A DNA stretch of 64,000 nucleotides from Candidatus Magnetomicrobium cryptolimnococcus (GTDB taxonomy: Bacteria > Nitrospirota > Thermodesulfovibrionia > Thermodesulfovibrionales > Magnetobacteriaceae): the NCBI GenBank assembly GCA_018606805.1, contig JAGYWI010000009.1:62001-126000 (forward strand). The letters run 5' to 3'. Positions 1 through 64,000 of this stretch are shown here, piece by piece. Positions within the stretch are counted from its first letter, which is position 1. Each line of letters begins with the position of its first letter. Below the pieces are notes generated by a model. That model was not told the origin of the DNA and searched no databases. It was given only the letters and a program-made list of their open reading frames with translations. The position numbers and the translations under genes were made by a program.

Positions 1-2
1 TA

Positions 3-503
3 AAAAGGGGGGAGCTCCGTAAGGCAGTTAAGGTGATTGATGAGTCTACTGAGGAGGCCTCAATGCTTTACTACGGTATACCTTATGGCGTAACTATGCT
101 TAAGCTCATTAACTTATTTACTAAGGTAAAGACAATTATTGAGCTTTTGTCAAAGGTTGAGGAAAATACGAGTGTTGGCAAGATGAAGCTATACTTGTCT
201 GATTTTGGAAGATATATGGCTTTAGTTGAATGCACTAAAAGCCAGCTCTATGTGCTTACAATACTTGATGCGGTGGCTAATGAGCAAAAGGGGACGTGGG
301 AGTATAAAATTATAATGGCGCATTTATTTTTAAGAAAGGGGCTTACTGAGGTTACGTTTGAGCCGGCTACTGCACATGTCAGTTGGAATGAGGCCATTAG
401 GTTTGCTAATGAGGCTTTACAGGTGATTAAAGAACCAGCGGTTACAAGCTTTATAAATGCAACTATAAAGGAAATAGAGGAAAACTTAGCCAAAAAGGAC
501 TAA
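3..503 (+). CDS. Hypothetical protein, 5' end outside window
   Basis: The reading frame is open to the left edge, so the true start lies upstream; the first internal start codon is a GTG at 33. The visible part is about 166 residues, mostly helical, with no motif I recognise. It ends 3 nt before the next gene and probably belongs to the same transcript as the pilus ATPase further down. The function is unknown; a role in the pilus or secretion system is only a guess from position. Confidence 0.55.
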   Translation, partial: KRGELRKAVKVIDESTEEASMLYYGIPYGVTMLKLINLFTKVKTIIELLSKVEENTSVGKMKLYLSDFGRYMALVECTKSQLYVLTILDAVANEQKGTWEYKIIMAHLFLRKGLTEVTFEPATAHVSWNEAIRFANEALQVIKEPAVTSFINATIKEIEENLAKKD

Positions 504-506
504 ACT

Positions 507-956
507 ATGACAAAAGACCCTATGCACAAGAAAAAGAACCTGTATAGGTTTATGAAGTTAAAGCCGGATGCCAAGTTTTCGGATGTCCTGCGCTCATTTG
601 TAAGTATTAAAAGAGAGGCGGAAAAGGCGGAAAAGATAGATTTTTTACTCTTAAATAAGGCTAAAAAACTTTTAAATCCGAAGGTGCGCTTTACACTGGA
701 TTTTCTATACTATACCAAAGACATATTTGCTTATTATATAGAAACTCAAGAGCTTGAAGAATTTAATATAAAAGATGAATTAAAAAAATTCATAGATGTC
801 CCTGTTTTAGAAAGGGAAGCATATTTTGATGATACGAAAAGTGATGACATGTCTAACTATTATGGTGAAATTAAATATAAGGATATATCCGTAGATGCGG
901 TAGACTTATACGATGATTTAAATACTTATAAATTTGATATTAGTTTTGACAGATAA
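507..956 (+). CDS. Degenerate J-domain-like small protein
   Basis: A 149-residue protein. Residues about 12-66 follow the layout of a DnaJ J-domain: a start like NLYRFMKLKPDA, a helix, then an NKAKKLLNPKVRFTLDF segment that matches the J-domain pattern NEAYxxLxDPxxRxxYD. The HPD tripeptide needed to stimulate DnaK is absent, so it should not be a working DnaK co-chaperone. The C-terminal half is acidic and unfamiliar. It follows the upstream gene by 3 nt and is followed 21 nt later by the pilB-type gene, so the three are likely co-transcribed. The J-like fold is my reading of the pattern and needs a profile search. Confidence 0.55.
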   Translation: MTKDPMHKKKNLYRFMKLKPDAKFSDVLRSFVSIKREAEKAEKIDFLLLNKAKKLLNPKVRFTLDFLYYTKDIFAYYIETQELEEFNIKDELKKFIDVPVLEREAYFDDTKSDDMSNYYGEIKYKDISVDAVDLYDDLNTYKFDISFDR

Positions 957-977
957 TCAACTGGAGGTGTTTTATAT

Positions 978-2741
978 ATGTCAACTACTGCAGAGGCAAT
1001 ACCTGAAGTAGGGCAGTTACTTATTAAAAATAATTTGGCCAACCAACAACAAATAGACCAGGCTATTCAAATACAAAAGACAAAGGGTGGTTTTATTGGC
1101 ACAATACTTGTTCAGAAAAATCAAATAAGACAAGACGTCTTGCTTGACTTTCTAAGTAAGCAATATAACTGTCCAATTGTAGACCTAGCAAAGGAAACCG
1201 TTGATGCTAATCTTCTATCTACACTGCCTCCTGCCTTGTCTATTGATAAGCTGAAAAAATATGAAATAGTCCCCATAGCTAAAGTGGGGGCTAATTTAAA
1301 AGTAGCTGTAGCGGACCCATCAAATAAGCAAGCCATCGGCGAGCTGGAAGCCCTTGCTAAGATGAAGTTTGTGATAAATGTCTCCGCTTCTGATAAAATA
1401 GCTAAGGCCATTGAAACAGCCAGCGCCAAAGGTAAGGTAGATGACAAAAAGCCCCCACAAAAAACCGCTCTCGGTAAAGAGGAACTCAGTAAGTTAATAA
1501 CGAGAGCAAAACAAAACGTACCGACAAAGGATGAAAAAAAGGACGAACCTATTAGCTTAAAAAGCACAGGGGACTCGCCGATAGTAACAATTGTTAATAA
1601 TATACTACTAAATGCCGTTTATGAAAGGGCTAGCGATATACACATAGAGCCAACGGAAACCAACCTACAGGTGCGATACCGGGTGGATGGTGTGCTTAGA
1701 CCGGGACTTGAAGAACCACTGCCGGATTCATTAAAAGGACCGCTTATTTCCCGATTAAAGATAATGTCCCGACTAGATATATCCGAAAGGCGGCTTCCGC
1801 AAGATGGCAGAATTAAGCTTAAATACGAAGGCGGCGATATAGATTTTCGAGTGTCAACCCTACCAGTGCTCTTTGGTGAGAAGGTTGTTATGAGGCTTTT
1901 AGATAAATCCAACCTACAGTTAGATTTAAAGGTGTTAGGCTTTGATGATAGACAGTTGGTAGACTTTCTTGAGGCAATAGAAAAGCCCTACGGTATGATA
2001 CTCGTAACAGGCCCAACTGGAAGCGGTAAGACAACCACTCTCTACTCCGGCCTCTCACATTTAAATAAACCGGGCGTCAACATCATGACAGCCGAGGACC
2101 CCGTAGAATACAATCTAGCCGGCATCAATCAAGTACACATAAACCACGAAGTAGGCCTTACCTTTGCAGCCGCCCTGCGGTCTTTCTTGCGTCAAGACCC
2201 AGACATTATCATGGTTGGTGAAATTAGAGACTTCGACACCGCTGAAATTGCCGTTAAGGCAGCACTTACAGGCCACTTAGTATTAAGTACCCTACACACA
2301 AATGATGCCCCAAGCACTATTACAAGGTTGATTAATATGGGGATTGAACCGTTTCTAGTATCGTCGGCTGTCGTTTTAGTACTTGCCCAAAGGCTTGCTC
2401 GGAAAATCTGTCCTAACTGTAAGGCTGAGGAGGAGGTATCAGAAAAACTTCTTATAAAAATTGGATTTACGCCGGAAGATTTAAAAACCCTTAAGTGCTA
2501 TAAAGGAAAAGGCTGTGAACTTTGCAGCGGCTCTGGTTATAAAGGTAGAGTGGCTCTATATGAAATACTAACACTAAACGATGAACTTAAAGATGTGATA
2601 TTAGATGGTGGTACGGCAGAGGACATTAAAAAGGACGCTATTAAACACGGGATGCTTAGCTTACGGCAAAGTGGATTAACGAAGGTTAGGGAAGGCATAA
2701 CGACAATTGATGAAGTGTTACGATGCACTTTTGGTGATTAA
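978..2741 (+). CDS. pilB: Type IV pilus / type II secretion assembly ATPase (PilB/GspE family)
   Basis: A cytoplasmic hexameric ATPase that drives pilin polymerisation or type II secretion. The 587 residues begin with an MshEN-type N-terminal domain (about 1-150), the fold that binds c-di-GMP in some relatives. The ATPase core follows, with Walker A GPTGSGKT at 345-352, the Asp-box/Walker B DPDIIMVGEIRD near 406-417 and a His-box LVLSTLHTND. A zinc-binding loop has Cys pairs at 478/481 and 513/516, as in PilB and GspE but not PilT. GGAGGTG lies just upstream of the ATG. No pilin, PilT or PilC gene is in the window, so pilus and secretion roles cannot be separated. GGDEF and HD-GYP proteins elsewhere in the window would fit c-di-GMP control, but that link is inferred. 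Confidence 0.93.
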   Translation: MSTTAEAIPEVGQLLIKNNLANQQQIDQAIQIQKTKGGFIGTILVQKNQIRQDVLLDFLSKQYNCPIVDLAKETVDANLLSTLPPALSIDKLKKYEIVPIAKVGANLKVAVADPSNKQAIGELEALAKMKFVINVSASDKIAKAIETASAKGKVDDKKPPQKTALGKEELSKLITRAKQNVPTKDEKKDEPISLKSTGDSPIVTIVNNILLNAVYERASDIHIEPTETNLQVRYRVDGVLRPGLEEPLPDSLKGPLISRLKIMSRLDISERRLPQDGRIKLKYEGGDIDFRVSTLPVLFGEKVVMRLLDKSNLQLDLKVLGFDDRQLVDFLEAIEKPYGMILVTGPTGSGKTTTLYSGLSHLNKPGVNIMTAEDPVEYNLAGINQVHINHEVGLTFAAALRSFLRQDPDIIMVGEIRDFDTAEIAVKAALTGHLVLSTLHTNDAPSTITRLINMGIEPFLVSSAVVLVLAQRLARKICPNCKAEEEVSEKLLIKIGFTPEDLKTLKCYKGKGCELCSGSGYKGRVALYEILTLNDELKDVILDGGTAEDIKKDAIKHGMLSLRQSGLTKVREGITTIDEVLRCTFGD

Positions 2742-2782
2742 ACACACGTTGTGTATCTAAGCGAAAGGAGAGGGAGTTTTGT

Positions 2783-3253
2783 ATGTCAAGTCTAGTAAAC
2801 ATGCTTGAAGTTTTATCGGATGAAGATATTCAATGGGTTTTATCAGTCGGCGTTGAAAAGGCTGTAGAACAAAAAGAAATTATTATACAAGCTGGCGATT
2901 ATATTGAAAATCTATATATAGTGCTGGAAGGCCAGCTTGCCGTTTATATAACAAGCGCAGGCGATGCTAGGGTTAGTACAATTTGTCCGGGCGAGGTTAT
3001 GGGGGAAATGTCATATCTTGAATATAAACCAACATCGGCATACGTTATAGCAGAAACCGATGCTGTATTACTAGCCATACCACGTGATATGCTCGACGCT
3101 AGAGTACAAGAAGACCCCGAATTTGGTAAAAGACTATATAGGGGTATTGCTATCTCTATATCCAATAGACTACGCATGACACTTAAACGCGTTGATCATA
3201 TGTTGAAAGTCTTAGAAAGCGCTAAGGCATGGACCAAAGACGGCCCCTGTTAA
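2783..3253 (+). CDS. Cyclic nucleotide-binding domain protein
   Basis: A 156-residue protein made almost entirely of one cNMP-binding (CRP-like) beta-roll, about residues 10-125. It shows the usual GDYIENLYIVLEGQL opening, a CPGEVMGEMSYLE loop where the phosphate-binding cassette sits, and a helical tail. There is no DNA-binding helix-turn-helix after it, so it is a stand-alone sensor or regulatory subunit rather than a CRP-type transcription factor. The phosphate-binding arginine usual in cAMP binders is not obvious in the loop, so the ligand is open. AAAGGAGAGG lies upstream. It follows pilB by 41 nt and may be co-transcribed with it. Confidence 0.82.
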   Translation: MSSLVNMLEVLSDEDIQWVLSVGVEKAVEQKEIIIQAGDYIENLYIVLEGQLAVYITSAGDARVSTICPGEVMGEMSYLEYKPTSAYVIAETDAVLLAIPRDMLDARVQEDPEFGKRLYRGIAISISNRLRMTLKRVDHMLKVLESAKAWTKDGPC

Positions 3254-3428
3254 GGTAGAAAAAAGAAAAAAAAAGAAAAAAAAAGAAAAGAAAAAGAAAA
3301 GAAAAAGAAAAGAAAAAAAAAGATAGAGGATGCGGGGGGAAACCCTTTTAGGCAAAAGGGTGTGTAGGCACACCTCCCTGTGCGTAGGCGCACTCCCCAA
3401 CCCCGCACCCTTTTTCCTAAAACTTTTA
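3252..3428 (+). repeat. Composite intergenic element: polypurine tract, hairpin and 22-mer units
   Basis: The sequence starts at the stop codon of the preceding gene with about 75 nt of nearly pure A/G. GATAGAGGATGCGGGG follows, then a small hairpin ACCCTTTT-AGGC-AAAAGGGT. Next come one exact 22-bp palindromic unit (3358-3379, core GGTGTG-TAGG-CACACC) and one GTGCG-TAGG-CGCAC unit (3380-3393). It ends with CCCCGCACCC and TTTTTCCTAAAACTTTT. Related elements lie at 11850, 14500, 20573, 31406 and 57908. Confidence 0.8.
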
Positions 3429-3504
3429 TACCGCTGGCTATTTATCCAATTTCGGTTAAAACCTATTTCTTGATTTAAATCAAATATTTGTAGTACATTT
3501 ATAT

Positions 3505-4162
3505 ATGAGTAATACTGAGGTTGACGTTACTATCAAAGAGGAAGTGGCTGATGGTAGCCCCACTGGCGTAGAAGAAAAGTCAGAGGAAGATACACGGGAG
3601 GAGCCTTTTGATCCTACGCAGATTTCTATTGATGTTAAGCTTATAACTTTAGACTCAATAATCCGCAGATATATGGATGCTTTTATGAGTAATGCTATGC
3701 GTGTTATAAACTTAATGCCAGACATAAAAAATGAGGAACTGAAGAAAATATTTAAAGATTCAGATAAAGACCCATATGTGCCATCATTACGTTATATAGA
3801 TGTAGATTCGTTAAAAAAGCGTTTTTTTATAGGTATGAAACGAGCTAATGAACTTTTTGGTAAATTGGCTTTTAGACGGCATTCTAAATCTGGAAGAATG
3901 AACCCACTTAATAAAACATTGTTTGAAGCATGGGGAAATGTTCTTGCTGATATTAGATGAAGATAGTTATAAAAGGCTTATTAAAAATAAGGATATTTTA
4001 GACAATACATATACAAAAAAAGCGGAGGACCCTACGTTTAATAATTCTTTTTCAAGGTATGATGCAATGTATACAGGTGTTCAATATAGGTATGAGGTAT
4101 TAAAAGAATGCCTTGCCAATGCAATAGGTATAGATGGTGGTAGAAATGTTAACAACCCTTAG
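3505..4162 (+). pseudogene. DUF262 (GmrSD-like) gene with internal deletion and frameshift
   Basis: Residues 33-56 of the first frame (EPFDPTQISIDVKLITLDS) look like the start of a DUF262 domain. They run directly into sequence typical of its C-terminal end, including FGKLAFRRH and NPLNKTLFEAWGNVL. The central part of the family, with the FQR motif, the catalytic DGQQR-type motif and the NTGG motif, is missing. The frame stops at 3960. The rest of the C-terminus continues in another frame from about 3945 to 4162 (LDEDSYKRLIKNKD onward). The gene has therefore lost its active site and carries an indel. Its intact neighbour is the DUF3696 ATPase that commonly accompanies this DUF262 type. Confidence 0.75.
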
Positions 4163-5225
4163 GTTAATTAATTTCAAGTCGTTTGAAAACCAACAATTAC
4201 AGATTAAGCCGATGACATTACTTGCAGGGTTAAATAACACAGGTAAAAGCTCTGTTATTCAGGCAATCCGTATGTTAAACAAATGGGTTAGGAAAGGTGA
4301 TCCAGCCCTTGAAGGGCATGGAATATTAAAATACCTTATAAAAAGTTTTTCTGTATATCCGGGAATTAAATTGGAGTATTTTTTTAATAAAGACAAAGCA
4401 TATGACATTATTATGGATATTACCTTTAATCAATTTGAAGAGCCAATTATTAATTCCCCTAAACCTTCTTTATCACAAATACCTTTTATAAACTATGTAA
4501 GTGCAGACCGTTTTGCTCCTAAGGTTTTTTTACCTTTATTTATATCAACAGAGGCGTTAACTTACACAGGAACGCATGGCGAATACGTCTTAGATTATCT
4601 AAGTAGAAATGAAAGAGCTATAGTACCCCCTATGCTTATACATCCTAAGTCAGAGGGTAAAACATTAATTTATAACGTACGTGCCTGGCTTACTGAAATA
4701 GCACCAGGAGTGGATTTTAATTACAATATAGAAACCAAAAACGATACATCGTACGTTCAAATAAACGGTTTTCGCCCAACCAATGCAGGCTTTGGATTAA
4801 GCTATGCTCTACCTGTAATAATATCACTCTTAGGTATGGCCAGTCAGTGGGTTGATAATAATGAGGGACAACAAAGCCACAAAGAAAGTGTGGGGGCAAT
4901 CGTACTTCTTGAAAATCCAGAGGCACACCTACACCCAAAAGGGCAAACATCTATGGGTCGTTTTATTGCACTTGCAGCAGCTTCTGGAGTACAAGTTGTT
5001 GTGGAAACTCATAGTGAACATATTATGGATGGTATACGCATTGCTGTAAAAAACGGCGAACTTATGGCAGATAAAACTGTTTTTCACTACCTTTCGCTAG
5101 ATGAAAATAAAACCACTAAGGTTGACACTCCAATACTGTATCCTAACGGAAAGCTCAGTTTCTGGCCAGAAGGCTTTTTTGACCAGTCTATGATAAACAG
5201 CGCAATTTTAGCTAGAAGAAAATAA
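4146..5225 (+). CDS. AAA ATPase with DUF3696 C-terminus (AAA_15/OLD-like)
   Basis: About 359 residues. An SMC/OLD-type ATPase begins with LRLINFKSFE and Walker A GLNNTGKSS (28-36). The signature and Walker B region LLENPEAHLHP sits near 253-263, and the switch ETHSEH is close behind. The C-terminus has WPEGFFDQ at 340-347, the hallmark of DUF3696. The first ATG is at 4134; I prefer 4146, which gives the usual MLTTLRLINFKSF start. This ATPase is usually encoded beside a DUF262 protein in loci that look like defence systems. Here it is complete while the DUF262 partner is broken. I recall such a pair within the Menshen anti-phage system, but have not verified that. Confidence 0.85.
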   Translation: MLTTLRLINFKSFENQQLQIKPMTLLAGLNNTGKSSVIQAIRMLNKWVRKGDPALEGHGILKYLIKSFSVYPGIKLEYFFNKDKAYDIIMDITFNQFEEPIINSPKPSLSQIPFINYVSADRFAPKVFLPLFISTEALTYTGTHGEYVLDYLSRNERAIVPPMLIHPKSEGKTLIYNVRAWLTEIAPGVDFNYNIETKNDTSYVQINGFRPTNAGFGLSYALPVIISLLGMASQWVDNNEGQQSHKESVGAIVLLENPEAHLHPKGQTSMGRFIALAAASGVQVVVETHSEHIMDGIRIAVKNGELMADKTVFHYLSLDENKTTKVDTPILYPNGKLSFWPEGFFDQSMINSAILARRK

Positions 5226-5858
5226 ATGGACTACCTGCTTTTCTTTAACCAACTAAGCCTCCTAGCTCCAAATGAGGATAAGGCGTATTCTTTGCTTTTT
5301 GATGCCTTTCAAGGCGTACTAAGCCTTAACGTTAATAATGACAGATTTTATCTCTATTATGATGGAGATTGTATTGATGATTGTGAGTTGTCGAAAGGTT
5401 TTACTTACAGTAACTTTAAAGGTGTATTGAAAAAAGAAAGGGAGATGGATTTAATACGCTTTATAGCTCAAATCACAGATAAAGCACCATGTCTTGATTA
5501 TGTATCTGAGGAATGTATTAAAAAAGCAACTATGTATACAACTTATATGAACGATATTAAATATGCTCAAAATATGGATATATTAAATTTTACATGGTGT
5601 GAAAACGGCATGCTGCTGAGCCTTGCAACTAATGAATTATGGGAAACTCATATTATTAACTTCTTTATTCAAGATGAAACATATAAGTCTGAACGCCAAA
5701 AAATTCATAATATATCAAAAGAAGAGCATGCTGAGCGCATATTGGAATTGTTGGAAGAAACGATAGAGGACATCTTACCCGCTGCTTATCTTAGTAATGA
5801 TTTTATTGGTATAATCAGCTTAAACATGAAGACAAAAACAAAATTAAACATAAGTTGA
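5226..5858 (+). CDS. Third gene of the DUF262/DUF3696 locus, probably 3'-truncated
   Basis: A 210-residue protein starting 1 nt after the ATPase stop codon, so surely translated with it. It opens MDYLLFFNQLSLLAPNEDKA and has no motif that I can tie to an enzyme. It resembles, from memory, the third protein often found beside DUF3696 ATPases, which is nearer 300 residues. The last 30 residues appear to come from a toxin gene start fused by a frameshift (see the RelE-like remnant). It is therefore probably a chimeric, shortened product. Function unknown. Confidence 0.6.
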   Translation: MDYLLFFNQLSLLAPNEDKAYSLLFDAFQGVLSLNVNNDRFYLYYDGDCIDDCELSKGFTYSNFKGVLKKEREMDLIRFIAQITDKAPCLDYVSEECIKKATMYTTYMNDIKYAQNMDILNFTWCENGMLLSLATNELWETHIINFFIQDETYKSERQKIHNISKEEHAERILELLEETIEDILPAAYLSNDFIGIISLNMKTKTKLNIS

Positions 5859-6124
5859 AACACTGCTGTGAAAATAAATTTCTATTAGAACGCCCAATGA
5901 TTGATACAATAAGCGGTAGTAAGCATTCAAATATGAAAGAAATACGAATTGGTGCTCCCCATGGCCAAAACGGACAAATCCGCATATTATTTGCTATGGC
6001 CCCTAACCAAAGACCAGCTATTTTATATGGATTTATCAAACATAGTAATGATTATGTTGCAAACATAAAAATGGCTGATGAACTTTACTCAAACCACCTA
6101 AAAAAATTAGTTACAAAAATGTAA
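5801..6124 (+). pseudogene. RelE/HigB-like toxin remnant
   Basis: The frame reads WYNQLKHED, then LLERPMIDTISGSKHSNMKE, then GQIRILFAMAPNQRP, and ends ADELYSNHLKKL. This follows the RelE/ParE family type whose members read RPxVDTxxGSRxxNMKELR, FDPxR and AD.LY..HL. The frame is closed upstream by stops ending at 5800. The missing beginning (YLSNDFI) is readable in the frame of the preceding gene, so a one-base indel near 5805 split the toxin gene. No antitoxin gene is recognisable on either side. If translated from the TTG at 5855 the product would be 89 residues and lack the N-terminal part of the fold. Confidence 0.6.
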
Positions 6125-6206
6125 AGACACACATCCTTGTCTTTCTCCCACACCTCAATGAAGTTCACCGTTACCACCTGCGTTATTTGCTTTATTTTCG
6201 TCTATC

Positions 6207-6926
6207 TCAGGCATAATTTTTTTTTACCTTTATTGCATCAGATAAAATTTTTGATATTATATATGGATACTGTTTAGAATTAAGAAGCTCTTCTGCTGTT
6301 ACCTCTTTATATTTAAATGGAATTTTAATTTCTCCAGATAAGATGTTTTCCCCCAATATCTGGCTATTACCACCGGTAGAGCCAAGACAATATACTGGTA
6401 TTCCCTTATTTATACATATATCCAATTCCTCCTTAATACCTTCCATACCGCCTATAAAAATCCCACAAATAACATCCTCATCCATTATCATTCTTGTTCG
6501 CATTTCCGTTAGACTTTCATTACGGTCATTATTTACTGCTTTAGTCCACTTCATCTCACCGATACCTTCTTTTTTTAGTTCCTCGGTGTTGTCAGGGATT
6601 ATATTTTCAAAGATTTTCGACTGATAAATATACACCATAGGAATATCTTCATCTTCTTTGTAATAAGAGAAGAAATTCTTAGCCACTGAGAGCATGAGAG
6701 GACTAATTGTTGGGTGGCCTCCAAATACTATCTTTCCACTCCTACTAAATACTGCCCTAGCTAACGCAACAACAGCATCAGTAATATTAAACGGATTGGC
6801 AGATTCATAGAATTTCTGATCCCTATCTTTTTTGGGAAAACTTGCTGAAAGAAAAATTTTTTTACCTTTTAATACTTCAGAAAATACTAAAGGTTCTATA
6901 TTATTTATATACTTTATTGTATTCAT
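6207..6926 (-). CDS. SLOG-domain protein (Rossmann-like nucleotide sensor)
   Basis: A 239-residue protein with the SLOG layout: beta strand and loop FLSASFP (25-31), VFGGHPTISPL (67-77) where the nucleotide binds, a second glycine pair FIGGMEG (157-163), and GSTGGNSQ (182-189). SLOG domains bind or process nucleotides; some are sensors in TIR- or effector-coupled defence systems, while others are LOG-like phosphoribohydrolases. No second catalytic domain is present. It lies 9 nt downstream of a frameshifted unknown gene on the same strand and beside the DUF3696 locus, so a defence or signalling role is likely, but that is inferred. Confidence 0.75.
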   Translation of the reverse strand: MNTIKYINNIEPLVFSEVLKGKKIFLSASFPKKDRDQKFYESANPFNITDAVVALARAVFSRSGKIVFGGHPTISPLMLSVAKNFFSYYKEDEDIPMVYIYQSKIFENIIPDNTEELKKEGIGEMKWTKAVNNDRNESLTEMRTRMIMDEDVICGIFIGGMEGIKEELDICINKGIPVYCLGSTGGNSQILGENILSGEIKIPFKYKEVTAEELLNSKQYPYIISKILSDAIKVKKNYA

Positions 6927-6935
6927 AAATTCCCC

Positions 6936-7440
6936 CTACATAAAAATAAAACGATCAAGAGAAGTTAACTCTATTAACTTATCAGCTGATACCCATGTAA
7001 GTGTATTCTGGGTCTTATTAGGTAATTTCTCTGATAAATGCACTACAATTTTCCTCCATCTTCTATTGTTATCGCTTCTATAATTTACTGTATCAAGTAT
7101 ATACAAGTCATTAACCTTTGGTATTGCCGGTGTTATACAAATTACCATGTTATCTATCATAAATTTCTCACTTTCTATTACTACAATAGTATTATCAATA
7201 TTAATACAATTACCATATTTTCCTAAATTACTAATTAACACTTCTATCATAATAGCCCTACGCCTAAGTAATGCATCTGCATACCAAAATTCAACATAAT
7301 TAATAATATTGTTAATAATATCATCTGATACTATCTTTTTCTGGATACCTTCTGTTACAACCTTCGTGGATTACATATATAATATATTCAACACTATATT
7401 CATCTTGATATTCATTTTGCCCCATGCCTTGCCCCTCCAT
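6936..7440 (-). pseudogene. Frameshifted hypothetical gene upstream of the SLOG gene
   Basis: The 104-residue frame at 6936-7250 has open sequence running upstream in the same frame to about 7370, without a normal start codon. A second frame begins with an ATG at 7440 (MEGQGMGQNEYQDEY) and reads to a stop at 7321. A one-base shift near 7355 would join them into one protein of about 165 residues. GGGCGTAGGGCTATTATG is all that precedes the internal ATG, with no ribosome site. The gene is either broken or the sequence has an error here. The protein has no recognisable domain. The 9-nt gap to the SLOG gene suggests the two worked together. Confidence 0.5.
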
Positions 7441-7551
7441 AACTTAATACTGTGCATCACCCTATTTTTTTTATTTTAACTAATAGTATTATATAATGTC
7501 AAATAGCTAAAACACACCATACAGTAACAGTTCTAAATATTTGCATCTATG

Positions 7552-8229
7552 CTAAAATTTTTCTAAAAAAGCCACAGCCTTTTGATAATCCTGAAATAGC
7601 CTTTCCTTTTGTCTAAACGTACTTGTATGGTACAGACGCTTTGTATTTCTTTGGATAAAACCGACATGACAGTGCAGCATTTCATGGTATACGATATAGT
7701 GCACTACGTAAGATGGCACGGATGGGGTATCTAATATGGGGTTTATGCGTATGATATTTTGTGGTATATTATATAAGCCCAGTGTCCTTTTTTTAGTCCT
7801 ATTATTTGATTGCCTTCTTCCCCATGTTATTTGTGCATTGACAGTATCTGAAAAGTATTGTGCATTTAATATATTAAATATATCAAGCAAATTATAGTGT
7901 TTACCGATGGGGTTTAGGTTTAGTTTTAATTTCTTTTCTTGTAGGAAGTGTATTGTATTCATTTTAATAAAATGCCTTATATTCACTATGGTCCTTTGAC
8001 GCCCCATGATATAGTGCACCAGCTCATCTAAGATGGCAGTGTTTGCTTTCAGAAAGATTTTTTGTATACGCAACGTGGCTACATTGCCGCTTCTTTTAAA
8101 AGAAAACATGGTTGTCAGGTTTTCTGTTAATACGAGTTTAATGGATATGCCTGAACGTTTTTCAAGGTATTCATGCAGAGCTTTAGCTGTTAAGGGGGTG
8201 CTAAGAGGGGTTTTGGCATATATTTCCAT
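7552..8229 (-). CDS. SprT-like / YgjP-type zinc metallopeptidase
   Basis: A 225-residue protein with the zinc site YHEMLH (His182, Glu183, His186) and a likely third ligand His201 in HTSTFRQKE. This matches the SprT-like group of minigluzincins. The N-terminal 130 residues hold an LRIQKIFLKANTAILDELV segment common in these proteins. It is cytoplasmic, with no signal peptide or membrane segment. Substrate unknown. It sits alone at the edge of the accessory island and could belong either to that island or to the core genome. Confidence 0.75.
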   Translation of the reverse strand: MEIYAKTPLSTPLTAKALHEYLEKRSGISIKLVLTENLTTMFSFKRSGNVATLRIQKIFLKANTAILDELVHYIMGRQRTIVNIRHFIKMNTIHFLQEKKLKLNLNPIGKHYNLLDIFNILNAQYFSDTVNAQITWGRRQSNNRTKKRTLGLYNIPQNIIRINPILDTPSVPSYVVHYIVYHEMLHCHVGFIQRNTKRLYHTSTFRQKERLFQDYQKAVAFLEKF

Positions 8230-8355
8230 AGCTTAAGAAAAATATAACATATTTTGATGGGAAAAAATTGCTCTTAGCAGAAAATAATTTCCCTCAATCG
8301 GCTTCCTAAATTATTTTATGTATCGTAAGATACTGAAATAATTAAATTTTATATA

Positions 8356-8371
8356 TGGCATAGATGTTGCA
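8356..8371 (+). promoter_or_regulatory. Sigma-54 (RpoN) promoter
   Basis: TGGCAT-AGATG-TTGCA fits the -24/-12 consensus TGGCAYRNNNNTTGCA at every conserved base and has the strict spacing. The start of transcription would be near 8382, leaving a 42-nt leader that carries AAAGGAGG before the ATG at 8425. No enhancer-binding activator gene is nearby. Confidence 0.75.
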
Positions 8372-8424
8372 TTTCCTTACTTCATTAACATTGACGTTAT
8401 TAATTATGAAAGGAGGAAATAAAC

Positions 8425-9099
8425 ATGGGAGTTTCAGGGATATCGTCTCAGTCAGTGTTTATTCCTACTACAAGATACGGCTCAAATAGTAGTGTAAATT
8501 ACAGGCTCCATGATTCCACAAAGAGCAGCGTAATCGGTACGATTGACAAGGCAACGTTTAACAGTATGTTTGGAGCTGATGGAATTGACGCTAATGAGTG
8601 GTCATCTGGGGTAGGCCTGAGTAAGTATCTTTTTGAAGCGTTAGCTGGTGTGGATGGCAAGATTAGTTGGGATGAGGTTTACTCTAAAAGTCTTGCAAAT
8701 ATGGCTGACAGTGGAAGCACTCAAGAGGTAGTTTTAACTAATCACGATTTGGCTTTTGATAGCCAGTACGTGGCGGCAGAAGATGAGCTAAGCTCACAAG
8801 ACGATTTAATTGATAGTACGGATGGAGATACTCCATCGGCCAACGAAAGCACTACCGCACCTATGGATCGCGTAATGGATAGCATATTAGAATATGCAAA
8901 GGAGCTCGGTAAGGCACCAGATAGTTTTATTGAAGTAGCCAAGCAAACTGGCAACGAAATAAATGAGGAAAAGTCTATTGCTGGGGATGATTTGTCAGTG
9001 GTAAGGGCAAGAGTGAATTTTTTGCTTGATAACTACAGACAAGTAGCACAAGGCACAACTAATGGCTTTAGTAATGGATACATTGACTTAGTGGCTTAA
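8425..9099 (+). CDS. Sigma-54-dependent acidic protein of unknown function, EF-hand-like segments
   Basis: A 224-residue, acidic, cysteine-free protein without a signal peptide or membrane helix. The start MGVSGISSQSVFIPTTRYG is Ser/Gly-rich, like many exported flagellar or surface proteins. Residues about 45-82 carry ADGIDANEW and VDGKISWDE, which resemble halves of EF-hand calcium loops. The ribosome site AAAGGAGG is strong and the gene has its own sigma-54 promoter and a good terminator, so it is a single-gene unit expected to be highly expressed under a specific signal. Flagellar, pilus or nitrogen-related control would be typical for RpoN; I cannot choose between them. Confidence 0.7.
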   Translation: MGVSGISSQSVFIPTTRYGSNSSVNYRLHDSTKSSVIGTIDKATFNSMFGADGIDANEWSSGVGLSKYLFEALAGVDGKISWDEVYSKSLANMADSGSTQEVVLTNHDLAFDSQYVAAEDELSSQDDLIDSTDGDTPSANESTTAPMDRVMDSILEYAKELGKAPDSFIEVAKQTGNEINEEKSIAGDDLSVVRARVNFLLDNYRQVAQGTTNGFSNGYIDLVA

Positions 9100-9144
9100 T
9101 AAGGCTTATCTGTAATTACGCACCTTTGGCATGTTTTTGCGTTT

Positions 9145-9195
9145 AAGCCAGCTTTATCTACCCGTTAGGGCTGGCTTACGCTTTATTTTTCTTTA
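9145..9195 (+). terminator. Rho-independent terminator
   Basis: AAGCCAGC (9145-9152) pairs with GCTGGCTT (9170-9177), with an inner CCC/GGG pair, and is followed by a T-rich run CTTTATTTTTCTTT. It lies 46 nt after the stop codon of the sigma-54-dependent gene. Confidence 0.75.
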
Positions 9196-9654
9196 TGATT
9201 TTTTGTATAATGGGATACACTGTGTATCGGGGGATACGCTTTAATCGTACATATAGTTGTAAGGCAAATGTATTATTTATCGCTAATGAAACTACCAGTT
9301 TTTTTAGGCGGTATTCTTTTATAAATCAAGCAGGTAGCAGCTATAAATTTAGTTCAGTGTTTATAGTGCTTAAAAGGCTTTTAAATGAGGATAGCTTATA
9401 TGGGTAGGTATTTAGTCCATAATTAGTAATTATATTATTATAAAATATTTTTCATGCTGTTTTTGTAATACAATTAAAGACATGTCTTTTATGATGACAT
9501 GGTTTGGTATTTAAGAATAACAAGATTAAATCGGTTTATTTTTAAAAATACTTTAGATTTGCCTTTAATAATAAAAGCTAAACCTATTGATTTTAAATGT
9601 TTTTTTGTATGTATGACAATATAGTTTTTTTTTATATGATTTTAAAAAAAAACT
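9196..9654. other. AT-rich gap without a convincing gene
   Basis: This stretch is strongly AT-rich. A 70-codon frame at 9195-9407 lacks a ribosome site and protein-like composition. A small dyad CATGTC-N9-GACATG at 9481-9501 might be an operator for the cytochrome gene 220 nt downstream. I see no other feature. Confidence 0.4.
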
Positions 9655-9683
9655 ATTTGTATAAATCCATCCAGCTATATAAT
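9655..9683 (+). promoter_or_regulatory. Possible sigma-70 promoter of the cytochrome-porin gene
   Basis: A good -10 box TATAAT at 9678-9683 has a weak -35 (TTTGTA) 16 bp upstream. The strong ribosome site AAGGAGG follows at 9705-9711. Confidence 0.4.
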
Positions 9684-9718
9684 AATGGAAATCTAATTAA
9701 TTAAAAGGAGGTATGCGG

Positions 9719-11842
9719 ATGTTAAAAAAACTAATATTTTTATTCACAACAATTTTCGTAACAGCATTTTTGACAACCACAGTGTTTGCAGGTGGTTGGG
9801 AGAGGTGTAAGCTATGTCATAGGGATTCGGGTAAGCCAGCACTATCAAAGGCATCATTAATCAAGAAGTATCCAACCGCCCAAGCTTTAGTAGCTGGGGC
9901 ATTAGCAACATCTAATTATCAGATGGAATTTGTACGTTATAATGAAGATTTAGTATTAGAAGCAGCAACGGAGTTAGGATTAAAAGGAGCACCAGCTCTT
10001 AAGCACAAGGCAGATGTTTTGGCTGGGGCTGAGACAATTGATGCTAAAAAACTAGTTGAAACCAAATGTGTGACTTGTCACAATATAAACAGAATAGTAT
10101 ATGCGCCAAAATATACCGTTGAAAACTGGCTTCATATCATATCAACTATGGAAAAGCAAACAAAGGGTATGTTTACAGTAGCGGAGATGGCCGCTATAGC
10201 GGAATGGTTATACGCTAATCATGATAAGCTGACACCTACGGAAATTCAAGAGCAGTCAGTAGAAGCATTAAAGAAGGTGCCTGCTCCAGTACGTGATATA
10301 CTTGTTAAAAATAAGTGCATCATGTGTCATACAGATGAAAGATTAATCACTCAGGCAGCAGCGTGGACATCAGAGGACTGGCAGCACGTTATAGAGCGTA
10401 TGAGACAGAAGGCTCCAAGTCTATTGCATGATGTTGATAGTGTAGACCTTGCTAATCACTTGTTTGATTCCTTGGCAACTATACCTAAATCCGGGGCTAA
10501 GAAGATTACCTCTCAGTTGTATTACAAGTATTCTGCTAATGCCGAAATCTGGGGAGAGCGTCAGGGCAATTATTATCTAAATAAAGGCATAGACCAGGAT
10601 CAGGGACGGCGGCGTTTGACCGGATTTTTTGAAGCTAAAGGCAACGCTACAGGTGAAATCTTTAATCCGGATAAATGGAAGGCGTATATAAACGTCGGCT
10701 TACACACTATGATGAATCCCGGTAACGATTCCCTTGAAGATGGTCTGTACAGAAGGGTCTCGCATGATGTTAATGGCGATATTACTTTAGAAGAGGCATG
10801 GGTTGAATTAGTCTTATCTCAAGAAGCAACCGTAAGGGCTGGTATTCAGGAATATAACGCTGATTTGATTGGTACTATTTATAATGATACCGATCCGGGC
10901 GTACGCGTTTATGGTACGGTTGGTAATGGCATACAGTGGAGTCTGTTTGCAGCGCAGCGCTTTGAAAACAATCTTATCTCGGATTTAAATGTCCTTGGCG
11001 ATATTCGTGATCAGCACATAGTAATTGCCAATGCACAATTTAACGTCGGTAAGACATTAATAAAACCAACACTGATTTATAACCACGATAGAGAAGGCGA
11101 CCATAAGTACGGCAGAAGCGGATATGATGAAAAGATAGATGCCGTCTACGGTGGTGTTACAACCTACGGGCCTGTGGGACCTTTGCAGGTACTAACCGGT
11201 CTTTATGGTGCTGTTGGTATGCAGGATAACGTTATGCTGCTTGGTACAGTCCCCCTTGAGGATCAGGACATACGGGCATTTATGGGTTATGCCGATATAG
11301 CATATCCACTCAACAAAAGCATGATTACGCCACACATTGGTGTATTCTATGCCTCCGGTGATGACAACCCCGGCGATGATGATGCCGAAGGCTTTGACTC
11401 CATTTCTGATAAAGTAAATGTATGGGGTTCTAAGGGTATTATTATAGATGATAGAATAAGCTTACCCGGTGGCGTTACTGTTGTAAGAAACAATAGCCCA
11501 TATACGTCTTTGCGCGATAACGACGATAGCTCTAATTTTGTAAACCCTGGCGTGCTTGCCACTAACTTAGGTTTGGTGGTTGTGCCTCATAAGAAACTTA
11601 ATGTGGATACAAACCTAACGTATTTCTGGTGGGCAGAAACCCAGGTGCTTGAGGCTATCTTTGGCGATCTCGACAGAGAAATCGGTCTTGAATGGAATAT
11701 GTTGGTAGATTTTACAATAAACAAGAATTTAACAGTGTTTGCTGGTGGTGCTGCCTTCTGGCCTGAAAACGAAATGAATAAGATTTTTGGTGATGACAGT
11801 GTTGCAACAAACATACTCGGTGGCGTTAAAATAGGTTTTTAA
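9719..11842 (+). CDS. Outer-membrane porin fused to a three-haem cytochrome c
   Basis: I start at the second ATG because AAGGAGG (9705-9711) is 7 nt from it but only 1 nt from the ATG at 9713. A signal peptide ends at VFA-GG. The exported N-terminal part (about 220 residues) has three CxxCH haem sites: CKLCH just after cleavage, CVTCH near 117 and CIMCH near 200. The remaining 450 residues show alternating, aromatic-rich strands and end in GGVKIGF, a C-terminal phenylalanine typical of BAM-folded barrels. It thus resembles the Cyc2 idea (cytochrome plugged into its own porin), but with three haems instead of one. A role in moving electrons across the outer membrane is expected from that design and is inferred. 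Confidence 0.82.
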   Translation: MLKKLIFLFTTIFVTAFLTTTVFAGGWERCKLCHRDSGKPALSKASLIKKYPTAQALVAGALATSNYQMEFVRYNEDLVLEAATELGLKGAPALKHKADVLAGAETIDAKKLVETKCVTCHNINRIVYAPKYTVENWLHIISTMEKQTKGMFTVAEMAAIAEWLYANHDKLTPTEIQEQSVEALKKVPAPVRDILVKNKCIMCHTDERLITQAAAWTSEDWQHVIERMRQKAPSLLHDVDSVDLANHLFDSLATIPKSGAKKITSQLYYKYSANAEIWGERQGNYYLNKGIDQDQGRRRLTGFFEAKGNATGEIFNPDKWKAYINVGLHTMMNPGNDSLEDGLYRRVSHDVNGDITLEEAWVELVLSQEATVRAGIQEYNADLIGTIYNDTDPGVRVYGTVGNGIQWSLFAAQRFENNLISDLNVLGDIRDQHIVIANAQFNVGKTLIKPTLIYNHDREGDHKYGRSGYDEKIDAVYGGVTTYGPVGPLQVLTGLYGAVGMQDNVMLLGTVPLEDQDIRAFMGYADIAYPLNKSMITPHIGVFYASGDDNPGDDDAEGFDSISDKVNVWGSKGIIIDDRISLPGGVTVVRNNSPYTSLRDNDDSSNFVNPGVLATNLGLVVVPHKKLNVDTNLTYFWWAETQVLEAIFGDLDREIGLEWNMLVDFTINKNLTVFAGGAAFWPENEMNKIFGDDSVATNILGGVKIGF

Positions 11843-11849
11843 AGGAACA

Positions 11850-12060
11850 AAGATGCGTGGGGGAAAACCTTTTTCAAGGGTGCGAAGCCCTGTTCTTCCC
11901 CCACACCCCTTACGGGAGTGCGCCTACACCCCTTACGGGAGTGCGCCTACACCCCTTACGGGAGTGCGCCTACACCCCTTACGGGAGTGCGCCTACACCC
12001 CTTACGGGAGTGCGCCTACGCACCTTACGGGAGTGCGCCTACGCACTTCCTAAAGTTTTT
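11850..12060 (+). repeat. Composite element with six tandem 23-bp hairpin units
   Basis: The element begins GATGCGTGGGGGAAAACCTTTTT, as in the other composite elements, just after the cytochrome-porin stop. From 11903 to 12040 there are six head-to-tail copies of a 23-bp unit (ACCCCTTACGGGAGTGCGCC core); the last has GCACC for ACCCC. It closes with TTCCTAAAGTTTTTGG. Open frames run through it in all phases because the unit lacks stops, but none is a gene. Confidence 0.9.
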
Positions 12061-12136
12061 GGTCTACAATTTATTTAGTTATCCCTCTTATCTTTTGCTA
12101 CATTTTTACTGCCTAAAAGTTTTATAATTACAAACT

Positions 12137-14455
12137 ATGTTTTACGTACTTATCCTATTTATGCTCTTTACAAGCAACCTGTATGCTGAAGTATATGTTT
12201 CTGAAAACGTTTTAGCGGGTGAAAGTGGCTATGTTGGCGCTAATCTTACTAATAACAGAAATGGCGCTCAAACTGTTAATGGTATAGGCTTTCAGTATGT
12301 TTATCCGCCGGATACGGTTGGTGATGTGGGACCAAACCATTACGTGCAGATGGTTAATTCGGCTTTTGCTATTTACAATAAAGATGGTTCTTTGCTTGCT
12401 GGTCCCTATGATATAAACACACTGTGGAGTGGTCAGGGTAATCACTGTGAGCGTACTAATGACGGCGACCCTGTGGTGCTTTATGACTCTATGGCTGATA
12501 GATGGTTTCTAAGCCAGCTTTCGTTGCCAAATGGCAATGGCACTGGACCGTGGTATATGTGCATAGCCATATCTGAGACTCCTGAGCCAACAGGCAAATA
12601 CTATTTGTACGAATTTCAGGTCAATGACGATGTAGACCATATGCCTGATTATCCCAAATTTGCTGTTTGGCCGGATGCCTATTATATGACAACAAACGAT
12701 AGCCCACCAAGTGTCGGGGTTTTTGCATTTAATAGGGAAAAGATGCTAAATGGTGAAGCTGCTTCCTATCAGAAGTTTAGTGTCCGTACCAATTTATTAT
12801 TGCCAGCAGACCTTGATGGTCAGACTCCGCCACCTTCTGGTAGTGCCGGCTATTTTTATACTATGATGGATGACTCCTTTTGGCCTGCTTATGGATTTAA
12901 TGGGCAAGACCGCCTTGAAATATATGAATTTAAGGTGGATTTCAATAACTCATCTAATTCAACGTTTACCAAAACTATAGAGCTGCCGCTAACCCCATAC
13001 GAGTATACCGTGTGCGGTTATTTTAATCTTCCTTGTATTAACCAACCAAAGCCCGGTGAAAAATTGGATGCTATCTCGGAGTGGCCTATGTGGCGTTTTG
13101 TTTATAGAAATTTTGGCAATCATGAAAGTCTAATTGGTAACTTTACAGTAGATACAGATGGCAAAAGACATGCCGGCATACGGTGGTTTGAATTAAGAAA
13201 AACAGCCACATCAAATAATTGGGAGCTCTACCAAGAAGCCACTCATGCCCCTGATGCAATGCACAGGTGGCTTGGTAGTATTGCTATGGATGGAAAGGGC
13301 AATATAGCCCTTGGTTATAGTGTGTCAAGCCACACGATGAACCCTGCTATACGTTATGCCGTACGTTTGTCAACTGATACGATAGGCACGTTGCAAGAGG
13401 AGATGACTATCGTTGATGGCCCTGGGGTGCAGGTTGACGGCAGCAATCGCTGGGGTGATTACAGCTCTATGAATATAGACCCAGCGGATGATTGTACGTT
13501 TTGGTACACAAATGAATATTATGAACAAGGGGCTATGGGCTGGAGTACTAAGATTAGCTCATTTCAAATACCCGGCTGCATGGATAGTGGCTCTATCAAC
13601 TTTCTTGCCGCAATTGATGTAACTGGCAATGTTTATTATACAAAGAATCTGTCATCGTGGACGCCCATTGCAGGGTCTTTGGCAACACTTATAAGTGGGG
13701 ATTTTAATGGTGATGGTAGTGTAGACCTTGCAGGCTTAAGTGAGTCAGGACTTGTGTTTTATACTATAAATTTAACATCTTGGCAAAATATACCGGGTGT
13801 TCTTTCTTATATAACAAGTGGCGATTTAAATGCCGACGGTAGGGATGACCTTGTAGGACTTACAAGCGGAGGATACATATTTTATACTACCGATTTAAAA
13901 AACTGGCAAAATATACCGGGTACGCTTTTTGAGCTAACTTTGGGTGATATTGATGGTAATGCTACTGATGATATAGTTGGTTTATCTGCAAGTGGTGGTA
14001 TTTTTTATACTGTAGATTTAAAAAACTGGGGGCAAATCTTAGGCTCATTGGCAAAGCTTGCCCTTGGGCATATAAATAATGATGGGTTGGATGATGTGAT
14101 AGGTCTTTCATCAACAGGAAATCTCTATTATTGCTTAGATAAAACCACATGGAATAGCTTATCGGGGCAGTTAGCTTCAATCCATATAGGTGATGTAAAT
14201 GGTGATGGTGTGGATGATATTGTTGGGATTAATAAATCTGGCAAACTTTGGTATACCGTTGATGTACAAACATTTAAAAGTCTAAATAACGCCTCGTCGG
14301 TTGCTACAATAACACTTGGGGATATAAATGGTGATGGTAGAGGTGATGTTGCAGGAGTAAATACAGATGGACAGGTATTTTACACTATAGATTTTAAAAC
14401 CATTAAAACTCTACCGACTGAAAATATAGTCTTTACTGGAATAGTAACTAAATAA
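12137..14455 (+). CDS. Secreted FG-GAP/VCBS-like repeat protein
   Basis: A 772-residue protein with a signal peptide (MFYVLILFMLFTSNLYA) and no membrane anchor. The first 480 residues form an unrecognised domain, rich in aromatic residues and probably beta-structured, with four or more cysteines. From about residue 490 there are six repeats of roughly 45 residues, each with a calcium-loop motif such as GDFNGDGSVDLAGL or GDVNGDGVDDIVGI, then a strand like VFYTxDLKxW. This pattern is that of FG-GAP/VCBS beta-propeller blades, and six or seven would close one propeller. Likely periplasmic, outer-surface or released, with an adhesive or carbohydrate-binding role. No ribosome site is visible at the ATG. 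Confidence 0.72.
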   Translation: MFYVLILFMLFTSNLYAEVYVSENVLAGESGYVGANLTNNRNGAQTVNGIGFQYVYPPDTVGDVGPNHYVQMVNSAFAIYNKDGSLLAGPYDINTLWSGQGNHCERTNDGDPVVLYDSMADRWFLSQLSLPNGNGTGPWYMCIAISETPEPTGKYYLYEFQVNDDVDHMPDYPKFAVWPDAYYMTTNDSPPSVGVFAFNREKMLNGEAASYQKFSVRTNLLLPADLDGQTPPPSGSAGYFYTMMDDSFWPAYGFNGQDRLEIYEFKVDFNNSSNSTFTKTIELPLTPYEYTVCGYFNLPCINQPKPGEKLDAISEWPMWRFVYRNFGNHESLIGNFTVDTDGKRHAGIRWFELRKTATSNNWELYQEATHAPDAMHRWLGSIAMDGKGNIALGYSVSSHTMNPAIRYAVRLSTDTIGTLQEEMTIVDGPGVQVDGSNRWGDYSSMNIDPADDCTFWYTNEYYEQGAMGWSTKISSFQIPGCMDSGSINFLAAIDVTGNVYYTKNLSSWTPIAGSLATLISGDFNGDGSVDLAGLSESGLVFYTINLTSWQNIPGVLSYITSGDLNADGRDDLVGLTSGGYIFYTTDLKNWQNIPGTLFELTLGDIDGNATDDIVGLSASGGIFYTVDLKNWGQILGSLAKLALGHINNDGLDDVIGLSSTGNLYYCLDKTTWNSLSGQLASIHIGDVNGDGVDDIVGINKSGKLWYTVDVQTFKSLNNASSVATITLGDINGDGRGDVAGVNTDGQVFYTIDFKTIKTLPTENIVFTGIVTK

Positions 14456-14499
14456 AATATGGTAAACGATAAGAGGAATAACTAAATGTATTACAAGCT

Positions 14500-14625
14500 A
14501 AAAGTTTTTGGAAAAGGGTGCGGAGGCGCACTCCCTGTTCTGTGCGGAGGCGCACTCCCTGTTCTGTGCGGAGGCGCACTCCCTGTTCTGTGCGTAAGCG
14601 CACTCCCTGTTCTTCCCCAATGATT
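14500..14625 (-). repeat. Composite element with four tandem 24-bp hairpin units
   Basis: AAAAGTTTTTGGAAAAGGGTG is followed by four head-to-tail copies of GTGCGGAGGCGCACTCCCTG plus TTCT (14518-14613). The fourth copy has TAAG for GAGG. Each unit can fold on GTGCG/CGCAC. It lies between the convergent ends of the FG-GAP-like gene and the TPR gene, and is oriented opposite to the 11850 element. Confidence 0.88.
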
Positions 14626-14629
14626 AAGA

Positions 14630-15445
14630 TTACTCATTAACAGCGCCAGCGCTATTAATTGCAGCGTTTCCTTCAAAAATATCCTCAATATTAGAAGCAG
14701 CGTTGCCATTATTAGTAGCCCCTGCTGCCGGTATTTCTTTAAGTAGTGCATTAGAAGCCCCTTGCGGTACCATCGAAAACTGGGCATCCCTCTTAAATGG
14801 CGATGTTGGATAGTTTTGTACTATTTCCTTATACTTAGCTACAGCATCTGCCTCTTTACCTTGTTTACGCAGCATATACCCTAACTCCATTAATGCCACA
14901 TCCTTGTATATCGGCGTATTTAAAGCATAGAGTCCTTGCAGTGTTTCAAAGGCCTTTTCTGGCTGATTTAGTTCAACATATATGTTATAAAGTTTATAGT
15001 AAGAAAGGGGGAGGACTTCCATATCTCCTGAAAAGGTCTGATGCAGTTGAATAAGTGTTGACTGTGCATTTGTAAAGTCTTTTAAGCTGTAATATACGTT
15101 TGCGATATAAAATAGTGCAAGGGAAGATTTCTTTAAATCGTAGGAGCGCTTAAATTCCTCAAGCGCCTTCGTGTATCTTTCTGGGGCTGAGCTATCAGGT
15201 TTTTTATACATATTTGAATAAATGGCTATTCCTTTATACATAGCTAATGATGCCTGTTTGGAGGTATACTTCATATAACCGACAAACGATGCAATCAGTA
15301 AAAGTACTCCGATTATGACAGCGCCAACGATTTGTACGTCTTTTGAGTGCTCTTCGTAGTAACGTTTTAGTTTATCATACGTATCTTTTAATTCTTCCCC
15401 TGTATCGGTACTTTTTACTACCTTTTTCTTTATGGGTTTGGGCAT
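14630..15445 (-). CDS. Membrane-anchored TPR protein (YfgM-like)
   Basis: A 271-residue protein with a short cytoplasmic basic N-terminus, one membrane helix at about 39-58 (IVGAVIIGVLLLIASFVGYM) and a helical repeat domain of TPR type to about residue 220 (YIANVYYSLKDFTNAQSTL and similar). This layout matches YfgM, an ancillary component beside SecYEG and BamB in other bacteria. The last 45 residues are Ala/Asn-rich and unlike the family. TGGAGATTA precedes the ATG. It lies 31 nt downstream of the PHP gene and is probably co-transcribed with it. Confidence 0.7.
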   Translation of the reverse strand: MPKPIKKKVVKSTDTGEELKDTYDKLKRYYEEHSKDVQIVGAVIIGVLLLIASFVGYMKYTSKQASLAMYKGIAIYSNMYKKPDSSAPERYTKALEEFKRSYDLKKSSLALFYIANVYYSLKDFTNAQSTLIQLHQTFSGDMEVLPLSYYKLYNIYVELNQPEKAFETLQGLYALNTPIYKDVALMELGYMLRKQGKEADAVAKYKEIVQNYPTSPFKRDAQFSMVPQGASNALLKEIPAAGATNNGNAASNIEDIFEGNAAINSAGAVNE

Positions 15446-15476
15446 AATTTAATCTCCAAATCGTGTTTTTTCTTTA

Positions 15477-16133
15477 TTATCTTGATGATATTGCCTTATT
15501 AACAAGCCACTCCGCATGTAGAAAAATTCCCTTTATCTTATCAAGAGGAATGCCTGCACCAAGCAGGATTTTTTCAGCCATTTGTCTATCTATAAGGTCT
15601 GATGGTGAATGGGAGTCGGTATTTAATGTAAGAGGTACACCTATGCGCAAGGCCTCTTTAGCTACATGACCGTTTGTAAGACTGTGCCCCTTTCTTGCTG
15701 TTATTTCAAGTGTAACGCCCTTTTCTTTTGCAAGTATGAGGTCTTCTTCACTAATAAGTCCCGGATGGGCAAGTATATCAACCTGAGCCTCTATTGCTGC
15801 GCGATTAGTACCGGGTAGCACTGGCTCTACAAGTGTCTCACCGTGTACTACAACAATATTAGCTCCAAGCCGCCTTGCCTCTTCCACCAAATACTTATAC
15901 ATATCAACCGGTACATGTGTTATCTCCACACCCGGTATAACCCGCACCCGCTGGTGGCTGTTCAAATCCCTTGCTGCCCGCACAACCTTTGACACTACTG
16001 ACTCTATATTAGAGCTATCCACGTGGTCTGTTAATGCTATAGCCCTGTAGCCGCAGACTTCCGCTCGTCTTACCAGCTCAGATGGTATCAGTTCACCGTC
16101 GCTAAATATTGTATGTGTGTGAAGGTCTATCAT
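15477..16133 (-). CDS. PHP-domain phosphoesterase
   Basis: A 218-residue PHP protein. The metal-binding start is MIDLHTHTIFSDGEL, followed by ALTDHVDSSN, a conserved VIPGVEITHVP, VVVHGETL, DILAHPG and NTDSHSP, all in the order expected for the histidinol-phosphatase-like PHP branch. It should be a metal-dependent phosphoesterase in the cytoplasm. Whether it acts on histidinol phosphate or another small phosphate ester is not decided by the sequence, and no his genes are nearby. Confidence 0.8.
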   Translation of the reverse strand: MIDLHTHTIFSDGELIPSELVRRAEVCGYRAIALTDHVDSSNIESVVSKVVRAARDLNSHQRVRVIPGVEITHVPVDMYKYLVEEARRLGANIVVVHGETLVEPVLPGTNRAAIEAQVDILAHPGLISEEDLILAKEKGVTLEITARKGHSLTNGHVAKEALRIGVPLTLNTDSHSPSDLIDRQMAEKILLGAGIPLDKIKGIFLHAEWLVNKAISSR

Positions 16134-16210
16134 TTTTCAGTATTATATATCATAAAGCAATAAAATAAAAGTTAATATTTTATAATTTCTATACACTAAG
16201 GTAACACAAC

Positions 16211-16240
16211 TTGTAAATAATTTTTTATTTAATTTATAAT
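16211..16240 (+). promoter_or_regulatory. Sigma-70 promoter of the cysC-pyrDFE operon
   Basis: TTGTAA (16211-16216), an 18-bp spacer and TATAAT (16235-16240). Transcription would start near 16247, downstream of the ATG at 16239, which supports the start at 16263 used for cysC. Confidence 0.6.
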
Positions 16241-16262
16241 GTCTTTAAAAAAGGTAGAACTT

Positions 16263-16868
16263 ATGAGCGATAAGCATATTTACTGGCACAAGGGCAATAT
16301 AACGAAGGCAGACAGAAATCAAATGAATGAGCACAGAAGTTGTCTTTTATGGTTAACCGGGCTATCTGCTGCAGGCAAATCAACAGTTGCCAACAAGGTG
16401 GATGAGCTTCTTTTTGAAAATGGTATTCACGCCTACGTCCTTGATGGGGACAATATAAGGCATGGGCTTAATAACAATCTGGGGTTTTCGCCGCAGGATA
16501 GGAAGGAAAACATCCGGCGCATTGGCGAGGTTGCTAAACTCTTTGTAGATGCTGGTATAATAGTTATGGCAGCGTTTATTTCACCATACAGGGAAGATAG
16601 AGATGCTGTCAGGGAGATTTTTACAAATGGTGAGTTTTTTGAGATATATCTTAAATGTCCGGTTGAAATCTGTGAACAAAGGGACCCTAAAGGCAATTAT
16701 AAAAAGGCAAGACAAGGGGTTATCAAAAACTATACGGGCATATCAGCTCCTTATGAGGAACCCTTACACCCCGAACTCATCATAGATACAGATAAGTATA
16801 GCGTTGATGATTCCGTCCGCGTTATATTAGATTGTCTTATTAAAAATGATATAATCAGATTGAGATGA
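16263..16868 (+). CDS. cysC: Adenylylsulfate kinase (APS kinase)
   Basis: Phosphorylates adenosine 5'-phosphosulfate to PAPS. The product is about 201 residues, a normal length for CysC. It shows the family start HWHKG-like IYWHKGNITKADRN, P-loop GLSAAGKST, DGDNIRHGLNNNLGFS, the RKENIRRIGEVAKLF helix and FISPYREDRD. I take the ATG at 16263, preceded by AAAAAGGTAG; the earlier ATG at 16239 would overlap the promoter. It overlaps the next gene by 4 nt (ATGA). Joining PAPS synthesis with pyrimidine synthesis in one operon is unusual. Sulfation of surface glycans would be one use for PAPS, but no sulfotransferase is seen. Confidence 0.93.
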   Translation: MSDKHIYWHKGNITKADRNQMNEHRSCLLWLTGLSAAGKSTVANKVDELLFENGIHAYVLDGDNIRHGLNNNLGFSPQDRKENIRRIGEVAKLFVDAGIIVMAAFISPYREDRDAVREIFTNGEFFEIYLKCPVEICEQRDPKGNYKKARQGVIKNYTGISAPYEEPLHPELIIDTDKYSVDDSVRVILDCLIKNDIIRLR

Positions 16869-17776
16869 TAAACTTAAAAAATTTTAATATATCAACTATA
16901 GCCATATCCTCAGTTTTTGGATTTCAAGGAACTGGACTTTTTCCGTATTCGTTATTTCCACCATATATAAATCTATTGAAAATAGCTAAAGATTTAAAAA
17001 CCACAATATTTACCAAATCAGCTACAAGATTTGCACGGCGTGGTAATTTTATATTGCATAAGCCATGGACGTGGAAATATATTAGAAGAATACCTAAACG
17101 CAGTATGCTAAATGCCTATGGGCTTACAAATGGTGGAGTTGAGGTACACGCTTTAAAGCTGCAAGCTGCCTATGCTGGCGGCTATAGTGTAGTGCCTAAT
17201 TTTTATCCGGAATTTAGCAAAGGCACAGAAACAGCATGTGTACAAACCCTTGAGGCTATGGAGATTTATAAAGCCCACCTTGAGGGTTTATTCTTAGCCG
17301 TTGAGCTTAACTTTTCATGTCCTAATTCAAAAGAAGACATTGCAAACAATATGGATATGGCTAGCTATTGCATAAAGGCTGTAAAGGAAAAGTATCCACA
17401 ACTATCTATTATAGCAAAGACAAGCATAGTGCACCCGTACGAGTTTTATGAAGAGCTTGAACGTCTGGGGGTTGATGCCATACATGCCGTCAACTCAGTG
17501 CCATATGACGTGTTTTTTCCAAATAAAAAGCCGCCATTTAGGGGTATTAAAGGCGCTGGTTTATCGGGTGCTATTACATTTGAAAGGGTTTATGATTATA
17601 ACCGTAAGCTAAGAAAACGTATACGGCTGCCACTAATAATGGGCTGTGGCGTTACAAACGTGGAGGATGTGGCAAGGCTTATAGATATAGGGGCTAATGC
17701 AGTGAGTATCTGCTCTATAGTGGCGATGGCGCCTAATGAGGCAATTAAAATCATAAAGGGGAGTTTTCACAATTGA
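16865..17776 (+). CDS. pyrD: Dihydroorotate dehydrogenase-like flavoprotein
   Basis: A 303-residue TIM-barrel flavoprotein. The class 1 DHODH signature NFSCPNS appears near residue 150, with TKSATR and KTSIVHPYEF for FMN contacts and GCGVTNVEDV, IDIGANAVSI near the end for the phosphate. It converts dihydroorotate to orotate in UMP synthesis. The first 80 residues diverge from typical PyrD and the loop after SCPN lacks the common Pro-Gly, so it could be a paralogue. Gene order with pyrF and pyrE supports the assignment. ATGA overlap with cysC and TTGA overlap with pyrF show translational coupling. Confidence 0.78.
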   Translation: MINLKNFNISTIAISSVFGFQGTGLFPYSLFPPYINLLKIAKDLKTTIFTKSATRFARRGNFILHKPWTWKYIRRIPKRSMLNAYGLTNGGVEVHALKLQAAYAGGYSVVPNFYPEFSKGTETACVQTLEAMEIYKAHLEGLFLAVELNFSCPNSKEDIANNMDMASYCIKAVKEKYPQLSIIAKTSIVHPYEFYEELERLGVDAIHAVNSVPYDVFFPNKKPPFRGIKGAGLSGAITFERVYDYNRKLRKRIRLPLIMGCGVTNVEDVARLIDIGANAVSICSIVAMAPNEAIKIIKGSFHN

Positions 17777-18507
17777 AAGATATCGTGGCACTAAATAGGA
17801 GTTTAATAGTATCGGCCGATATGGTGGATATTGAGGGGCTTGAAAATCTTGTTAATGCTATTAAAGATGTGCAGGGCATTGGGGCATTTAAGATAGGGTT
17901 TTCTTTATTAACGTATGGGCTACAAAGGGTAACGGATACCATTAAGGCTACTATGGGTAAGCCAATACCGGTAATATATGACCACCAAAAGGCAGGTAAC
18001 GACATCCCGCGTATGGGACGGCAGTTTGCCCGGATGATTAAAAACTCCGGCATTGATGCTGTAATACTGTTTCCATTTGCTGGTCCGGTATCACAAGAAA
18101 ACTGGATACTAAGCTGTCGGGAGCACTCAATAGAGGTTATCGTTGGCTCTGTTATGACGCATGAAAAGTTTTTGGCAAGTGAGGGAGGCTATATAGACGA
18201 TAGTGCAGCACAGAGGATATTTCGTTTAAGCTGCCACTTAGGTGTAAGGCATTTCGTAGTGCCATCTACGAAGCTTGACTGGGTACGCACGCTTTATGAA
18301 TTACTTTTAAAGGGGCTAAAAGAGGAGGATTTTACGCTATATACCCCCGGCTTTATTGAACAAAAAGGTGAGATAGAGGCCTTTGGACAAATTGTGAAAT
18401 CCAAATGGCACGTCATCGTTGGCTCTGCAATTTACGAAAAACACTCAATAGAGGATATGAAACAGGCAGCCATTGAAATAGTAGCTAAGATTAATAGTGT
18501 TAAATAA
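17773..18507 (+). CDS. pyrF: Orotidine 5'-phosphate decarboxylase-like protein
   Basis: A 244-residue TIM barrel of the OMP decarboxylase superfamily. The catalytic pattern D-x-K-x-x-D/ND appears as YDHQKAGNDIP, preceded by GAFKIGFSLL, a strand usually carrying the substrate lysine. The C-terminal phosphate loop is TPGFIEQKGE and VIVGSAIYE. It would convert OMP to UMP, following PyrE in the pathway. The start is a TTG overlapping the pyrD stop (TTGA), with no ATG nearby. The sequence is divergent from common bacterial PyrF and looks closer to archaeal-type proteins, which is only an impression. Confidence 0.8.
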   Translation: MKDIVALNRSLIVSADMVDIEGLENLVNAIKDVQGIGAFKIGFSLLTYGLQRVTDTIKATMGKPIPVIYDHQKAGNDIPRMGRQFARMIKNSGIDAVILFPFAGPVSQENWILSCREHSIEVIVGSVMTHEKFLASEGGYIDDSAAQRIFRLSCHLGVRHFVVPSTKLDWVRTLYELLLKGLKEEDFTLYTPGFIEQKGEIEAFGQIVKSKWHVIVGSAIYEKHSIEDMKQAAIEIVAKINSVK

Positions 18508-18508
18508 C

Positions 18509-19315
18509 ATGGAAAATGAAGAGCTTATAAAAGAGATAATAACTGCACTTTATGAAAAAGGGCATATACTAACGCTGTGGAATACTAAAGATAAGCAAAA
18601 ACAAAAGGAAGGCTGGCGGCTTAAAAATGGTCAGTGGTCGCCGTGGTTTTTAAATCTAAGGACAATAGGAAGCTCACCAAGGCTTTTTACTAAAATATGC
18701 TATGTAATGGCCTCAATGATAGCGCAATATGATTTATCTTTAATTGTGGGGATAGAGATGGCAGGCGTTCCACTTGTAGGCGGCATATCGGCAACACTTC
18801 ATCTGGCATTTAACAAAATGCAAGCTATTGGCTTTACAAGACCACTACCCACAAAGGCACGCACACCGCTTGAAGCCCTTGATATTATAAAAACAAGTAG
18901 TATTAGCAATCAATACGGACAAAAAAACTACTTAGAAGGCGAACTCTATGACGGTGCAACTGTTGGCATCGTTGATGATATGGCAACAGACATCGGCAGT
19001 AAAATAATAGCAAGACTTCTTATCATAGAAGAGGCTAAAAAACGAGGGGTTACTATAAAATGTAATAAGGTTTTTTATCTTCTAAATAGAAACAAGGAAA
19101 ACCGCCAACGGGCAGCAGACTTTGTAAATGAAAAAGAAAAGGCACTCTATCCAGCTGCCATAGACCTGCACTATTTAATAGAATTTGATGACCATATTCA
19201 TTTTTTAAAAGATATTATGAAACCTGAAGAATATGAGGTAATATCGGAATATCAGAAAAATGCTGATAAGTTTCAAAAAGAAGATGTAAGGCAAAAAATT
19301 ATAAATAAACGGTAA
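18509..19315 (+). CDS. pyrE: Orotate phosphoribosyltransferase-like protein
   Basis: About 268 residues from the ATG at 18509, 1 nt after the pyrF stop (a GTG at 18497 is an alternative). The phosphoribosyltransferase motif is VGIVDDMATDIGSKI, and IVGIEMAGVPLVGGIS forms the earlier PPi loop. It would join orotate and PRPP to OMP. It is longer than usual OPRT (about 180-210 residues), with extra helices at both ends including an NKNRENRQRAADF-like segment. With the two upstream genes it completes the last three steps of UMP synthesis. Confidence 0.78.
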   Translation: MENEELIKEIITALYEKGHILTLWNTKDKQKQKEGWRLKNGQWSPWFLNLRTIGSSPRLFTKICYVMASMIAQYDLSLIVGIEMAGVPLVGGISATLHLAFNKMQAIGFTRPLPTKARTPLEALDIIKTSSISNQYGQKNYLEGELYDGATVGIVDDMATDIGSKIIARLLIIEEAKKRGVTIKCNKVFYLLNRNKENRQRAADFVNEKEKALYPAAIDLHYLIEFDDHIHFLKDIMKPEEYEVISEYQKNADKFQKEDVRQKIINKR

Positions 19316-19365
19316 TTTATGACGGATAATACAATAAATACTGAACCATACCTCATAGAAGGATT

Positions 19366-19505
19366 ATACCCAAACAAATTAGGTTTGCAAGGCATTATTA
19401 AAAATAATAAGGAAACAAATACACAGTGAGGGCGCTACCCTCACACTACCGCCAAAGGGGCGTAGGCGCAAAGGGAGGTGTGCCTACACACCCTTGAACC
19501 CCAAA
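19366..19505 (+). repeat. Dispersed hairpin repeat (GTGAGGG family plus 22-mer)
   Basis: A 60-bp flank, TTTGCAAGGCATTATTAAAA and onward to ACACAG, also occurs nearly unchanged at 49305-49362. It is followed by GTGAGGGCGCTACCCTCAC (19426-19444), an imperfect hairpin, then ACTACCGCC, a GGGGCGTAGGCGC stretch, and an exact 22-mer on the minus strand (19472-19493). A 36-codon frame at 19321-19431 crosses it and ends in the repeat; I do not regard it as a gene. Confidence 0.8.
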
Positions 19506-19590
19506 AACACTATTTCATGAGACATATATTTTCTATTTTTGTATAACAGCAAATTAAAGTCTGATATAATAATATTGTGAGGGTTTAAAA

Positions 19591-20512
19591 ATGTCAAAAG
19601 AATACGACAAGGTTATAAAAGAGCTTTTAAAGGATACGGTAGCAGCTTTGCTTGAAAAGATTACAGGTGTAGACATAAGCAAAGCGGAGTTATTAGAACC
19701 GAAGCTGCAAATTACGGATGAACGTGAAGCTGACTTTATCTTGAAAGCTCAACTAAAGGATGGAAGCCAAGAGATTTATCACATAGAATTTCAAGGGTGT
19801 GTAGGCACACCTCCCTTCTACAAACGACAACAACATGGGCTATCGGGAACTGCGCTACTGGGTTTATCTACGGCAGGTTTATAAACTGCCTGTTAAACAA
19901 TATGTGGTTTATATCGGCAAAAAGCCTTTAAAGATGAAAAATACCCTTATGGAAGACAGCACAACCCACAGCTACACCATAATAGACATGAGAACAGTTG
20001 ATTGTGAAAAGTTCTTATATGCAGATAGACCTGAGGAGGTTATCATTTCTATATTGTGTGATTATAAGGGTAGAGATGTTCGAATGTTTATAAGGGAGAT
20101 ACTTGAGAGGATAAGGGAATTAGTAAAAGAGGAAACACTCCAAAGTAAATATATAAAACAATTGGAGATATTATCTAATTTACGAGATTTACAAAATTAT
20201 GTGGGCGAGGAGGTAGATAAGATGGCTTTTATATTTGATTTAACAAAAGATTATAGGTTTCAACAAGGTAGAGAAAAAGGCAGAGAAGAAGGAATGGAAC
20301 AAGGTAGAGAAAAAGGCAGAGAAGAAGGAATGGAAAAAGGGCTAAAAGAGGGTATCGAATTGGCTTTGGAAGTAAAGTTTGGCTTTGATAGTTTAGAATT
20401 AATTGAAAAAATCAAGGGTATCAGAGATATACAACAATTAGAAAATATAAAGGATATTATAAAAAATACAAACACGGTAGCTGAATTTATTCAAAAAATC
20501 ACAAAAGATTAA
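19591..20512 (+). pseudogene. Rpn-family (PD-(D/E)XK nuclease) gene broken by a 22-bp repeat insertion
   Basis: The first frame has the Rpn N-terminus (ITDEREADFILKAQL, YHIEFQ) with the nuclease residues Asp and ExQ. The second frame, from about 19817, has STNDNNMGYRELRYWVYLRQ, KLPVKQYVVYIG and the typical tail of charged GREKGREEGMEQ repeats. Removing bases 19795-19816 rejoins them exactly as YHIEFQ-STNDNNMGYREL, giving one protein of about 299 residues. The removed 22 bp is identical to the dispersed repeat unit. The Rpn family acts as recombination-promoting nucleases; this copy cannot be made full length without frameshifting. Confidence 0.88.
19795..19816 (+). mobile_element. 22-bp palindromic unit inserted in the Rpn gene
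   Basis: GGGTGTGTAGGCACACCTCC followed by CT. The unit folds as GGTGTG-TAGG-CACACC. Identical copies are at 3358-3379 (+), 19472-19493 (-) and 20625-20646 (+); a one-base variant is repeated four times at 26092-26187. Its length, 22, is not divisible by three, so it shifts the frame. Confidence 0.85.
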
Positions 20513-20572
20513 TATAGCAGATTTTGGTACATTTAGATAAATTTTTTAAATTTAACCCAAATATGCGGTTTA

Positions 20573-20739
20573 AAAGTTTTAGGTGCGTAGGCGCACTCCC
20601 GTAAGGTGCGTAGAAGAACAGGGAGGGTGTGTAGGCACACCTCCCTGTGTGCTGCCGCACCTCTTTTTCTCGAAAAGGGGTTTCCCGCCTACACCGTCTA
20701 ATTTTTTCTTTTTTTCTTTTTTTACTTCTTTTCTTTAAA
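20573..20739 (-). repeat. Composite element with 22-mer unit and polypyrimidine tract
   Basis: On the plus strand it reads AAAAGTTTTAGGTGCGTAGG, with a GTGCG-TAGG-CGCAC unit, an exact 22-mer (20625-20646), CTCGAAAAGGGGTTTCCCGC and a T/C-rich tail (20701-20739). It is therefore oriented opposite to the element at 3252. It separates the broken Rpn gene from gmhA. Confidence 0.78.
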
Positions 20740-20777
20740 AATTAAAAAGTTGTAATATATAAAAAAGGAGGTTACTC

Positions 20778-21344
20778 ATGTCAATAACCAAAATTTCCAT
20801 TGAGGAGCACATACAAATAGCAAGCACATTGAAGGATATGAGCGGATTAATAGACGTTGTAGGCAATAAGGCTGTGGAGGCGCTTAAAAATGGCAATAAA
20901 ATATTACTTGCCGGCAATGGCGGTAGTGCTGCTGATAGCCAGCATATAGCGGCAGAGCTTGTAGGACGATTCAGAAAGGAAAGACAGGGACTGCCGGCAA
21001 TAGCGCTAACTACGGACACATCTATAATCACGGCTATGGCTAATGATTACGGTTATGATAGGATTTTTGAGCGCCAGATTGAGGCTCTTGCTAAAGAAGG
21101 GGATATTTTTATTTGTATATCCACATCCGGCAAAAGCCCAAACCTGTTACTGGCTGCATTGTATGCTAAAAAAATGGGTGTCTACACGGTAGGTCTTTTG
21201 GGTAAAAGTGGTGGGGAACTTAAAGATAACGTAGACCTACCGATTATTGTTAAATCTAATAACACGCCACGCATTCAGGAGTGCCACATTTTAATTGGGC
21301 ACATTGTTTGTGAAATAATTGACAGTCAGTTCAATGCCCTGTGA
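20778..21344 (+). CDS. gmhA: Sedoheptulose 7-phosphate isomerase
   Basis: Isomerises sedoheptulose 7-phosphate to D-glycero-D-manno-heptose 7-phosphate, the first step to ADP-heptose for LPS core or S-layer glycans. It is 188 residues, the standard length. The SIS fold shows [20 protein letters not shown], the characteristic GmhA signature, then [18 protein letters not shown] and [20 protein letters not shown] precedes the ATG. It overlaps the next gene by 4 nt (GTGA), linking it with glycan genes. No gmhB or hldE is in the window. Confidence 0.94.
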
Positions 21345-22261
21345 AGACAAGTAGTATAATAAAAAAAATAATACACAAAAGGGCACTTAGAAGATACGCT
21401 GTAAACAACAATATGTACTACATTGGCAACGGTGATTCCCTTAAAGCTGTTAAAAATATTACGCTTTTTTTTGCAAATCCAGAATACATGCACTTGGGGG
21501 ATCACCTTTTTTTTGAACCGCTGTGTAGGTTTTTAAATATAAAAGGGTTTAATATAAAAATAATTCCAACAAGGGCAATGGAGTTTTACTTTACGCCAAT
21601 AGGCAATTATGATGACTTAAATAGTGCTGATTTAGTTATTACAAGAACCGAGCTTTACGGTGATGTTAGTAAACTAAAGACCAACATTCTTTTGATAGAT
21701 ACAGCATATAGTGGAATAACAGGGCATTTATGTCAAGATATAGTTAATAAAGTAGCCTCCTTGCTTTTTCTTGATAGCAGAGACTTTTATGCTAAACCAT
21801 CTGCACTTGACATAGGCTCAGACGGTTTACAAATTGGTAATGGACAGTATATGATTTTTAATAATTACGTAGACTCAGGTGGTTATAGGCTTACCTCCAA
21901 ACATTACGATAAGTTGGCACGGTATTGTCAAATGATTTCTCAAAAACTGCATTTAGAGGTAATTCACACAGGCTCAGCTACTGATAAACACAGAGATAGC
22001 TGGCGTTATGACTTTGTGCACATGGATATACGTGGTAAGACCACCCCAGCCGATATGTTTTATCTTGCTGGACATCATAATGTAGTATGTAATGTATCTT
22101 TTGACAATTTTCTAATGCACCTATTTTTTATTTATGGCAAAAAATCATACGTTTTATTTAGGGGCAGATTTTTCAATAAATCCAAAGATTTCATTATCAA
22201 GTATGTAAACCCCCCATTTAAGCCAAGCTGCAATATTAATGACTTAATAGAATATATTTAA
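21341..22261 (+). CDS. Putative glycosyltransferase-like protein of the polysaccharide cluster
   Basis: A 306-residue protein starting with GTG overlapping the gmhA stop. It lacks clear catalytic motifs. The layout, with an N-terminal basic helix, [20 protein letters not shown] and a second half with [15 protein letters not shown] and [17 protein letters not shown], recalls GT-B heptosyltransferase-like (GT9) proteins in which the HLGDxLxxxPL loop binds the acceptor. Neighbours gmhA and a sugar-phosphate transferase support a role in LPS or exopolysaccharide assembly. The family assignment is tentative. Confidence 0.55.
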
Positions 22262-22272
22262 TATCAGCAACA

Positions 22273-23589
22273 ATGAATAACAGTAAAACCAAATATCTGA
22301 CCATACTTTTTGTATGCCTTGACATTATAGGCATAGGTATTGCTGTAGCCTTATCACATAAAATTCGCTTTGGCACTTTTACACACATCCCAATAGAAAA
22401 CGGTCTTCTTTGGATTTTATCGTTACCGATTATTTTTTATATATTAGAGCTTTATGAAAAATTTCACTCATCAAAGACAGTTCTAAGGATAAGCACAGGG
22501 GTTATTATTTCAGCGATTTTTGTATCAACTTTTTCTTATATATCGTTGACTTTTTTTGTAGGAAGGGGACTTTTTTCACTACAGTCTTTATTTATAACCT
22601 TATACACGATACTGTGGCGTGCTATATTTAATCTGGTGCAAGAAAAAGTTGAAAAAACAACCAACATAATACTGTTTGCACCAAAAGAAATAATTGAAAA
22701 GGTTGCCCTTGATTTTCGCGATACAGCCCTGCTGCTAGCCTATAAATATGACTACGAAACTATTAATAATGACAGTAAATATAGGCAGGACATCTTTACG
22801 CATGAAAACCCCACAATTGTATTTACCGATGCCCCGGATATTCCACCTACTTTAATGGAAAATCTAGTGCACTACAGAATAAATGGAATACCCGTCATGG
22901 AATTAGCAGACCTGTATGAAACCGTATGGCAAAAGCTACCAGTGTACTTTTTAAAAGATAGGTGGTTTGTGTATGCGCGTGGATTTACCATAATACACCG
23001 TGTGTTTTATCAAAGGGCTAAACGTATAATTGATATAATACTGTCTACGGTAGGGCTCATTGCATCAATGCCGTTGATGCTAATAGTGGCAGTACTGATA
23101 AAACTTGAATCAACTGGCACTGTTTTTTATAAACAGGTAAGAATCGGCTTAAATGAAAGGCCTTTTACTATACTAAAATTTCGCTCTATGATAAAAGATG
23201 CCGAGGCTAGCGGCATAACGTGGACAGACAAAAATGACCCGCGCATTACAAGGGTAGGACATGTCATTAGGGGGTTACGCATAGATGAGTTGCCTCAGCT
23301 TATCAACATATTAAAAGGGGACATGTCTTTTGTAGGACCGCGCCCTGAAAGACCATATTTCATTAGAACGCTGGAGAGCAAGATTCCGTACTATAGTTAT
23401 AGGCATATAGTAAAGCCGGGACTTACCGGCTGGGCGCAGGTTAACTATAAGTATGGGGCATCGGTTGAGGATTCTATAAGAAAGCTTGAATATGACCTTT
23501 ATTACATAAAAAATTTCTCGTTACTACTTGATATTGAAATTATATTTAGGACAATACGGGTTATTTTGTTTAGAAGGGGCAGCAGGTAA
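22273..23589 (+). CDS. Undecaprenyl-phosphate sugar phosphotransferase (exopolysaccharide initiating enzyme)
   Basis: Transfers a sugar-1-phosphate to undecaprenyl phosphate to start a repeat unit. The 438 residues have an N-terminal block of four membrane helices (about 5-120), a cytoplasmic CoA-binding-like domain, and the bacterial sugar transferase domain (about 250-438). The latter has RAKRIIDIILS, FRSMIKDAE, LRIDELPQLINILKGDMSFV, GPRPERP and KPGLTGWAQV. This is the WcaJ/RfbP/EpsB type. It sits in a run with gmhA and the glycosyltransferase-like gene, 11 nt after the latter. Confidence 0.9.
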   Translation: MNNSKTKYLTILFVCLDIIGIGIAVALSHKIRFGTFTHIPIENGLLWILSLPIIFYILELYEKFHSSKTVLRISTGVIISAIFVSTFSYISLTFFVGRGLFSLQSLFITLYTILWRAIFNLVQEKVEKTTNIILFAPKEIIEKVALDFRDTALLLAYKYDYETINNDSKYRQDIFTHENPTIVFTDAPDIPPTLMENLVHYRINGIPVMELADLYETVWQKLPVYFLKDRWFVYARGFTIIHRVFYQRAKRIIDIILSTVGLIASMPLMLIVAVLIKLESTGTVFYKQVRIGLNERPFTILKFRSMIKDAEASGITWTDKNDPRITRVGHVIRGLRIDELPQLINILKGDMSFVGPRPERPYFIRTLESKIPYYSYRHIVKPGLTGWAQVNYKYGASVEDSIRKLEYDLYYIKNFSLLLDIEIIFRTIRVILFRRGSR

Positions 23590-23596
23590 GTAAGAA

Positions 23597-24796
23597 ATGA
23601 TTTGGGCACACGGCATTAATAAAGATTTTAGGCGTTTTTTTATAGCACAAGCCATATCATTTATAGGCACATGGATGCACAACATGGCTCAGGGCTGGCT
23701 TGTTTATTCACTGACAAAATCTTCTTTAATACTTGGCTTAACCGCAATGGCGCAGTCGCTGCCTATACTGCTATTTTCTCTATTAGGCGGGGTTCTCGCC
23801 GACAGATATGATAAGAGAAAGATTATAATGCTCACTCAGGCAATCGCCATAGTACCACCTATTTTATTGTACATATTAAAGGAATTAGATATAGTTAATA
23901 TATGGCATATTATGGCATTATCTTTTCTTATGGGAACTGTGCAAGCACTGGATATACCAGTGCGACAAAGTTTTGTTACAACAGTTGTTGGCAAAGACAA
24001 TATTTTAACAGCGATAGCCATTAACTCTATGGCATTTCATGGGGCTCGGATAGTGGGGCCTGCAATAGCAAGTGCTATAATTAAAACCTATGACATTGCA
24101 ATATGTTTTTTTATTAATGCCATAACCTATCTTCCTATAATTTACGTACTGTACAAGATGAAGACGCATACGCCCCCTGCCATACCTCAAACGAAGGGAA
24201 TGTGCCAAGATTTTAAGGATGGCTTAAGGTATATAAAAGACGATAAACAGATGACCTTCATTATGCTTACGGTGTCGTTGTTTAGTCTGTTGGCACTGCC
24301 CTTTGGTCATTTCCTGCCTGTTTTTGCTGATAAAATCTTTAAAACCGATGTAGGTGGGCTTGGCTATTTAATGGCATCAATGGGGGTTGGAGCGCTAATG
24401 GCGGGCTTAATTCTTATACTAAGGGGCAATGTTAAAAACAAGGTATCATATATGACTACGACAGGCTTGTGCTTTCCTATTGCCTTGATACTTGTTTCGG
24501 TAACAAATAATATATTTATTGCCTGTATATTTATTGCAATTATTGGCTGGAGCAGCGTAAGCTTTCTTGCAACAACAAACAGCTATCTGCAACTAAAATC
24601 CTCGGATTTATTAAGAGGCAGAATTGTAAGTGTGTTTTCCTTAACCTTTTTAGGCGTTATGCCCTTTGGCTATACTATTTTAGGCACAATATCTGAATTT
24701 TTAGGGATACAAAAAACGACATTTCTAACAGCAACATTATCATTAATAGGATTTGTCGTATTCAACAGGAAATGGAAACAAAATCAACTTGTTTGA
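23597..24796 (+). CDS. MFS transporter (EntS/MFS_3-type exporter)
   Basis: A 399-residue membrane protein with about 10-12 helices. FRRFFIAQAISFIGTWMHNMAQGWLV style opening, GGVLADRYDKRK between helices 2 and 3 (the MFS signature), and ALDIPVRQSFVTTVVG are typical of the enterobactin-exporter-like MFS_3 group. Substrate unknown. It follows the sugar transferase by 7 nt and may export a precursor or be unrelated. Its last 13 nt overlap the end of the convergent histidine kinase gene. Confidence 0.85.
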   Translation: MIWAHGINKDFRRFFIAQAISFIGTWMHNMAQGWLVYSLTKSSLILGLTAMAQSLPILLFSLLGGVLADRYDKRKIIMLTQAIAIVPPILLYILKELDIVNIWHIMALSFLMGTVQALDIPVRQSFVTTVVGKDNILTAIAINSMAFHGARIVGPAIASAIIKTYDIAICFFINAITYLPIIYVLYKMKTHTPPAIPQTKGMCQDFKDGLRYIKDDKQMTFIMLTVSLFSLLALPFGHFLPVFADKIFKTDVGGLGYLMASMGVGALMAGLILILRGNVKNKVSYMTTTGLCFPIALILVSVTNNIFIACIFIAIIGWSSVSFLATTNSYLQLKSSDLLRGRIVSVFSLTFLGVMPFGYTILGTISEFLGIQKTTFLTATLSLIGFVVFNRKWKQNQLV

Positions 24797-25899
24797 GTGC
24801 CTGAATGTATACTTTTATAAAACTTACAACGTTTACAGTTTTCTATCTTTTGAGCATACGAGCCTTGCGCCTTGCCATCACAAAATGTCCCAGCAATAGC
24901 CCAACAAATCCTGCCGTGATGGGGATAGGCAGAACACTCACCTGCATTTAAACGGTCCTTACCACATTTCATTAGTTCCCAACACTGCATTTTACCGGCT
25001 TCCTCCTCCGGCTGATACGGAAACATTATCTTAAAAGTAGACCCCTCATTCAACTTACTCTCACAGCGAATAAACCCCTTATGCTCTTCCATAATCTTTC
25101 TACTAATTGGTAGCCCAAGGCCAGTCCCCTGCCCTATTTCCTTTGAAGTAACAAACGGCTCAAATATCATATCCAACTTCTCATGTGGAATACCCGTGCC
25201 AGTATCCGTAATGCTCACGGCTACACAGTGGATATCATACATAAATTCCTTTCCAATTTTGACTGTTAAGACCCCTCTTTCTGGCATTGCATCAACAGCA
25301 TTAGAGGTTAGATTATCAATTACTTGCCTAATCTGATTTCTATCAATAAATACATACGGTACGTCATTAAAGTCTTGCTTTACAGTAATAGATTGATCTA
25401 CCAATATATCAGCAAAAAACCGCAACGACTCATTAACAACATCAACGATAGATAATTTTTCAAAAACAGGCTTAGTGTCCCGTGAAAATGTAAGCACATC
25501 TTTTAAGATTTTCTCAAGCCTATCAACCTCAGACACTATAATCCGAGCATACTCACGCTCCCTTTCCGAATCAGTAAGCTTTTTAAGTAACCGTCTAGCA
25601 AAACCACCAACCGCAGTCAACGGATTTCTTATTTCATGAGCCACATCCGCAGTAAATCTCCCAAGGGCTGCCAGCTTTTCACACTGTACAATCTTCTCCC
25701 GTGAGTGCTTTAACCCATCAATAATATCATTTTGGTCTAAGATAATCCTTTGAAACTCATCTATTTGAGAAGCCAGACAACTTATCCTTCCCCTTTGCTC
25801 CGAAATAATCAACTGTAGGCGACTCGTACACAAGTGCCCCTTCTGGGTACGATTATTTTTCTTATAGGCTAAGTACCTTCGATTTCTAATTATAATCAT
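24784..25899 (-). CDS. Sensor histidine kinase with a C-terminal two-CW cysteine domain
   Basis: A 371-residue soluble kinase. A short coiled segment leads to HisKA with phospho-acceptor His88 in VAHEIRNPLTAVGGF, then HATPase with the N-box NLTSNAVDAMP, G1 DTGTGIP and G2 GQGTGLGLPI. The last 65 residues have seven cysteines (306, 312, 322, 332, 340, 355, 358) in the CWELMKCG ... ICWAIAGTFC pattern of the two-CW domain. No membrane helix or classical sensor domain precedes the kinase. The cysteine domain could carry a metal or sense redox. No response regulator is adjacent, so the partner is unknown. Confidence 0.88.
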   Translation of the reverse strand: MIIIRNRRYLAYKKNNRTQKGHLCTSRLQLIISEQRGRISCLASQIDEFQRIILDQNDIIDGLKHSREKIVQCEKLAALGRFTADVAHEIRNPLTAVGGFARRLLKKLTDSEREREYARIIVSEVDRLEKILKDVLTFSRDTKPVFEKLSIVDVVNESLRFFADILVDQSITVKQDFNDVPYVFIDRNQIRQVIDNLTSNAVDAMPERGVLTVKIGKEFMYDIHCVAVSITDTGTGIPHEKLDMIFEPFVTSKEIGQGTGLGLPISRKIMEEHKGFIRCESKLNEGSTFKIMFPYQPEEEAGKMQCWELMKCGKDRLNAGECSAYPHHGRICWAIAGTFCDGKAQGSYAQKIENCKRCKFYKSIHSGTQTS

Positions 25900-26030
25900 T
25901 ATAATAGCTTACTTATTAAAAAGATTACACAAAAAAACCACCACTCTACCCGCTACTTACTATCGCTAAATATTAATGTAATTATTTTAACACAAATGAT
26001 ACAAGCAGTCAACTGTCAACATCTATTAAA

Positions 26031-26190
26031 AAGAAACAAATACACAGTGAGGGCGCTGCCCTCACACTCCCCGCCCAAGGGGCTTTGTCTCAGGGAGGTG
26101 TGCCTTCACACCCTTAGGGAGGTGTGCCTTCACACCCTTAGGGAGGTGTGCCTTCACACCCTTAGGGAGGTGTGCCTTCACACCCTTGAA
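26031..26190 (+). repeat. GTGAGGGC hairpin plus four tandem 24-bp units
   Basis: GAAACAAATACACAG, shared with 19410 and 49345, leads into the perfect hairpin GTGAGGGC-GCT-GCCCTCAC (26047-26065), then CTCCCCGCCCAAGGGGC. Four head-to-tail 24-bp units AGGGAGGTGTGCCTTCACAC plus CCTT fill 26092-26187. These differ from the 22-mer by one base and a 2-nt linker. The 430-nt gap between the kinase and the next gene holds nothing else I can name. Confidence 0.88.
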
Positions 26191-26329
26191 CCATTTTTAT
26201 TTTGGTATAGGTATATTTAAGTACTTAAGCAGATAGCTCTTTTTACTTCTTTTTTTTTATAATATTAATGTGTGTTACATAATTTTATATTAAGCGTTGG
26301 TATTATATTTTTTAAAGGAGGGCTTTCCA

Positions 26330-26698
26330 GTGGATTTAAAGCGAATTGAAAGGAGAGAAAGGCGCAGAGGACCTGATTTGCTGATGCGCCTAATTACATG
26401 GCTTAGCATAATATGTGGAGTCATGTTTGGTGTTCTTCTAGCCATACTTGAAAAGGCCAGACCACAGGTTGAAGGGTGGGAGGAAAAATATGCACCTATA
26501 TATAGGCGTAGCTATTGGGATAAGCAATGGCTTGCCGTTGCCTCTATCTTGCTTTCAACGATGTTTATAGCCTCTATTGCTGGATTATTTATTAACTCAA
26601 GAAGGCTTAAAAGAAAGACTGATAATGTTAGATTTACGTTGGTTGTTACACTCATTCTCTCTATTGTAGGAATGGTTGTTGCATTTTTACGTTTTTAA
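26330..26698 (+). CDS. Small integral membrane protein, three helices
   Basis: I start at GTG 26330, 9 nt after AAAGGAGGG; an upstream start at 26297 has no ribosome site. The protein is 122 residues. A very basic N-terminus (KRIERRERRRG) is followed by helices at about 18-39, 64-84 and 95-119. No family recognised. It stands alone upstream of iscR and may or may not be linked with it. Confidence 0.6.
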   Translation: MDLKRIERRERRRGPDLLMRLITWLSIICGVMFGVLLAILEKARPQVEGWEEKYAPIYRRSYWDKQWLAVASILLSTMFIASIAGLFINSRRLKRKTDNVRFTLVVTLILSIVGMVVAFLRF

Positions 26699-26759
26699 TT
26701 TGTAAAAAAGTAGACGCTTCTGAAATTTAACAATTTAAAACTGTTTTTTTTATTAATAC

Positions 26760-26787
26760 TTGACAAATTTAGTAAGGTTTTATTAAA
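26760..26787 (+). promoter_or_regulatory. Probable iscR promoter
   Basis: TTGACA at 26760-26765 with an A/T-rich -10 region around 26781-26789 (TATTAAAGT). The TSS would fall at or just before the iscR ATG at 26797, which lacks a ribosome site, so the transcript may be leaderless. No clear IscR-binding palindrome is seen. Confidence 0.4.
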
Positions 26788-26796
26788 GTTATAATT

Positions 26797-27258
26797 ATGA
26801 TAAGATTATCAACAAAGTCTCAGTATGGTGTAAGGGCTATGTATGAGATAGCGCTGTCGTATCCTGCGGAACCTTTAAGTATAAAAAACATATCGGAAAG
26901 GCAGGATGTGTCTATACCGTATTTGGAGCAGATATTGGGAAGGCTTAGAAAGTCAGGGCTTATAAATAGTGTTAAAGGGCCAGGGGGTGGTTACGTGTTA
27001 AGCAGACCACCTGAGCATATTACCATATGGGAAATAGTCAAAGAGCTTGAAGGACCGATGGCGATAACTTCCTGTTTGGACCCGCAGGAGGGTTGTGTAA
27101 AGGTGGATAGTTGTGTGCTGCATCTACTTTGGAGAGGGCTTGGCAAGCAAATAGAAGGGTTTCTTGATACTGTTACCTTAAAAGACCTCTTTAGGGGGCC
27201 GGAATTAGATGAATACATTGTTAAAAATACGGAAAAGGGTAAGGTTACTTGGGTATGA
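26797..27258 (+). CDS. iscR: Rrf2-family iron-sulfur cluster regulator IscR
   Basis: A 153-residue winged-helix regulator. The start IRLSTKSQYGVRAMYEIAL and PYLEQILGRLRKSGLINSVK, then GPGGGYVLSRP (the wing) are typical of Rrf2 proteins. Cysteines 93, 100 and 106 in SCLDPQEGCVKVDSCVLHLLW form the [2Fe-2S] site. It should sense Fe-S status and repress the genes that follow. It overlaps the TusA-like gene by 4 nt (ATGA). The three-cysteine spacing matches IscR rather than NsrR or CymR. Confidence 0.92.
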   Translation: MIRLSTKSQYGVRAMYEIALSYPAEPLSIKNISERQDVSIPYLEQILGRLRKSGLINSVKGPGGGYVLSRPPEHITIWEIVKELEGPMAITSCLDPQEGCVKVDSCVLHLLWRGLGKQIEGFLDTVTLKDLFRGPELDEYIVKNTEKGKVTWV

Positions 27259-27515
27259 GTTTGAAATTTGTTGAAAACGTAAAGGCTGATGTAACAAGTG
27301 ATATAGTATACATGATGTGTCCAATGCACCTATTGAAGCTTGATGAGCAAATTCGGGAGCTTGACAGAGAGCAAGTGCTGGAGATACTCACTGATTATGA
27401 TGGTGCGCTTGAGGACATACCACAGTGGTGCGATAAGACAGGCAATGAGTTCCTTGGCATTGATGAAGCTGAGGATTTCTATAAAATATATGTAAAGAAA
27501 AAGGCAAGTTTATGA
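27255..27515 (+). CDS. TusA/SirA-like small protein
   Basis: An 86-residue protein, start overlapping the iscR stop. It has the TusA-fold pattern with the reactive cysteine in MMCPMHLLKLDEQI (standard motif CPxP), and a following EILTDYDGALEDIPQWCDKTGNE that matches the second half of TusA. It would carry sulfur as a persulfide on that cysteine. Its place between iscR and iscS implies a sulfur relay to or from the desulfurase-like protein. Pro is replaced by His in the motif. Confidence 0.72.
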   Translation: MSLKFVENVKADVTSDIVYMMCPMHLLKLDEQIRELDREQVLEILTDYDGALEDIPQWCDKTGNEFLGIDEAEDFYKIYVKKKASL

Positions 27516-27539
27516 TTTATTACGGTAGGGAGGTTGAGG

Positions 27540-28730
27540 ATGAAAACACGATATTTTGATCATGTTGCTACAAACCCATTATTACCAGCAGCACTGGATG
27601 CTATGATGCCATATTTAAAAGAAGAGTTTGGTAATCCTTTAAGTGTGTATGATTTAGGGTTGAGGGCAAAAAATGCTATAGAAGATGCAAGGGATATGGT
27701 AGCCTCTTTAATAAATGCTAAATCGGCTGAGATAATTTTTACAGCAAGTGGTGCAGAGGCAAATAATATGGCCATAAAAGGGGTTGCTACGGCAAAGCAA
27801 GGTGAGGGCAAGCATATTATAATTTCTAAAGTGGAGCATCACTCGGTTTTAAATACGGCAAGGTCGTTAGAAAAGGCTGGATTTGCTGTAACTTATCTGC
27901 CGGTTGATAAGTACGGGTTTTTTGATTTGGATGCCTTAAAAAAGTCTATATCAAAGGAAACTATACTGATTTCTTTGATACATGCAAGTAGCGAAATCGG
28001 TACTATTGAACCAATAAAAGAAGCTGTTGCCATAGCCAAGGAGCGTAATATAACAATACATACTGATGCTGTGGCCTCAACGGGCAATATCCCTATAGAT
28101 GTGAAGGACTTAGGTGTGGATATGCTAAGTATGTCGGCGCATCAGTTTTATGGGCCAAAAGGTGCAGGGGCTTTGTATTTGAGGCAAGGGCAGAGGCTTG
28201 TGCCTCTTATTTATGGTGGGATACAGGAAAACGGCAGAAGAGCCGGTACTGAAAACGTGCCGGCTATTGTGGGCATGGGGAAGGCTGCTGAGGTAGCTAA
28301 GGCGGAGCTTCAACAAAGAAATGCACATACTGGTAGGTTAAGAGACAGGATAATAAACGCGCTGAAAGATGTAGAAAAGGTACACTTAACGGGGCATCCA
28401 ACCCAAAGGCTTCTGCATCATGCAAGCTTTGTCGTTGAGTACATAGAAGGAGAGGGGATGCTTTTAATGTTGCAGGCGAAGGGGATTTATGCTGCAAGCG
28501 GTTCAGCTTGTACGTCAAAGGCATTGAAGGCCTCACCAACGCTTACGGCTATAAATGTGTCGCCCACTATGGCGCATGGCTCTATAGTGTTTAGTTTAGG
28601 TATAGACAATGCGGATGAGGATATAGAGCTGTTGTTGGAGGAATTTCCCCAGATAATAAAAAGACTACGAGATATTTCGCCCTTCCGTAAAGGGTGGGGT
28701 GAAGAGGAAGGTGGTAGTAAACATGTATAG
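27540..28730 (+). CDS. iscS: IscS-like protein lacking the PLP lysine
   Basis: A 396-residue class V aminotransferase-fold protein; start ATG 27540 with GGGAGG 6 nt upstream. It has RYFDHVATNPL, GAEANNMAIKG, VEHHSVLNTA, IHTDAVAS and the mobile cysteine loop GSACTSKALKASP. At the Schiff-base position the sequence is SAHQFYGPKG: the lysine of the usual SxHKxYGPKG is glutamine. The usual Gln after DAV is also Ala. An IscS of Archaeoglobus fulgidus is known with the same lysine lost (to Asp), and this protein shares its QENGxRxGTENVP style. It may act as a scaffold or cysteine ligand for clusters on IscU rather than as a desulfurase. Overlaps iscU by 8 nt. Confidence 0.88.
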   Translation: MKTRYFDHVATNPLLPAALDAMMPYLKEEFGNPLSVYDLGLRAKNAIEDARDMVASLINAKSAEIIFTASGAEANNMAIKGVATAKQGEGKHIIISKVEHHSVLNTARSLEKAGFAVTYLPVDKYGFFDLDALKKSISKETILISLIHASSEIGTIEPIKEAVAIAKERNITIHTDAVASTGNIPIDVKDLGVDMLSMSAHQFYGPKGAGALYLRQGQRLVPLIYGGIQENGRRAGTENVPAIVGMGKAAEVAKAELQQRNAHTGRLRDRIINALKDVEKVHLTGHPTQRLLHHASFVVEYIEGEGMLLMLQAKGIYAASGSACTSKALKASPTLTAINVSPTMAHGSIVFSLGIDNADEDIELLLEEFPQIIKRLRDISPFRKGWGEEEGGSKHV

Positions 28731-29097
28731 CGCAAAATTAATGGAGCATTTCACAAACCCAAGAAACGTAGGTGAAATCGCTGATGCTGATGGTATAGGG
28801 ATGGAGGGTAATCCAACCTGCGGTGATGCTATGAAAATTTTTATTAAAGTGGAAAATGATGTTATCAGAGATGTTAAGTTTCAGACATTTGGTTGCGGCG
28901 CTGCTATAGCGGTAAGCAGTATGATAACGGAAATGGCAAAGGGTAAGACTCTTGAAGAAGCCTATGCAATAACAAAGCAGGATGTAGCAGATGCCCTTGA
29001 CGGCCTTCCACCACAAAAGATGCACTGTTCTAACCTTGGTGCTGATGCCTTAAGAAAGGCGATTGAGGATTACCAAAGTAAACATAAACAAAATTAA
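28723..29097 (+). CDS. iscU: Iron-sulfur cluster scaffold IscU
   Basis: About 124 residues starting MYSAKLMEHFTNPRNVGEI, the classic IscU/NifU N-terminus; the earlier in-frame start at 28699 lies well inside iscS. The three cluster cysteines are in GNPTCGDAM, TFGCGAAIAVSS and MHCSNLG, and the aspartate near the first is present. It assembles [2Fe-2S] and [4Fe-4S] clusters. The HscA-binding LPPQKMHC motif is visible although no hscA or hscB gene follows. It overlaps the end of iscS by 8 nt, and tRNA-Ser follows 44 nt later. Confidence 0.93.
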   Translation: MYSAKLMEHFTNPRNVGEIADADGIGMEGNPTCGDAMKIFIKVENDVIRDVKFQTFGCGAAIAVSSMITEMAKGKTLEEAYAITKQDVADALDGLPPQKMHCSNLGADALRKAIEDYQSKHKQN

Positions 29098-29102
29098 TTT
29101 AC

Positions 29103-29131
29103 TTGAAAAAATATTGTTAATCTGTTAAACT
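29103..29131 (+). promoter_or_regulatory. Possible tRNA-Ser promoter
   Basis: TTGAAA (29103-29108), a 17-bp spacer and TAAACT (29126-29131). The first tRNA base at 29142 is at a suitable distance. Confidence 0.4.
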
Positions 29132-29141
29132 CAACATGGTT

Positions 29142-29233
29142 GGAGAGGTGGCCGAGCGGCTGAAGGCAGCCGCCTGCTAAGCGGTTGTGGGGGTAAAACT
29201 CCACCGAGGGTTCGAATCCCTCCTTCTCCGCCA
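29142..29233 (+). tRNA. tRNA-Ser (anticodon GCT)
   Basis: A 92-nt class II tRNA. GGAGAGG pairs with CTTCTCC (one G-U), the D arm is TGGCCGAGCGGCTGAAGGC-like, the anticodon loop CTGCTAA has GCT, a long variable arm follows, and the T arm contains GGTTCGAATCC. Discriminator G and an encoded CCA end it. It reads AGC/AGU serine codons. Confidence 0.95.
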
Positions 29234-29330
29234 GTAAATGAATATAATTAATTATAAATAAGACTACAAGATTTCCGATTGAGCCACGGAGTGAATCCTT
29301 CAGTATATCGAAGCAAATAGGAGGTGTTTT

Positions 29331-30023
29331 ATGAGCAATAAAATTGAGATGAAAAACTTATTTGATGCTTTAGATGAAGAAATGAAATTCAAGTTGTCGA
29401 GCAAAATTGATGAAATATATCATCCAACTAGTAAATGAGATGAAGTAGAGTTAAATTGGATAGGTTTATTGCGAACATATTTACCTGAAAGATACAAAGT
29501 AGATAGCGGTTTTGTTGTTGATTATAAAGGTAAGATAAGTGAGCAGATTGATATTATTATATATGATAGAAATTTTACGCCATTTATTTTTCGTGGTGAA
29601 AGTGTAATCTATATACCAGCTGAAGGGGTTTATGCAGTGTTTGAAGTAAAAACACTTTTTGATAAAACAAATTACGATTATGCTGTTAATAAGTTAAATA
29701 GTGTTAAAGAATTAGAGAGAACATCTGCGCCATTTACGCATATTAAAGGAAAAGACACAAAAGAGCTTTTTGATATTATTGGAGGAATATTAACTAAAAA
29801 AAATAAGAGTACAAATTATTTTTCTGACTTAGAAAAAGGTTCTGAATTAACAATTATAGTGTGTCTTGATCATGGAATAAGAGTTATACATAAAGATAGT
29901 ATCGAAAAGCAAGATGAAAGTCCGAAACTGTCCTTTTTTTTGTTGAAACTTATTGAAATATTGCGTGGTGTTGGCTCTGTGCCTGCCTTAGATGTAGATA
30001 AATATTTAGAAAGTATTAAATAA
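29331..30023 (+). pseudogene. DUF6602-like gene with an in-frame TGA at codon 36
   Basis: The ATG at 29331 has AGGAGGTG upstream and reads MSNKIEMKNLFDALDEEMKF to HPTSK, then TGA at 29436-29438, and continues in the same frame with DEVELNWIGLLRTYLPERY, VDSGFVVDYKGKISEQIDII and AVFEVKTLF. This matches DUF6602, where the residue after HPxxK is normally Gly, one base from TGA (GGA to TGA). The total is 230 codons. The D...ExK pattern suggests a PD-(D/E)XK nuclease-like fold. It is either a nonsense mutant or needs readthrough; a TTG at 29469 could start a shortened 184-residue form. It follows the tRNA gene, a usual insertion site. Confidence 0.7.
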
Positions 30024-30105
30024 AAAAACAGCGAACAAAACTTATAATGGACACCAATACCGTTTGGTATAAATATTGCTTAAATAAAGTCTTGCCAATT
30101 TATAG

Positions 30106-30295
30106 TACATTTCGATTTGATAAGGACACAAATTGTAGATAATAAAATAGGGCAGACACTCGAAAGGTCTGCCCCTACGATACATGTATTTTTGTAGTGG
30201 CAAACCTATGTGAGGGAGGTGTATCTTCGTAGCTTGCGCTCCTCTGAAGCCAAAGCTTCTTTGTATAATTGATGGCATTGTAATAGTTCAGCCCC
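30106..30295. repeat. Dispersed palindromic element, GGGCAGAC family (copy 1)
   Basis: CATTTCGATTT leads to a core (30133-30187) containing GGGCAGAC-N9-GTCTGCCC. The same core, inverted, is at 43077-43132. Further on, GGCATTGTAATAGTTCAGCC matches, in reverse, the sequence after the second copy (GGGGGCTGAACTATT). No gene is found between 30024 and 30394. Confidence 0.75.
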
Positions 30296-30394
30296 CTTTT
30301 GTTACCTACTAAATTGAAATGTGCTATATTTTATGTCCTGATGGTAAGGGGAAAAAGTCTAACTTTAATAAAAGTGCTCATGTTATAATAATTA

Positions 30395-30850
30395 ATGGAA
30401 ACCCAAACAATTTTAAAAGAAAAATCATTATATGAGACTGATTTCTATCAGTGGGCACTTCATAATGCTGAACTGTTACGACAAGGTAAGCTAAATGAAA
30501 TAGACATAGAGAACATAGTGGAGGAGATAGAAGACTTGGGTAGAAATAATAAACGAGAATTAGCAAGCCGACTATTTGTGTTGATAACTCATTTACTTAA
30601 ATGGCAGTATCAATCAGATAAGCGCTCCAATAGCTGGAAAGCGACACTTAACACACAAAGATTTGAAATTAATCGTTTATTGCAAAGTAGCCCCAGTCTA
30701 AAATATAATGTAGAAGCAGTCATAGAGGAAGAGTTTATCAATGCCAGAAAACAATTTGAAGATGAGACAGGCATAAGTAAAGACATTCTACCTAATACTT
30801 GTCCTTACACTTTTGACCAGTTAAGAGACGATAACTTTAGACCTGAATAA
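30395..30850 (+). CDS. DUF29 family protein
   Basis: A 151-residue helical protein matching DUF29 across its length: SLYETDFYQWALHNAELLRQ at the start, IENIVEEIEDLGRNNKRELA, LLKWQYQ and SNSWKATLNTQR. DUF29 proteins are common in cyanobacteria and in genomes rich in mobile elements; the function is unknown. No ribosome site or operon partner is visible. Confidence 0.85.
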   Translation: METQTILKEKSLYETDFYQWALHNAELLRQGKLNEIDIENIVEEIEDLGRNNKRELASRLFVLITHLLKWQYQSDKRSNSWKATLNTQRFEINRLLQSSPSLKYNVEAVIEEEFINARKQFEDETGISKDILPNTCPYTFDQLRDDNFRPE

Positions 30851-30895
30851 ATCTTAAATTTTAGACCATCTAACCTCGATAGGAAGTTCTGGTAA

Positions 30896-31339
30896 TTAAT
30901 GACACCAAGCTTGGGTAGCATTAGCTGTCCAATACCATGCCTTGTTGTCTTTGTAATCAATTAGTGCAGAGGAGGTCTTTTGTTCATTTTCATTGTGCGA
31001 GCAGCTATACAGTTTAAGACCTCTTTCCACTTGCACTTGTGATAGCTTGCAAGCACTTTCTATTGTTTTTAGACCTTCTTTTGTATAGTTGAAACTAACA
31101 CATATAATATTATCATCTATTGTGTAGCGTATTTTAATATTGGTTGCATCATGTGGCATAAAATAGGGAAACCATCCCTTATCAACAATATTTTCTATGT
31201 CATGGCCCTGATAAGAACTAAAGGAATATTCATACGTCTCATACATATTACAAAAGCCTATTAAGCAGATACAAAATATAACCAAAATAAACAAACATAG
31301 TAATAACAGTCCTTTTGTTCTTATGGTATTAATCACCAT
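30896..31339 (-). CDS. Membrane-anchored hypothetical protein
   Basis: 147 residues with one N-terminal membrane helix (about 9-31), perhaps an uncleaved signal anchor, and an exported domain of about 110 residues. That domain has GWFPYFMPHDATNIKIRYT, a pattern I associate with an uncharacterised family of small exported proteins, and two Cys that could pair. Function unknown. It is followed by the composite repeat at 31406 on the other side of its start. Confidence 0.6.
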   Translation of the reverse strand: MVINTIRTKGLLLLCLFILVIFCICLIGFCNMYETYEYSFSSYQGHDIENIVDKGWFPYFMPHDATNIKIRYTIDDNIICVSFNYTKEGLKTIESACKLSQVQVERGLKLYSCSHNENEQKTSSALIDYKDNKAWYWTANATQAWCH

Positions 31340-31405
31340 TTAAATTTTCCAAATTAACCCTTATCTATAAGATGGCACTAAATTTATGTTATCACCAAAT
31401 GCGTT

Positions 31406-31578
31406 CCAGTTCAAAAGTTTTTGAAAAGGGGTGCGGGGGAAAACTTTTTGCCTAAAAAGTTTTCCCCCGCATCCTCTAATCTTTTTTTCTTTTTTTTTTC
31501 TTTTTTCTTTCCTTTTTCTTTCTTTTTTCTTTCTTTTTTCTTTTTTCTTTCTTTTTTCTTTTTTTTTCTTTTTTTTTA
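31406..31578 (-). repeat. Composite element: perfect 17-bp hairpin plus 93-nt polypyrimidine tract
   Basis: AAAAGTTTTTGAAAAGGGG is followed by a perfect palindrome: GCGGGGGAAAACTTTTT (31433-31449), loop GCCT, and its exact complement (31454-31470). After ATCCTCTAATC comes an unbroken T/C run to 31575, which abuts the accA stop codon. In accA mRNA sense it is A/G-rich followed by a strong hairpin, so it may act as the accA terminator or processing site. This copy carries no 22-24-mer units. Confidence 0.85.
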
Positions 31579-32544
31579 TTCCAAAAAGACGCCTATAGCT
31601 CTCAGTTTTTTATATCGTTTTTCAACCAACACAAACGGATCAATACCATGTAGTTCTTCAAAGGAGCTTAGAATAAAGCGTTTAATATTCCTTGCTGTTT
31701 CTTCAACATTCCTATGAGCTCCGCCTTGTGGTTCTTCTATAATATCGTCAGTAATACCATAATTTTGTAAGTGTTGGGCTGTCAGTTTTAAAGAGTTAGC
31801 AGCCTTTGCGAAGTCTTCTTGTGTAAGTGGTTTATCATTTTTTAAAAGTATTGCAGCACAGCCTTCAGGTGAAATGACCGAATATATGGAATACTGAAGC
31901 ATAAATAATCTATCTGCAACGGTAAGAGCCAGAGCCCCGCCGCTACCGCCTTCACCGATGACAATAGACACTATAGGGGTTTTTAATAAAGACATCTCCA
32001 TCAGGTTAGTGGCTATGGCCTCTGACTGTCCTCGTTCTTCAGAGCCAACGCCGGGAAACGCACCGGGGGTATCTATTAACGTTACTATTGGTATATGGAA
32101 GCGTTCGGCTAATTTCATGATACGCAGTGCCTTTCTGTAGCCTTCTGGGTGGGGTTGACCGAAATTGCGTTGTATTCTTTCTTTAGTACCGCGTCCTTTT
32201 TGATGACCGATGAGCATAGCAGGAATGCCGTCTATGCGACAAAGGCCTCCGACTATGGCCGGGTCATCTGAAAATCTGCGGTCGCCGTGTAGCTCTATAA
32301 ACTCCTCCGTTATAGCCTTTATGTAGTCAAGCGTGTAGGGTCTATCGGGGTGGCGCGCTAACAAACATTGTTGCCATGGTGTCAAGTTTTCTATAATTTG
32401 CCTTGAACGCTCCTTGGCTTCTTTTTCAAGCACCTCTATCTCTTCTATAACCTTTTTATCCCCATAACCTTTTAGCTGCTTGAGTTCGTCAATCTTACGT
32501 TCTATTTCTTCTATTGGTTTTTCAAAGTCTATATAGTTTCTCAT
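31576..32544 (-). CDS. accA: Acetyl-CoA carboxylase carboxyltransferase subunit alpha
   Basis: Transfers the carboxyl group from biotin to acetyl-CoA to give malonyl-CoA for fatty acid synthesis, as part of the AccA2D2 complex. It is 322 residues, the standard length. [28 protein letters not shown], [15 protein letters not shown] (here [15 protein letters not shown]), [16 protein letters not shown] and [12 protein letters not shown] are all present. It starts 4 nt after the dnaE stop codon, the same dnaE-accA pair found in many Gram-negative bacteria. Confidence 0.97.
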
Positions 32545-32548
32545 ACTC

Positions 32549-35500
32549 TTAGTTCAGGGTAACCGTGCAGGTCTGTATGCCGTCGGCAAGTTCCCTTATC
32601 AGTTTATTATCCTTTGATGCTCGGTAGGAGGTTGATATTACTGTTTCGTAATCTTCACCTTGTATATTTAGATAAACAAAGAGGTTGCCTTGTGAGTTAG
32701 CTTCCAGTATTTTTTTAATCTTTACAAGTGTATCTTTATTGCAGTTTTGTTCAGCCATGGTTATATTCATTTTCGTATAGCTGTTATTAACCTCCGTATC
32801 TAGATCGGTTATTTCTGCTGCTATCATCTTATAACCATTGTCATTTTTTTCAAGTTTACCTTTTACTATGATGAGATTATCCTTTGTTAGGAGTTTATCC
32901 ATTTTTTGCAGTAGGTCTTTAAATACAATAACCTCGACCATATGGGCATCTTTATCTTCCAGTTGCAAGATGGCAATCTTGCCGGATTTATCCCGCATAA
33001 GTTTCTTTTTAACTTGAGATATGGAGCCTGCCATTTTCACTTCATCGGGCGTGTAGAGCATATTATCAAAGTCGTAGCTTACGCACACACCCATTCTTTG
33101 CAACTGTTCGGTGTAGTTACGTAGGGGGTGGCTTGATATGTAAAATCCGAGTGTTTCACGTTCATATTTGAGTTTTTCCGACTCACTCCACTCATCTATA
33201 TTATTTGTACCATTATTTATACCATTATTTATACCACCCGACAAAGCCGACGAATGCCCAAAAAGGCGTGGCATAGCATGAGCACCGGATAAAATATCTT
33301 CCAGTTCTTTAATAGCTTGTGCACGGCTTTTGATTAATCTATCAAAAGAGCCTGCCTTTATCAAACTTTCGATAACCTTCTTGTTTACCTTCCTAGAATC
33401 AACACGTTTTATGAAATCCTCAAGCCCTTCAAAGTGCTTTTGCTGCCTTGCATTTAAAATAGACTCTATGGCAGTGCTGCCAACCCCTTTGACTGCTTCT
33501 AAGCCAAACATTATGGCGTTATCTATTATTTTAAACTGTCGCTGCCCTTCATTTATATCCGGCAGCAAAATATCTATGGACATCTCCTTACATTCGTTGA
33601 TAAATTTGACGATTTTTTCAGTAGCATCCTCACTTGACATGTTAGCAGCCATAAACTCAACGGGAAAGTGTGCCTTTAGGTATGCCGTTTGATAGGATAT
33701 GTAGGCATATGCTGCCGAGTGGGACTTATTAAATCCGTACTTGGCAAACTGTGCCATTAGGTCAAATATCTTTTCAGCCAAGGCCTTATCTATCTGATTT
33801 TTAATAGAGCCTTCTATGAATTGTCCTTTGAGCTTTTCCATCTCATCTATTTTTTTCTTACCCATGGCCTTTCTAAGTATGTCAGCTTGTCCCATGGTAA
33901 AGCCGGCCATTTTATTAGCAATGCGCATGACCTGCTCTTGATAGAGTATTATGCCGTAGGTTTCATTTAAAACATCGGCAAGGAGCGGGTGCTCGTAAGA
34001 AACAGGGACAACCCCTTTTTTGCGTTTTATAAAATCATCTATCATGCCACTACCAAGGGGTCCTGGCCGGTATAGGGCTACAAGTGCTATTAGGTCTTCA
34101 AAGAGATTTGGGCGCATCTTAATAATAATATCGCGCATACCTGAGCTTTCCAGTTGGAAAACCCCGATTGTCTGACCGCGTCCAAGCATCTCATACGTTT
34201 CTTTATCGTCAAGCGGGATGGTTTTCAATTCAAAGGGCTTACCACGTTCCTTTAGATAATTAATGGTTTTATCTATAACTGTGAGGGTTTTAAGGCCGAG
34301 GAAGTCGAATTTCAAAAGACCGATTTTTTCAATAGACCCCATATCAAACTGCGTTGTTATGGTCTCATCAGTTGGGTTTTTATAAAGTGGTGCGTAGTCT
34401 ACTAAAGGTCCTGGGGAAATAACCACACCTGCTGCATGTGTGGAGGCGTGCCGACAGAGGCCTTCAAGGCGCATTGCTATATCTACGAGTTTTTTAACCT
34501 CGCCGGAGCTATTGTACGCCTTCTTAAACTCTTCTTCTTCCTTTAATGCTTCTTTCAACGTTATATTAAGTGTGGTTGGAATAAGCTTAGCTATGGAATC
34601 AACAAATGAATAAGGCAAAGCCATAGCGCGTCCGACATCCCGTATGGCTGCCTTAGCCGCCATGGTCCCAAATGTTATTATTTGAGCCACGTGGTCTTTG
34701 CCGTATCTTTGGGCGGTGTAGCTGATAACCTCTGAGCGTCTGTCTCTGCAGAAATCCACGTCTATATCAGGCATACTGATACGCTCAGGGTTTAAGAACC
34801 GTTCAAAGAGCAGATTATATTTAAGAGGGTCTATGTCGGTAATGCCAAGACAGTAGGCAATGAGGCTGCCTGCTGCCGAGCCTCTGCCGGGGCCTACCGG
34901 TATACCCTTAGTGCGTGCATAGTTGATGAAATCCCATACGATGAGAAAATATGAGGCAAAGCCCATGTTTTTAATAACCTCAAGCTCTGTGTCAAAGCGC
35001 TTGGCGTATTCGCTGCTTATGGGTTGAGGTAATTTTTGATCAGCCCCTTTTCTTGCGAGGGCTTCCATGTAGGTTTCCGGTGTTTGGTTTTGGCCGGTTT
35101 CAAAGTGTGGCAGCATGAACTCACCGAGTTTAAAGTGAAAATCGCACTTATCGGCAATTTCACGCGTATTTAATATGGAGCGTGGTAGCTCCTTAAAAGC
35201 TAACTGCATTTCCTTTGGAGATTTAAAGTAAAGGGTGTCGGTTGTAAATTTTAATCTATCGGTATCGTTGATTGTCTTAGAGGTTTGTATGCAAATGAGT
35301 ATGTCGTGGGCCTCGGCATCGGCTTTATCCATATAGTGGCAGTCGTTAGTGGCGGCAAGTTGAATGTCTAGCTCAGTTGATAGTTCAACGAGGCGTTTGT
35401 TTGCTATGTCTTGTTCCGGTAGTCCATTATCTTGTATTTCCAGATAAAAATCCTCACGCCCAAAGACCTCCTTATACCAAAGAGCCGACTTCTTAGCCTG

Positions 35501-35956
35501 CTCTGTCTGCTCATTTACTAAGTAATACGGGACTTCCCCTTTTAAACAAGCCGAAAGCGCTATAAGCCCTTGACTGTGTGTTGCCAAAAGCTCCTTATCT
35601 ATGCGTGGCTTATAGTAAAACCCCTCCGTATATGCCTGTGTTGCAAGGTAAACCAGATTTTTATAACCTAGAGGATTTTTGGCAAGTAAAATTAAGTGGT
35701 AATAGCGTGTCTTGATTTTTTCGGTGTATTTACCATCTGAAAGATAAACCTCACAGCCAATAATCGGCTTAATGCCCTTATCTGTGGCCTTTCTATAAAA
35801 CTCCACAGCACCAAAGAGATTGCCGTGGTCTGTTATAGCCACAGCAGGCATGTTGTACTCGATGGCTCTATCAACCAGCTCATTTATCCTAATAGCGCCA
35901 TCGAGTAAGCTATATTCCGTGTGAACGTGAAGGGCTACAAAATCGCTCTTTTGCAT
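32549..35956 (-). CDS. dnaE: DNA polymerase III subunit alpha
   Basis: The replicative polymerase catalytic subunit, 1135 residues, close to the usual 1160. The N-terminal PHP domain starts [18 protein letters not shown] and retains TDHGNLFG. The polymerase domain has [19 protein letters not shown] and the catalytic PDIDVDF with GMAIxxF-like [20 protein letters not shown], then HAAGVVI. A helix-hairpin-helix region and a C-terminal OB domain ([15 protein letters not shown]) complete it. It lacks a proofreading exonuclease insert, so it is DnaE rather than PolC. No Shine-Dalgarno is evident before the ATG. Confidence 0.97.
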
Positions 35957-35983
35957 AGTGTTAGTACCTGCTTTGTCATGTTT

Positions 35984-36211
35984 TTATACTGGCTTACCCT
36001 GATATTTGCGGTTATCAAGCTCTGCCCACTTAAGAGCCGTTACCTTGGCCTTGTCTATATTGTAGAAGTCCATTGTGGATGTTTGTCTTGTGTACATGGT
36101 GTCATGGCTTGTATTGTTTTGGTATTCAAAGAGTTCATTTTTACTTTTATACCAGATGGCGTAGACGTTTTGCATAGTCTTAGCCGTTACGTTTGTTGTT
36201 TTAGTGTGCAT
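35984..36211 (-). CDS. Small hypothetical protein upstream of dnaE
   Basis: I start at the ATG at 36211, 1 nt after the stop codon of the gene upstream and behind a GGGGGGATTTAAC ribosome site; a longer frame from 36238 overlaps that gene. The product is about 75 residues, hydrophilic, with MQNVYAIWYKSKNELFEYQN, and no recognised domain. Tight spacing suggests coupling with the upstream gene. Confidence 0.5.
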   Translation of the reverse strand: MHTKTTNVTAKTMQNVYAIWYKSKNELFEYQNNTSHDTMYTRQTSTMDFYNIDKAKVTALKWAELDNRKYQGKPV

Positions 36212-36212
36212 G

Positions 36213-36887
36213 TTAAATCCCCCCAAAAATGCTGTCAATGAAGGCTGCGAATCTTTTAAAATATTCTTCCCATTTCGATATATAGGTTTTCAGCTTTTCA
36301 TTGCAGTTGTTATCTGTACTATCACTATTGCCTGAGCATTCGTAATGGTAGTTGGATTCAAATAGTAAAATAGGAGCAGTTTCATTATTAGTGTGCGCAA
36401 TATCACCCCCTTCTATGGATATGGTGTTTTTGACATTGTCCAATGTGTAAACAAATTTAAGACCCACGTCGGTAGCTCCCCCTTTTAGTTCCAACCATGG
36501 ACCGGCTTTTATAAACTTATCTTTGACAAAAGAGGTAGCCACCTCTTCGTTTTCAAACTTATAATATCCAGTAAAATTAATACCAGAGGCACTGTACATA
36601 GCATGTGGTAGGACATCCATATACTTTTTAGCAATAGCCGGTATTGGTGAGTCAAAGGGTATGCGCACCGGGTCGTCATCAATAAACTGCAGACGCTCAA
36701 AATCGGCTATAACAGAGATGCCCTCTTTGTATATTACGTGTGCTATTGGCGGTGTGCAGACAACATCCCCCACAGTGTATAGTGAATCAACTATTGAGTT
36801 ATACTTAAGAAAATCCGGATTTAGCACATTTGGGTTATGCGCCTTGGCTATAAGCACTATGGAAAAACCTGTTAGTACGATCTTCAC
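36213..36887 (-). CDS. Conserved hypothetical protein
   Basis: A 224-residue protein starting MKIVLTGFSIVLIAKAHNP, then NPDFLKYNSIV and VIYKEGISVIADFERLQF. I have the impression of a widespread uncharacterised family with N-P-x-F-L-x-x-N and an IxV-type strand, often in accessory regions, but cannot name it. The hydrophobic start looks like a buried strand rather than a signal peptide. The C-terminal third is acidic. It forms a pair with the small gene after it. Confidence 0.55.
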   Translation of the reverse strand: MKIVLTGFSIVLIAKAHNPNVLNPDFLKYNSIVDSLYTVGDVVCTPPIAHVIYKEGISVIADFERLQFIDDDPVRIPFDSPIPAIAKKYMDVLPHAMYSASGINFTGYYKFENEEVATSFVKDKFIKAGPWLELKGGATDVGLKFVYTLDNVKNTISIEGGDIAHTNNETAPILLFESNYHYECSGNSDSTDNNCNEKLKTYISKWEEYFKRFAAFIDSIFGGI

Positions 36888-37058
36888 CTTTTCACCATAA
36901 AAAAGTATTTAGTTTGTCTCTAAACCTGCGTTTTGTATATTGCAGTTTTCTTATATAGTAAATTGTCAGGGGAATTTTATCAAGAAGAATTTTGGGGTTG
37001 GCTCTTGCAATGATACAAATGCAGTTTATATCATTGCAAAACCTAAGCTGTGGTGTCT

Positions 37059-37505
37059 TTATGGTATTAGCTTTAACAGCGTTATGATAAGTGCAGCCTG
37101 ACCTATAAGTAAGCCAGCAACCCATTTAACCGTATCCGATTTTGTTCTTTCTATGTCAATTTTAAGTTCACTTCTAAGTTTTTCAATATCACTTTTAAGT
37201 TCACTTCTAAGTTTTTCAATATCACTTTTAAGTTCACTTCTAAGTTTTTCAATATCACTTTTAAGCTCACTTCTAATTTTCTCCGTATCACTTCTCAGTT
37301 TCTCAATATCACTTTTAAGCTCGCTTCTAAGTTTTTCAATATCCACCTTTAAAGCAGCTTCTACCTCTTTTAATTCTCTTTTAGTAGCTAAGTTCCCCTC
37401 TAACATCTCCTTAATAACTTCGGCTATCTCCTTTGAAGCCCTATCTGTTAATTCTGACTCTCTTAACCTTTCATATATTCTCAACGTATCTATTATTTCT
37501 GGCAT
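37059..37505 (-). CDS. Coiled-coil protein with C-terminal membrane anchor (DUF1640-like)
   Basis: I start at ATG 37505 behind GGGGGG, giving 148 residues; a longer frame has no ribosome site. An N-terminal helix MPEIIDTLRIYERLRES is followed by a coiled coil of an 11-residue repeat (SDIEKLRSELK), encoded by a 33-bp tandem repeat at about 37155-37340, then a membrane helix GLLIGQAALIITLLKLIP. This is the DUF1640/CCDC90-like layout. It is likely a tail-anchored inner membrane protein with the coil in the cytoplasm. Repeat number probably varies between strains. Confidence 0.75.
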   Translation of the reverse strand: MPEIIDTLRIYERLRESELTDRASKEIAEVIKEMLEGNLATKRELKEVEAALKVDIEKLRSELKSDIEKLRSDTEKIRSELKSDIEKLRSELKSDIEKLRSELKSDIEKLRSELKIDIERTKSDTVKWVAGLLIGQAALIITLLKLIP

Positions 37506-37719
37506 AAAGCCCCCCACTCTTTTATTATTTGTATAATTATTATAGCATACTTTCCACTTCCCCCAACAATGTGTAAAATGTGTCAGCTCTTGCAATGATA
37601 TAAATGTGGCTTGTATAAAATTTGCATATGCCCCCACACTCCTGACATTTTTTTTTGTGTAAATAAATGTTATAATAAACTATGATGAGTTGCGTAATAA
37701 AATAAGGAGGTGGGGTACA

Positions 37720-38700
37720 ATGAGAGAGCTTTTTATAGAAATGTCTAAGGTAGTGGAGAACCTGTTTTTCCAAGACTATGCCACACATACGATACATGAG
37801 CTTTTTTTTAGTTTAAGAAAAATAATGCCAATAAAACATGCAGCGTTGGTTTTAAAAGATAGAAAAACCGATGCCTTGGTAATAAAAAATCGTTATAATT
37901 TATCGGAATCTTGTTGTCGTTCATATAAGCGCCCTGTTGGTACTGCGGTGATTGGTAAAGTTATGTATACGGATGAAATATTGATTGTAGATAAAAATAG
38001 CAGTGCAGAAGATTATGAAGATATGTATATAGAAAAAGATTATCATTCGGTGGTAGTGCTAAGGGTTTGCGAGAGGAAGTTTCCTTCAGGCTTTATAGCC
38101 TTATATTTTGATGAACCATATGATTTTTCGGAGGATATTAAGGTTTTTTTCCTTGCTATAGCAAGACTTGTATCGGAAGCAATATTTAAAGAAGAGGCTA
38201 TCAACCATCTTAATGAGTTGAGGCGCTTTGATGTAGATACGCAGGTTTTGTATTGTAATTATTTTAATATGAAGCTAAAGGAAGAGTTTGATAAAGGGAA
38301 AAGACACGAAACCCCAGTAGTTTTAGTAGTCATGGATATAGATAACTATAAGGAAATCTTAAATTCTTATGGGACTGAAGTTGCAAGAGAGCTATTAGTG
38401 GAGGTGTCTGATGCCTTAAAAAGTTGCATAAGGGCTATTGACTTCATAGGGCGTTATGGGGCAGATGAGTTTATACTGTGTCTACCTGACACCTCTGTTG
38501 AACAAGCGACCGTCGTTATTGAGCGCTTTGTTAAACTTATAAAAGAAAGCAAGTTTACTAAAGCACATCTAACGACGTCCCTTTCTATTGGAATGTCGGG
38601 GCGCAAATCGGAAGATACGTTGGAAAGTTTTATGAAAAATGCCCAAGTTGCCCTTTATAATGCTAAAGTATTCGGTAAGGGGCTTATAAAGATCGTATAG
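37720..38700 (+). CDS. GAF-like plus GGDEF domain protein (variant GADEF)
   Basis: I start at ATG 37720, 8 nt after AAGGAGG. The 326 residues have a GAF-like sensor (about 20-150) followed by a GGDEF domain (about 160-326) with VVLVVMDIDNYKEILNSYGTE, GRYGADEFILCLP and SLSIGMS. The signature is G-A-D-E-F (247-251) in place of GGDEF; the second glycine contacts GTP, so activity may be reduced. It would make c-di-GMP if active. No inhibitory RxxD site is seen. MCP genes and HD-GYP elsewhere in the window fit a motility/adhesion circuit. Confidence 0.85.
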   Translation: MRELFIEMSKVVENLFFQDYATHTIHELFFSLRKIMPIKHAALVLKDRKTDALVIKNRYNLSESCCRSYKRPVGTAVIGKVMYTDEILIVDKNSSAEDYEDMYIEKDYHSVVVLRVCERKFPSGFIALYFDEPYDFSEDIKVFFLAIARLVSEAIFKEEAINHLNELRRFDVDTQVLYCNYFNMKLKEEFDKGKRHETPVVLVVMDIDNYKEILNSYGTEVARELLVEVSDALKSCIRAIDFIGRYGADEFILCLPDTSVEQATVVIERFVKLIKESKFTKAHLTTSLSIGMSGRKSEDTLESFMKNAQVALYNAKVFGKGLIKIV

Positions 38701-38821
38701 TTTTAGTGCAACTCCCTGTTGGTTATTGTGGCTCCTAATGTTTAAGGCGACTCCCAGCTCTTCTTTGTTTTTATTAAACTTATGGCTGTGTTTTTTTATT
38801 AGAGCCTTAAGGGGTTACTCA

Positions 38822-39043
38822 TTAGGAGCTTTTAAACTTGAAAGGCTCTATGTTATTAGATACGCTTTCTAATTTTGAAATTAACTCCATAAAAAATAAA
38901 TGCATCCCATACATGCTCTCAGTCATTGGTTCTTCTTTTTTTTCAATTGTTGAGCTTAGCATTAGGTCTGTGCAATCTGCCATAAAGATTAGCATTGCCT
39001 TTATTTTGTCTAGCTCATCACAAATCGAAACATTCTCATTCAT
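38822..39043 (-). CDS. Small hypothetical protein
   Basis: A 73-residue protein with GGAGG seven bases before its ATG, the best argument that it is real. Helical, acidic at the start (MNENVSICDELDKIKAML), with several Met and two Cys. It has no recognised family. An inverted repeat CATTAGGAGC/GCTCCTAATG (38731-38740 and 38820-38829) brackets its 3' side. Confidence 0.5.
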   Translation of the reverse strand: MNENVSICDELDKIKAMLIFMADCTDLMLSSTIEKKEEPMTESMYGMHLFFMELISKLESVSNNIEPFKFKSS

Positions 39044-39867
39044 TTCTGTCCTCCATATTTATTTTTATATATTTTATATATCATATATATTGTTTATATA
39101 ATTAGTCAAGTATGTAAAAAATATATATTTGATAAAGTTGTCATATATCTAAAAAAATAAGTAAAGTGGATAATGCAGATATTTGACTTAGCCCTTAAGA
39201 CTCTATAAAGGATAAGCATAGATTTCTATAATATATTAAAAAGTAACTGCACACTTATATACCACAATTATTATTTTTTATTAATGAAGTTAAATTAGTT
39301 GATTTTTATATATGTAATTATAACTTAAGTAATAATATTAATATTTTTTGATAAAGATTAAAATTGATAGACTTTAATATATATTTAAATAAATCACAAA
39401 AAAATAAATAATCTATTTTATATATAAAAATAGTATATTATTAATTTAATATATCAATTGATAATCAATAATGATTATATTATGTATATTACAAATAAAA
39501 GCAATATAAGTTATAATTTATAGTTAATAAATAATATTAATATACATAACGGTGTATCGCTTAAATGATTTATTAAATGAAAAACAGGCATATTTCACAG
39601 GATATTTGTCCCACTAATTGTCCTTATATAGTTGATATTGCTGATTTTTATGCTTACTACAATGATTAACCGTAAAGCATAGTAACTGTACGTTATATAA
39701 TTAAGTAAAAATAGCGCCCTTTATTGATTATAAGCAATATATTAATAATGAATTAAAATACTTTTAGTAAAGATTGCAAGTATATATGCTGCCACACCCT
39801 TTTTTTGTCAGTATCTGGAGCGATTTTTGTTTACTTTGATGGCCTTAAGGTGGTATGATATTTTACT
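39044..39867. other. Long, very AT-rich intergenic region
   Basis: About 800 bp of extremely AT-rich sequence before the first chemoreceptor gene. I see no DnaA-box cluster, transposon end or RNA gene. A 30-codon frame at 39577-39669 (MKNRHISQDICPTNCPYIVD and onward) looks more protein-like than its surroundings but has no ribosome site. The region may be a promoter/regulatory area or an H-NS-like silenced segment. Confidence 0.5.
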
Positions 39868-41364
39868 GTGACTTTCGGTATTGGAAAAAAATTATATAGT
39901 GCATTAGGAAGCATATTGCTTTCTGTAACACTCTTGTCTGTCTACATGACCTATGAGATGCAAAGGCTAAGGGGGGATATCCTCACTTACGAGCTGATTC
40001 AAAATGAAGTGAAAATAGGTAAAGCCCTACAATTAAATATATCACTGATTTGGCAGTTTTTTACGGATGCCTCTTTAACAAAGGATGCAGAGGTGATAAA
40101 TGAAGAGGCTAAGCCTAACTTAGATGAAGCATTTAGTAATATTGATAAACTAATAAAAATAAAGACAGACAGAGGCGAAGGCGCAGAGGTAGAAAAATTA
40201 GAGCAATTAAAAACACTGCTTAATAAATTATGGTCGGTGGGAAACAATATGTTTGCTGCTTATAAGGAAAACTGGGATAAGGGCAATGTTTTAATGGAAG
40301 AGTTTGACGTGGCTGCTGATAATGCTATTAAAAGTGTTGAAGCAATCTTGTTATCAATGGAAAATGAGGGAGTTAATGCTATTGGTAAGATGTCAGGGAT
40401 GACTTTTACGGTTAATAGAAATGTCATAATTATAAACGTCGTACTGTTAGCAGTGGTTTTAATGGTTATCAATTTGTTTATTAGAAATATACTAAATCCA
40501 ATAAAAGAAGGGGTTGCGGCAGCCGATAGAATTGCTGAAGGGGATTTAACCAAAAGAATAAAGGTTAGAAGTAAAGATGAAACTGGGCAGTTGTTGTTAT
40601 CTATAAATATTATGATGGATAAGTTGTGTTCATTTACAAAGAATCTGAAAACTGTAGCTGAAAACGTAGTAGATGGCAGTAAAGAGCTAAATAACACGTC
40701 GCAAGTGTTATCAGAAGGGGCATCGCAACAAGCAGCAGCAATAGAAGAGGCATCGGCATCAATGGAGCAAATCTCAGCTAGTGTGAAATTAAGTAGCGAC
40801 AACTCACGTATGACAGACAACATAGCCTCAAATGCTGCCACTGGGGCAGTAGAAAGTGGAACGGTTGTTAATGAGGCAATAGCGGCCATGAAGCAAATAG
40901 CGGAGAAAATATCTATTATTGAAGATATAGCGCGTCAGACAAATCTTTTGGCGTTAAATGCAGCCATAGAGGCAGCGCGCGCAGGTGAACACGGCAAGGG
41001 GTTTGCCGTGGTGGCCGCCGAGGTAAGGAAACTTGCTGAAAAAAGCCAAAAAGCAGCAGGGGAAATCATGGAATTATCCGCTTCAAGCGTTTCTTTGGCA
41101 GATAAGGCTGGTAGCATGATAGATAAACTTATACCGGAAATACAAAAAACCGCTGATTTAATAAAAGAAATAAGCGCTGCCAGTGTTGAACAAAGCACAG
41201 GCGTTGAACAAATACAAAAATCTATACAGGAACTCGATAGGGTAATCCAGCAAAATGCCTCAGCTGCTGAAGAGATGGCCTCAACAGCACAGGAGCTATC
41301 TGCCATATCAGAAACCTTGCAAAAGTCCATGGCAGACCAAAACTGTATAGACTACGATATGTAG
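39868..41364 (+). CDS. Methyl-accepting chemotaxis protein
   Basis: A 498-residue chemoreceptor. GTG start (AAGGTGG lies 14 nt upstream). One membrane helix at about 9-31, a periplasmic four-helix-type ligand domain to about 188, a second helix at 189-209, a HAMP domain, then the signalling domain with the highly conserved tip [20 protein letters not shown] and [18 protein letters not shown]. Methylation-type helices ([11 protein letters not shown], [13 protein letters not shown]) flank it. Ligand unknown. It is paired with a second MCP 94 nt downstream. Confidence 0.93.
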
Positions 41365-41457
41365 TCTATATTTATTAACACAATCCCCTTTACTATTTGA
41401 TATTACCTCTATTATTATTAAGCGTTTAAAAAAAATAAAATTTATGGAGGATAATAG

Positions 41458-43053
41458 ATGTTTAATAATTTAAAAGTTGGTACGCGTCTTTACGCTTTAG
41501 TTTTAATAATATCAGTATTTCTTGTAGTAATCGGGGTAATGGGGCTACGCGGAATAAAGGTGACTGATAAAAGCCTTGAAGAAATATACAAAAATCAATT
41601 ATTACCTTTAGGCAATATAGGTATGATAAATGACTATATGCTTGAAAACATTCAACAACTGCTATTGTCTTCTTTTCACGATAAAAGACTTGAAGAAAGC
41701 AAATTGCATAACGACGACCACCCGATAACAAAGCATACAGATAAGGTGGAGGATAATATCGCTAAAATAGGTGAGCTATGGAAAGAGTTTATGTCCAAAA
41801 GATTTACACCCGAAGAAGAAGCCCTTGCCAAAAGCTACGTTGAAAAGCGCACTGCTTTTGTTGAAGAAGGTATTAAAAAAAGTATAGTGTTCCTTAAAGA
41901 AGGGAAATTTTATGAGGCTAACATGCATAACGTTACAACGCTAATACCTCTTTTTAATAAGGCAAAGGAAGATGCCTTGAAATTAATGCAATTACAACTG
42001 GAACGTGCTAATAAAGAGCGTGAAGCGGCTGATGAAAGATACGTTTCTTTAAGAAACATAGCCATTACATCCATAGTGATAGGTCTTTTGTTGTCTTTAT
42101 TTATAGCCATGTGGGTTGTGGCAAGCATTACGAAACCATTAAATAAAGGGGTTTTGGTTGCTAATAGTCTAGCAGAGGGTAATCTTATGATAGACATTAC
42201 TGTAGAAAGCAAAGACGAGGTTGGAGTACTTTTAGAGTCAATGAAAACCATGGTCAATAAACTTAAGGAAGTGCTCTATGATGTAAAACAAGCATCAGAA
42301 CAAGTTGCCGCAGGCAGTACCCAGTTAAGCGCTACAGCTGGACAGCTTTCAGAAGGCGCTTCTAATCAGGCAGCTTCTATAGAGGAGACCTCCTCAGCTA
42401 TGGAAGAGATGACCGGTAATATAAAACAAAACTCGGATAACGCCAATCAAACAAATAATATAGCAGTAAAGGCATCCAGTGATGCTCAGGAAGGTGGTAA
42501 AGTCGTTAACAAGGCATTAGAGGCAATGCGGCAGATAGCCGATAAAATATCTATAATAGAAGAAATTGCGCGCCAAACGAATCTATTGGCTTTAAACGCT
42601 GCTATTGAGGCAGCAAGGGCGGGAGAGCAGGGAAAGGGCTTTGCCGTGGTAGCCTCAGAGGTGCGTAAGCTAGCAGAGCGAAGCCAGTTGGCAGCAGCAG
42701 AAATTAGTGAACTATCCGCATCAAGTGTTTCCGTAGCTGAACGAGCCGGAGAGGTACTTGGTAAACTTGTGCCTGATATACAAAAAACCGCTGAGTTAGT
42801 TCAAGAAATAGCAGCCTCTAGCGCTGAACAAAACACAGGCGCTGAACAAATTAATAAGGCAATACAACAACTAGATAGGGTTATTCAACAAAACGCCTCA
42901 GCCGCTGAAGAGATGGCATCAACAACTGAAGAGCTTTCCTCTCAAGCATCACTGCTTCAGGACAATATATCGTTTTTTAAATTAGACGCTTACTCTAATA
43001 ATACTATGAAACGACCCCAAGTAAAGCAAATTAGACATACAAAACGTCTTTAA
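41458..43053 (+). CDS. Methyl-accepting chemotaxis protein with 4HB ligand domain
   Basis: 531 residues; TGGAGG precedes the ATG. TM1 at about 10-31, a four-helix-bundle (4HB_MCP) periplasmic domain to about 190, TM2 [24 protein letters not shown], and a signalling domain with the tip [20 protein letters not shown]. It is similar to the first MCP through its C-terminal half but has a different sensory domain, so the pair probably arose by duplication. No CheR-binding pentapeptide at the C-terminus. No che genes are in the window. Confidence 0.94.
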
Positions 43054-43063
43054 TATAGCGCAT

Positions 43064-43225
43064 TTCGATTTAATACGTGTATCGTAGGGGCAGACCTTTC
43101 GAGTGTCTGCCCTTATTTTTATTATCTACAATTAGAAAGAGATTGCCTCGTCGCTGTTGCTTCTCGCAATGACAATACGGGGGCTGAACTATTCCCATTA
43201 ACAATGTGGCATTGGGACAGAGTCC
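43064..43225 (+). repeat. Dispersed palindromic element, GGGCAGAC family (copy 2)
   Basis: CATTTCGATTT is followed by a core (43077-43132) with GGGGCAGACCTTTCGAGTGT and CTGCCC, the reverse complement of the core at 30133-30187. GATTGCCTCGTCGCTGTTGC and TTCTCGCAATGACA follow, a sequence type common as genomic filler in many bacteria, then GGGGGCTGAACTATT. A T/C-rich run leads to the mlaA stop codon at 43271. Confidence 0.75.
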
Positions 43226-43270
43226 TTCCCCCTTTTCTTCTGTCTTCTATTCTTTTTTCTCTTCTATTTT

Positions 43271-44188
43271 TTATTTATTTACCATTTCCTTTCTATACTG
43301 ATAGTAAGCGTTTTTCAGTGCTGTATAGGGTTCAACGGAGGTACTCTTAAAGTTTTCGTACTCGCCTATTTTTAATGAATATTTATTTACATATCTACCC
43401 ATATTGACACTATACTGGAGTTTATGGTCATCATGGAATGCCCATGTAATAGGGTTCATCATACTGTCTGCTATAAACCCTATGGTATCACGTGCGGAAG
43501 AAGGACCAAAGAATGGTAACACCAGATAACAGCCATTGCCGATACCGTAGCGTCCAAGTGTCTGACCGAAATCTTCTTCACTTGGTGCAATACCGAAGTT
43601 ACTGCCTGCAATGTCTCCAAGTCCAAGTATTCCCACTGTTGAATTAATTCCAAAGCTTGCTATTTCTTCACCGGCTTTTTTAAATTTGCCTTGCAATAGG
43701 GCATTAACGAGTCGTACAGGTGTAAAGGCGTTATAGAAAAAGTTACTAAAACTCATTCTAAAAGGTTCTGGTACTATAGCGCCATATGTTTGTGCGACTG
43801 GTTTCATAAACCAGAAATAAAGCTTGTCATTTACAGCAAACATAGCACGGTTCCAACCCTCAAGCGGATCGGAAAAGCCCTCTCCTTCGCTAACTTCATA
43901 TTCCTCGTTACCAATATTAGTTAACGGTGAGGCTTCTTTAGAAGATTGTTTGCTAGACCCAAAGTCATTAAAAGCGACTTCAAAACCATCAGCATCAGAA
44001 ACAGCAGATGCTACATAAAGTTTTTCTGTTCCATGGGTATTGCCTACCTGTTCATCATTGTTGCTAATACCATAGATATTACTAGAGTCTACCGGTGCAC
44101 CGACTGGGGTTATGGCAAAAGCCAAACCCGGTACTAATAAAACCAATAAAGCAAATACAGTAACATAAGATACTTTTTTACTAAACAT
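43271..44188 (-). CDS. mlaA: MlaA (VacJ)-family outer-membrane lipid transport protein
   Basis: About 305 residues from ATG 44188, with AGGGGG upstream. A signal peptide ends in LVPGLAFA; there is no lipobox cysteine, unlike E. coli MlaA. After an unusual 75-residue acidic, Ser-rich linker, the MlaA domain follows: DPLEGWNRAMFAVNDKLYFW, PEPFRMSFSNFFYNAFTPV, GLGDIAGSNFGI and EDFGQTLGRYGIG. It should extract or move phospholipid from the outer leaflet. It lies downstream of mlaC/hpnM on the same strand and divergent from shc, suggesting a role in hopanoid trafficking. Confidence 0.88.
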   Translation of the reverse strand: MFSKKVSYVTVFALLVLLVPGLAFAITPVGAPVDSSNIYGISNNDEQVGNTHGTEKLYVASAVSDADGFEVAFNDFGSSKQSSKEASPLTNIGNEEYEVSEGEGFSDPLEGWNRAMFAVNDKLYFWFMKPVAQTYGAIVPEPFRMSFSNFFYNAFTPVRLVNALLQGKFKKAGEEIASFGINSTVGILGLGDIAGSNFGIAPSEEDFGQTLGRYGIGNGCYLVLPFFGPSSARDTIGFIADSMMNPITWAFHDDHKLQYSVNMGRYVNKYSLKIGEYENFKSTSVEPYTALKNAYYQYRKEMVNK

Positions 44189-44204
44189 ATGTCCCCCTTT
44201 TTTA

Positions 44205-44840
44205 TTATTTTTTATTTTGAGCAAAAGACTCAACCTTATCATTCATAGATGCTATTAATCCGTCAAACCCTTTATCTTTTAATAAATCAACAAACTGTGA
44301 GCGTGTTAAAGCCAACTGACTAACGCCTGATGTGTGAATATCTACGATAAGCCATTTGCCATTAAACTCCTGAAGGACATACAGGAACTCTATGGCTTTT
44401 TTATTAGGACGTTTCATAAGGGAAGTTATAAGCACAGCGTTGCCCTTAGTTTGTATACTATCGGTTTGTACTTCAAAGGTTTCATTGTCGTAGCTGTCAA
44501 AACTACCGGCATAATTAGCTGTAGACCACTTTTGATAGGTTTTTGTAAAAAGCTGTTTTTGTTCTTCGCTAAAACTATCCCAATTTTTGCCAACAGTTTT
44601 AGGCGCTATGGTAGTAATAGCGAAGTTATCATTAACAACAGGTTCAAAGATATGAAATCTACCTGAAAACCCAGCCTCTTTACCCTTTTTCATAGCCTCC
44701 AATATGGCGTCATTTAGGTTTTTAACACTTGTAGCCATTTCATCTGGCTGAGCTGCAAACGAACTCATAGCATATGGCCCTGCAATCATCATAACAACTA
44801 TTACTATCATTGCGGGAAGCTTTGTAAGTAAACTCTTCAT
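44205..44840 (-). CDS. MlaC/HpnM-type periplasmic phospholipid-binding protein
   Basis: A 211-residue protein with a signal peptide ending near SSFA. The MlaC (Ttg2D) domain has GFSGRFHIFEPVVNDNFAI, KNWDSFSEEQKQLFTKTYQKW and GKWLIVDIHTSGVS. Such proteins ferry lipids across the periplasm, and the HpnM branch is found in hopanoid clusters. It precedes mlaA by 16 nt and is divergent from squalene-hopene cyclase. The inner-membrane partners (MlaFED or HpnN) are not present in the window. Confidence 0.88.
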   Translation of the reverse strand: MKSLLTKLPAMIVIVVMMIAGPYAMSSFAAQPDEMATSVKNLNDAILEAMKKGKEAGFSGRFHIFEPVVNDNFAITTIAPKTVGKNWDSFSEEQKQLFTKTYQKWSTANYAGSFDSYDNETFEVQTDSIQTKGNAVLITSLMKRPNKKAIEFLYVLQEFNGKWLIVDIHTSGVSQLALTRSQFVDLLKDKGFDGLIASMNDKVESFAQNKK

Positions 44841-45012
44841 AGCAACTGTGTCTCCTTAAAATTATATTATATTTTTTTACATATATTAAAAGATATATGA
44901 AAATTAAAGCCAGATTATTTTTTTTAATTTTTTTCAACCTAATCTGCTCAGTTTATGTTATAACCTTTATATGAAGAATTATAAATTAATGCGTCATACT
45001 ATTAAAGCAAGC

Positions 45013-45040
45013 TTGACAAAAAAACTATTATTCTGATAGT
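45013..45040 (+). promoter_or_regulatory. Possible shc promoter
   Basis: TTGACA at 45013-45018 with GATAGT about 16 bp downstream (45035-45040). The leader to the ATG at 45105 is about 60 nt. The intergenic region of 264 bp serves both shc and the divergent mlaC. Confidence 0.4.
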
Positions 45041-45104
45041 TTTATATATTTTCTTAATCTAAAAATTGATATTGGATATGCTGTAGATAAAAAAATAATG
45101 AGTA

Positions 45105-47069
45105 ATGAAAATGATTAAATTACAAAATAAAACGGTCTATTCTGCTCGTTTGTTTACAAAAGGCAGTAGGATGCCTCAGTTTCTTGACTTAGTATCCAAT
45201 AAGATAAGGCAAAGCAGGCAATTTTTCCTAAATACTCAAAATAGTGAAGGTTTTTGGTGGTTTGAGTTACACTCAAACGTAACAATAACAGCAGAATATC
45301 TAATGCTTTTGCACTTTTTAGGCATAGAAGATGATGCTAAAACCACTAAGATAGTCAACCATATAAAGAAACACCAAAGGCAAGACGGTACATGGGCTAT
45401 ACATAAGGGTGGTAAGGGGGACCTTAGCACGACGGTTGAGGCATATTTTGCGCTTAAACTTTCAGGTGTAGATGTTGATGAACCGTACATGGCAAAGGCG
45501 CGTCGTTTTATATTAGAAAACGGTGGCGTAGAGGCCTCGCGGGTTTTTACAAAGATTTTTTTGGCCCTTTTTGGCGAATTTCAGTGGAACTCGGTACCTT
45601 CTGTGCTTCCTGAGCTTATGTTGCTGCCTTTATGGGTTCCATTTAATGTGTATAATTTTTCAAGCTGGGCACGGGCTACGTTTGTACCGCTTATTGTTGT
45701 TTTAGATGCTAAACCAGTAAAAGCTTTACCAGAAAGTAAACAGGTGATAGAGTTATTTAAAAATCCGGGTAAAAAATTTTATCCACTTACAGGGCAAAAC
45801 CCTGCTCCTATGACGTGGCAGTGGGTATTTTTGAAATTAGATAGATTTGCTAAAAATATTGAAAAATATCCCAAAAGGCCTTTTTTTAGAAAAAGAGGTC
45901 TTAAAAAAGCCATAGACTGGATATTTGAACATCAAGAAGAAACAGGGGATTGGGGTGGTATACAGCCGGCAATGGTAAACTCTGTACTGGCACTTTCAAC
46001 ACTAGGCTATGATACGTCCTATGAGCCGCTTCGACGGGGGCTTGTGGCTATTGATAATTTTGCTATAGAAAAGCATGATGAATTTATCCTACAGTCTTGT
46101 ATATCTCCTGTGTGGGATACGGCACTGACTGGGTTAGCGCTTTTATATTCCGGGCTTGAGAAGGAACATCATGCTATTACAAAGGCGTGTAAGTGGTTAG
46201 CACCAAAGCAGATACTCAAAAAAGGTGATTGGAGCGTTAAACGGCCGGAGCTTTTGCCGGGTGGATGGGCTTTTGAATTTGAAAATAGTTTTTATCCTGA
46301 TATAGACGATACAGCAGTGGTGTTGATGTTTTTATACAGACATTATGAAAGTGGATTTTTAGAGCAATCAAAACTAAAGCGTGGTATTAACTGGATATTA
46401 GGCATGCAAAATAAAGATGGTGGCTGGGGTGCCTTTGATGTTGATAATGATACACATATTTTAAATAAAATGCCATTTGGCGACCTTGAAGCAATGATAG
46501 ACCCAAGTACGCCGGATATTACGGGCAGGGTACTTGAAGTGCTTGGCATTGCTGGATACGATATGAGCAATTGGCAGGTTAAAATGGCTATGCAGTTTAT
46601 AGCGGCAAATCAAGAAAAAGACGGCTCGTGGTGGGGGCGGTGGGGCGTTAATTATATTTATGGGACATGGTCGGTGCTTGAAGGGCTTCGGTCTATTGGT
46701 GAAAATATGAGTAAACCCTACATTCAAAAGGCTATTACATGGCTAAAAGAACACCAAAACCCGGATGGTGGCTGGGGTGAGTGCTGTGAGTCTTACTGCG
46801 ATGCCGGGCTATCTGCTTGTGGGCAAAGCACACCATCGCAAACGGCATGGGCAGTTATGGCGCTTATTGCGGCGTATAATGGCACTAGCTCTAATGCAAT
46901 TAAAGGAATACACTATATCATAAGCAGACAAAGAAACGATGGGACATGGGATGAGGATGTCTTTACAGGCACTGGATTTCCAAAACACTTTATGCTTTGG
47001 TATGAAAACTATAGAAACTGTTTTCCGCTAATGGCACTTGGCAAGTTTCTTAAGCAGTATAAAAATTAA
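45105..47069 (+). CDS. shc: Squalene-hopene cyclase
   Basis: Cyclises squalene to hopene, the base of all hopanoids, at the inner face of the membrane. 654 residues, the usual length. The protonating DxDD motif is D399-I-D-D402 in YPDIDDTAVV, and many QW repeats are visible (QDGTWAIHKGG, ETGDWGGIQPA, KDGGWGAFDVD, KDGSWWGRWG, PDGGWGECCE, NDGTWDEDVF). It opens the hopanoid operon, 12 nt before hpnA. The second ATG (45111) may be used. No squalene synthase genes are near, so squalene must be supplied from elsewhere. Confidence 0.97.
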   Translation: MKMIKLQNKTVYSARLFTKGSRMPQFLDLVSNKIRQSRQFFLNTQNSEGFWWFELHSNVTITAEYLMLLHFLGIEDDAKTTKIVNHIKKHQRQDGTWAIHKGGKGDLSTTVEAYFALKLSGVDVDEPYMAKARRFILENGGVEASRVFTKIFLALFGEFQWNSVPSVLPELMLLPLWVPFNVYNFSSWARATFVPLIVVLDAKPVKALPESKQVIELFKNPGKKFYPLTGQNPAPMTWQWVFLKLDRFAKNIEKYPKRPFFRKRGLKKAIDWIFEHQEETGDWGGIQPAMVNSVLALSTLGYDTSYEPLRRGLVAIDNFAIEKHDEFILQSCISPVWDTALTGLALLYSGLEKEHHAITKACKWLAPKQILKKGDWSVKRPELLPGGWAFEFENSFYPDIDDTAVVLMFLYRHYESGFLEQSKLKRGINWILGMQNKDGGWGAFDVDNDTHILNKMPFGDLEAMIDPSTPDITGRVLEVLGIAGYDMSNWQVKMAMQFIAANQEKDGSWWGRWGVNYIYGTWSVLEGLRSIGENMSKPYIQKAITWLKEHQNPDGGWGECCESYCDAGLSACGQSTPSQTAWAVMALIAAYNGTSSNAIKGIHYIISRQRNDGTWDEDVFTGTGFPKHFMLWYENYRNCFPLMALGKFLKQYKN

Positions 47070-47081
47070 TAAAGGAAACTG

Positions 47082-48113
47082 GTGAAGGCTTTAGTTACAG
47101 GGGCATCAGGATTTATTGGCTACCATATAGCCCAAGAGTTAAAGGCAGAAGGCATAGACGTACGGGTTTTAGTAAGAAAAGAAAGCCCTCTAACCTATTT
47201 AACGCCTTTGGGTGTTGAGTTTGCCATAGGGGACTTACAAGACTACGACTCTGTGCTAAAGGCTATGGAGGGCTGTAGGGTTGTGTTTCATGCAGGGGCT
47301 GACTACAGGCTTTGGGTAGAAAACCCCGCAAACATGTATAAGACAAACGTTGAAGGTACTGAAAACGTTATGAAATGTGCGCATGCCCTTCAAGTAGAAA
47401 AGGTCATCTACACAAGCACGGTTGGCGTATTAAAATACTCAAGCGATGCAACCCCTTATGACGAGACAGCGCTTGGTACAATAGATGATATGGTTGGCCA
47501 TTATAAGCGCTCTAAGTTTATGGCAGGGCAAAAGGTACAGGAATTTATAGCTAAAGGATTGCCCGTGGTTATCGTCTATCCTACAACGCCAATTGGACCG
47601 GTGGATATAAAACCTACACCCACTGGAAAGATTATAGTGGACTTTTTAAACGGTAAAATGCCAGCTTACTTAGACACAGGGCTTAATTTTGTCCACGTGC
47701 GCGATGTTGCAAAGGGGCACATCTTGGCACTTAAACATGGCATTACAGGGCAAGGCTACATACTTGGCAATAAGAACCTGCACTTAAAGGATTTCCTTGA
47801 AAGCCTTGCAGCTATAACAAACACGAAACCACCTAAGATAAGGCTGCCGTACTTGCCAGTCCTTATGGCTGCTTATGTTAATGAGGCGATTTCCTCATGG
47901 ATTACCCATAAACCACCATTGATACCGCTAATTGGTGTTAAAATGGCAAGAAAATTTATGTTTTTTGACTGCACTAAGGCGATAACAGAGTTAAATATGC
48001 CTCAAACACCGGTGGAAGTCGCTATTAAAGAGGCTGTTGATTGGTTTAGGCAAAATGTAAAGGATAGAGATAAAGATAAAAATAAAGATAATTGGAATAC
48101 GGTATTAGTATAA
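47082..48113 (+). CDS. hpnA: Hopanoid-associated sugar epimerase HpnA
   Basis: 343 residues, short-chain dehydrogenase fold with NAD site VTGASGFIGYHIAQEL, ADYRLWV and an active site including YTSTVGVLKY and YKRSKFMAGQ. It matches HpnA, which modifies sugar-nucleotide or hopanoid side chain intermediates; the precise reaction is not settled. GTG start preceded by AAAGGAAACT. It follows shc by 12 nt. The last 15 residues are charged and extra (KDRDKDKNKDN). Confidence 0.9.
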   Translation: MKALVTGASGFIGYHIAQELKAEGIDVRVLVRKESPLTYLTPLGVEFAIGDLQDYDSVLKAMEGCRVVFHAGADYRLWVENPANMYKTNVEGTENVMKCAHALQVEKVIYTSTVGVLKYSSDATPYDETALGTIDDMVGHYKRSKFMAGQKVQEFIAKGLPVVIVYPTTPIGPVDIKPTPTGKIIVDFLNGKMPAYLDTGLNFVHVRDVAKGHILALKHGITGQGYILGNKNLHLKDFLESLAAITNTKPPKIRLPYLPVLMAAYVNEAISSWITHKPPLIPLIGVKMARKFMFFDCTKAITELNMPQTPVEVAIKEAVDWFRQNVKDRDKDKNKDNWNTVLV

Positions 48114-48189
48114 ATTGCTCTACAAGGACTATCAGGTGATGTATTTGAACAAATAATTAAATGTTGAATAATAAAGAGGCATTTTACTG

Positions 48190-49194
48190 ATGGATAATAA
48201 AAATTATGAAAAAATTAAAATAAAAGATTTAAAAATAGGGATGTACGTAAAATTACCTTCGTGGTTGAGCCATCCTTTTTTAAAAAATGAATTTATAATT
48301 AACAATGAAAAACAAATAAGTAAAATAATTGCCAGTAATATTAGTGAAGTAGAGGTAAATATAGATAAAAGTGTCCATTTAATAGATAACATAGAAAACA
48401 TTAGTCACGGTGATGTGAGTGATGTAAAAGTGATGTCTACTAAAAAGTGGGAACCTGAAAAACTCGTATCGGAGGAGTTTAAAAATATTATTAAGGATAA
48501 GAGTATTGCAAAGGAAAAAAAATCAGAGGCTGTTTATAAAACTTCTATAGATATGATGGACAAACTCTTGCAAAGTCCAACAACAGAAAATATCAAGGCA
48601 GCTAAAAGTGGAATTGCAGACATTGTTGACTATATCTTATCAGACAGAGCTACTTCTATTTACATGTTACATATAACCTCACATGATTTTTATACCTATA
48701 CTCATTCAGTTAACGTAGGTGTACTATCAACCTGCGTGGCTCAGGAGCTATACAAGGGGTCAGATGCTCATGATATGCATGAACTAGGTGCTGGTTTTTT
48801 TTTACATGATATTGGTAAAACGCGTATAAGTCCGGAGATAATTAATAAACCGGGTAGGCTGTCGGATGATGAAATGGCTAAAATGCGTTACCATCCATAT
48901 CAGGGATACAAAATACTTGAGGCAGCTAACCAATTAAGCGAAGAGTGTAAAACTATTGTTATGCAGCACCACGAAAGAGAAGATGGTACTGGCTACCCTC
49001 TTAGGCTAAAAGGTGATGAAATTCATCCATATGGTAGAATTGGCTGCATATCAGATATTTTTGATGCCTTGACCGCTGAACGCTCTTATAAGTCTGCAAT
49101 GACGCCATTTGATGCCTTAAATATTATGAAAGGAGATATGCTGCATCATTTTAATAAAGATATTTTCACAAAATTTGTTTTGCTTTTTAAATAA
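48190..49194 (+). CDS. HD-GYP c-di-GMP phosphodiesterase
   Basis: 334 residues. A DUF3391-type N-terminus (DLKIGMYVKLPSWLSHPFLK) is followed by an HD-GYP domain with H206-D207 (HDIGKTRISPEIINKPG), HHEREDGTGYP (260-270) and ISDIFDALTAERSYK. All catalytic residues of HD-GYP are present, so it should hydrolyse c-di-GMP. It stands inside the hopanoid region but is not obviously a hopanoid gene; it may have been carried in with the unrelated genes that follow. Confidence 0.92.
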   Translation: MDNKNYEKIKIKDLKIGMYVKLPSWLSHPFLKNEFIINNEKQISKIIASNISEVEVNIDKSVHLIDNIENISHGDVSDVKVMSTKKWEPEKLVSEEFKNIIKDKSIAKEKKSEAVYKTSIDMMDKLLQSPTTENIKAAKSGIADIVDYILSDRATSIYMLHITSHDFYTYTHSVNVGVLSTCVAQELYKGSDAHDMHELGAGFFLHDIGKTRISPEIINKPGRLSDDEMAKMRYHPYQGYKILEAANQLSEECKTIVMQHHEREDGTGYPLRLKGDEIHPYGRIGCISDIFDALTAERSYKSAMTPFDALNIMKGDMLHHFNKDIFTKFVLLFK

Positions 49195-49304
49195 TGAAAA
49201 TTAAAAAAAGTATTACATTGAATTTTTATTGTATAATTTAACAGAAGATGTGTCTTTAACTATTGAAATACAAAGAAGTGTCGAAATTGATATACCGAAA
49301 TTAT

Positions 49305-49422
49305 ACCAAAACAAATCAGGTTTGCAAACCATTATTAAAAATAATAAGGAAACAAATACACAGTGAGGGCTCTGCCCTCACACTCCCGCCAAAGGTGCGG
49401 AGGTGTCCTTCCCTGAAAGCAA
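49305..49422 (+). repeat. Dispersed hairpin repeat (GTGAGGGC family)
   Basis: The 58-bp flank (GGTTTGCAAACCATTATTAA and onward to ACACAG) is nearly identical with 19366-19425. It leads into GTGAGGGC-TCT-GCCCTCAC (49363-49381), CTCCCGCCAAAGG and a partial GTGCGGAGGTG unit. The gap of 310 nt to the next gene holds nothing else. Confidence 0.82.
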
Positions 49423-49505
49423 TTCTAACCTTGGGGCGATTTGATTGCAGAAATTAACCGTCTGTGTTATACTGACCCTAGTAGGGATAATAAGGTATTA
49501 TAAAC

Positions 49506-49895
49506 GTGATTGAGTATATAGGGTCTGAGTTAGCAGATTGTCCGCCTGCAAGTGCAACGCCTATGAATGGTATATTTTATAGGCTTATGGATACTGGAAA
49601 AGTAGAAATACAAAATTTTAGATCGCAAGTTGTTTTAGGTATCGGTGGTAGGTCTGAATGTACTAAATATGCTTTGTCTTTAACGTTGAGTTATAGATAT
49701 GCTTTAAAAATAAAGAAAAGGTTTAAGGCAAAATATAAATATGCTAAAGTTGCCAAGATAACAATAAAAGAAGATTGTGGGCTTTTGCACCAAAATAGAC
49801 CTGACCATGTTAATTGGTGGCATCCAAAAGGTTTTAATCCTACTAAAATTGCATTTATTATAGATAATGAAAGCGAAATAGATAATGATAAATGA
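49506..49895 (+). CDS. Hypothetical protein, DCPP...FYR family
   Basis: 129 residues, GTG start with no clear ribosome site. It opens ELADCPPASATPMNGIFYR and ends in HVNWWHPKGFNPTKIAFI. These motifs recur, to my recollection, in a group of small accessory proteins that co-occur with a partner gene; the function is unknown. It overlaps the next gene by 11 nt. Composition is more AT-rich than the hopanoid genes on either side, so the pair was probably inserted between hpnA and hpnH. Confidence 0.55.
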   Translation: MIEYIGSELADCPPASATPMNGIFYRLMDTGKVEIQNFRSQVVLGIGGRSECTKYALSLTLSYRYALKIKKRFKAKYKYAKVAKITIKEDCGLLHQNRPDHVNWWHPKGFNPTKIAFIIDNESEIDNDK

Positions 49896-50322
49896 TAGCT
49901 TAAAAAAATTACTAAACTCTGCTGATTATTTTGATAATATACGGATTTTAGAAATTATTGATTATTACGATGGTCCTAAAATATTTACATTTTTAACCCA
50001 ATCAAACGATTATTTTTTGGCGTATTTTTGTGATAATTCAGAAGAATGTATATGGTGGTTATATGTTCCTATTAATAAATATCTCCTAAAGAAAATAAAA
50101 GAAAATAAAATAACAATTAAGAGTTTTTTTGAACTATCTCATGTTTCTTATTTAGTGAAGAAAAAGTATGATGGTACTATAGTTGAAACTAAAGAATATT
50201 TATATGATGAAATAATGCAAAGTGATGAGTTGATGGATTATATACCTAACGATGATGTATACCTTGATAAACTTGAAGAAGGTATTATTATAAAAACAGT
50301 AAATTTAAATGCTCTTTCATAA
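49885..50322 (+). CDS. DUF6575-like hypothetical protein
   Basis: 145 residues, overlapping the upstream gene by 11 nt. It has IRILEIIDYYDGPKIFTFL, an IWWLYVPINKYLLKKIKE segment and a helical C-terminus, reminiscent of DUF6575. Function unknown. It is acidic and shows no secretion signal. The tight overlap suggests the two proteins act together. Confidence 0.55.
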   Translation: MINDSLKKLLNSADYFDNIRILEIIDYYDGPKIFTFLTQSNDYFLAYFCDNSEECIWWLYVPINKYLLKKIKENKITIKSFFELSHVSYLVKKKYDGTIVETKEYLYDEIMQSDELMDYIPNDDVYLDKLEEGIIIKTVNLNALS

Positions 50323-50394
50323 TTGCAGTGTTAGTTATTATGTCAGCTTGTTTGACCATTTAATCATAAATTAATATAACCATAGAGAGGATTT

Positions 50395-51399
50395 ATGCGT
50401 TTTCCAATTAGTTTATATACGTCCCTAACGGGGCATTTTATAAAAAATGCTATAAAGAAGAATAAAAAATTTCCCCTTGTGCTTATGCTTGAGCCAACGC
50501 ACAGGTGTAATCTTGCCTGTGCCGGATGCGACCGCATTAGGCTTTACAACAATAATAATCAAGAAACAGCAGACCTTTCACTGGATGATTGTATAAACGC
50601 TGCCATAGACTGTGAAGCGCCTGTTGTAACCATAACAGGTGGCGAGCCTGTCCTTTATCAACACTTAGTCCCACTTGTTACAAAGTTGATAGAGTTAAAA
50701 AAACACATCTATCTATGCACAAATGGAATCCTTACTGATTCGTTTATACAACGGTTTACACCAAATGAAAGATTAACGCTCAATTTTCACTTAGACGGCC
50801 TTGAGCCAACCCATGATAAAATAGCTGGTAAGATAGGAACATTTAATAAGGCTGTTGAAAATATCAAAGGAGCTAAGCAAAAAGGTTTTAGGGTAACAAC
50901 AAACACGAGTGTTTATAAAAATACAAGTAATCGAGAGATAGAAGAGCTTTTTCTTTTGCTTAAAGGCTTAAACGTGGATGGCATACTCGTAAGTCCAGCC
51001 TTTAGTTATGAAACCGTAGCAGATGATATATTCCTTACTAGAAAAGAAGTTCATGCAAAATTTTTAGAGCTTGACAGTATGTTAAGAAATTTTCCTTTAA
51101 TTAGCTCCCCAATATATATGGATTTTCTTAAAGGCAATATACAAATGCACTGTACCCCTTGGGGTAATCCGACAAGAAATCCTTTTGGTTGGAAATCGCC
51201 ATGTTACCTAATAACAAACTCATATTATAACTCTTTTGCCGAATTAATAGAAAACACAGACTGGAATAGATACGAAAATGGCTTAGATGAGCGGTGTACT
51301 AATTGTATGGTTCACAGTGGATATGAAGCCTCTGTTATGAGAACAGTGTATTCTAATCCGAAGGCTCTTTTTAAGCTTATAGGGTGGAATTTAACTTAA
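50395..51399 (+). CDS. hpnH: Adenosyl-hopene synthase HpnH (radical SAM)
   Basis: Adds the 5'-deoxyadenosyl group to diploptene to give adenosylhopane, the first step to extended (C35) hopanoids. 334 residues starting MRFPISLYTSLTGHFIK. The radical SAM cluster is C38-x3-C42-x2-C45 (CNLACAGC), with TGGEPVLYQHL for SAM. The C-terminal cysteines (CTPWGNPTRNP, ERCTNCMVHSGYEAS) are also typical of HpnH. AGAGAGG precedes the ATG. It resumes the hopanoid set after about 2.3 kb of other genes. Confidence 0.95.
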   Translation: MRFPISLYTSLTGHFIKNAIKKNKKFPLVLMLEPTHRCNLACAGCDRIRLYNNNNQETADLSLDDCINAAIDCEAPVVTITGGEPVLYQHLVPLVTKLIELKKHIYLCTNGILTDSFIQRFTPNERLTLNFHLDGLEPTHDKIAGKIGTFNKAVENIKGAKQKGFRVTTNTSVYKNTSNREIEELFLLLKGLNVDGILVSPAFSYETVADDIFLTRKEVHAKFLELDSMLRNFPLISSPIYMDFLKGNIQMHCTPWGNPTRNPFGWKSPCYLITNSYYNSFAELIENTDWNRYENGLDERCTNCMVHSGYEASVMRTVYSNPKALFKLIGWNLT

Positions 51400-51467
51400 A
51401 AAATGTACTAAATAATCACGTTTATAGTATGCGATGGATGTGGTGAATAGCCTGCGGTATGGTGGGT

Positions 51468-51533
51468 CAAGGGAGGCTACCTCCCTTGCGTGAGGGGGTT
51501 TAAGGGGGCGAGCTCTGCTCGCCCCCTTTATTT
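51468..51533 (+). terminator. Double hairpin with T-rich tail
   Basis: CAAGGGAGG-CTA-CCTCCCTTG (51468-51488) and GGGGGCGAGC-TCT-GCTCGCCCCC (51504-51526), followed by TTTATTT. The second is a strong intrinsic terminator for hpnH. The first has the same 3-nt-loop design as the dispersed hairpins. The next gene's ATG is only 7 nt after the hairpin. Confidence 0.78.
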
Positions 51534-52376
51534 ATGGAAGATTTTTTATACAAATTAATAAATACCTTTATCTTCATGCGTCCCTATGTGCTTGGGTTTT
51601 TCATCATTTACTTTATAGGGTGTTTAGCACAATTTGGGCTACTGAGGACGGTTGCGTTTACCGTTTTAGGGTATTTTATTGCTTGGGTTTCAGAATTTTT
51701 ATCTATAAATATTGGCATACCATATGGATACTATTATTATATTGAAAAAACCAGGCCAATAGAGCTATGGTTAATGGGCGTGCCCGTTTGGGATTCTATA
51801 AGTTATGTGTTTTTGGTTTATGCTAGTTATTCAACAGCGCTATTGGTTGTATGCCCATTAGTATTTCCATACCTGCTTGAAACAAGGCGGTTAAGACATG
51901 GTATATACACAAGAGTGCTTGCAACGGTGTTATTTGTATATCTTGATATAATCATAGACCCAATAACATTGCATGGGGATAAGTGGTTTTTGGGGCAGGT
52001 ATATGGCTATAATGAAAAAGGGGCGTATTTTGGTGTACCGATTTCGAATTTTATAGGATGGTTTGTGACTGGTTTTTTGATGATAACGGTATTCCAAAAA
52101 GTAGATAGCTTTTTATTTAACAAAAATATTAAAGATAAATACGCCAATAACTGGTCTTTAAGATATACAATAGGTCCGGCTTTATACGTTAGTGTGATGA
52201 TTTTTAATTTAGGTGTGGCATTTTATATTAGGCAATATAACATTGCTATAGCGGGATTTTTTATTGCCTTTATGATTATAGTGTTTTTATATACTGTTGT
52301 AAAATATAATAATAAGGACGTTAAAGACATTATGAAAGCCCATAAAGAAGATTTTCCTGATGTCGTAATATTATAG
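51534..52376 (+). CDS. CruF-like (DUF422) carotenoid-biosynthesis membrane protein
   Basis: 280 residues with about seven or eight membrane helices. It has SINIGIPYGYYYY, GVPVWDSISYVFLVYAS, DIIIDPITLHGDKWF and GVPISNFIGWFVTGF, matching the CruF/bisanhydrobacterioruberin hydratase family. In carotenoid pathways it hydrates C50 or gamma-carotene ends; here, in a hopanoid cluster with no carotenoid gene in sight, it may act on another isoprenoid. The start is only 7 nt after a hairpin and lacks a ribosome site, so expression may be low or start elsewhere. Confidence 0.8.
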   Translation: MEDFLYKLINTFIFMRPYVLGFFIIYFIGCLAQFGLLRTVAFTVLGYFIAWVSEFLSINIGIPYGYYYYIEKTRPIELWLMGVPVWDSISYVFLVYASYSTALLVVCPLVFPYLLETRRLRHGIYTRVLATVLFVYLDIIIDPITLHGDKWFLGQVYGYNEKGAYFGVPISNFIGWFVTGFLMITVFQKVDSFLFNKNIKDKYANNWSLRYTIGPALYVSVMIFNLGVAFYIRQYNIAIAGFFIAFMIIVFLYTVVKYNNKDVKDIMKAHKEDFPDVVIL

Positions 52377-52395
52377 AAAGAATTAAGGAATATAA

Positions 52396-53817
52396 ATGGA
52401 AAAAAAAATCTTTTTCTTAAATCCCCCTTCGTATGAAGGTTTTGATGGTGGGGCTGGGAGCAGGTATCAAGCGAGGCGGGAAATCAAGTCCTTTTGGTAT
52501 CCAACGTGGCTTGCTCAGGCGGCAGCCCTATGTCCGGGTAGTCGAGTGTTGGATGCCCCAGCCGATGAAATAGATGTGGCGAAAACCGTTGAGATGGCTA
52601 AGGGGTATGACGTTGCTGTAATTTACACAAGTACGCCGGGTTATGTAAATGACGCTAAGATAGCGCAGCAGCTAAAGGCTGCTTATCCGAGTATAATTAT
52701 AGGCATGGTTGGTCCCCATACAACGGCACTGCCCGAAAAATCCCTTGAGGGGTGTAAGGCTTTGGACTTTGTAGCCAGAGGGGAGTTTGATTATACGATT
52801 GCAGATATAGCCAAGGGGGTGTTATTAGAAGATATTCTTGGTTTATCGTATATTAAAAATGGCAGCATTATTAATAATGCTGATAGGCCAACAATAGAGG
52901 ATATGGACATGTTGCCCTCTGTTTTAGATGTGTATAAGCGCGACCTAAATATAGAAAACTATTTTATAGGATACCTTCTACACCCATACTTATCTGTGTA
53001 TACTGGACGTGGGTGTACAAGCCGCTGTACGTTTTGTCTGTGGCCTCAGACTATTGGTGGGCATGAATACCGAAGGCGTTCGGTTAAAAGTGTTATAGAA
53101 GAAATAGCAAGGGCTAAGGAAATGTTTCCGCAGGTTAAAGAGTTTTTCTTTGATGATGATACATTTACTGCTGATGCCAAGAGGGCTGAGGAAATAGCCA
53201 GAGGGCTTAAAACGTCAGGTGTTACGTGGTCATCAAGTGCGCGTGTTACCGTGCAAAAAGAGACCCTTCAGGTAATGAAAGACGGCGGGCTTCGGTGTCT
53301 TATGGTTGGTATTGAATCTGGAGATGATGGGATATTAAAACACATTAAAAAAGGTATAAACACAGACCAAGCCCTTAAATTTATGAAGGCTTGTAAAGAG
53401 TTGAAGATAGCCACGCATGCTACATTTACATTAGGGTTGCCCGGTGAAACCAAAGATACCATCAAGCAAACGATAGAGTTTGCTAAGCGCTTAGACCCGA
53501 ATACTATACAGGTATCAATAGCCACTCCCTATCCCGGTACGGAGTTCTACCGCGAGGCTATGGACAAAGGCTGGTTTGTAGAGTCTAATTTGGTATCTGA
53601 TTCAGGTTTGCAGCAGGTCTGTATAACCTATGATGGACTTAGTAGTAAGGAAATTTTTGACTCTGTTGAGACATTTTATAATAAATTTTACTTCCGTCCT
53701 AAACCAATATTACGTATACTTGGCACAATGATAAAGGACGGTGATATACGTAAGCGGAGGCTTAGGGAGGCTTCTGAGTTTTTTACCTTCATGAAAAAAA
53801 GGAAGCAATCCCATTGA
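52396..53817 (+). CDS. hpnJ: Hopanoid-associated B12-binding radical SAM protein HpnJ
   Basis: 473 residues: an N-terminal cobalamin-binding-like domain (about 1-180, with PSYEGFDGGAGSRYQARREI), then radical SAM with C207-x3-C211-x2-C214 (GRGCTSRCTFC), VKEFFFDDDTFT and GLPGETKDTI. HpnJ contracts or rearranges the sugar to a cyclitol ether head in bacteriohopane cyclitol ethers. It overlaps hpnI by 4 nt. AAGAATTAAGGA precedes the ATG. Confidence 0.93.
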   Translation: MEKKIFFLNPPSYEGFDGGAGSRYQARREIKSFWYPTWLAQAAALCPGSRVLDAPADEIDVAKTVEMAKGYDVAVIYTSTPGYVNDAKIAQQLKAAYPSIIIGMVGPHTTALPEKSLEGCKALDFVARGEFDYTIADIAKGVLLEDILGLSYIKNGSIINNADRPTIEDMDMLPSVLDVYKRDLNIENYFIGYLLHPYLSVYTGRGCTSRCTFCLWPQTIGGHEYRRRSVKSVIEEIARAKEMFPQVKEFFFDDDTFTADAKRAEEIARGLKTSGVTWSSSARVTVQKETLQVMKDGGLRCLMVGIESGDDGILKHIKKGINTDQALKFMKACKELKIATHATFTLGLPGETKDTIKQTIEFAKRLDPNTIQVSIATPYPGTEFYREAMDKGWFVESNLVSDSGLQQVCITYDGLSSKEIFDSVETFYNKFYFRPKPILRILGTMIKDGDIRKRRLREASEFFTFMKKRKQSH

Positions 53818-54968
53818 CGCTTAAGCTCTTGCAAGGGGTTTTCATTCTTTTATATATGGTAAGCAACCTGTATCAGTTGTTTGCAATTGTATGCAGTGTG
53901 CTCTTTTATATAAGAAGAAAAAACTCTCAGATAAAACCGCCGTATTTACCAAAGGTTGCCTGCCTAAAACCACTTTGTGGGTATGATGCTGAGCTTCAAA
54001 AAAACATATCAAGTTTTTTAACACAAGATTATCCACGCTATGAGGTAGTATTTGGCACGGCCGAGGCTGACGACGTTGCTTACGAAATAGCAAAAAACGC
54101 AACTAAAGGGATTCAAAACGTTAAGGTTGTTTCTGGGCATGCTGGCAATGGAGTTAACCGTAAGGTATCTAATTTGCAAAATATTTACACACATATATCA
54201 AAGGACATAGAAGTTATCGTACTATCTGATTCAGACACATGGGTTGACAACAATTATTTAAAACAAATGATAGCCCCATTTGAAGACAGTCAAACTGGGG
54301 CAGTAACGGCTATTTATAGGATTGACGGGGTGGCTGATGCTGGTGGATTTGTAGAAGCGCTCCTTGTTGAGCATACCTTCGTGCCAAGCGTACTTGTGGC
54401 TGAGCGGATTGGTGGGCTTAAGTACGCATTTGGGGCATCTATAGCATTAAAGGTGGCGGATTTTGATAAAATCGGTGGCTTTGATAGCGTAAAAGACTAC
54501 CTTGCCGATGATTATATGATAGGCAATTTAATTTATAAATATGGCAAAAAAGTGCGCCTTTGTCCTTATGTGGTTTCCATAAGTGCCTCAAGGCAGAGCC
54601 TGAAACAGGTGTTTAGCCGTCTTATAAGGTGGAGTAAAACCATACGGGTAAGTGAGCCGGTAGGATATTTTTTTTCTGCTGTGTGTTATAGCAGTGTTTG
54701 GGGGGTTTGTACGTATATAGTGTTTTTGCCTAAAACCTATACCTTCACACTACTAGCCATTGCCATTGTTATACGAATATGTAGTGCCATATGTACCTCT
54801 GTAGCAATTGGCTCACGGGGTGGGCTGCTGCGTGCCTTTACAGCCCCTGTGTGGGATTTGCTGGCATTATTTATTTGGTTTTTAGGTTTTACCGGAAATA
54901 CGGTAATCTGGCGGGGGATTCGGTATCGGATACTTAAAAACGGCAAAATGGCGACTGAGGCAAAATGA
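53814..54968 (+). CDS. hpnI: Hopanoid glycosyltransferase HpnI (GT21-like)
   Basis: 384 residues, membrane-bound GT-A transferase like ceramide glucosyltransferase. N-terminal helix, DSDTWVDNNY (metal-binding DxD), LADDYMIGNLIYKYG and the R-x-x-R-W style motif SRLIRWSKTIR, then C-terminal helices. It adds N-acetylglucosamine to bacteriohopanetetrol in the cyclitol-ether route. It starts with TTG overlapping the hpnJ stop (TTGA) and overlaps hpnK by 4 nt, so the three are translationally coupled. Confidence 0.92.
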   Translation: MTLKLLQGVFILLYMVSNLYQLFAIVCSVLFYIRRKNSQIKPPYLPKVACLKPLCGYDAELQKNISSFLTQDYPRYEVVFGTAEADDVAYEIAKNATKGIQNVKVVSGHAGNGVNRKVSNLQNIYTHISKDIEVIVLSDSDTWVDNNYLKQMIAPFEDSQTGAVTAIYRIDGVADAGGFVEALLVEHTFVPSVLVAERIGGLKYAFGASIALKVADFDKIGGFDSVKDYLADDYMIGNLIYKYGKKVRLCPYVVSISASRQSLKQVFSRLIRWSKTIRVSEPVGYFFSAVCYSSVWGVCTYIVFLPKTYTFTLLAIAIVIRICSAICTSVAIGSRGGLLRAFTAPVWDLLALFIWFLGFTGNTVIWRGIRYRILKNGKMATEAK

Positions 54969-55786
54969 GTGTTTCCTTAATAGTAACAGCAGATGACTTT
55001 GGACGCTCTGTTGCAATTAATAGGGCAGTTGAGATAGCGGCAACCGGTGGTATTTTAAGGTGTACAAGCCTTATGGTAAATGGCTTGGCTATTAGTGATG
55101 CACTACTTAGACTTGAAAAGCTCTCAGATAAGCTGCAAGTAGGCCTTCACATAACACTAACCGAGGGTAAGCCTCTTTTAAATAAAACGGCATCATCTTT
55201 TTTAGTAAACAAACACGGTAACTTTATAGGTTCTCAGGTGGGTGCTGGCCTTTGTGTGCAATTTAACCACACGGTGCGTAAACAAGTGGAAAAGGAAGTG
55301 GCTGCTCAATTTAAAGCCTATAAAGATATTGGGCTTTTCTCCACACACGTTGATAGCCACCACCATATGCACATACATCCAGTGATTTTTGACATTTTAC
55401 TTGAAAATGCCGCTAAATATGGCTTTAAACGAATACGCATACCGACCGAGCCATGGGAAATTTCACCTATATGTAAAGGACATAAAATACGGAATTTTTT
55501 TTACCGTCATACCTTTACTACGCTTGGACAGGTATGTAGAAAAAAACTAAGTAAAACCAATATAAAAGCACCAGATGGTGTTTTTGGCCTTTACATAACA
55601 GGTGAGCTTACGGCAGACTGGCTTTTAATGCTTATTGAGCTTATTAAATCAAAAACAGGTACGTATGAGCTTTACACTCACCCGGCGGATACCGCCGGTA
55701 CTAATGGATATAGTGAATTTATGGCGCTTTTAGACCAACGTGTACATAATAAGATATTAAATAACGGGATTACTTTAATGACATGA
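54965..55786 (+). CDS. hpnK: Hopanoid deacetylase HpnK (YdjC-like)
   Basis: 273 residues of the YdjC/ChbG fold. Metal-binding TADDFGRSVAINRAV, VGLHITLTEGKPLL and STHVDSHHHMHIHP are present, as is ELYTHPAD near the end. HpnK deacetylates the GlcNAc attached by HpnI to give glucosaminyl-bacteriohopanetetrol. Overlaps both neighbours by 4 nt (ATGA and ATGA). Confidence 0.92.
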   Translation: MSVSLIVTADDFGRSVAINRAVEIAATGGILRCTSLMVNGLAISDALLRLEKLSDKLQVGLHITLTEGKPLLNKTASSFLVNKHGNFIGSQVGAGLCVQFNHTVRKQVEKEVAAQFKAYKDIGLFSTHVDSHHHMHIHPVIFDILLENAAKYGFKRIRIPTEPWEISPICKGHKIRNFFYRHTFTTLGQVCRKKLSKTNIKAPDGVFGLYITGELTADWLLMLIELIKSKTGTYELYTHPADTAGTNGYSEFMALLDQRVHNKILNNGITLMT

Positions 55787-56934
55787 ACGTGCAATATGAT
55801 AATCAACAAACGGGGTTAATTTTAGCCATTCCACCCCATGTTATGCGGCTTAAAGTGGGAGGGCTTGATGTTACCTTGCGATTGACAAGACAATTTAAAA
55901 ATGCTGGTGTGCAAGGTCCGGTTGTATGGGTAGTTTACAAAGAAGAAAAGGCCTCTTTTATAAAAGAAGGCATAGAGCTTGTCCCATTTAATAGGCTCTC
56001 TGAATGCTTAAATAGTAAAACAGTCAAAAGATGGGTCTTTGCCTCTGGAGACTTAGTATTTTCTGGCGACGGTCTTAAAGAAGCAATTAAGGCAGATGGG
56101 TTTAGCAGCTTTGGTTTTGGAGTTGCTGATTTTCCGTCATATACAAAACTTATCAATTGGGTAGAGGGCGTATGTCTTTTAAAAAAGCAAGAACCACCTA
56201 CCGTAGGTGAGATAAAAATGCCCCATCAACGTTACTTTGGTTATGCTAAAGGACCAAAAGAGGCTAAGTATCTCCATACACAAATATTAAAACATGTAGC
56301 GCGCAAACAGGACCCTAACTTTGCCCGCTTTACAAAAAGGCGCTTTTCAAACCCATTGAGCGTGATATTTGTACAATTAGGTCTTTCACCCAATATGGTA
56401 ACAGCGTGTGCCATACTTAGCGGCGTTGCTGGTGCGCTTATGGTAATGCAGATGACATATCTGTGGTCTATCGCTGGCGCTATGTGTTTAATAATATCGC
56501 GCATTCTTGATGACTGCGACGGTGCTGTAGCACGGCTATCATTTAGAGCAAGCCGTATTGGTGCAATATTCGATATAGCAGGTGATATAATAGTATATAC
56601 AACACTCTTTGTTGCCCTTGGATTTAGTCTCTATTGGCAAAATCCGTATGGTCATCACCTTTGGGCTATGGCATTATTGCTTTTTGGTGCAGCAGTTACA
56701 ACGGTAATAATCTTATGGTTTGTAACTGATACAAAAATACGTGAAGAATCCCCCTTGATAGCAACCCTTGAACGTACAGCAAGCGGTGATGTAGCTTATT
56801 TCTTTTTTCCTTTTGCCCTGATAGATGCACATGAGGTATTTTTATGGAGTGCGGCAATAGGTTCACAAATCTATTGGATGATAATTTCAGCCTCGGTGTT
56901 TATGTACAAACATTCAAAAAGTAAAAATAGGTAA
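55783..56934 (+). CDS. CDP-alcohol phosphatidyltransferase with degenerate nucleotidyltransferase domain
   Basis: 383 residues. The C-terminal half (about 185-383) is a membrane CDP-alcohol phosphatidyltransferase with the full D243-x2-D-G-x2-A-R-x8-G-x3-D-x3-D268 motif (DDCDGAVAR, then GAIFDIAGD). The N-terminal 170 residues look like a nucleotidyltransferase-type GT-A fold: MRLKVGGLDVTLRLTRQFKN resembles the KPLxPVxGxPLLxRxxxxL stretch, but the Gly-rich LAGGxGxR loop is missing. It may therefore join an alcohol to a CDP-activated lipid with a crippled or altered activating domain. Coupling with hpnK (ATGA overlap) ties it to the hopanoid head group. Confidence 0.82.
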   Translation: MNVQYDNQQTGLILAIPPHVMRLKVGGLDVTLRLTRQFKNAGVQGPVVWVVYKEEKASFIKEGIELVPFNRLSECLNSKTVKRWVFASGDLVFSGDGLKEAIKADGFSSFGFGVADFPSYTKLINWVEGVCLLKKQEPPTVGEIKMPHQRYFGYAKGPKEAKYLHTQILKHVARKQDPNFARFTKRRFSNPLSVIFVQLGLSPNMVTACAILSGVAGALMVMQMTYLWSIAGAMCLIISRILDDCDGAVARLSFRASRIGAIFDIAGDIIVYTTLFVALGFSLYWQNPYGHHLWAMALLLFGAAVTTVIILWFVTDTKIREESPLIATLERTASGDVAYFFFPFALIDAHEVFLWSAAIGSQIYWMIISASVFMYKHSKSKNR

Positions 56935-56937
56935 AAC

Positions 56938-57909
56938 ATGAAATATATAGAATTTGCATTATTTTTTACAGGTCTTGCAGTTGTTATATATCTTATAAGT
57001 GCAACCGGTGTTGAGCGGTTAAGTGCAGATGTATCAATGATAGGGGTTTGGGGATTTATACTTGTGTTATCGCAAGAAATCCTTTCCCATATGGCAAATA
57101 CCATCGGCTGGATATACACAATAAGACCAGATAAAAGAACCGTAACATTTAGAGAACTGTTTATGTATCGGTTAGCCGGTGAAGGGATTAATTACCTAAC
57201 GCCAACAGCTACAATAGGTGGCGAGTTTGTAAAAATACGGTTATCAGCCCGCAAACTTGGTGTGGAAGAAGGCACGGCATCAATAACGCTTGCTAAGTTT
57301 GCAGAAACGAACGGGCAGGTTATATTTATAATACTTGGACTTGCTCTTATACTGCCATTTTTGCCGGGGCTTAGCCAATACAGATGGTGGATGTTTGCTG
57401 CTGTTTTAATGGCAATTAGCGTAGTTGTTTTACTTTTAATGATGCTTAGGTATGGATTTTACACAATTGCCGTTAAAGTACTTTCACAATTAAAATTTAC
57501 TAAAAAATGGTTTTTAGGACATAAAGAAAAAATTCACAATATTGATAAACGCATAAAAGAACACACAAAAGAGCGTTTTACAGACTTGATTTATTCAATT
57601 ATTTGGTACACAATTGCCTTTGCAACAAGTGTAATAGAGGTGTGGATAATACTGTATTTTTTGGGACTCCAAACCAATTGGCTAATGCTCTTTGGCGTTG
57701 AAGTACTATCTGTGCTGATAGAGGCAATACTGTTTTTTGTACCAATGAAAATGGGTACGCAAGAAGGCGGTAAGATGCTTATATTTAAAATTCTTTCAAT
57801 GGACCCGGTAAAAGGGCTGGCTATGGGCGTTATACGCCGAGCAAGAGAACTCTTTTGGGCTACGCTTGGTCTAGTCTTTTACGTTGCCCTAAAAGCTTAT
57901 AATAAATAA
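56938..57909 (+). CDS. hpnL: Hopanoid-associated membrane protein HpnL (LPG synthase TM-like)
   Basis: 323 residues with about seven helices, of the lysylphosphatidylglycerol-synthase transmembrane family (UPF0104). LFMYRLAGEGINYLTPTATIGGEFVKI and AKFAETNGQVIF match HpnL. It probably flips or transports lipid; there is no lysyl-transferase domain. It starts 3 nt after the upstream stop codon and ends the hopanoid run. Its TAA begins an A/G-rich repeat element. Confidence 0.88.
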   Translation: MKYIEFALFFTGLAVVIYLISATGVERLSADVSMIGVWGFILVLSQEILSHMANTIGWIYTIRPDKRTVTFRELFMYRLAGEGINYLTPTATIGGEFVKIRLSARKLGVEEGTASITLAKFAETNGQVIFIILGLALILPFLPGLSQYRWWMFAAVLMAISVVVLLLMMLRYGFYTIAVKVLSQLKFTKKWFLGHKEKIHNIDKRIKEHTKERFTDLIYSIIWYTIAFATSVIEVWIILYFLGLQTNWLMLFGVEVLSVLIEAILFFVPMKMGTQEGGKMLIFKILSMDPVKGLAMGVIRRARELFWATLGLVFYVALKAYNK

Positions 57910-58035
57910 AGAAAAAAAGATAAAGAAAAAAAGATAAAGAAAAAGAATAAAAATAAAGGATAGAGGCGTGGGGGAAAACCTTTTTAGGCAAAAAGGGTGC
58001 GAAGGCGCACATCCCTGTGCGCCTCCGCTTTTTTA
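57908..58035 (+). repeat. Composite element after hpnL
   Basis: Starting in the hpnL stop codon: about 55 nt A/G-rich (with a few T), GATAGAGGCGTGGGGGAAAA, ACCTTTTT-AGGC-AAAAAGGGT, then a GTGCGAAGGCGCACATCCCT unit and GTGCGCCTCCGC, TTTTTTATT. It lies between the convergent ends of hpnL and kdsD and may terminate both. Confidence 0.82.
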
Positions 58036-59019
58036 TTATGTAACGCCAGCTTTTACAAGGTCGTGTATTCTAATGATGCCAACAGGTAAGCCTTGTTCAT
58101 CAACAACGGGCAATACCATTAGTTGGCTTGGCCTATTTTCCATTAAGTGCACTGCTTCTGCTGCAAGTCTTCCTTTTTGGATAACGACCGGATTTTTGGT
58201 CATAATATCACGTACTGGTTGTTCCAAAAGTCGCTCATATTTTTCTATAGCTCTTCTTAAGCCTCCGTCTGTTATGATGCCTGTAAGTTTTCCATCTGTG
58301 CTAATGCAGTTCGTTGCCCCAAGGCCTTTTGATGTAATTTCAATAATTGCGTCTTTCATAGTAGCATTTTCGTGCACTACTGGATTGGCGTTGCCTGCGT
58401 GCATAATATCATCAACTCGGAGGAGCAGCCGTTTGCCAAGTGTACCGCCGGGGTGGAAAAAGGCAAAGTGCTCTTTTTTAAAACCCTTTTTTAGCAGCAA
58501 AACGCTTGCAAGGGCATCACCTAAGACAAGCGTTACCGTAGTGCTTGAGGTGGGTACTATGTCAAGAGGGCAAGCCTCGCGCTCCACGCTTATGTCAAGT
58601 ACAACATCTGACATATTAGCAAGTGGTGCTTTAACGTCTCCTGTCATTAGTATAGTTTTAAGCCCCATTTTCTTAACTGTTGGTACTATGCCAAGGACCT
58701 CGTCAGTTTTACCGCTATTTGAAATCATAAGAATGACATCCCCTGGCATAATAATGCCAAGGTCTCCGTGTACACCTTCTGCTGGATGTAAGAATATGGA
58801 CGGTGTACCGGTGCTTGCTAGGGTTGCTGCTATTTTTCTGCCTATTAGGCCGGATTTGCCCATGCCGGTTATTATGATTCTTCCGGTGCACTCGTGTATT
58901 ATGTTTACTGCCAGTATGAACTTATCGTCTAGGCGTTTAGAAAGTGCCATTATTGATTCAACTTCGATATCTATTATTTGTTTTGCTTGGCTTATTATGT
59001 TGTCTGTCGTGTTTTTCAT
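58036..59019 (-). CDS. kdsD: Arabinose 5-phosphate isomerase (KdsD/KpsF)
   Basis: Converts ribulose 5-phosphate to arabinose 5-phosphate for Kdo synthesis. 327 residues: SIS domain (GRIIITGMGKSGLIGRKIAATL, STGTPSIFLHPAEGVHGDLG, ISNSGKTDE) and two CBS domains in the last 120 residues. This is the standard KdsD layout. The ATG is preceded by TATACT-ATAAAA without a ribosome site, so the mRNA may be leaderless. Together with gmhA it indicates LPS with Kdo and heptose. Confidence 0.95.
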   Translation of the reverse strand: MKNTTDNIISQAKQIIDIEVESIMALSKRLDDKFILAVNIIHECTGRIIITGMGKSGLIGRKIAATLASTGTPSIFLHPAEGVHGDLGIIMPGDVILMISNSGKTDEVLGIVPTVKKMGLKTILMTGDVKAPLANMSDVVLDISVEREACPLDIVPTSSTTVTLVLGDALASVLLLKKGFKKEHFAFFHPGGTLGKRLLLRVDDIMHAGNANPVVHENATMKDAIIEITSKGLGATNCISTDGKLTGIITDGGLRRAIEKYERLLEQPVRDIMTKNPVVIQKGRLAAEAVHLMENRPSQLMVLPVVDEQGLPVGIIRIHDLVKAGVT

Positions 59020-59041
59020 TTTTATAGTATAATATATTATT
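58997..59041. repeat. 45-bp direct repeat, copy 1 (kdsD start and promoter)
   Basis: The 45 bp covering the first eight codons of kdsD and its promoter are identical with 59846-59890. The two copies flank about 0.8 kb containing two small genes and the triple hairpin. Confidence 0.92.
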
Positions 59042-59060
59042 ACATGTTTGGAGTACTGGA

Positions 59061-59207
59061 TTATACCGGAAAAGAAATGGCGTTTAACTCAATAGTTTTA
59101 GTTTTACCTCCTTCGTTTATATCATCAAACCGGTAACCTCGATAAAGATTATCGTCATCTAAATAGTCAGAAGTAGTATATTTTTGACGGGTTTCACCAT
59201 TAGCCAT
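59061..59207 (-). CDS. Small hypothetical protein, possibly truncated
   Basis: A frame of 48 codons from ATG 59207, overlapping the upstream stop (ATGGCTAA). Product MANGETRQKYTTSDYLDDDN, then LYRGYRFDD. It may be the beginning of a longer partner protein cut short 20 bp before the 45-bp repeat. The motif ...LYRG... recalls the FYR motif of the gene at 49506, but only loosely. Function unknown. Confidence 0.4.
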   Translation of the reverse strand: MANGETRQKYTTSDYLDDDNLYRGYRFDDINEGGKTKTIELNAISFPV

Positions 59208-59634
59208 TGATATATTTGATTGCTTTACTAAAATTGAAGTCGGTAATGTCATCAGAAATGAGTATCTTTTTTTGTACATTATCGTTAACAAGATATGCTG
59301 CCTCAAGATCGTTGTAGACTTCTATAAACAAGGTTTTGTCACCTGTTGATGAATCAAAGGCAATGAATATACCTTCTTCTTTTGTTAGAGCAATTCTGTT
59401 AGGCACTTTCTCGTATATTTCCAATATGTGCTTACAGATTCTAAAGGCCTTTTCTTTGCATGCCACATTTGGTTGTGATATGCCTTCCTTTTCCCAATGC
59501 GCAGGGAAAATAAGACTATTAAATATCCTTGATTTTATACTATCAAGAACACTCTTACCTTCGCTTGCATGAGATTTATCTTTTAAAATCCCAAGTGACT
59601 GCCTATATTGTTTTATCATCTTTAATAATAGCAT
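59200..59634 (-). CDS. Hypothetical accessory protein
   Basis: 144 residues. It contains FPAHWEKEGISQPNVACKEK, RIALTKEEGIFIAFDSST and KTLFIEVYND, a pattern that recalls small accessory proteins with a PxxWE.EG...P start and a xGGIxIxW strand. No catalytic residues stand out. It is paired with the 48-codon gene downstream. The 45-bp direct repeats around them suggest that the pair arrived as a cassette. Confidence 0.5.
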   Translation of the reverse strand: MLLLKMIKQYRQSLGILKDKSHASEGKSVLDSIKSRIFNSLIFPAHWEKEGISQPNVACKEKAFRICKHILEIYEKVPNRIALTKEEGIFIAFDSSTGDKTLFIEVYNDLEAAYLVNDNVQKKILISDDITDFNFSKAIKYING

Positions 59635-59741
59635 AGTTTTACTAAAAATTAGCGCACAAAAAGAACAGGAATAAAAATGGTTTACAAAAAATAATAGCTG
59701 TATTTTTTGTTATATCTCAATGAAACAGTGTTTTTGGGGTT

Positions 59742-59817
59742 CAAGGGGCGTAGCCCCTTGGGCGGGATTCCAAAGGGACGAGTCCCTTTGGCGGGAGTGT
59801 GAGGGCAGTGCCCTCAC
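59742..59817 (-). repeat. Triple hairpin of the GTGAGGGC family
   Basis: CAAGGGGC-GTA-GCCCCTTG (59742-59760), CAAAGGGAC-GA-GTCCCTTTG (59771-59790) and GTGAGGGC-AGT-GCCCTCAC (59799-59817), with GGCGGGAT/GGCGGGAG spacers. It is the fullest copy of this family; the plus-strand copies at 19426, 26047 and 49363 have the last hairpin and parts of the others. The gap 59635-59967 holds this and the second 45-bp repeat. Confidence 0.88.
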
Positions 59818-59845
59818 TAACTTAATGGCATTGGGGCGACATGGC

Positions 59846-59890
59846 ATGTTGTCTGTCGTGTTTTTCATTTTTATAGTATAATATATTATT
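59846..59890. repeat. 45-bp direct repeat, copy 2
   Basis: Identical with 58997-59041, including the kdsD start codon and TATACT promoter, but the frame runs only a few codons into repeat sequence. It is the right-hand end of the 0.8-kb cassette. Confidence 0.92.
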
Positions 59891-59913
59891 GTAGGTAGTG
59901 TGTAGCTCTTATC

Positions 59914-59942
59914 TTGACAAAACATTGTGTTATAGGCATTAA
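59914..59942 (+). promoter_or_regulatory. Possible promoter of the zinc-ribbon/gph genes
   Basis: TTGACA (59914-59919), a 17-bp spacer and CATTAA (59937-59942). The AGGGGG at 59947-59952 is 15 nt from the ATG at 59968, rather far for a ribosome site. Confidence 0.4.
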
Positions 59943-59967
59943 TAAGTAGGGGGATAGTTTTATAGTT

Positions 59968-60204
59968 ATGAAAGAAGGTTGTCCGGGTAGCAGTGAGATT
60001 AAAAATCCGTATCCTGAGGATATGAAGTGTTTTTACTGTGGTGCTATCAATGAGATTTGGTCGGATGAGCTCGAAAAGCCGTGTGTTAAGTGTGGGAAGG
60101 TGCTTACGCGGCAGATGAAGGAGACTTGTCTTAGCTGGTGTCCATCGGCTAGGGAGTGTGTGGGTAGCGAAAAGTATGACCGCTTAATGAAATTTAAAAA
60201 ATAG
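59968..60204 (+). CDS. Small cysteine-rich zinc-ribbon protein
   Basis: 78 residues with CFYCGAINEIW and CVKCGKVLTR, a double CxxC zinc ribbon, followed by ETCLSWCPSARECVGSEKYDRL, which adds three more cysteines. The last part recalls a small family found beside phosphohydrolases and HD proteins. It probably binds zinc; function unknown. It is 15 nt upstream of gph. Confidence 0.65.
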   Translation: MKEGCPGSSEIKNPYPEDMKCFYCGAINEIWSDELEKPCVKCGKVLTRQMKETCLSWCPSARECVGSEKYDRLMKFKK

Positions 60205-60219
60205 CCGAAAGACAAGAAA

Positions 60220-60861
60220 ATGCCTATAAATTTGATTATATTTGACCTTGATGGCACTTTGATTGACTCAAAAGCCGATATAACCAATGCGTTAAATTAT
60301 GCACTTAGGCTTAATGGCCATTTACCGTTAACGGTGGAAGAGACGGTGAAGCTCATAGGGGATGGGGCGACAAGACTTGTTGAAAAGGCTGTGGGCAGTG
60401 CCCTTGAGCGGCAAAAAATAGAAAAAATACGGGATGAGTTTCTTCAACGTTATGATGAACATGCCACGGAGCTTACTAAGCCATATGATGGCGTGATTGA
60501 AACCCTTGAGCGTCTTCGTGCGTACCGTAAGGTTATTGTTACAAATAAACCAGAGGGGCTTGCTAAGAAAATACTGCGGGTGTTAAGCATGGATGGATAT
60601 TTTAGCGCGGTATTAGGGCCTGAAAGTGTTACTAATAAAAAACCGTCGCCAGAGCCTCTTTTGAAAGTTATGGATATGTTTGGTGTACAACGGGCTGAGG
60701 CTATTATGGTGGGTGATAGCGCTAATGATGTGGAATCTGGAAGACTTGCTGGTATTAAAACAGTTGCGGTGTTGTATGGTTATGGCACGAGGGATTCTTT
60801 GAATGGGGCGGATTTTATTTTATATGATAGGATTGATGGCTTATTAAGTGTAATCAATTAG
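60220..60861 (+). CDS. gph: Phosphoglycolate phosphatase-like HAD hydrolase
   Basis: 213 residues of the HAD superfamily, subfamily I. Motif I is IFDLDGTLIDSKADI, motif II VTNKPEG, motif III KKPSPEPLL and motif IV MVGDSANDVESGRLAG. It most likely dephosphorylates phosphoglycolate, a by-product of DNA repair or oxygenation, but this HAD group has varied substrates. It lies behind the zinc-ribbon gene. Confidence 0.88.
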   Translation: MPINLIIFDLDGTLIDSKADITNALNYALRLNGHLPLTVEETVKLIGDGATRLVEKAVGSALERQKIEKIRDEFLQRYDEHATELTKPYDGVIETLERLRAYRKVIVTNKPEGLAKKILRVLSMDGYFSAVLGPESVTNKKPSPEPLLKVMDMFGVQRAEAIMVGDSANDVESGRLAGIKTVAVLYGYGTRDSLNGADFILYDRIDGLLSVIN

Positions 60862-60921
60862 ATTTAGTTTTTAGGGGAGTTTTACTTTGTTATTAACTAC
60901 TATAACCATTAAGAGGGTCTG

Positions 60922-62412
60922 ATGAATAAGAAAATCTTAATTTTCCTTATCTTTTTCTCCTTAATATTAATGGGTAATTCCACTGATTATCTGCAAAATG
61001 GCATAGGCCAGTACAGGGATGAAAATTATGAAGAGGCCTTGGAGCTTTTTAAAAAGGCGGAACTCCAAGACCCAAAATCCTCTGTATTAGCGTTTTATAT
61101 GGGATTATCCTACAAACAAATTGGTGAGTTAGAAAAGGCTAAGGCGTACTTTGAAAAGTCTTTAACGCTAGTGCCGCCAACCTACGATTCCTTTATGGAG
61201 CTAATTGAAATACTGTATGCAATGAATAATTTTGATGAGGCTATGGTTTGGATAAAAAAGGCTGAGCTGTTGAATGTGCAGCCATCGAAGATAGCTTTTT
61301 TAAAGGGATTGGTTTTTGCAAAGAAAAATAACCGCTTACAATCCATAGAGGCTTTTAAAAAGGCTAAGGCACTGGATAGTAAGATAAGTCAGGCTGCTGA
61401 CTTGCAGATAGCCTTAAACTATGCAGCTCTACGCAAATTTAAAGAAGCTAAGGCTAGTCTTGATAGGGTTATAGAGACTGACCCGGAAACAGAAATAGCA
61501 ACCTTTGCTGAAGGCTATAAAAAGGCTGTTGAAAGCGGTGCTGACATGTTTAAAGAATGGCGTTTTACTATTGGCATATCTGCAAGATATGATGATAACG
61601 TTGTGCTAAGCCCATCTGAAAGTGATTCCATGTTAGCGGCTACGGATGAAACTGATGGCGCTATGATGAACACCTTTAGTATTAACTATAATCCAATTAT
61701 TAATGATGAGCATTGGTTGTTTACGGCAAATTATAGTATTTTTAACCTTTATTATTTTGAAATAGATGAATATAATGCTATAGTGAACTCTTTGACGTTT
61801 AATCCGGGCTACCGGCTTAGTAAGCAAACGGCTTTAACTATGCCGACTAATCTAACATACTCATTGCTTGATAAAGATGGTTATATGTCCACACTTTCAC
61901 TGAAACCAACCATTAGCTGGATGTTTTATGAAAATAATGTTGGGCAGGTTTATACGGAGTATGAAAAACGCAATTTAATGGGTGAGATATATGATGCTGA
62001 TGAGGATAGAGATGCTGATGTTTATCTTGCTGGATTGGGTTATTATTTCACATTTTCAGGTGGTAAGGGGGTTTTTAATGCTAAAGGTGAGCTATCATAT
62101 GATGAAACAGAGGGACAAAATTGGAAAAACCGCGGCTATAAATTAGGGCTTGGCTTGTACACACCGATTATTAGTAAGCTATCTTTGATGGCCTCTGGGG
62201 AATTATTTTATCAGCGTTATAATAGTGTGCACACTGCCTTTGGGGTTAAGAGGACTGACACTACGTTAAATGGGGTTGTTAATTTAGCATATCAGATGCT
62301 TAAGCCTTTATACCTTAATGTAACATATGCCCATACGACGGCAAATTCGAATATTTTTGTATATGATTACAAACGTAATATGTATAGTGGTGGAATTGAA
62401 TACAGATTTTAG
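60922..62412 (+). CDS. TPR plus outer-membrane beta-barrel protein (Slam/DUF560-like)
   Basis: 496 residues: signal peptide ([20 protein letters not shown]), about five TPRs (20-205; for example [18 protein letters not shown]), then from about 210 a barrel with alternating aromatic strands ending in GGIEYRF, the BAM C-terminal signal. This layout matches Slam (surface lipoprotein assembly modulator) proteins, which translocate surface proteins. The FecR-domain protein encoded just downstream, 14 nt away, may be its client. The barrel has about 14 strand pairs by eye. Confidence 0.72.
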
Positions 62413-62426
62413 GAGGTTATAAGCTT

Positions 62427-64000
62427 ATGAAAGGGAGTTTATATAAAATAGTACTTGGATTGGTGCTAGTACTGCCAATTGTCTTTGCTGATTATGTCTA
62501 TGGGGCTAATGAAGTGGGTAGGGTTACGTATGTAAATGGCTCGGTTAATATACTGCGTGGTGGTAAGTTTCCAGCTGTTGCAGCAAAGATAGGTATGCCG
62601 GTGTATGAACAGGATGTTATTCGGACAAAAAGCAATTCAAAGGCGGAGGTTACGTATAGGGATGGGACGGTAACGCGGCTTGCACAAAATACGCGTTTGG
62701 ATATTAATAGATATAAAAGTGATGAGGCGAGTATAACTACAAAACTGTCCTTACCTCGCGGCACTGTCCGGGCTTTGGTTGCCAAGGATATATCATCAAG
62801 GATTCGCTCTGTACCCAGTCAAAATAGCTTTGAAATTCATACGCCAAATGCTGTTGCAGGGGTGCGCGGCACTGACTATGAAGATAGCTTTAAAACACCT
62901 ACTGGTACTAAGATAGCTGTTAGTGAAGGAATCGTAGAAACGCAAAGTACGGAGGAGGGGACGGAGCAAAGGGTAGTAACTTTAACAGGTGGGATGGTTA
63001 CGACGGTGCCTCTTGGCAGTGATGCAGGTGAGCCGGGAAATATGACTGATGCCGATAAGGCTGAGTATGGGGCTGGTACGAACCCTCATGAAGGGGAAGA
63101 TGGGGAGCAACAAGAAAGAGATGGGGAAGGTACTGATGGTGGCGACCGGAGGGGACGGCCGGAGGGGACGGATGGTAGAGCACCTGAAGGTGGTGAGGGC
63201 GAACATGCAGAGGGTGGATTTATTCAAGGCGGTGGTAGAGCCGGTGTTGGTGCTGGCGCTGGCGCTGATGAGGCAGAGGCTGGGATATATGGTCTTGAGG
63301 GTATTCATGATACCGAGCAACACGCCATTATAGGTGGTGAGCAGGTTGATACTATGTATGTGGCAGGTGTAGAGGATAATGATAGGTTTAATAGGCCGGG
63401 TGAGGGGACTATTGATAATGATAACACTTATACCCCACCTCCTACGGAGCCATCATCAGGGGTAGCACCAACTCCTATCGCAACATTAATACCAACGCCA
63501 AGACCAACTGTTACGATTACACCTACCGCTGTGCCTACGCTAACACCAACAGCAGTACCGACTCTAACGCCAACAGCTGGACCAACAGTAACAGTAACAC
63601 CAACGGCCGCTCCAACTCTAACACCTACTCCACAACCGACATTAACGCCTACAGCACAACCGACATTAACGCCAACGGCCGCTCCAACTCTAACACCTAC
63701 TCCACAACCGACATTAACGCCAACGGCCGCTCCAACTCTAACACCTACTCCACAACCGACATTAACGCCAACGGCCGCTCCAACTCTAACACCTACTCCA
63801 CAACCGACATTAACACCAACGGCCGCTCCAACTCTAACACCTACTCCACAACCGACATTAACGCCAACACCATTTCCAACAGTAACCCCAACGCCTCAAC
63901 CAACAGCGTCCCCTGCTTCTGATACATTCATCGGGATGGAAGATGGCAAGGGTTTTTTAGCAAACTCTGAATCTGCACGTTTCACACAAACCGGTACTAA
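62427..64000 (+). CDS. FecR-domain surface protein with Pro-Thr repeats, 3' end outside window
   Basis: Open to the right edge, at least 524 codons. AGGAGG lies 10 nt before the ATG. A signal peptide (about 1-26) precedes a FecR domain (about 28-190) with [27 protein letters not shown] and [15 protein letters not shown] Gly/Glu-rich linker follows, then a proline-threonine stretch (about 338-490) made of [16 protein letters not shown], encoded partly by 48-bp repeats (63603-63866). After it a new globular part begins ([14 protein letters not shown]). It looks like a cell-surface or secreted protein with a wall-spanning stalk, perhaps exported by the barrel protein upstream. Confidence 0.8.

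Follow-up and report, generated by a model that had tools for sequence, protein, structure and literature searches.

A single gene in the 64-kb window (the whole stretch of DNA that was analysed, 64,000 nucleotides) encodes, as a single polypeptide, a cytochrome with three c-type haems followed by an outer-membrane barrel. The original prediction of three CxxCH sites joined to such a barrel is upheld by the cysteine count, the AlphaFold2 model and the matches to solved barrels. The protein is tentatively read as an outer-membrane cytochrome-porin that would work like Cyc2 from outside the Cyc2 family, exchanging electrons with small soluble species in its pore; we put the probability of this reading at about 0.4. 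The positions of all features are collected in Table 1.

The open frame is uninterrupted from 9713 to 11842 and corresponds to 709 aa; residues are numbered throughout on this 709-aa form, counted from ATG 9713. The start originally chosen, ATG 9719, is the better one, because the Shine-Dalgarno sequence AAAAGGAGG is spaced 7 nt from it and only 1 nt from ATG 9713. The signal peptide MLKKLIFLFTTIFVTAFLTTTVFA is the sole export signal in the protein. There are six cysteines, all within the three CxxCH motifs (residues 32, 119 and 202), while ~0.001 such motifs would be expected by chance from the composition of the protein. No other ORF of at least 90 aa in the window carries a CxxCH; genome-wide counting of this pattern was too noisy for use. 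Promoter and terminator patterns flanking the gene occur at chance level only.

Table 1. Features of the cytochrome-barrel fusion gene (window positions; residues of the 709-aa form).
Feature	Position	Strand	Basis or remark
Three-haem cytochrome-barrel fusion gene	9719..11842	+	707 aa from ATG 9719; frame also open from ATG 9713
Shine-Dalgarno AAAAGGAGG	9703..9711	+	Spaced for ATG 9719 (sequence)
Signal peptide MLKKLIFLFTTIFVTAFLTTTVFA	9719..9790	+	Sequence; aligns with signal peptides of free small cytochromes
Monohaem domain, residues 27-94	9791..9994	+	Equals an entire small free cytochrome common in Magnetobacteriaceae
Haem site 1 CKLCH, residues 32-36	9806..9820	+	Candidate distal ligand Met71 (9923-9925), invariant
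Dihaem class I tandem, ~residues 111-257	10043..10483	+	PF09098-type
Haem site 2 CVTCH, residues 119-123	10067..10081	+	Candidate distal ligand Met146 (10148-10150), invariant
Haem site 3 CIMCH, residues 202-206	10316..10330	+	Candidate distal ligand Met230 (10400-10402), invariant
Short linker, dihaem domain to barrel, residues 258-269	10484..10519	+	AlphaFold2 model
AlgE-like outer-membrane barrel, 18 strands, residues 270-709, C-terminal Phe	10520..11839	+	AlphaFold2, structure matches
Long acidic loop, strands 13/14, residues 548-613	11354..11551	+	Alignment, model

Several other elements of the window are of note in their own right. Just downstream of the fusion gene (12137-14455), a secreted protein of 772 aa that contains tectonin and FG-GAP repeats is encoded; it is absent next to the corresponding gene of Candidatus Magnetobacterium casense and there is no sign of a functional link to the fusion. 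Short intergenic sequences reading GVRLRT / GSAPTP / REVCLHTL are repeated at 11853-12110, 14448-14620, 20499-20740 and 26000-26220. Upstream, a SLOG cluster-3 family protein (6207-6926; PF18180, E 2.5e-32) is possibly involved in nucleotide signalling, and an AAA_15/DUF3696 ATPase gene (4134-5225) followed by a small gene (5226-5858) has a layout like that of OLD-type/defence ATPase pairs.

The haem part of the protein is composed of two kinds of units. Residues 1-94 align end to end, signal peptide included, with a free cytochrome, 88-96 aa long, that occurs widely in Magnetobacteriaceae and has one copy elsewhere in the source genome (G000:C80, L022). Met71 is invariant across this group of small monohaem cytochromes. 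A profile of the monohaem domain gave no significant match in the PDB, and a direct BLAST-type search of the same database with the whole fusion protein gave none at all. As had been proposed, both internal haem segments are of the class I type: residues 111-237 match PF09098 with 37.6 bits, above the gathering cut-off of 25.2, and a small profile of the dihaem units identified 1JJU (E 6e-10), 1JMX and SorB (2BLF) in the PDB, the first two corresponding to the dihaem domain of the quinohaemoprotein amine dehydrogenase alpha subunit.

The barrel was modelled with AlphaFold2 from an alignment of 66 sequences (the fusion and 65 homologues). Residues 270-709 have a pLDDT mostly above 90 and form 18 long strands, with short turns alternating with longer loops. 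About 450 barrel residues had been proposed, and the model has ~440; the matches to solved structures span residues 265-709. AlgE gives the best of these matches (Z 29.4, rmsd 3.0 over 360 residues; Foldseek E 4e-18), and the next are OprD/Occ channels. The acidic loop, with 13 D/E in 66 residues, lies on the outer side by strand count and is the best-conserved stretch of the barrel family (SGDxxPxD..GFD.I.D ... NFVNPG).

The haem domains are far less well defined: in the full model their pLDDT is 30-55 and their position relative to the pore is not fixed, and the dihaem domain modelled alone with its single close homologue reaches a pLDDT of 43. A barrel is present in the prediction, and the linker of ~10 residues speaks against haem domains held away from the pore on an extended linker, the domains themselves being unplaced. 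The original proposal that the protein moves electrons across the outer membrane is to be put conditionally for the same reason. By a size estimate, the lumen of an 18-strand barrel has a radius of ~12-14 Å and a single haem unit measures ~13.5 Å; one unit could therefore plug the mouth of the pore, as has been proposed for Cyc2, and three in a row inside it are unlikely.

The sole close relative found is encoded by Candidatus Magnetobacterium casense MYR-1 (G007, also L003 and L046), which gave the only full-length match among the 60 relatives searched first. Over 601 residues the two proteins share 56% identity, and haem 2, haem 3 and the entire barrel are kept. Haem 1 is missing from M. casense, where the protein's own signal peptide directly precedes the dihaem part; the conserved architecture is thus a dihaem domain plus a barrel, with a single genome known to have the third haem. 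Beyond the fusion gene itself, the two loci have no neighbouring genes in common.

The barrel belongs to a much larger family: at least 517 relatives turned up when 84,980 species genomes were scanned, the best 80 of which come from Planctomycetota, Acidobacteriota, Nitrospirota, Myxococcota, Pseudomonadota and others. The homology between the fusion and this family (L036-L038, L047-L125, L138) amounts to 24-31% over 300-400 residues, with E-values to 1e-35. In 77 of the best 80 relatives the barrel gene has no haem site, the exceptions being M. casense and two Blastocatellia. An ORF with at least seven CxxCH lies just downstream on the same strand in 59 of these 80, mostly within 100 bp, and when the loci are restricted to those with enough downstream sequence (M. 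casense excluded), a multihaem ORF is directly downstream in 62 of 63. The typical partner is a protein of 1,190-1,520 aa with ten CxxCH and MtrC/MtrF-like and LVIVD regions; its likeness to ExtM is sub-threshold. This decahaem partner adjoins haem-less barrels in three other Nitrospirota and was not found in the source genome (G000) or in M. casense (G007). Likewise, the N-terminal segment of the family, DRWRxG..DPYxQNxLKGDxPxxG, is absent from the fusion and from M. casense: the haem domain stands in its place. The fusion looks like a porin whose lineage is without the decahaem partner and which bears fused class I haems.

The barrel-decahaem pair appears to be unnamed in spite of its presence in many phyla, with barrels of 500-1000 aa (e.g., L081:3334-13071); on Sphingobium plasmids it is annotated merely as 'hypothetical protein'. 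At 13 of the 63 loci, an additional multihaem gene is located upstream. In the Nitrospira locus L081, the upstream gene encodes an FHA-decahaem protein and is followed by one for an HbpS-like protein. Weak C-terminal matches in the same order (L026-L034) were set aside as ordinary haem-less porins beside rfaE-like genes.

Two members of the family, in the Blastocatellia (L074, 7035-9323, and L114, 3222-5594), carry the same type of barrel behind a tetrahaem class III domain (PF02085) in one chain. A decahaem gene lies downstream in L074; the L114 sequence ends before that point. In the tree, both are nested among haem-less barrels of Acidobacteriota, and the window protein and its M. casense counterpart group together outside all the others on a long branch, a position that is unsure because of the branch length. 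Class I and c3 haem domains are unrelated, so haem domains were fused to this barrel family at least twice. The notion of an intermediate design has to be revised: the barrel is AlgE-like, its relatives go with a decahaem cytochrome encoded separately, and the fusion does not look like a step from Cyc2 to Mtr.

How could such a protein function? In barrels of this kind both termini are periplasmic, and c-type haems are attached in the periplasm. With the barrel in the outer membrane, the N-terminus, and hence the three haems, would be periplasmic, and the dihaem domain, ~10 residues from strand 1, would sit in the pore mouth on the periplasmic side, or next to it. Small soluble redox species, e.g., Fe2+ or a small compound of sulfur or nitrogen, may enter the pore and exchange electrons with the nearest haem, from which the remaining haems would pass electrons to soluble periplasmic cytochromes. 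Judged from sequence comparison, several points would count for such an electron relay: the fusion is intact in M. casense with both internal haems kept at this degree of divergence, each haem unit has invariant candidate ligands of the His/Met type, and the barrel family is apparently tied to electron transfer by its downstream multihaem genes (62/63). Against it stand the unplaced haem domains of the models and the lack of a conserved neighbour gene and of a partner cytochrome in the window.

A further hint comes from free cytochromes related to the dihaem units. The closest ones outside the Magnetobacteriaceae are units of a trihaem cytochrome in three genomes (G180, G189 and G198). In two of them, both Nitrospirota (G189 and G180), the trihaem gene is directly downstream of a 410-411-aa monohaem porin, whose sequence AIPAFARKHNVDCxSCHSAWPLLN nearly fits the Cyc2 motif. 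Class I units of this type are thus found beside a Cyc2-type porin in one lineage and inside a different porin in another; no other single observation hints as strongly that they may be the periplasmic relay of a cytochrome-porin. The same arrangement of a Cyc2-type porin followed by a trihaem class I gene (L169:609-2718, L170:3736-5789) provides a candidate for the electron acceptor of Cyc2 itself.

Nearly as likely as a Cyc2-like function is that the protein is a substrate-specific porin with tethered periplasmic cytochromes: a small substrate would pass the barrel into the periplasm and be turned over there by a soluble dehydrogenase or reductase, with the tethered haems as electron carrier of that enzyme; no electrons would then cross the outer membrane via the fusion. 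The predicted AlgE-like fold is common with substrate-specific channels, and a transport role is possible; in the same vein, the AlgE/Occ-like barrel is that of substrate channels, and the dihaem units resemble electron-accepting subunits (quinohaemoprotein amine dehydrogenase alpha, SorB). There is also a precedent in ExtI of Geobacter, a porin encoded in a cytochrome cluster: selenite and tellurite reduction require it, Fe(III) reduction does not (PMC5877670), which shows that such a porin can serve a soluble oxyanion rather than a mineral. On the contrary, the kin of the barrel are tied to surface-type decahaem cytochromes, pointing to electron transfer at the outer membrane, and no dehydrogenase gene is adjacent in the source genome or in M. 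casense.

It is unlikely that the fusion is a single-chain transmembrane conduit, with the haem units threaded into the barrel as MtrA is in MtrB. The three haems, the short linker and the decahaem partners of the barrel's kin would suit such an arrangement. But the lumen barely takes one folded class I unit, three units would have to fill it end to end, and the model puts no haem domain inside it; MtrB takes 26 strands to enclose its cytochrome. Equally doubtful is a one-chain conduit in which three class I haems take over from the decahaem cytochrome of the unnamed porin-decahaem system; no smaller multihaem route across an outer membrane would then be known.

That the haem units gate the pore or act as a sensor, plugging it and opening it upon a redox change or the binding of NO, CO or O2, is very improbable: they do directly precede the barrel, but an invariant Met as candidate ligand of each haem is the mark of an electron carrier and not of a ligand sensor. 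Least credible of all is an artefact of assembly or sequencing by which a lost stop joined two adjacent genes, one for a small cytochrome and one for a dihaem barrel. The monohaem unit does equal a whole free cytochrome, the stop of which usually comes after ...LGLK, where the frame of the fusion continues; M. casense is without this unit, and the source genome is a draft (3.59 Mb in 91 contigs, 98.5% complete). However, the dihaem-barrel fusion itself is present in two genera, and no second signal peptide was identified at the monohaem/dihaem junction in any frame, so the barrel could be exported only as part of the fusion. As far as the sequence allows, this missing signal peptide argues for a genuine monohaem fusion.

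The outer-membrane electron conduits known so far are of two kinds, one-haem fusions (Cyc2) and barrels whose multihaem proteins are separate chains. A fused form with two or three haems, in a barrel family that otherwise goes with a decahaem protein, would show that such conduits are modular and that a single barrel family has repeatedly acquired haem units by fusion (class I here, c3 in Blastocatellia). In a search of open-licence papers, which is weak evidence, neither a two- or three-haem cytochrome-porin fusion nor an AlgE-like barrel with a decahaem-LVIVD partner was reported. As a small protein encoded by a single gene, the fusion would allow the minimum needed for electron movement at the outer membrane to be tested, and it would offer a starting point for work on how uncultured magnetotactic Nitrospirota exchange electrons. 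Of greater importance than the fusion may be the unnamed barrel-decahaem family.

Compared with proteins of known structure, the fusion barrel has its 18-strand fold in common with AlgE (4AFK, 3RBH; Z 29) at an identity of 14-15%; AlgE has no fused haems. Its Pfam Alginate_exp score of 15.1 bits is below the cut-off of 25.2. Dihaem class I units are common to the fusion, the quinohaemoprotein amine dehydrogenase alpha subunit (1JJU, 1JMX) and SorB (2BLF), but the remaining enzyme parts of these proteins are absent from it. The whole-protein score for the former is far below the cut-off (TIGR03908 25.9 vs. 274.35), as is the SorB NCBIfam score (37.3 vs. 93). The tetrahaem proteins of the Blastocatellia also bear N-terminal c-type haems in the same chain, in an unrelated haem domain (c3). 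The decahaem-paired barrels have a separate downstream cytochrome; the window protein has fused class I haems and stands on a long separate branch.

Like MtrAB, PioAB and PCC, the window protein combines a barrel with a multihaem cytochrome at the outer membrane. In those systems the components are separate chains, while the fusion unites three class I haems and 18 strands in one. The MtrB/PioB family is absent from its NCBIfam matches down to E 0.1, and assignment to MtrAB/PCC was rejected for want of a 26-strand barrel and of a separate multihaem gene among the window's ORFs of at least 90 aa.

Cyc2 is the closest parallel in design. Of the two designs described in reviews and genome surveys, Cyc2 is the monohaem fusion, the other consisting of porins with separate multihaem cytochromes (PMC9040806, PMC10734462, PMC8406198). 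Its barrel was predicted to have 16 strands and to be OprO/OprP-like, and the motif AXPXFAR[Q/K][T/Y] lies upstream of its CxxCH (PMC8406198). Cyc2-like porins occur in 8 of the 19 genomes of Magnetobacteriaceae, in neither of the two with the fusion vs. 8 of the 17 others, which is not significant as a mutual exclusion with only two fusion genomes (Fisher p = 0.49). These porins (L172, L173 and others) are monohaem, carry the variant motif AVPSYSRRYGLDCTVCH and adjoin a gene for a sigma-54-type regulator. When the profiles of the fusion and of Cyc2-type porins from the same phylum were compared, CxxCH was all they had in common. Cyc2 membership was rejected accordingly: the fusion is without AXPXFAR[Q/K][T/Y], and its barrel is 18-strand and AlgE-like rather than 16-strand. 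Haem number, motif, barrel and NCBIfam matches all agree with the original prediction that the protein differs both from one-haem Cyc2 and from separate-protein conduits. What it shares with Cyc2 and Cyt572 (Fe(II) oxidase) is an N-terminal c-type haem part fused to an outer-membrane barrel, likely on the periplasmic side in both; it differs in having three CxxCH (two in M. casense) where Cyc2 has one.

Follow-up and report, generated by a model that had tools for sequence, protein, structure and literature searches.

The spread of very short palindromes such as REP, RPE and SDR has long been a question, mostly addressed through extragenic copies whose ends are uncertain. Cyanobacterial SDRs are repeats of 21-27 bp with empty sites that show their movement. 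In 2008, Elhai and colleagues reportedly inferred such very small mobile repeats from comparisons of filled and empty sites, some of them in genes. SDRs are also cited in PMC3116915. REP sequences of the GTAG and CGTC superfamilies are hairpins of 20-40 bp that occur in high copy number, mostly outside genes, as pairs and arrays; palindromes within genes have also been described, both REPs, some of them in genes for replication and repair, and RPEs (Di Nocera et al., 2013; PMC3733652). REPIN/RAYT hairpins are non-autonomous and are believed to depend for their movement on a Y1 transposase acting in trans (PMC3116915; PMC2817692). Rickettsia palindromic elements (RPE) lie in frame in protein genes, where the added peptides are tolerated.

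The hairpin family described here is found in a metagenome-assembled genome (MAG) of Candidatus Magnetobacteriaceae (Nitrospirota; 3.59 Mb, 91 contigs, 98.5% complete; G000) and shares features with all of these. The DnaE encoded by the genome is closest to those of Nitrospirae / Candidatus Magnetobacteriaceae MAGs (63% and 60%). As in the GTAG and CGTC REPs, copies are numerous, mostly extragenic and often in pairs and arrays, with in-frame copies in genes for replication and repair (in this case dnaN, recD2 and a UvrD-like helicase gene). Short intragenic palindromes are already known, but this family differs in bearing neither REP tag. The unit consensus contains no CGTC and has no unpaired GTAG at its end; GTAG overlaps the stem-loop junction, and the tail reads TCCCT or TCCCGTAA. 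Nor are the units adjacent to a RAYT gene, the nearest being about 4 kb away. Non-autonomous hairpins in inverted pairs (47 of 240 clusters) recall REPIN/RAYT systems, yet these units insert singly and the RAYT goes with another, GTAG-tagged repeat. The resemblance to RPEs (in-frame palindromes missing in relatives, as in dnaN and carA) is one of description, the present unit having 21 bp, or seven codons, in a different phylum. Likewise, the resemblance to SDRs (a short repeat with filled and empty sites and copies in genes) is descriptive; here many filled/empty pairs lie inside one genome, and the host is a Nitrospirota bacterium. Unlike MITEs, type II units show no target-site duplication, and their net insert is 21-22 bp. 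A literature search found no paper on such repeats in Magnetobacterium.

The interrupted Rpn-type gene and its repeat family

The window, the whole 64,000-nucleotide stretch analysed (contig C91, positions 62001-126000), contains an Rpn-type gene split by 22 bp. The identical 22-mer, GGGTGTGTAGGCACACCTCCCT, was confirmed there and at three other places in the window. The features are as follows.

19591-19794, + strand: 5' part of the Rpn-type gene, 68 aa, stopping at the ExQ motif YHIEFQ; assigned to TIGR01784 through the joined protein
19795-19816, + strand: 22-bp insertion, a type II hairpin unit plus 1 bp; site empty in four paralogues
19817-20512, + strand: 3' part of the Rpn-type gene, 231 aa, frame changed by the insertion
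3358-3379, + strand: identical 22-bp unit in intergenic DNA; a type I unit follows directly at 3380
11918-12046, - strand: six type I units in tandem, repeating every 23 bp
14518-14603, + strand: four type I-like units in tandem, repeating every 24 bp
19472-19493, - strand: identical 22-bp unit upstream of the Rpn gene, within a larger composite repeat
20583-20605, + strand: type I unit GTGCGTAGGCGCACTCCCGTAA(G) downstream of the Rpn gene
20625-20646, + strand: identical 22-bp unit downstream of the Rpn gene, within a composite repeat
26093-26184, - strand: four type II units with the core GTGTGAAGGCACAC in tandem, repeating every 24 bp

Removal of the 22 bp joins 19591-19794 to 19817-20512 and restores a single protein of 299 aa. 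As the original prediction had proposed, this is an Rpn-family protein, passing NCBIfam TIGR01784 with 54.6 bits (cut-off 52.1) and giving a sub-threshold match to Pfam PDDEXK_2. The separate halves of 68 and 231 aa matched no nuclease family in Pfam, PDDEXK_2 included. The insertion lies immediately 3' of the conserved ...HIEFQ motif, and its junction has a one-base ambiguity. The length of 22 bp stands, but the placement at 19795-19816 fits the empty paralogues less well. These read CAAG^CNACA, with a codon for Ala or Val, which makes 19796-19817 the likelier extent of the insert; its sequence is then GGTGTGTAGGCACACCTCCCTT, the 21-bp unit plus one T. This best placement, CAAG[GGTGTGTAGGCACACCTCCCTT]CNACA, lies one base to the right; the join at 19795-19816 gives Ser at the residue that is Ala or Val in the paralogues. 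The 22-mer had also been called palindromic, which is true of its hairpin, with a 6-bp stem (GGTGTG/CACACC), but not of its whole length, which includes the loop TAGG and the 5-nt tail TCCCT.

The 22-mer occurs in 38 exact copies in the genome and in 166 copies with up to three mismatches, against none for a reversed-pattern control. For its 20-bp core in the window, the chance expectation is 0 and none of 100 shuffles reached eight copies. The core GTGYGNAGGCRCAC has 448 exact copies in the genome, 19 relatives of the family have 0-1 each, and the 21-mer (up to two mismatches) has no copy among 100 relatives of the order. The exact 21-mer had no match in genome_contigs or viral_contigs, and the type I 22-mer had none in viral_contigs. 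Two subtypes make up the family. Type II has a length of exactly 21 bp, GRTGYGNAGGCRCACCTCCCT; type I has 22-23 bp, GTGCGNAGGCGCACTCCCGT(T)AA. In 1.35 Mb of sampled stretches, 381 units fall in 203 clusters, a figure that is not an unbiased genome density, since the stretches were partly picked around known copies. A looser set of 240 clusters comprises 134 singles, the 47 inverted pairs (+-) and direct arrays, most of whose periods are 21, 23 or 24 bp. The stems vary with compensation (GTGCG/CGCAC, GTGTG/CACAC, GTGTA/TACAC and GTATG/CATAC) and are fully paired at 216 of 532 tail-anchored sites, compared with 57 after shuffling.

Three of four sampled relatives contained no repeat family of another sequence that was similarly abundant. 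The fourth (G006; L287-L291) has an unrelated repeated 14-mer, ATCAACGGGTCTAA, with 15 copies in 96 kb, perhaps an array. The only Rfam match on the window was a tRNA. Other repeats were seen in the sampled stretches. A larger hairpin repeat, CCAAAGGGACTCGTCCCTTTGG, occurs at L105:19401, L109:5319, L116:2746 and other places, with differing units occupying the same position in it, and a CRISPR-like array of 43 repeats of GTTTCAATTCCTCATAGGTAGGCTAAAAAC with a period of 66 lies at L089:195-2975 (C25). Unit density is highest, among stretches over 10 kb, in L083 (C5:64000-82000; 27 units per 10 kb), which adjoins an ORF resembling a phage portal (SU10_portal), itself with six units arrayed in frame, and is perhaps an old prophage or island.

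Filled and empty sites in the genome

A genome-internal comparison of filled and empty sites, as the original prediction had suggested for coding genes, revealed that clean single-unit insertions recur at many further loci. In total, 25 clean filled/empty pairs were found, each differing by one net single-unit insertion. The net inserts measured 21 bp in 13 pairs, 22 bp in seven (six of them the Rpn site, hereafter site A), 23 bp in two, and 20, 24 and 26 bp in one each. Because a number of the 21-bp inserts occupy the same site of a larger repeat (CCAAAG^GGAC), there were fewer than 25 independent events. The strongest case is a pair of duplicates on C5, with 120-bp flanks that are 100% and 99% identical (98% over 490 bp), which differ by one 23-bp unit. 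One of these two duplicates, but not the other, also has an exact 21-bp unit nested inside a type I-like unit. Such nesting of a 21-bp unit was found in five places, with type II at one exact position inside type I (L081:2982, L087:2775, L083:4605, L137:154 and L142:8840), and two of these sites mark deletions in Rpn copies.

Among the filled/empty pairs, no target duplication of at least 2 bp was seen at type II sites. Type I inserts vary in length by a few A and show one-base junction variation, and their ends are harder to delimit; their spread of 20-26 bp could hide duplications of 2-3 bp in A-runs. The units have a weak left-flank preference for CAAR: non-redundant type II left flanks have C at -4 in 16/28 and A at -2 in 20/28, and type I prefers AAG. 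For comparison with IS200/IS605-like elements (HUH Y1), which insert 3' of a short target without duplication, the observations here are an absence of duplication and a target preference that is only partial. The CAAR target is not reproduced in type II tandem arrays. Unit orientation had no association with GC skew (29/26 versus 23/16).

Within ORFs of at least 150 aa lie 28 of the 203 clusters (175 outside), as against 74% expected for random positions, a deficit that would be expected if most intragenic insertions had been purged. Proteins that bear units include RecD2, a UvrD-like helicase, hybrid kinases, DnaN and CarA. The only full dnaN gene in the genome (C5:97532-98785, equal to L121:15532-16785, - strand) contains a single 21-bp unit encoding REVCLHT and a second, larger in-frame array, and its product has 418 aa compared with 369-392 in relatives. 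As read from its gene, the sliding clamp DnaN carries a repeat-encoded peptide. Similarly, carA (C91:20075-20998, equal to L086:5076-5999, + strand) contains an exact seven-codon unit encoding AEVRLRT. Relatives were compared in alignments from which rows in the wrong frame or strand had been left out. Both dnaN insertions are absent from the readable relatives, one of which has its own, different insertion at the first position, and AEVRLRT is absent from all readable relatives.

Site A in the Rpn paralogues

Ten close Rpn copies, compared at 80-97% nucleotide identity, occur in the genome. Site A is empty in four of them (C16, C28 and two places on C27; L068, L071, L072 and L073), which read CAAG-CN-ACA or CAAGTAACA, and Rpn genes in relatives of other genera are uninterrupted there. 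The exact empty sites bear out the claim that the repeat unit itself, and nothing larger, was cleanly inserted. The other six, the window copy and those on C51, C42, C5, C39 and C25 (L069, L070, L078, L080 and L087), are filled with the identical 22 bp, including the same extra base. The original prediction would have been refuted by homologues with the 22 bp in frame at the same place, and five other paralogues, with the identical insertion there, come close to this. The claim of insertion nonetheless survives, as an ancestral in-frame segment is excluded by the existence of empty copies, by the filled copies not being one clade and by the frame shift that 22 bp causes.

Other Rpn targets were also used. 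Two 24-bp units follow GACAAG, 22 and 23 bp stand at GGCAA^AAAGCC in two copies, and 24 bp stands at GGATAAG^GG; in addition, there are one 21-bp insertion in reverse orientation and one 21-bp insertion upstream of a gene, and two Rpn copies have a unit-bounded deletion. In the genome as a whole, 42 Rpn matches were counted, many of them at contig ends, and up to 47 in relatives.

In a tree of the site A flanks (299 columns), a clade of the filled copies was rejected (lnL difference 51, p-AU 3.6e-6), and at least four changes between the filled and empty states are needed. Filled L080 is the sister of empty L068 (support 100/99); most of the remaining forks were not resolved. A single Rpn insertion with vertical inheritance is therefore rejected, with recombination as a caveat. 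The tree leaves two accounts: the same nucleotide was hit more than once, or recombination in short tracts spread the insertion.

That one copy was hit once and the insertion then spread among the paralogues by gene conversion or recombination, with no special attraction to the site, falls a little short of an even chance. It would account for the identical 22 bp and extra base in all six filled copies, and L078 looks recombinant, the 95 bp to the left of the site being those of empty L071 and the right side resembling filled L087b. Recombination among paralogues is thus visible around site A, and the insertion may have been carried in this way from one Rpn gene to another. However, the rejected clade and the L080-L068 sister pair weigh against such spread, and the tracts would need to be short, as differences between filled and empty near-sisters start 8-95 bp from the site. 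It would also explain Rpn only, neither the origin of the unit nor the other loci; recombination between Rpn paralogues cannot account for insertions in unrelated single-copy genes.

Selection is an unlikely reason for the site to appear hot, by retaining knock-outs of a potentially toxic nuclease just after the ExQ motif. Rpn proteins are reported to be toxic anti-phage nucleases, and Rpn to be a toxin with an internal antitoxin (PMC10327210). In its favour, unit insertions at three different sites break the frame or cause deletions in several paralogues, but selection alone leaves the one exact nucleotide position unaccounted for, and an intact paralogue has been kept (C16, a 313-aa open frame).

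Candidate routes of movement

A 21-bp unit is far too small to encode its own mover, and its mobilisation by some protein in trans, as first proposed, is plausible. Clean ends, the lack of flank homology and the lack of duplication lead us to infer enzymatic movement, which may proceed on a single-stranded form and through an HUH enzyme. The preferred reading, which we consider evenly balanced between right and wrong, is that the 22 bp is a recent insertion of a non-autonomous, ultra-short mobile hairpin moved by a trans-acting enzyme, with a Y1 HUH transposase as the leading candidate. The unit would insert as itself, in either orientation, 3' of A-rich, CAAR-like targets; it would not duplicate the target site and would add about one base at most. 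The single-stranded hairpin would most likely be copied and joined in trans, possibly by a Y1 HUH transposase of the RAYT type. Selection would then remove most intragenic insertions. Those that break the frame would survive where a gene is multi-copy and dispensable, as with Rpn; an essential gene would keep only inserts whose length is a multiple of three bases, and these add a short peptide (REVCLHT, AEVRLRT).

The only Y1 candidate found in the genome is a RAYT-like gene at C68:134345 (L128:9309-9900, - strand, equal to C68 about 134309-134900). It is the sole match to PF01797, at 20.7 bits, below the cut-off, and it scores 57 bits (cut-off 80) against the NCBIfam REP-associated tyrosine transposase; the match comes in two stretches, between which a GTAG-type repeat lies in frame (GADLCVCP...GRTHRFAPTG). 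REPs of the GTAGGGGCGAACC type lie inside and beside the gene, which holds or adjoins these and not the hairpin units, so the RAYT has another apparent partner, a GTAG-tagged REP. The presence of a RAYT as the cause of the units was rejected, as most relatives with Y1 genes have no units. Without an association with GC skew, a lagging-strand, single-strand mechanism lacks positive support.

A different trans-acting activity is a serious contender that we rate somewhat below an even chance. The unit could be moved by some integrase, or a hairpin fragment could be captured during repair of nicks or breaks, for instance those made by Rpn nucleases. No Y1 gene is linked to the units, Rpn matches are abundant, Rpn genes have been targeted repeatedly, and the one-base length variation at type I junctions resembles end-joining. 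Against this, type II insertions are nearly always exactly 21 bp, too regular for end-joining, and the relatives, with as many Rpn genes, have no units; Rpn abundance was rejected as a cause of the units on the same comparison.

Slippage or ordinary homologous recombination alone, the other route first suggested, is a very improbable source of the dispersed copies. The tandem arrays, with periods of 21-25 bp, probably do expand by slippage or unequal crossing over, but flanks of the dispersed copies are mutually dissimilar, and single units stand in unrelated single-copy genes that are cleanly empty in relatives. An assembly artefact of the MAG is scarcely credible: several Rpn copies do lie at contig ends, where repeats break assemblies, but units lie mid-contig in long contigs and in frame in single-copy dnaN and carA, and the six filled Rpn copies have different flanks.

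With about 25 filled/empty pairs in one assembly, including near-identical duplicates, exact ends, nesting and in-frame copies in essential genes, this genome allows unit boundaries, target choice and the lack of duplication to be measured, and candidate movers to be tested. It also illustrates how essential proteins come to gain short peptides from such DNA. A stronger possibility, which we hold to be rather doubtful, is that dedicated machinery inserts the 21-nt hairpin, as a discrete unit, at short targets that it prefers, repeatedly hitting one and the same nucleotide in paralogues and entering essential proteins in frame. If so, few mobile DNAs that insert independently would be smaller than these units, and the enzyme would be new to REP systems.
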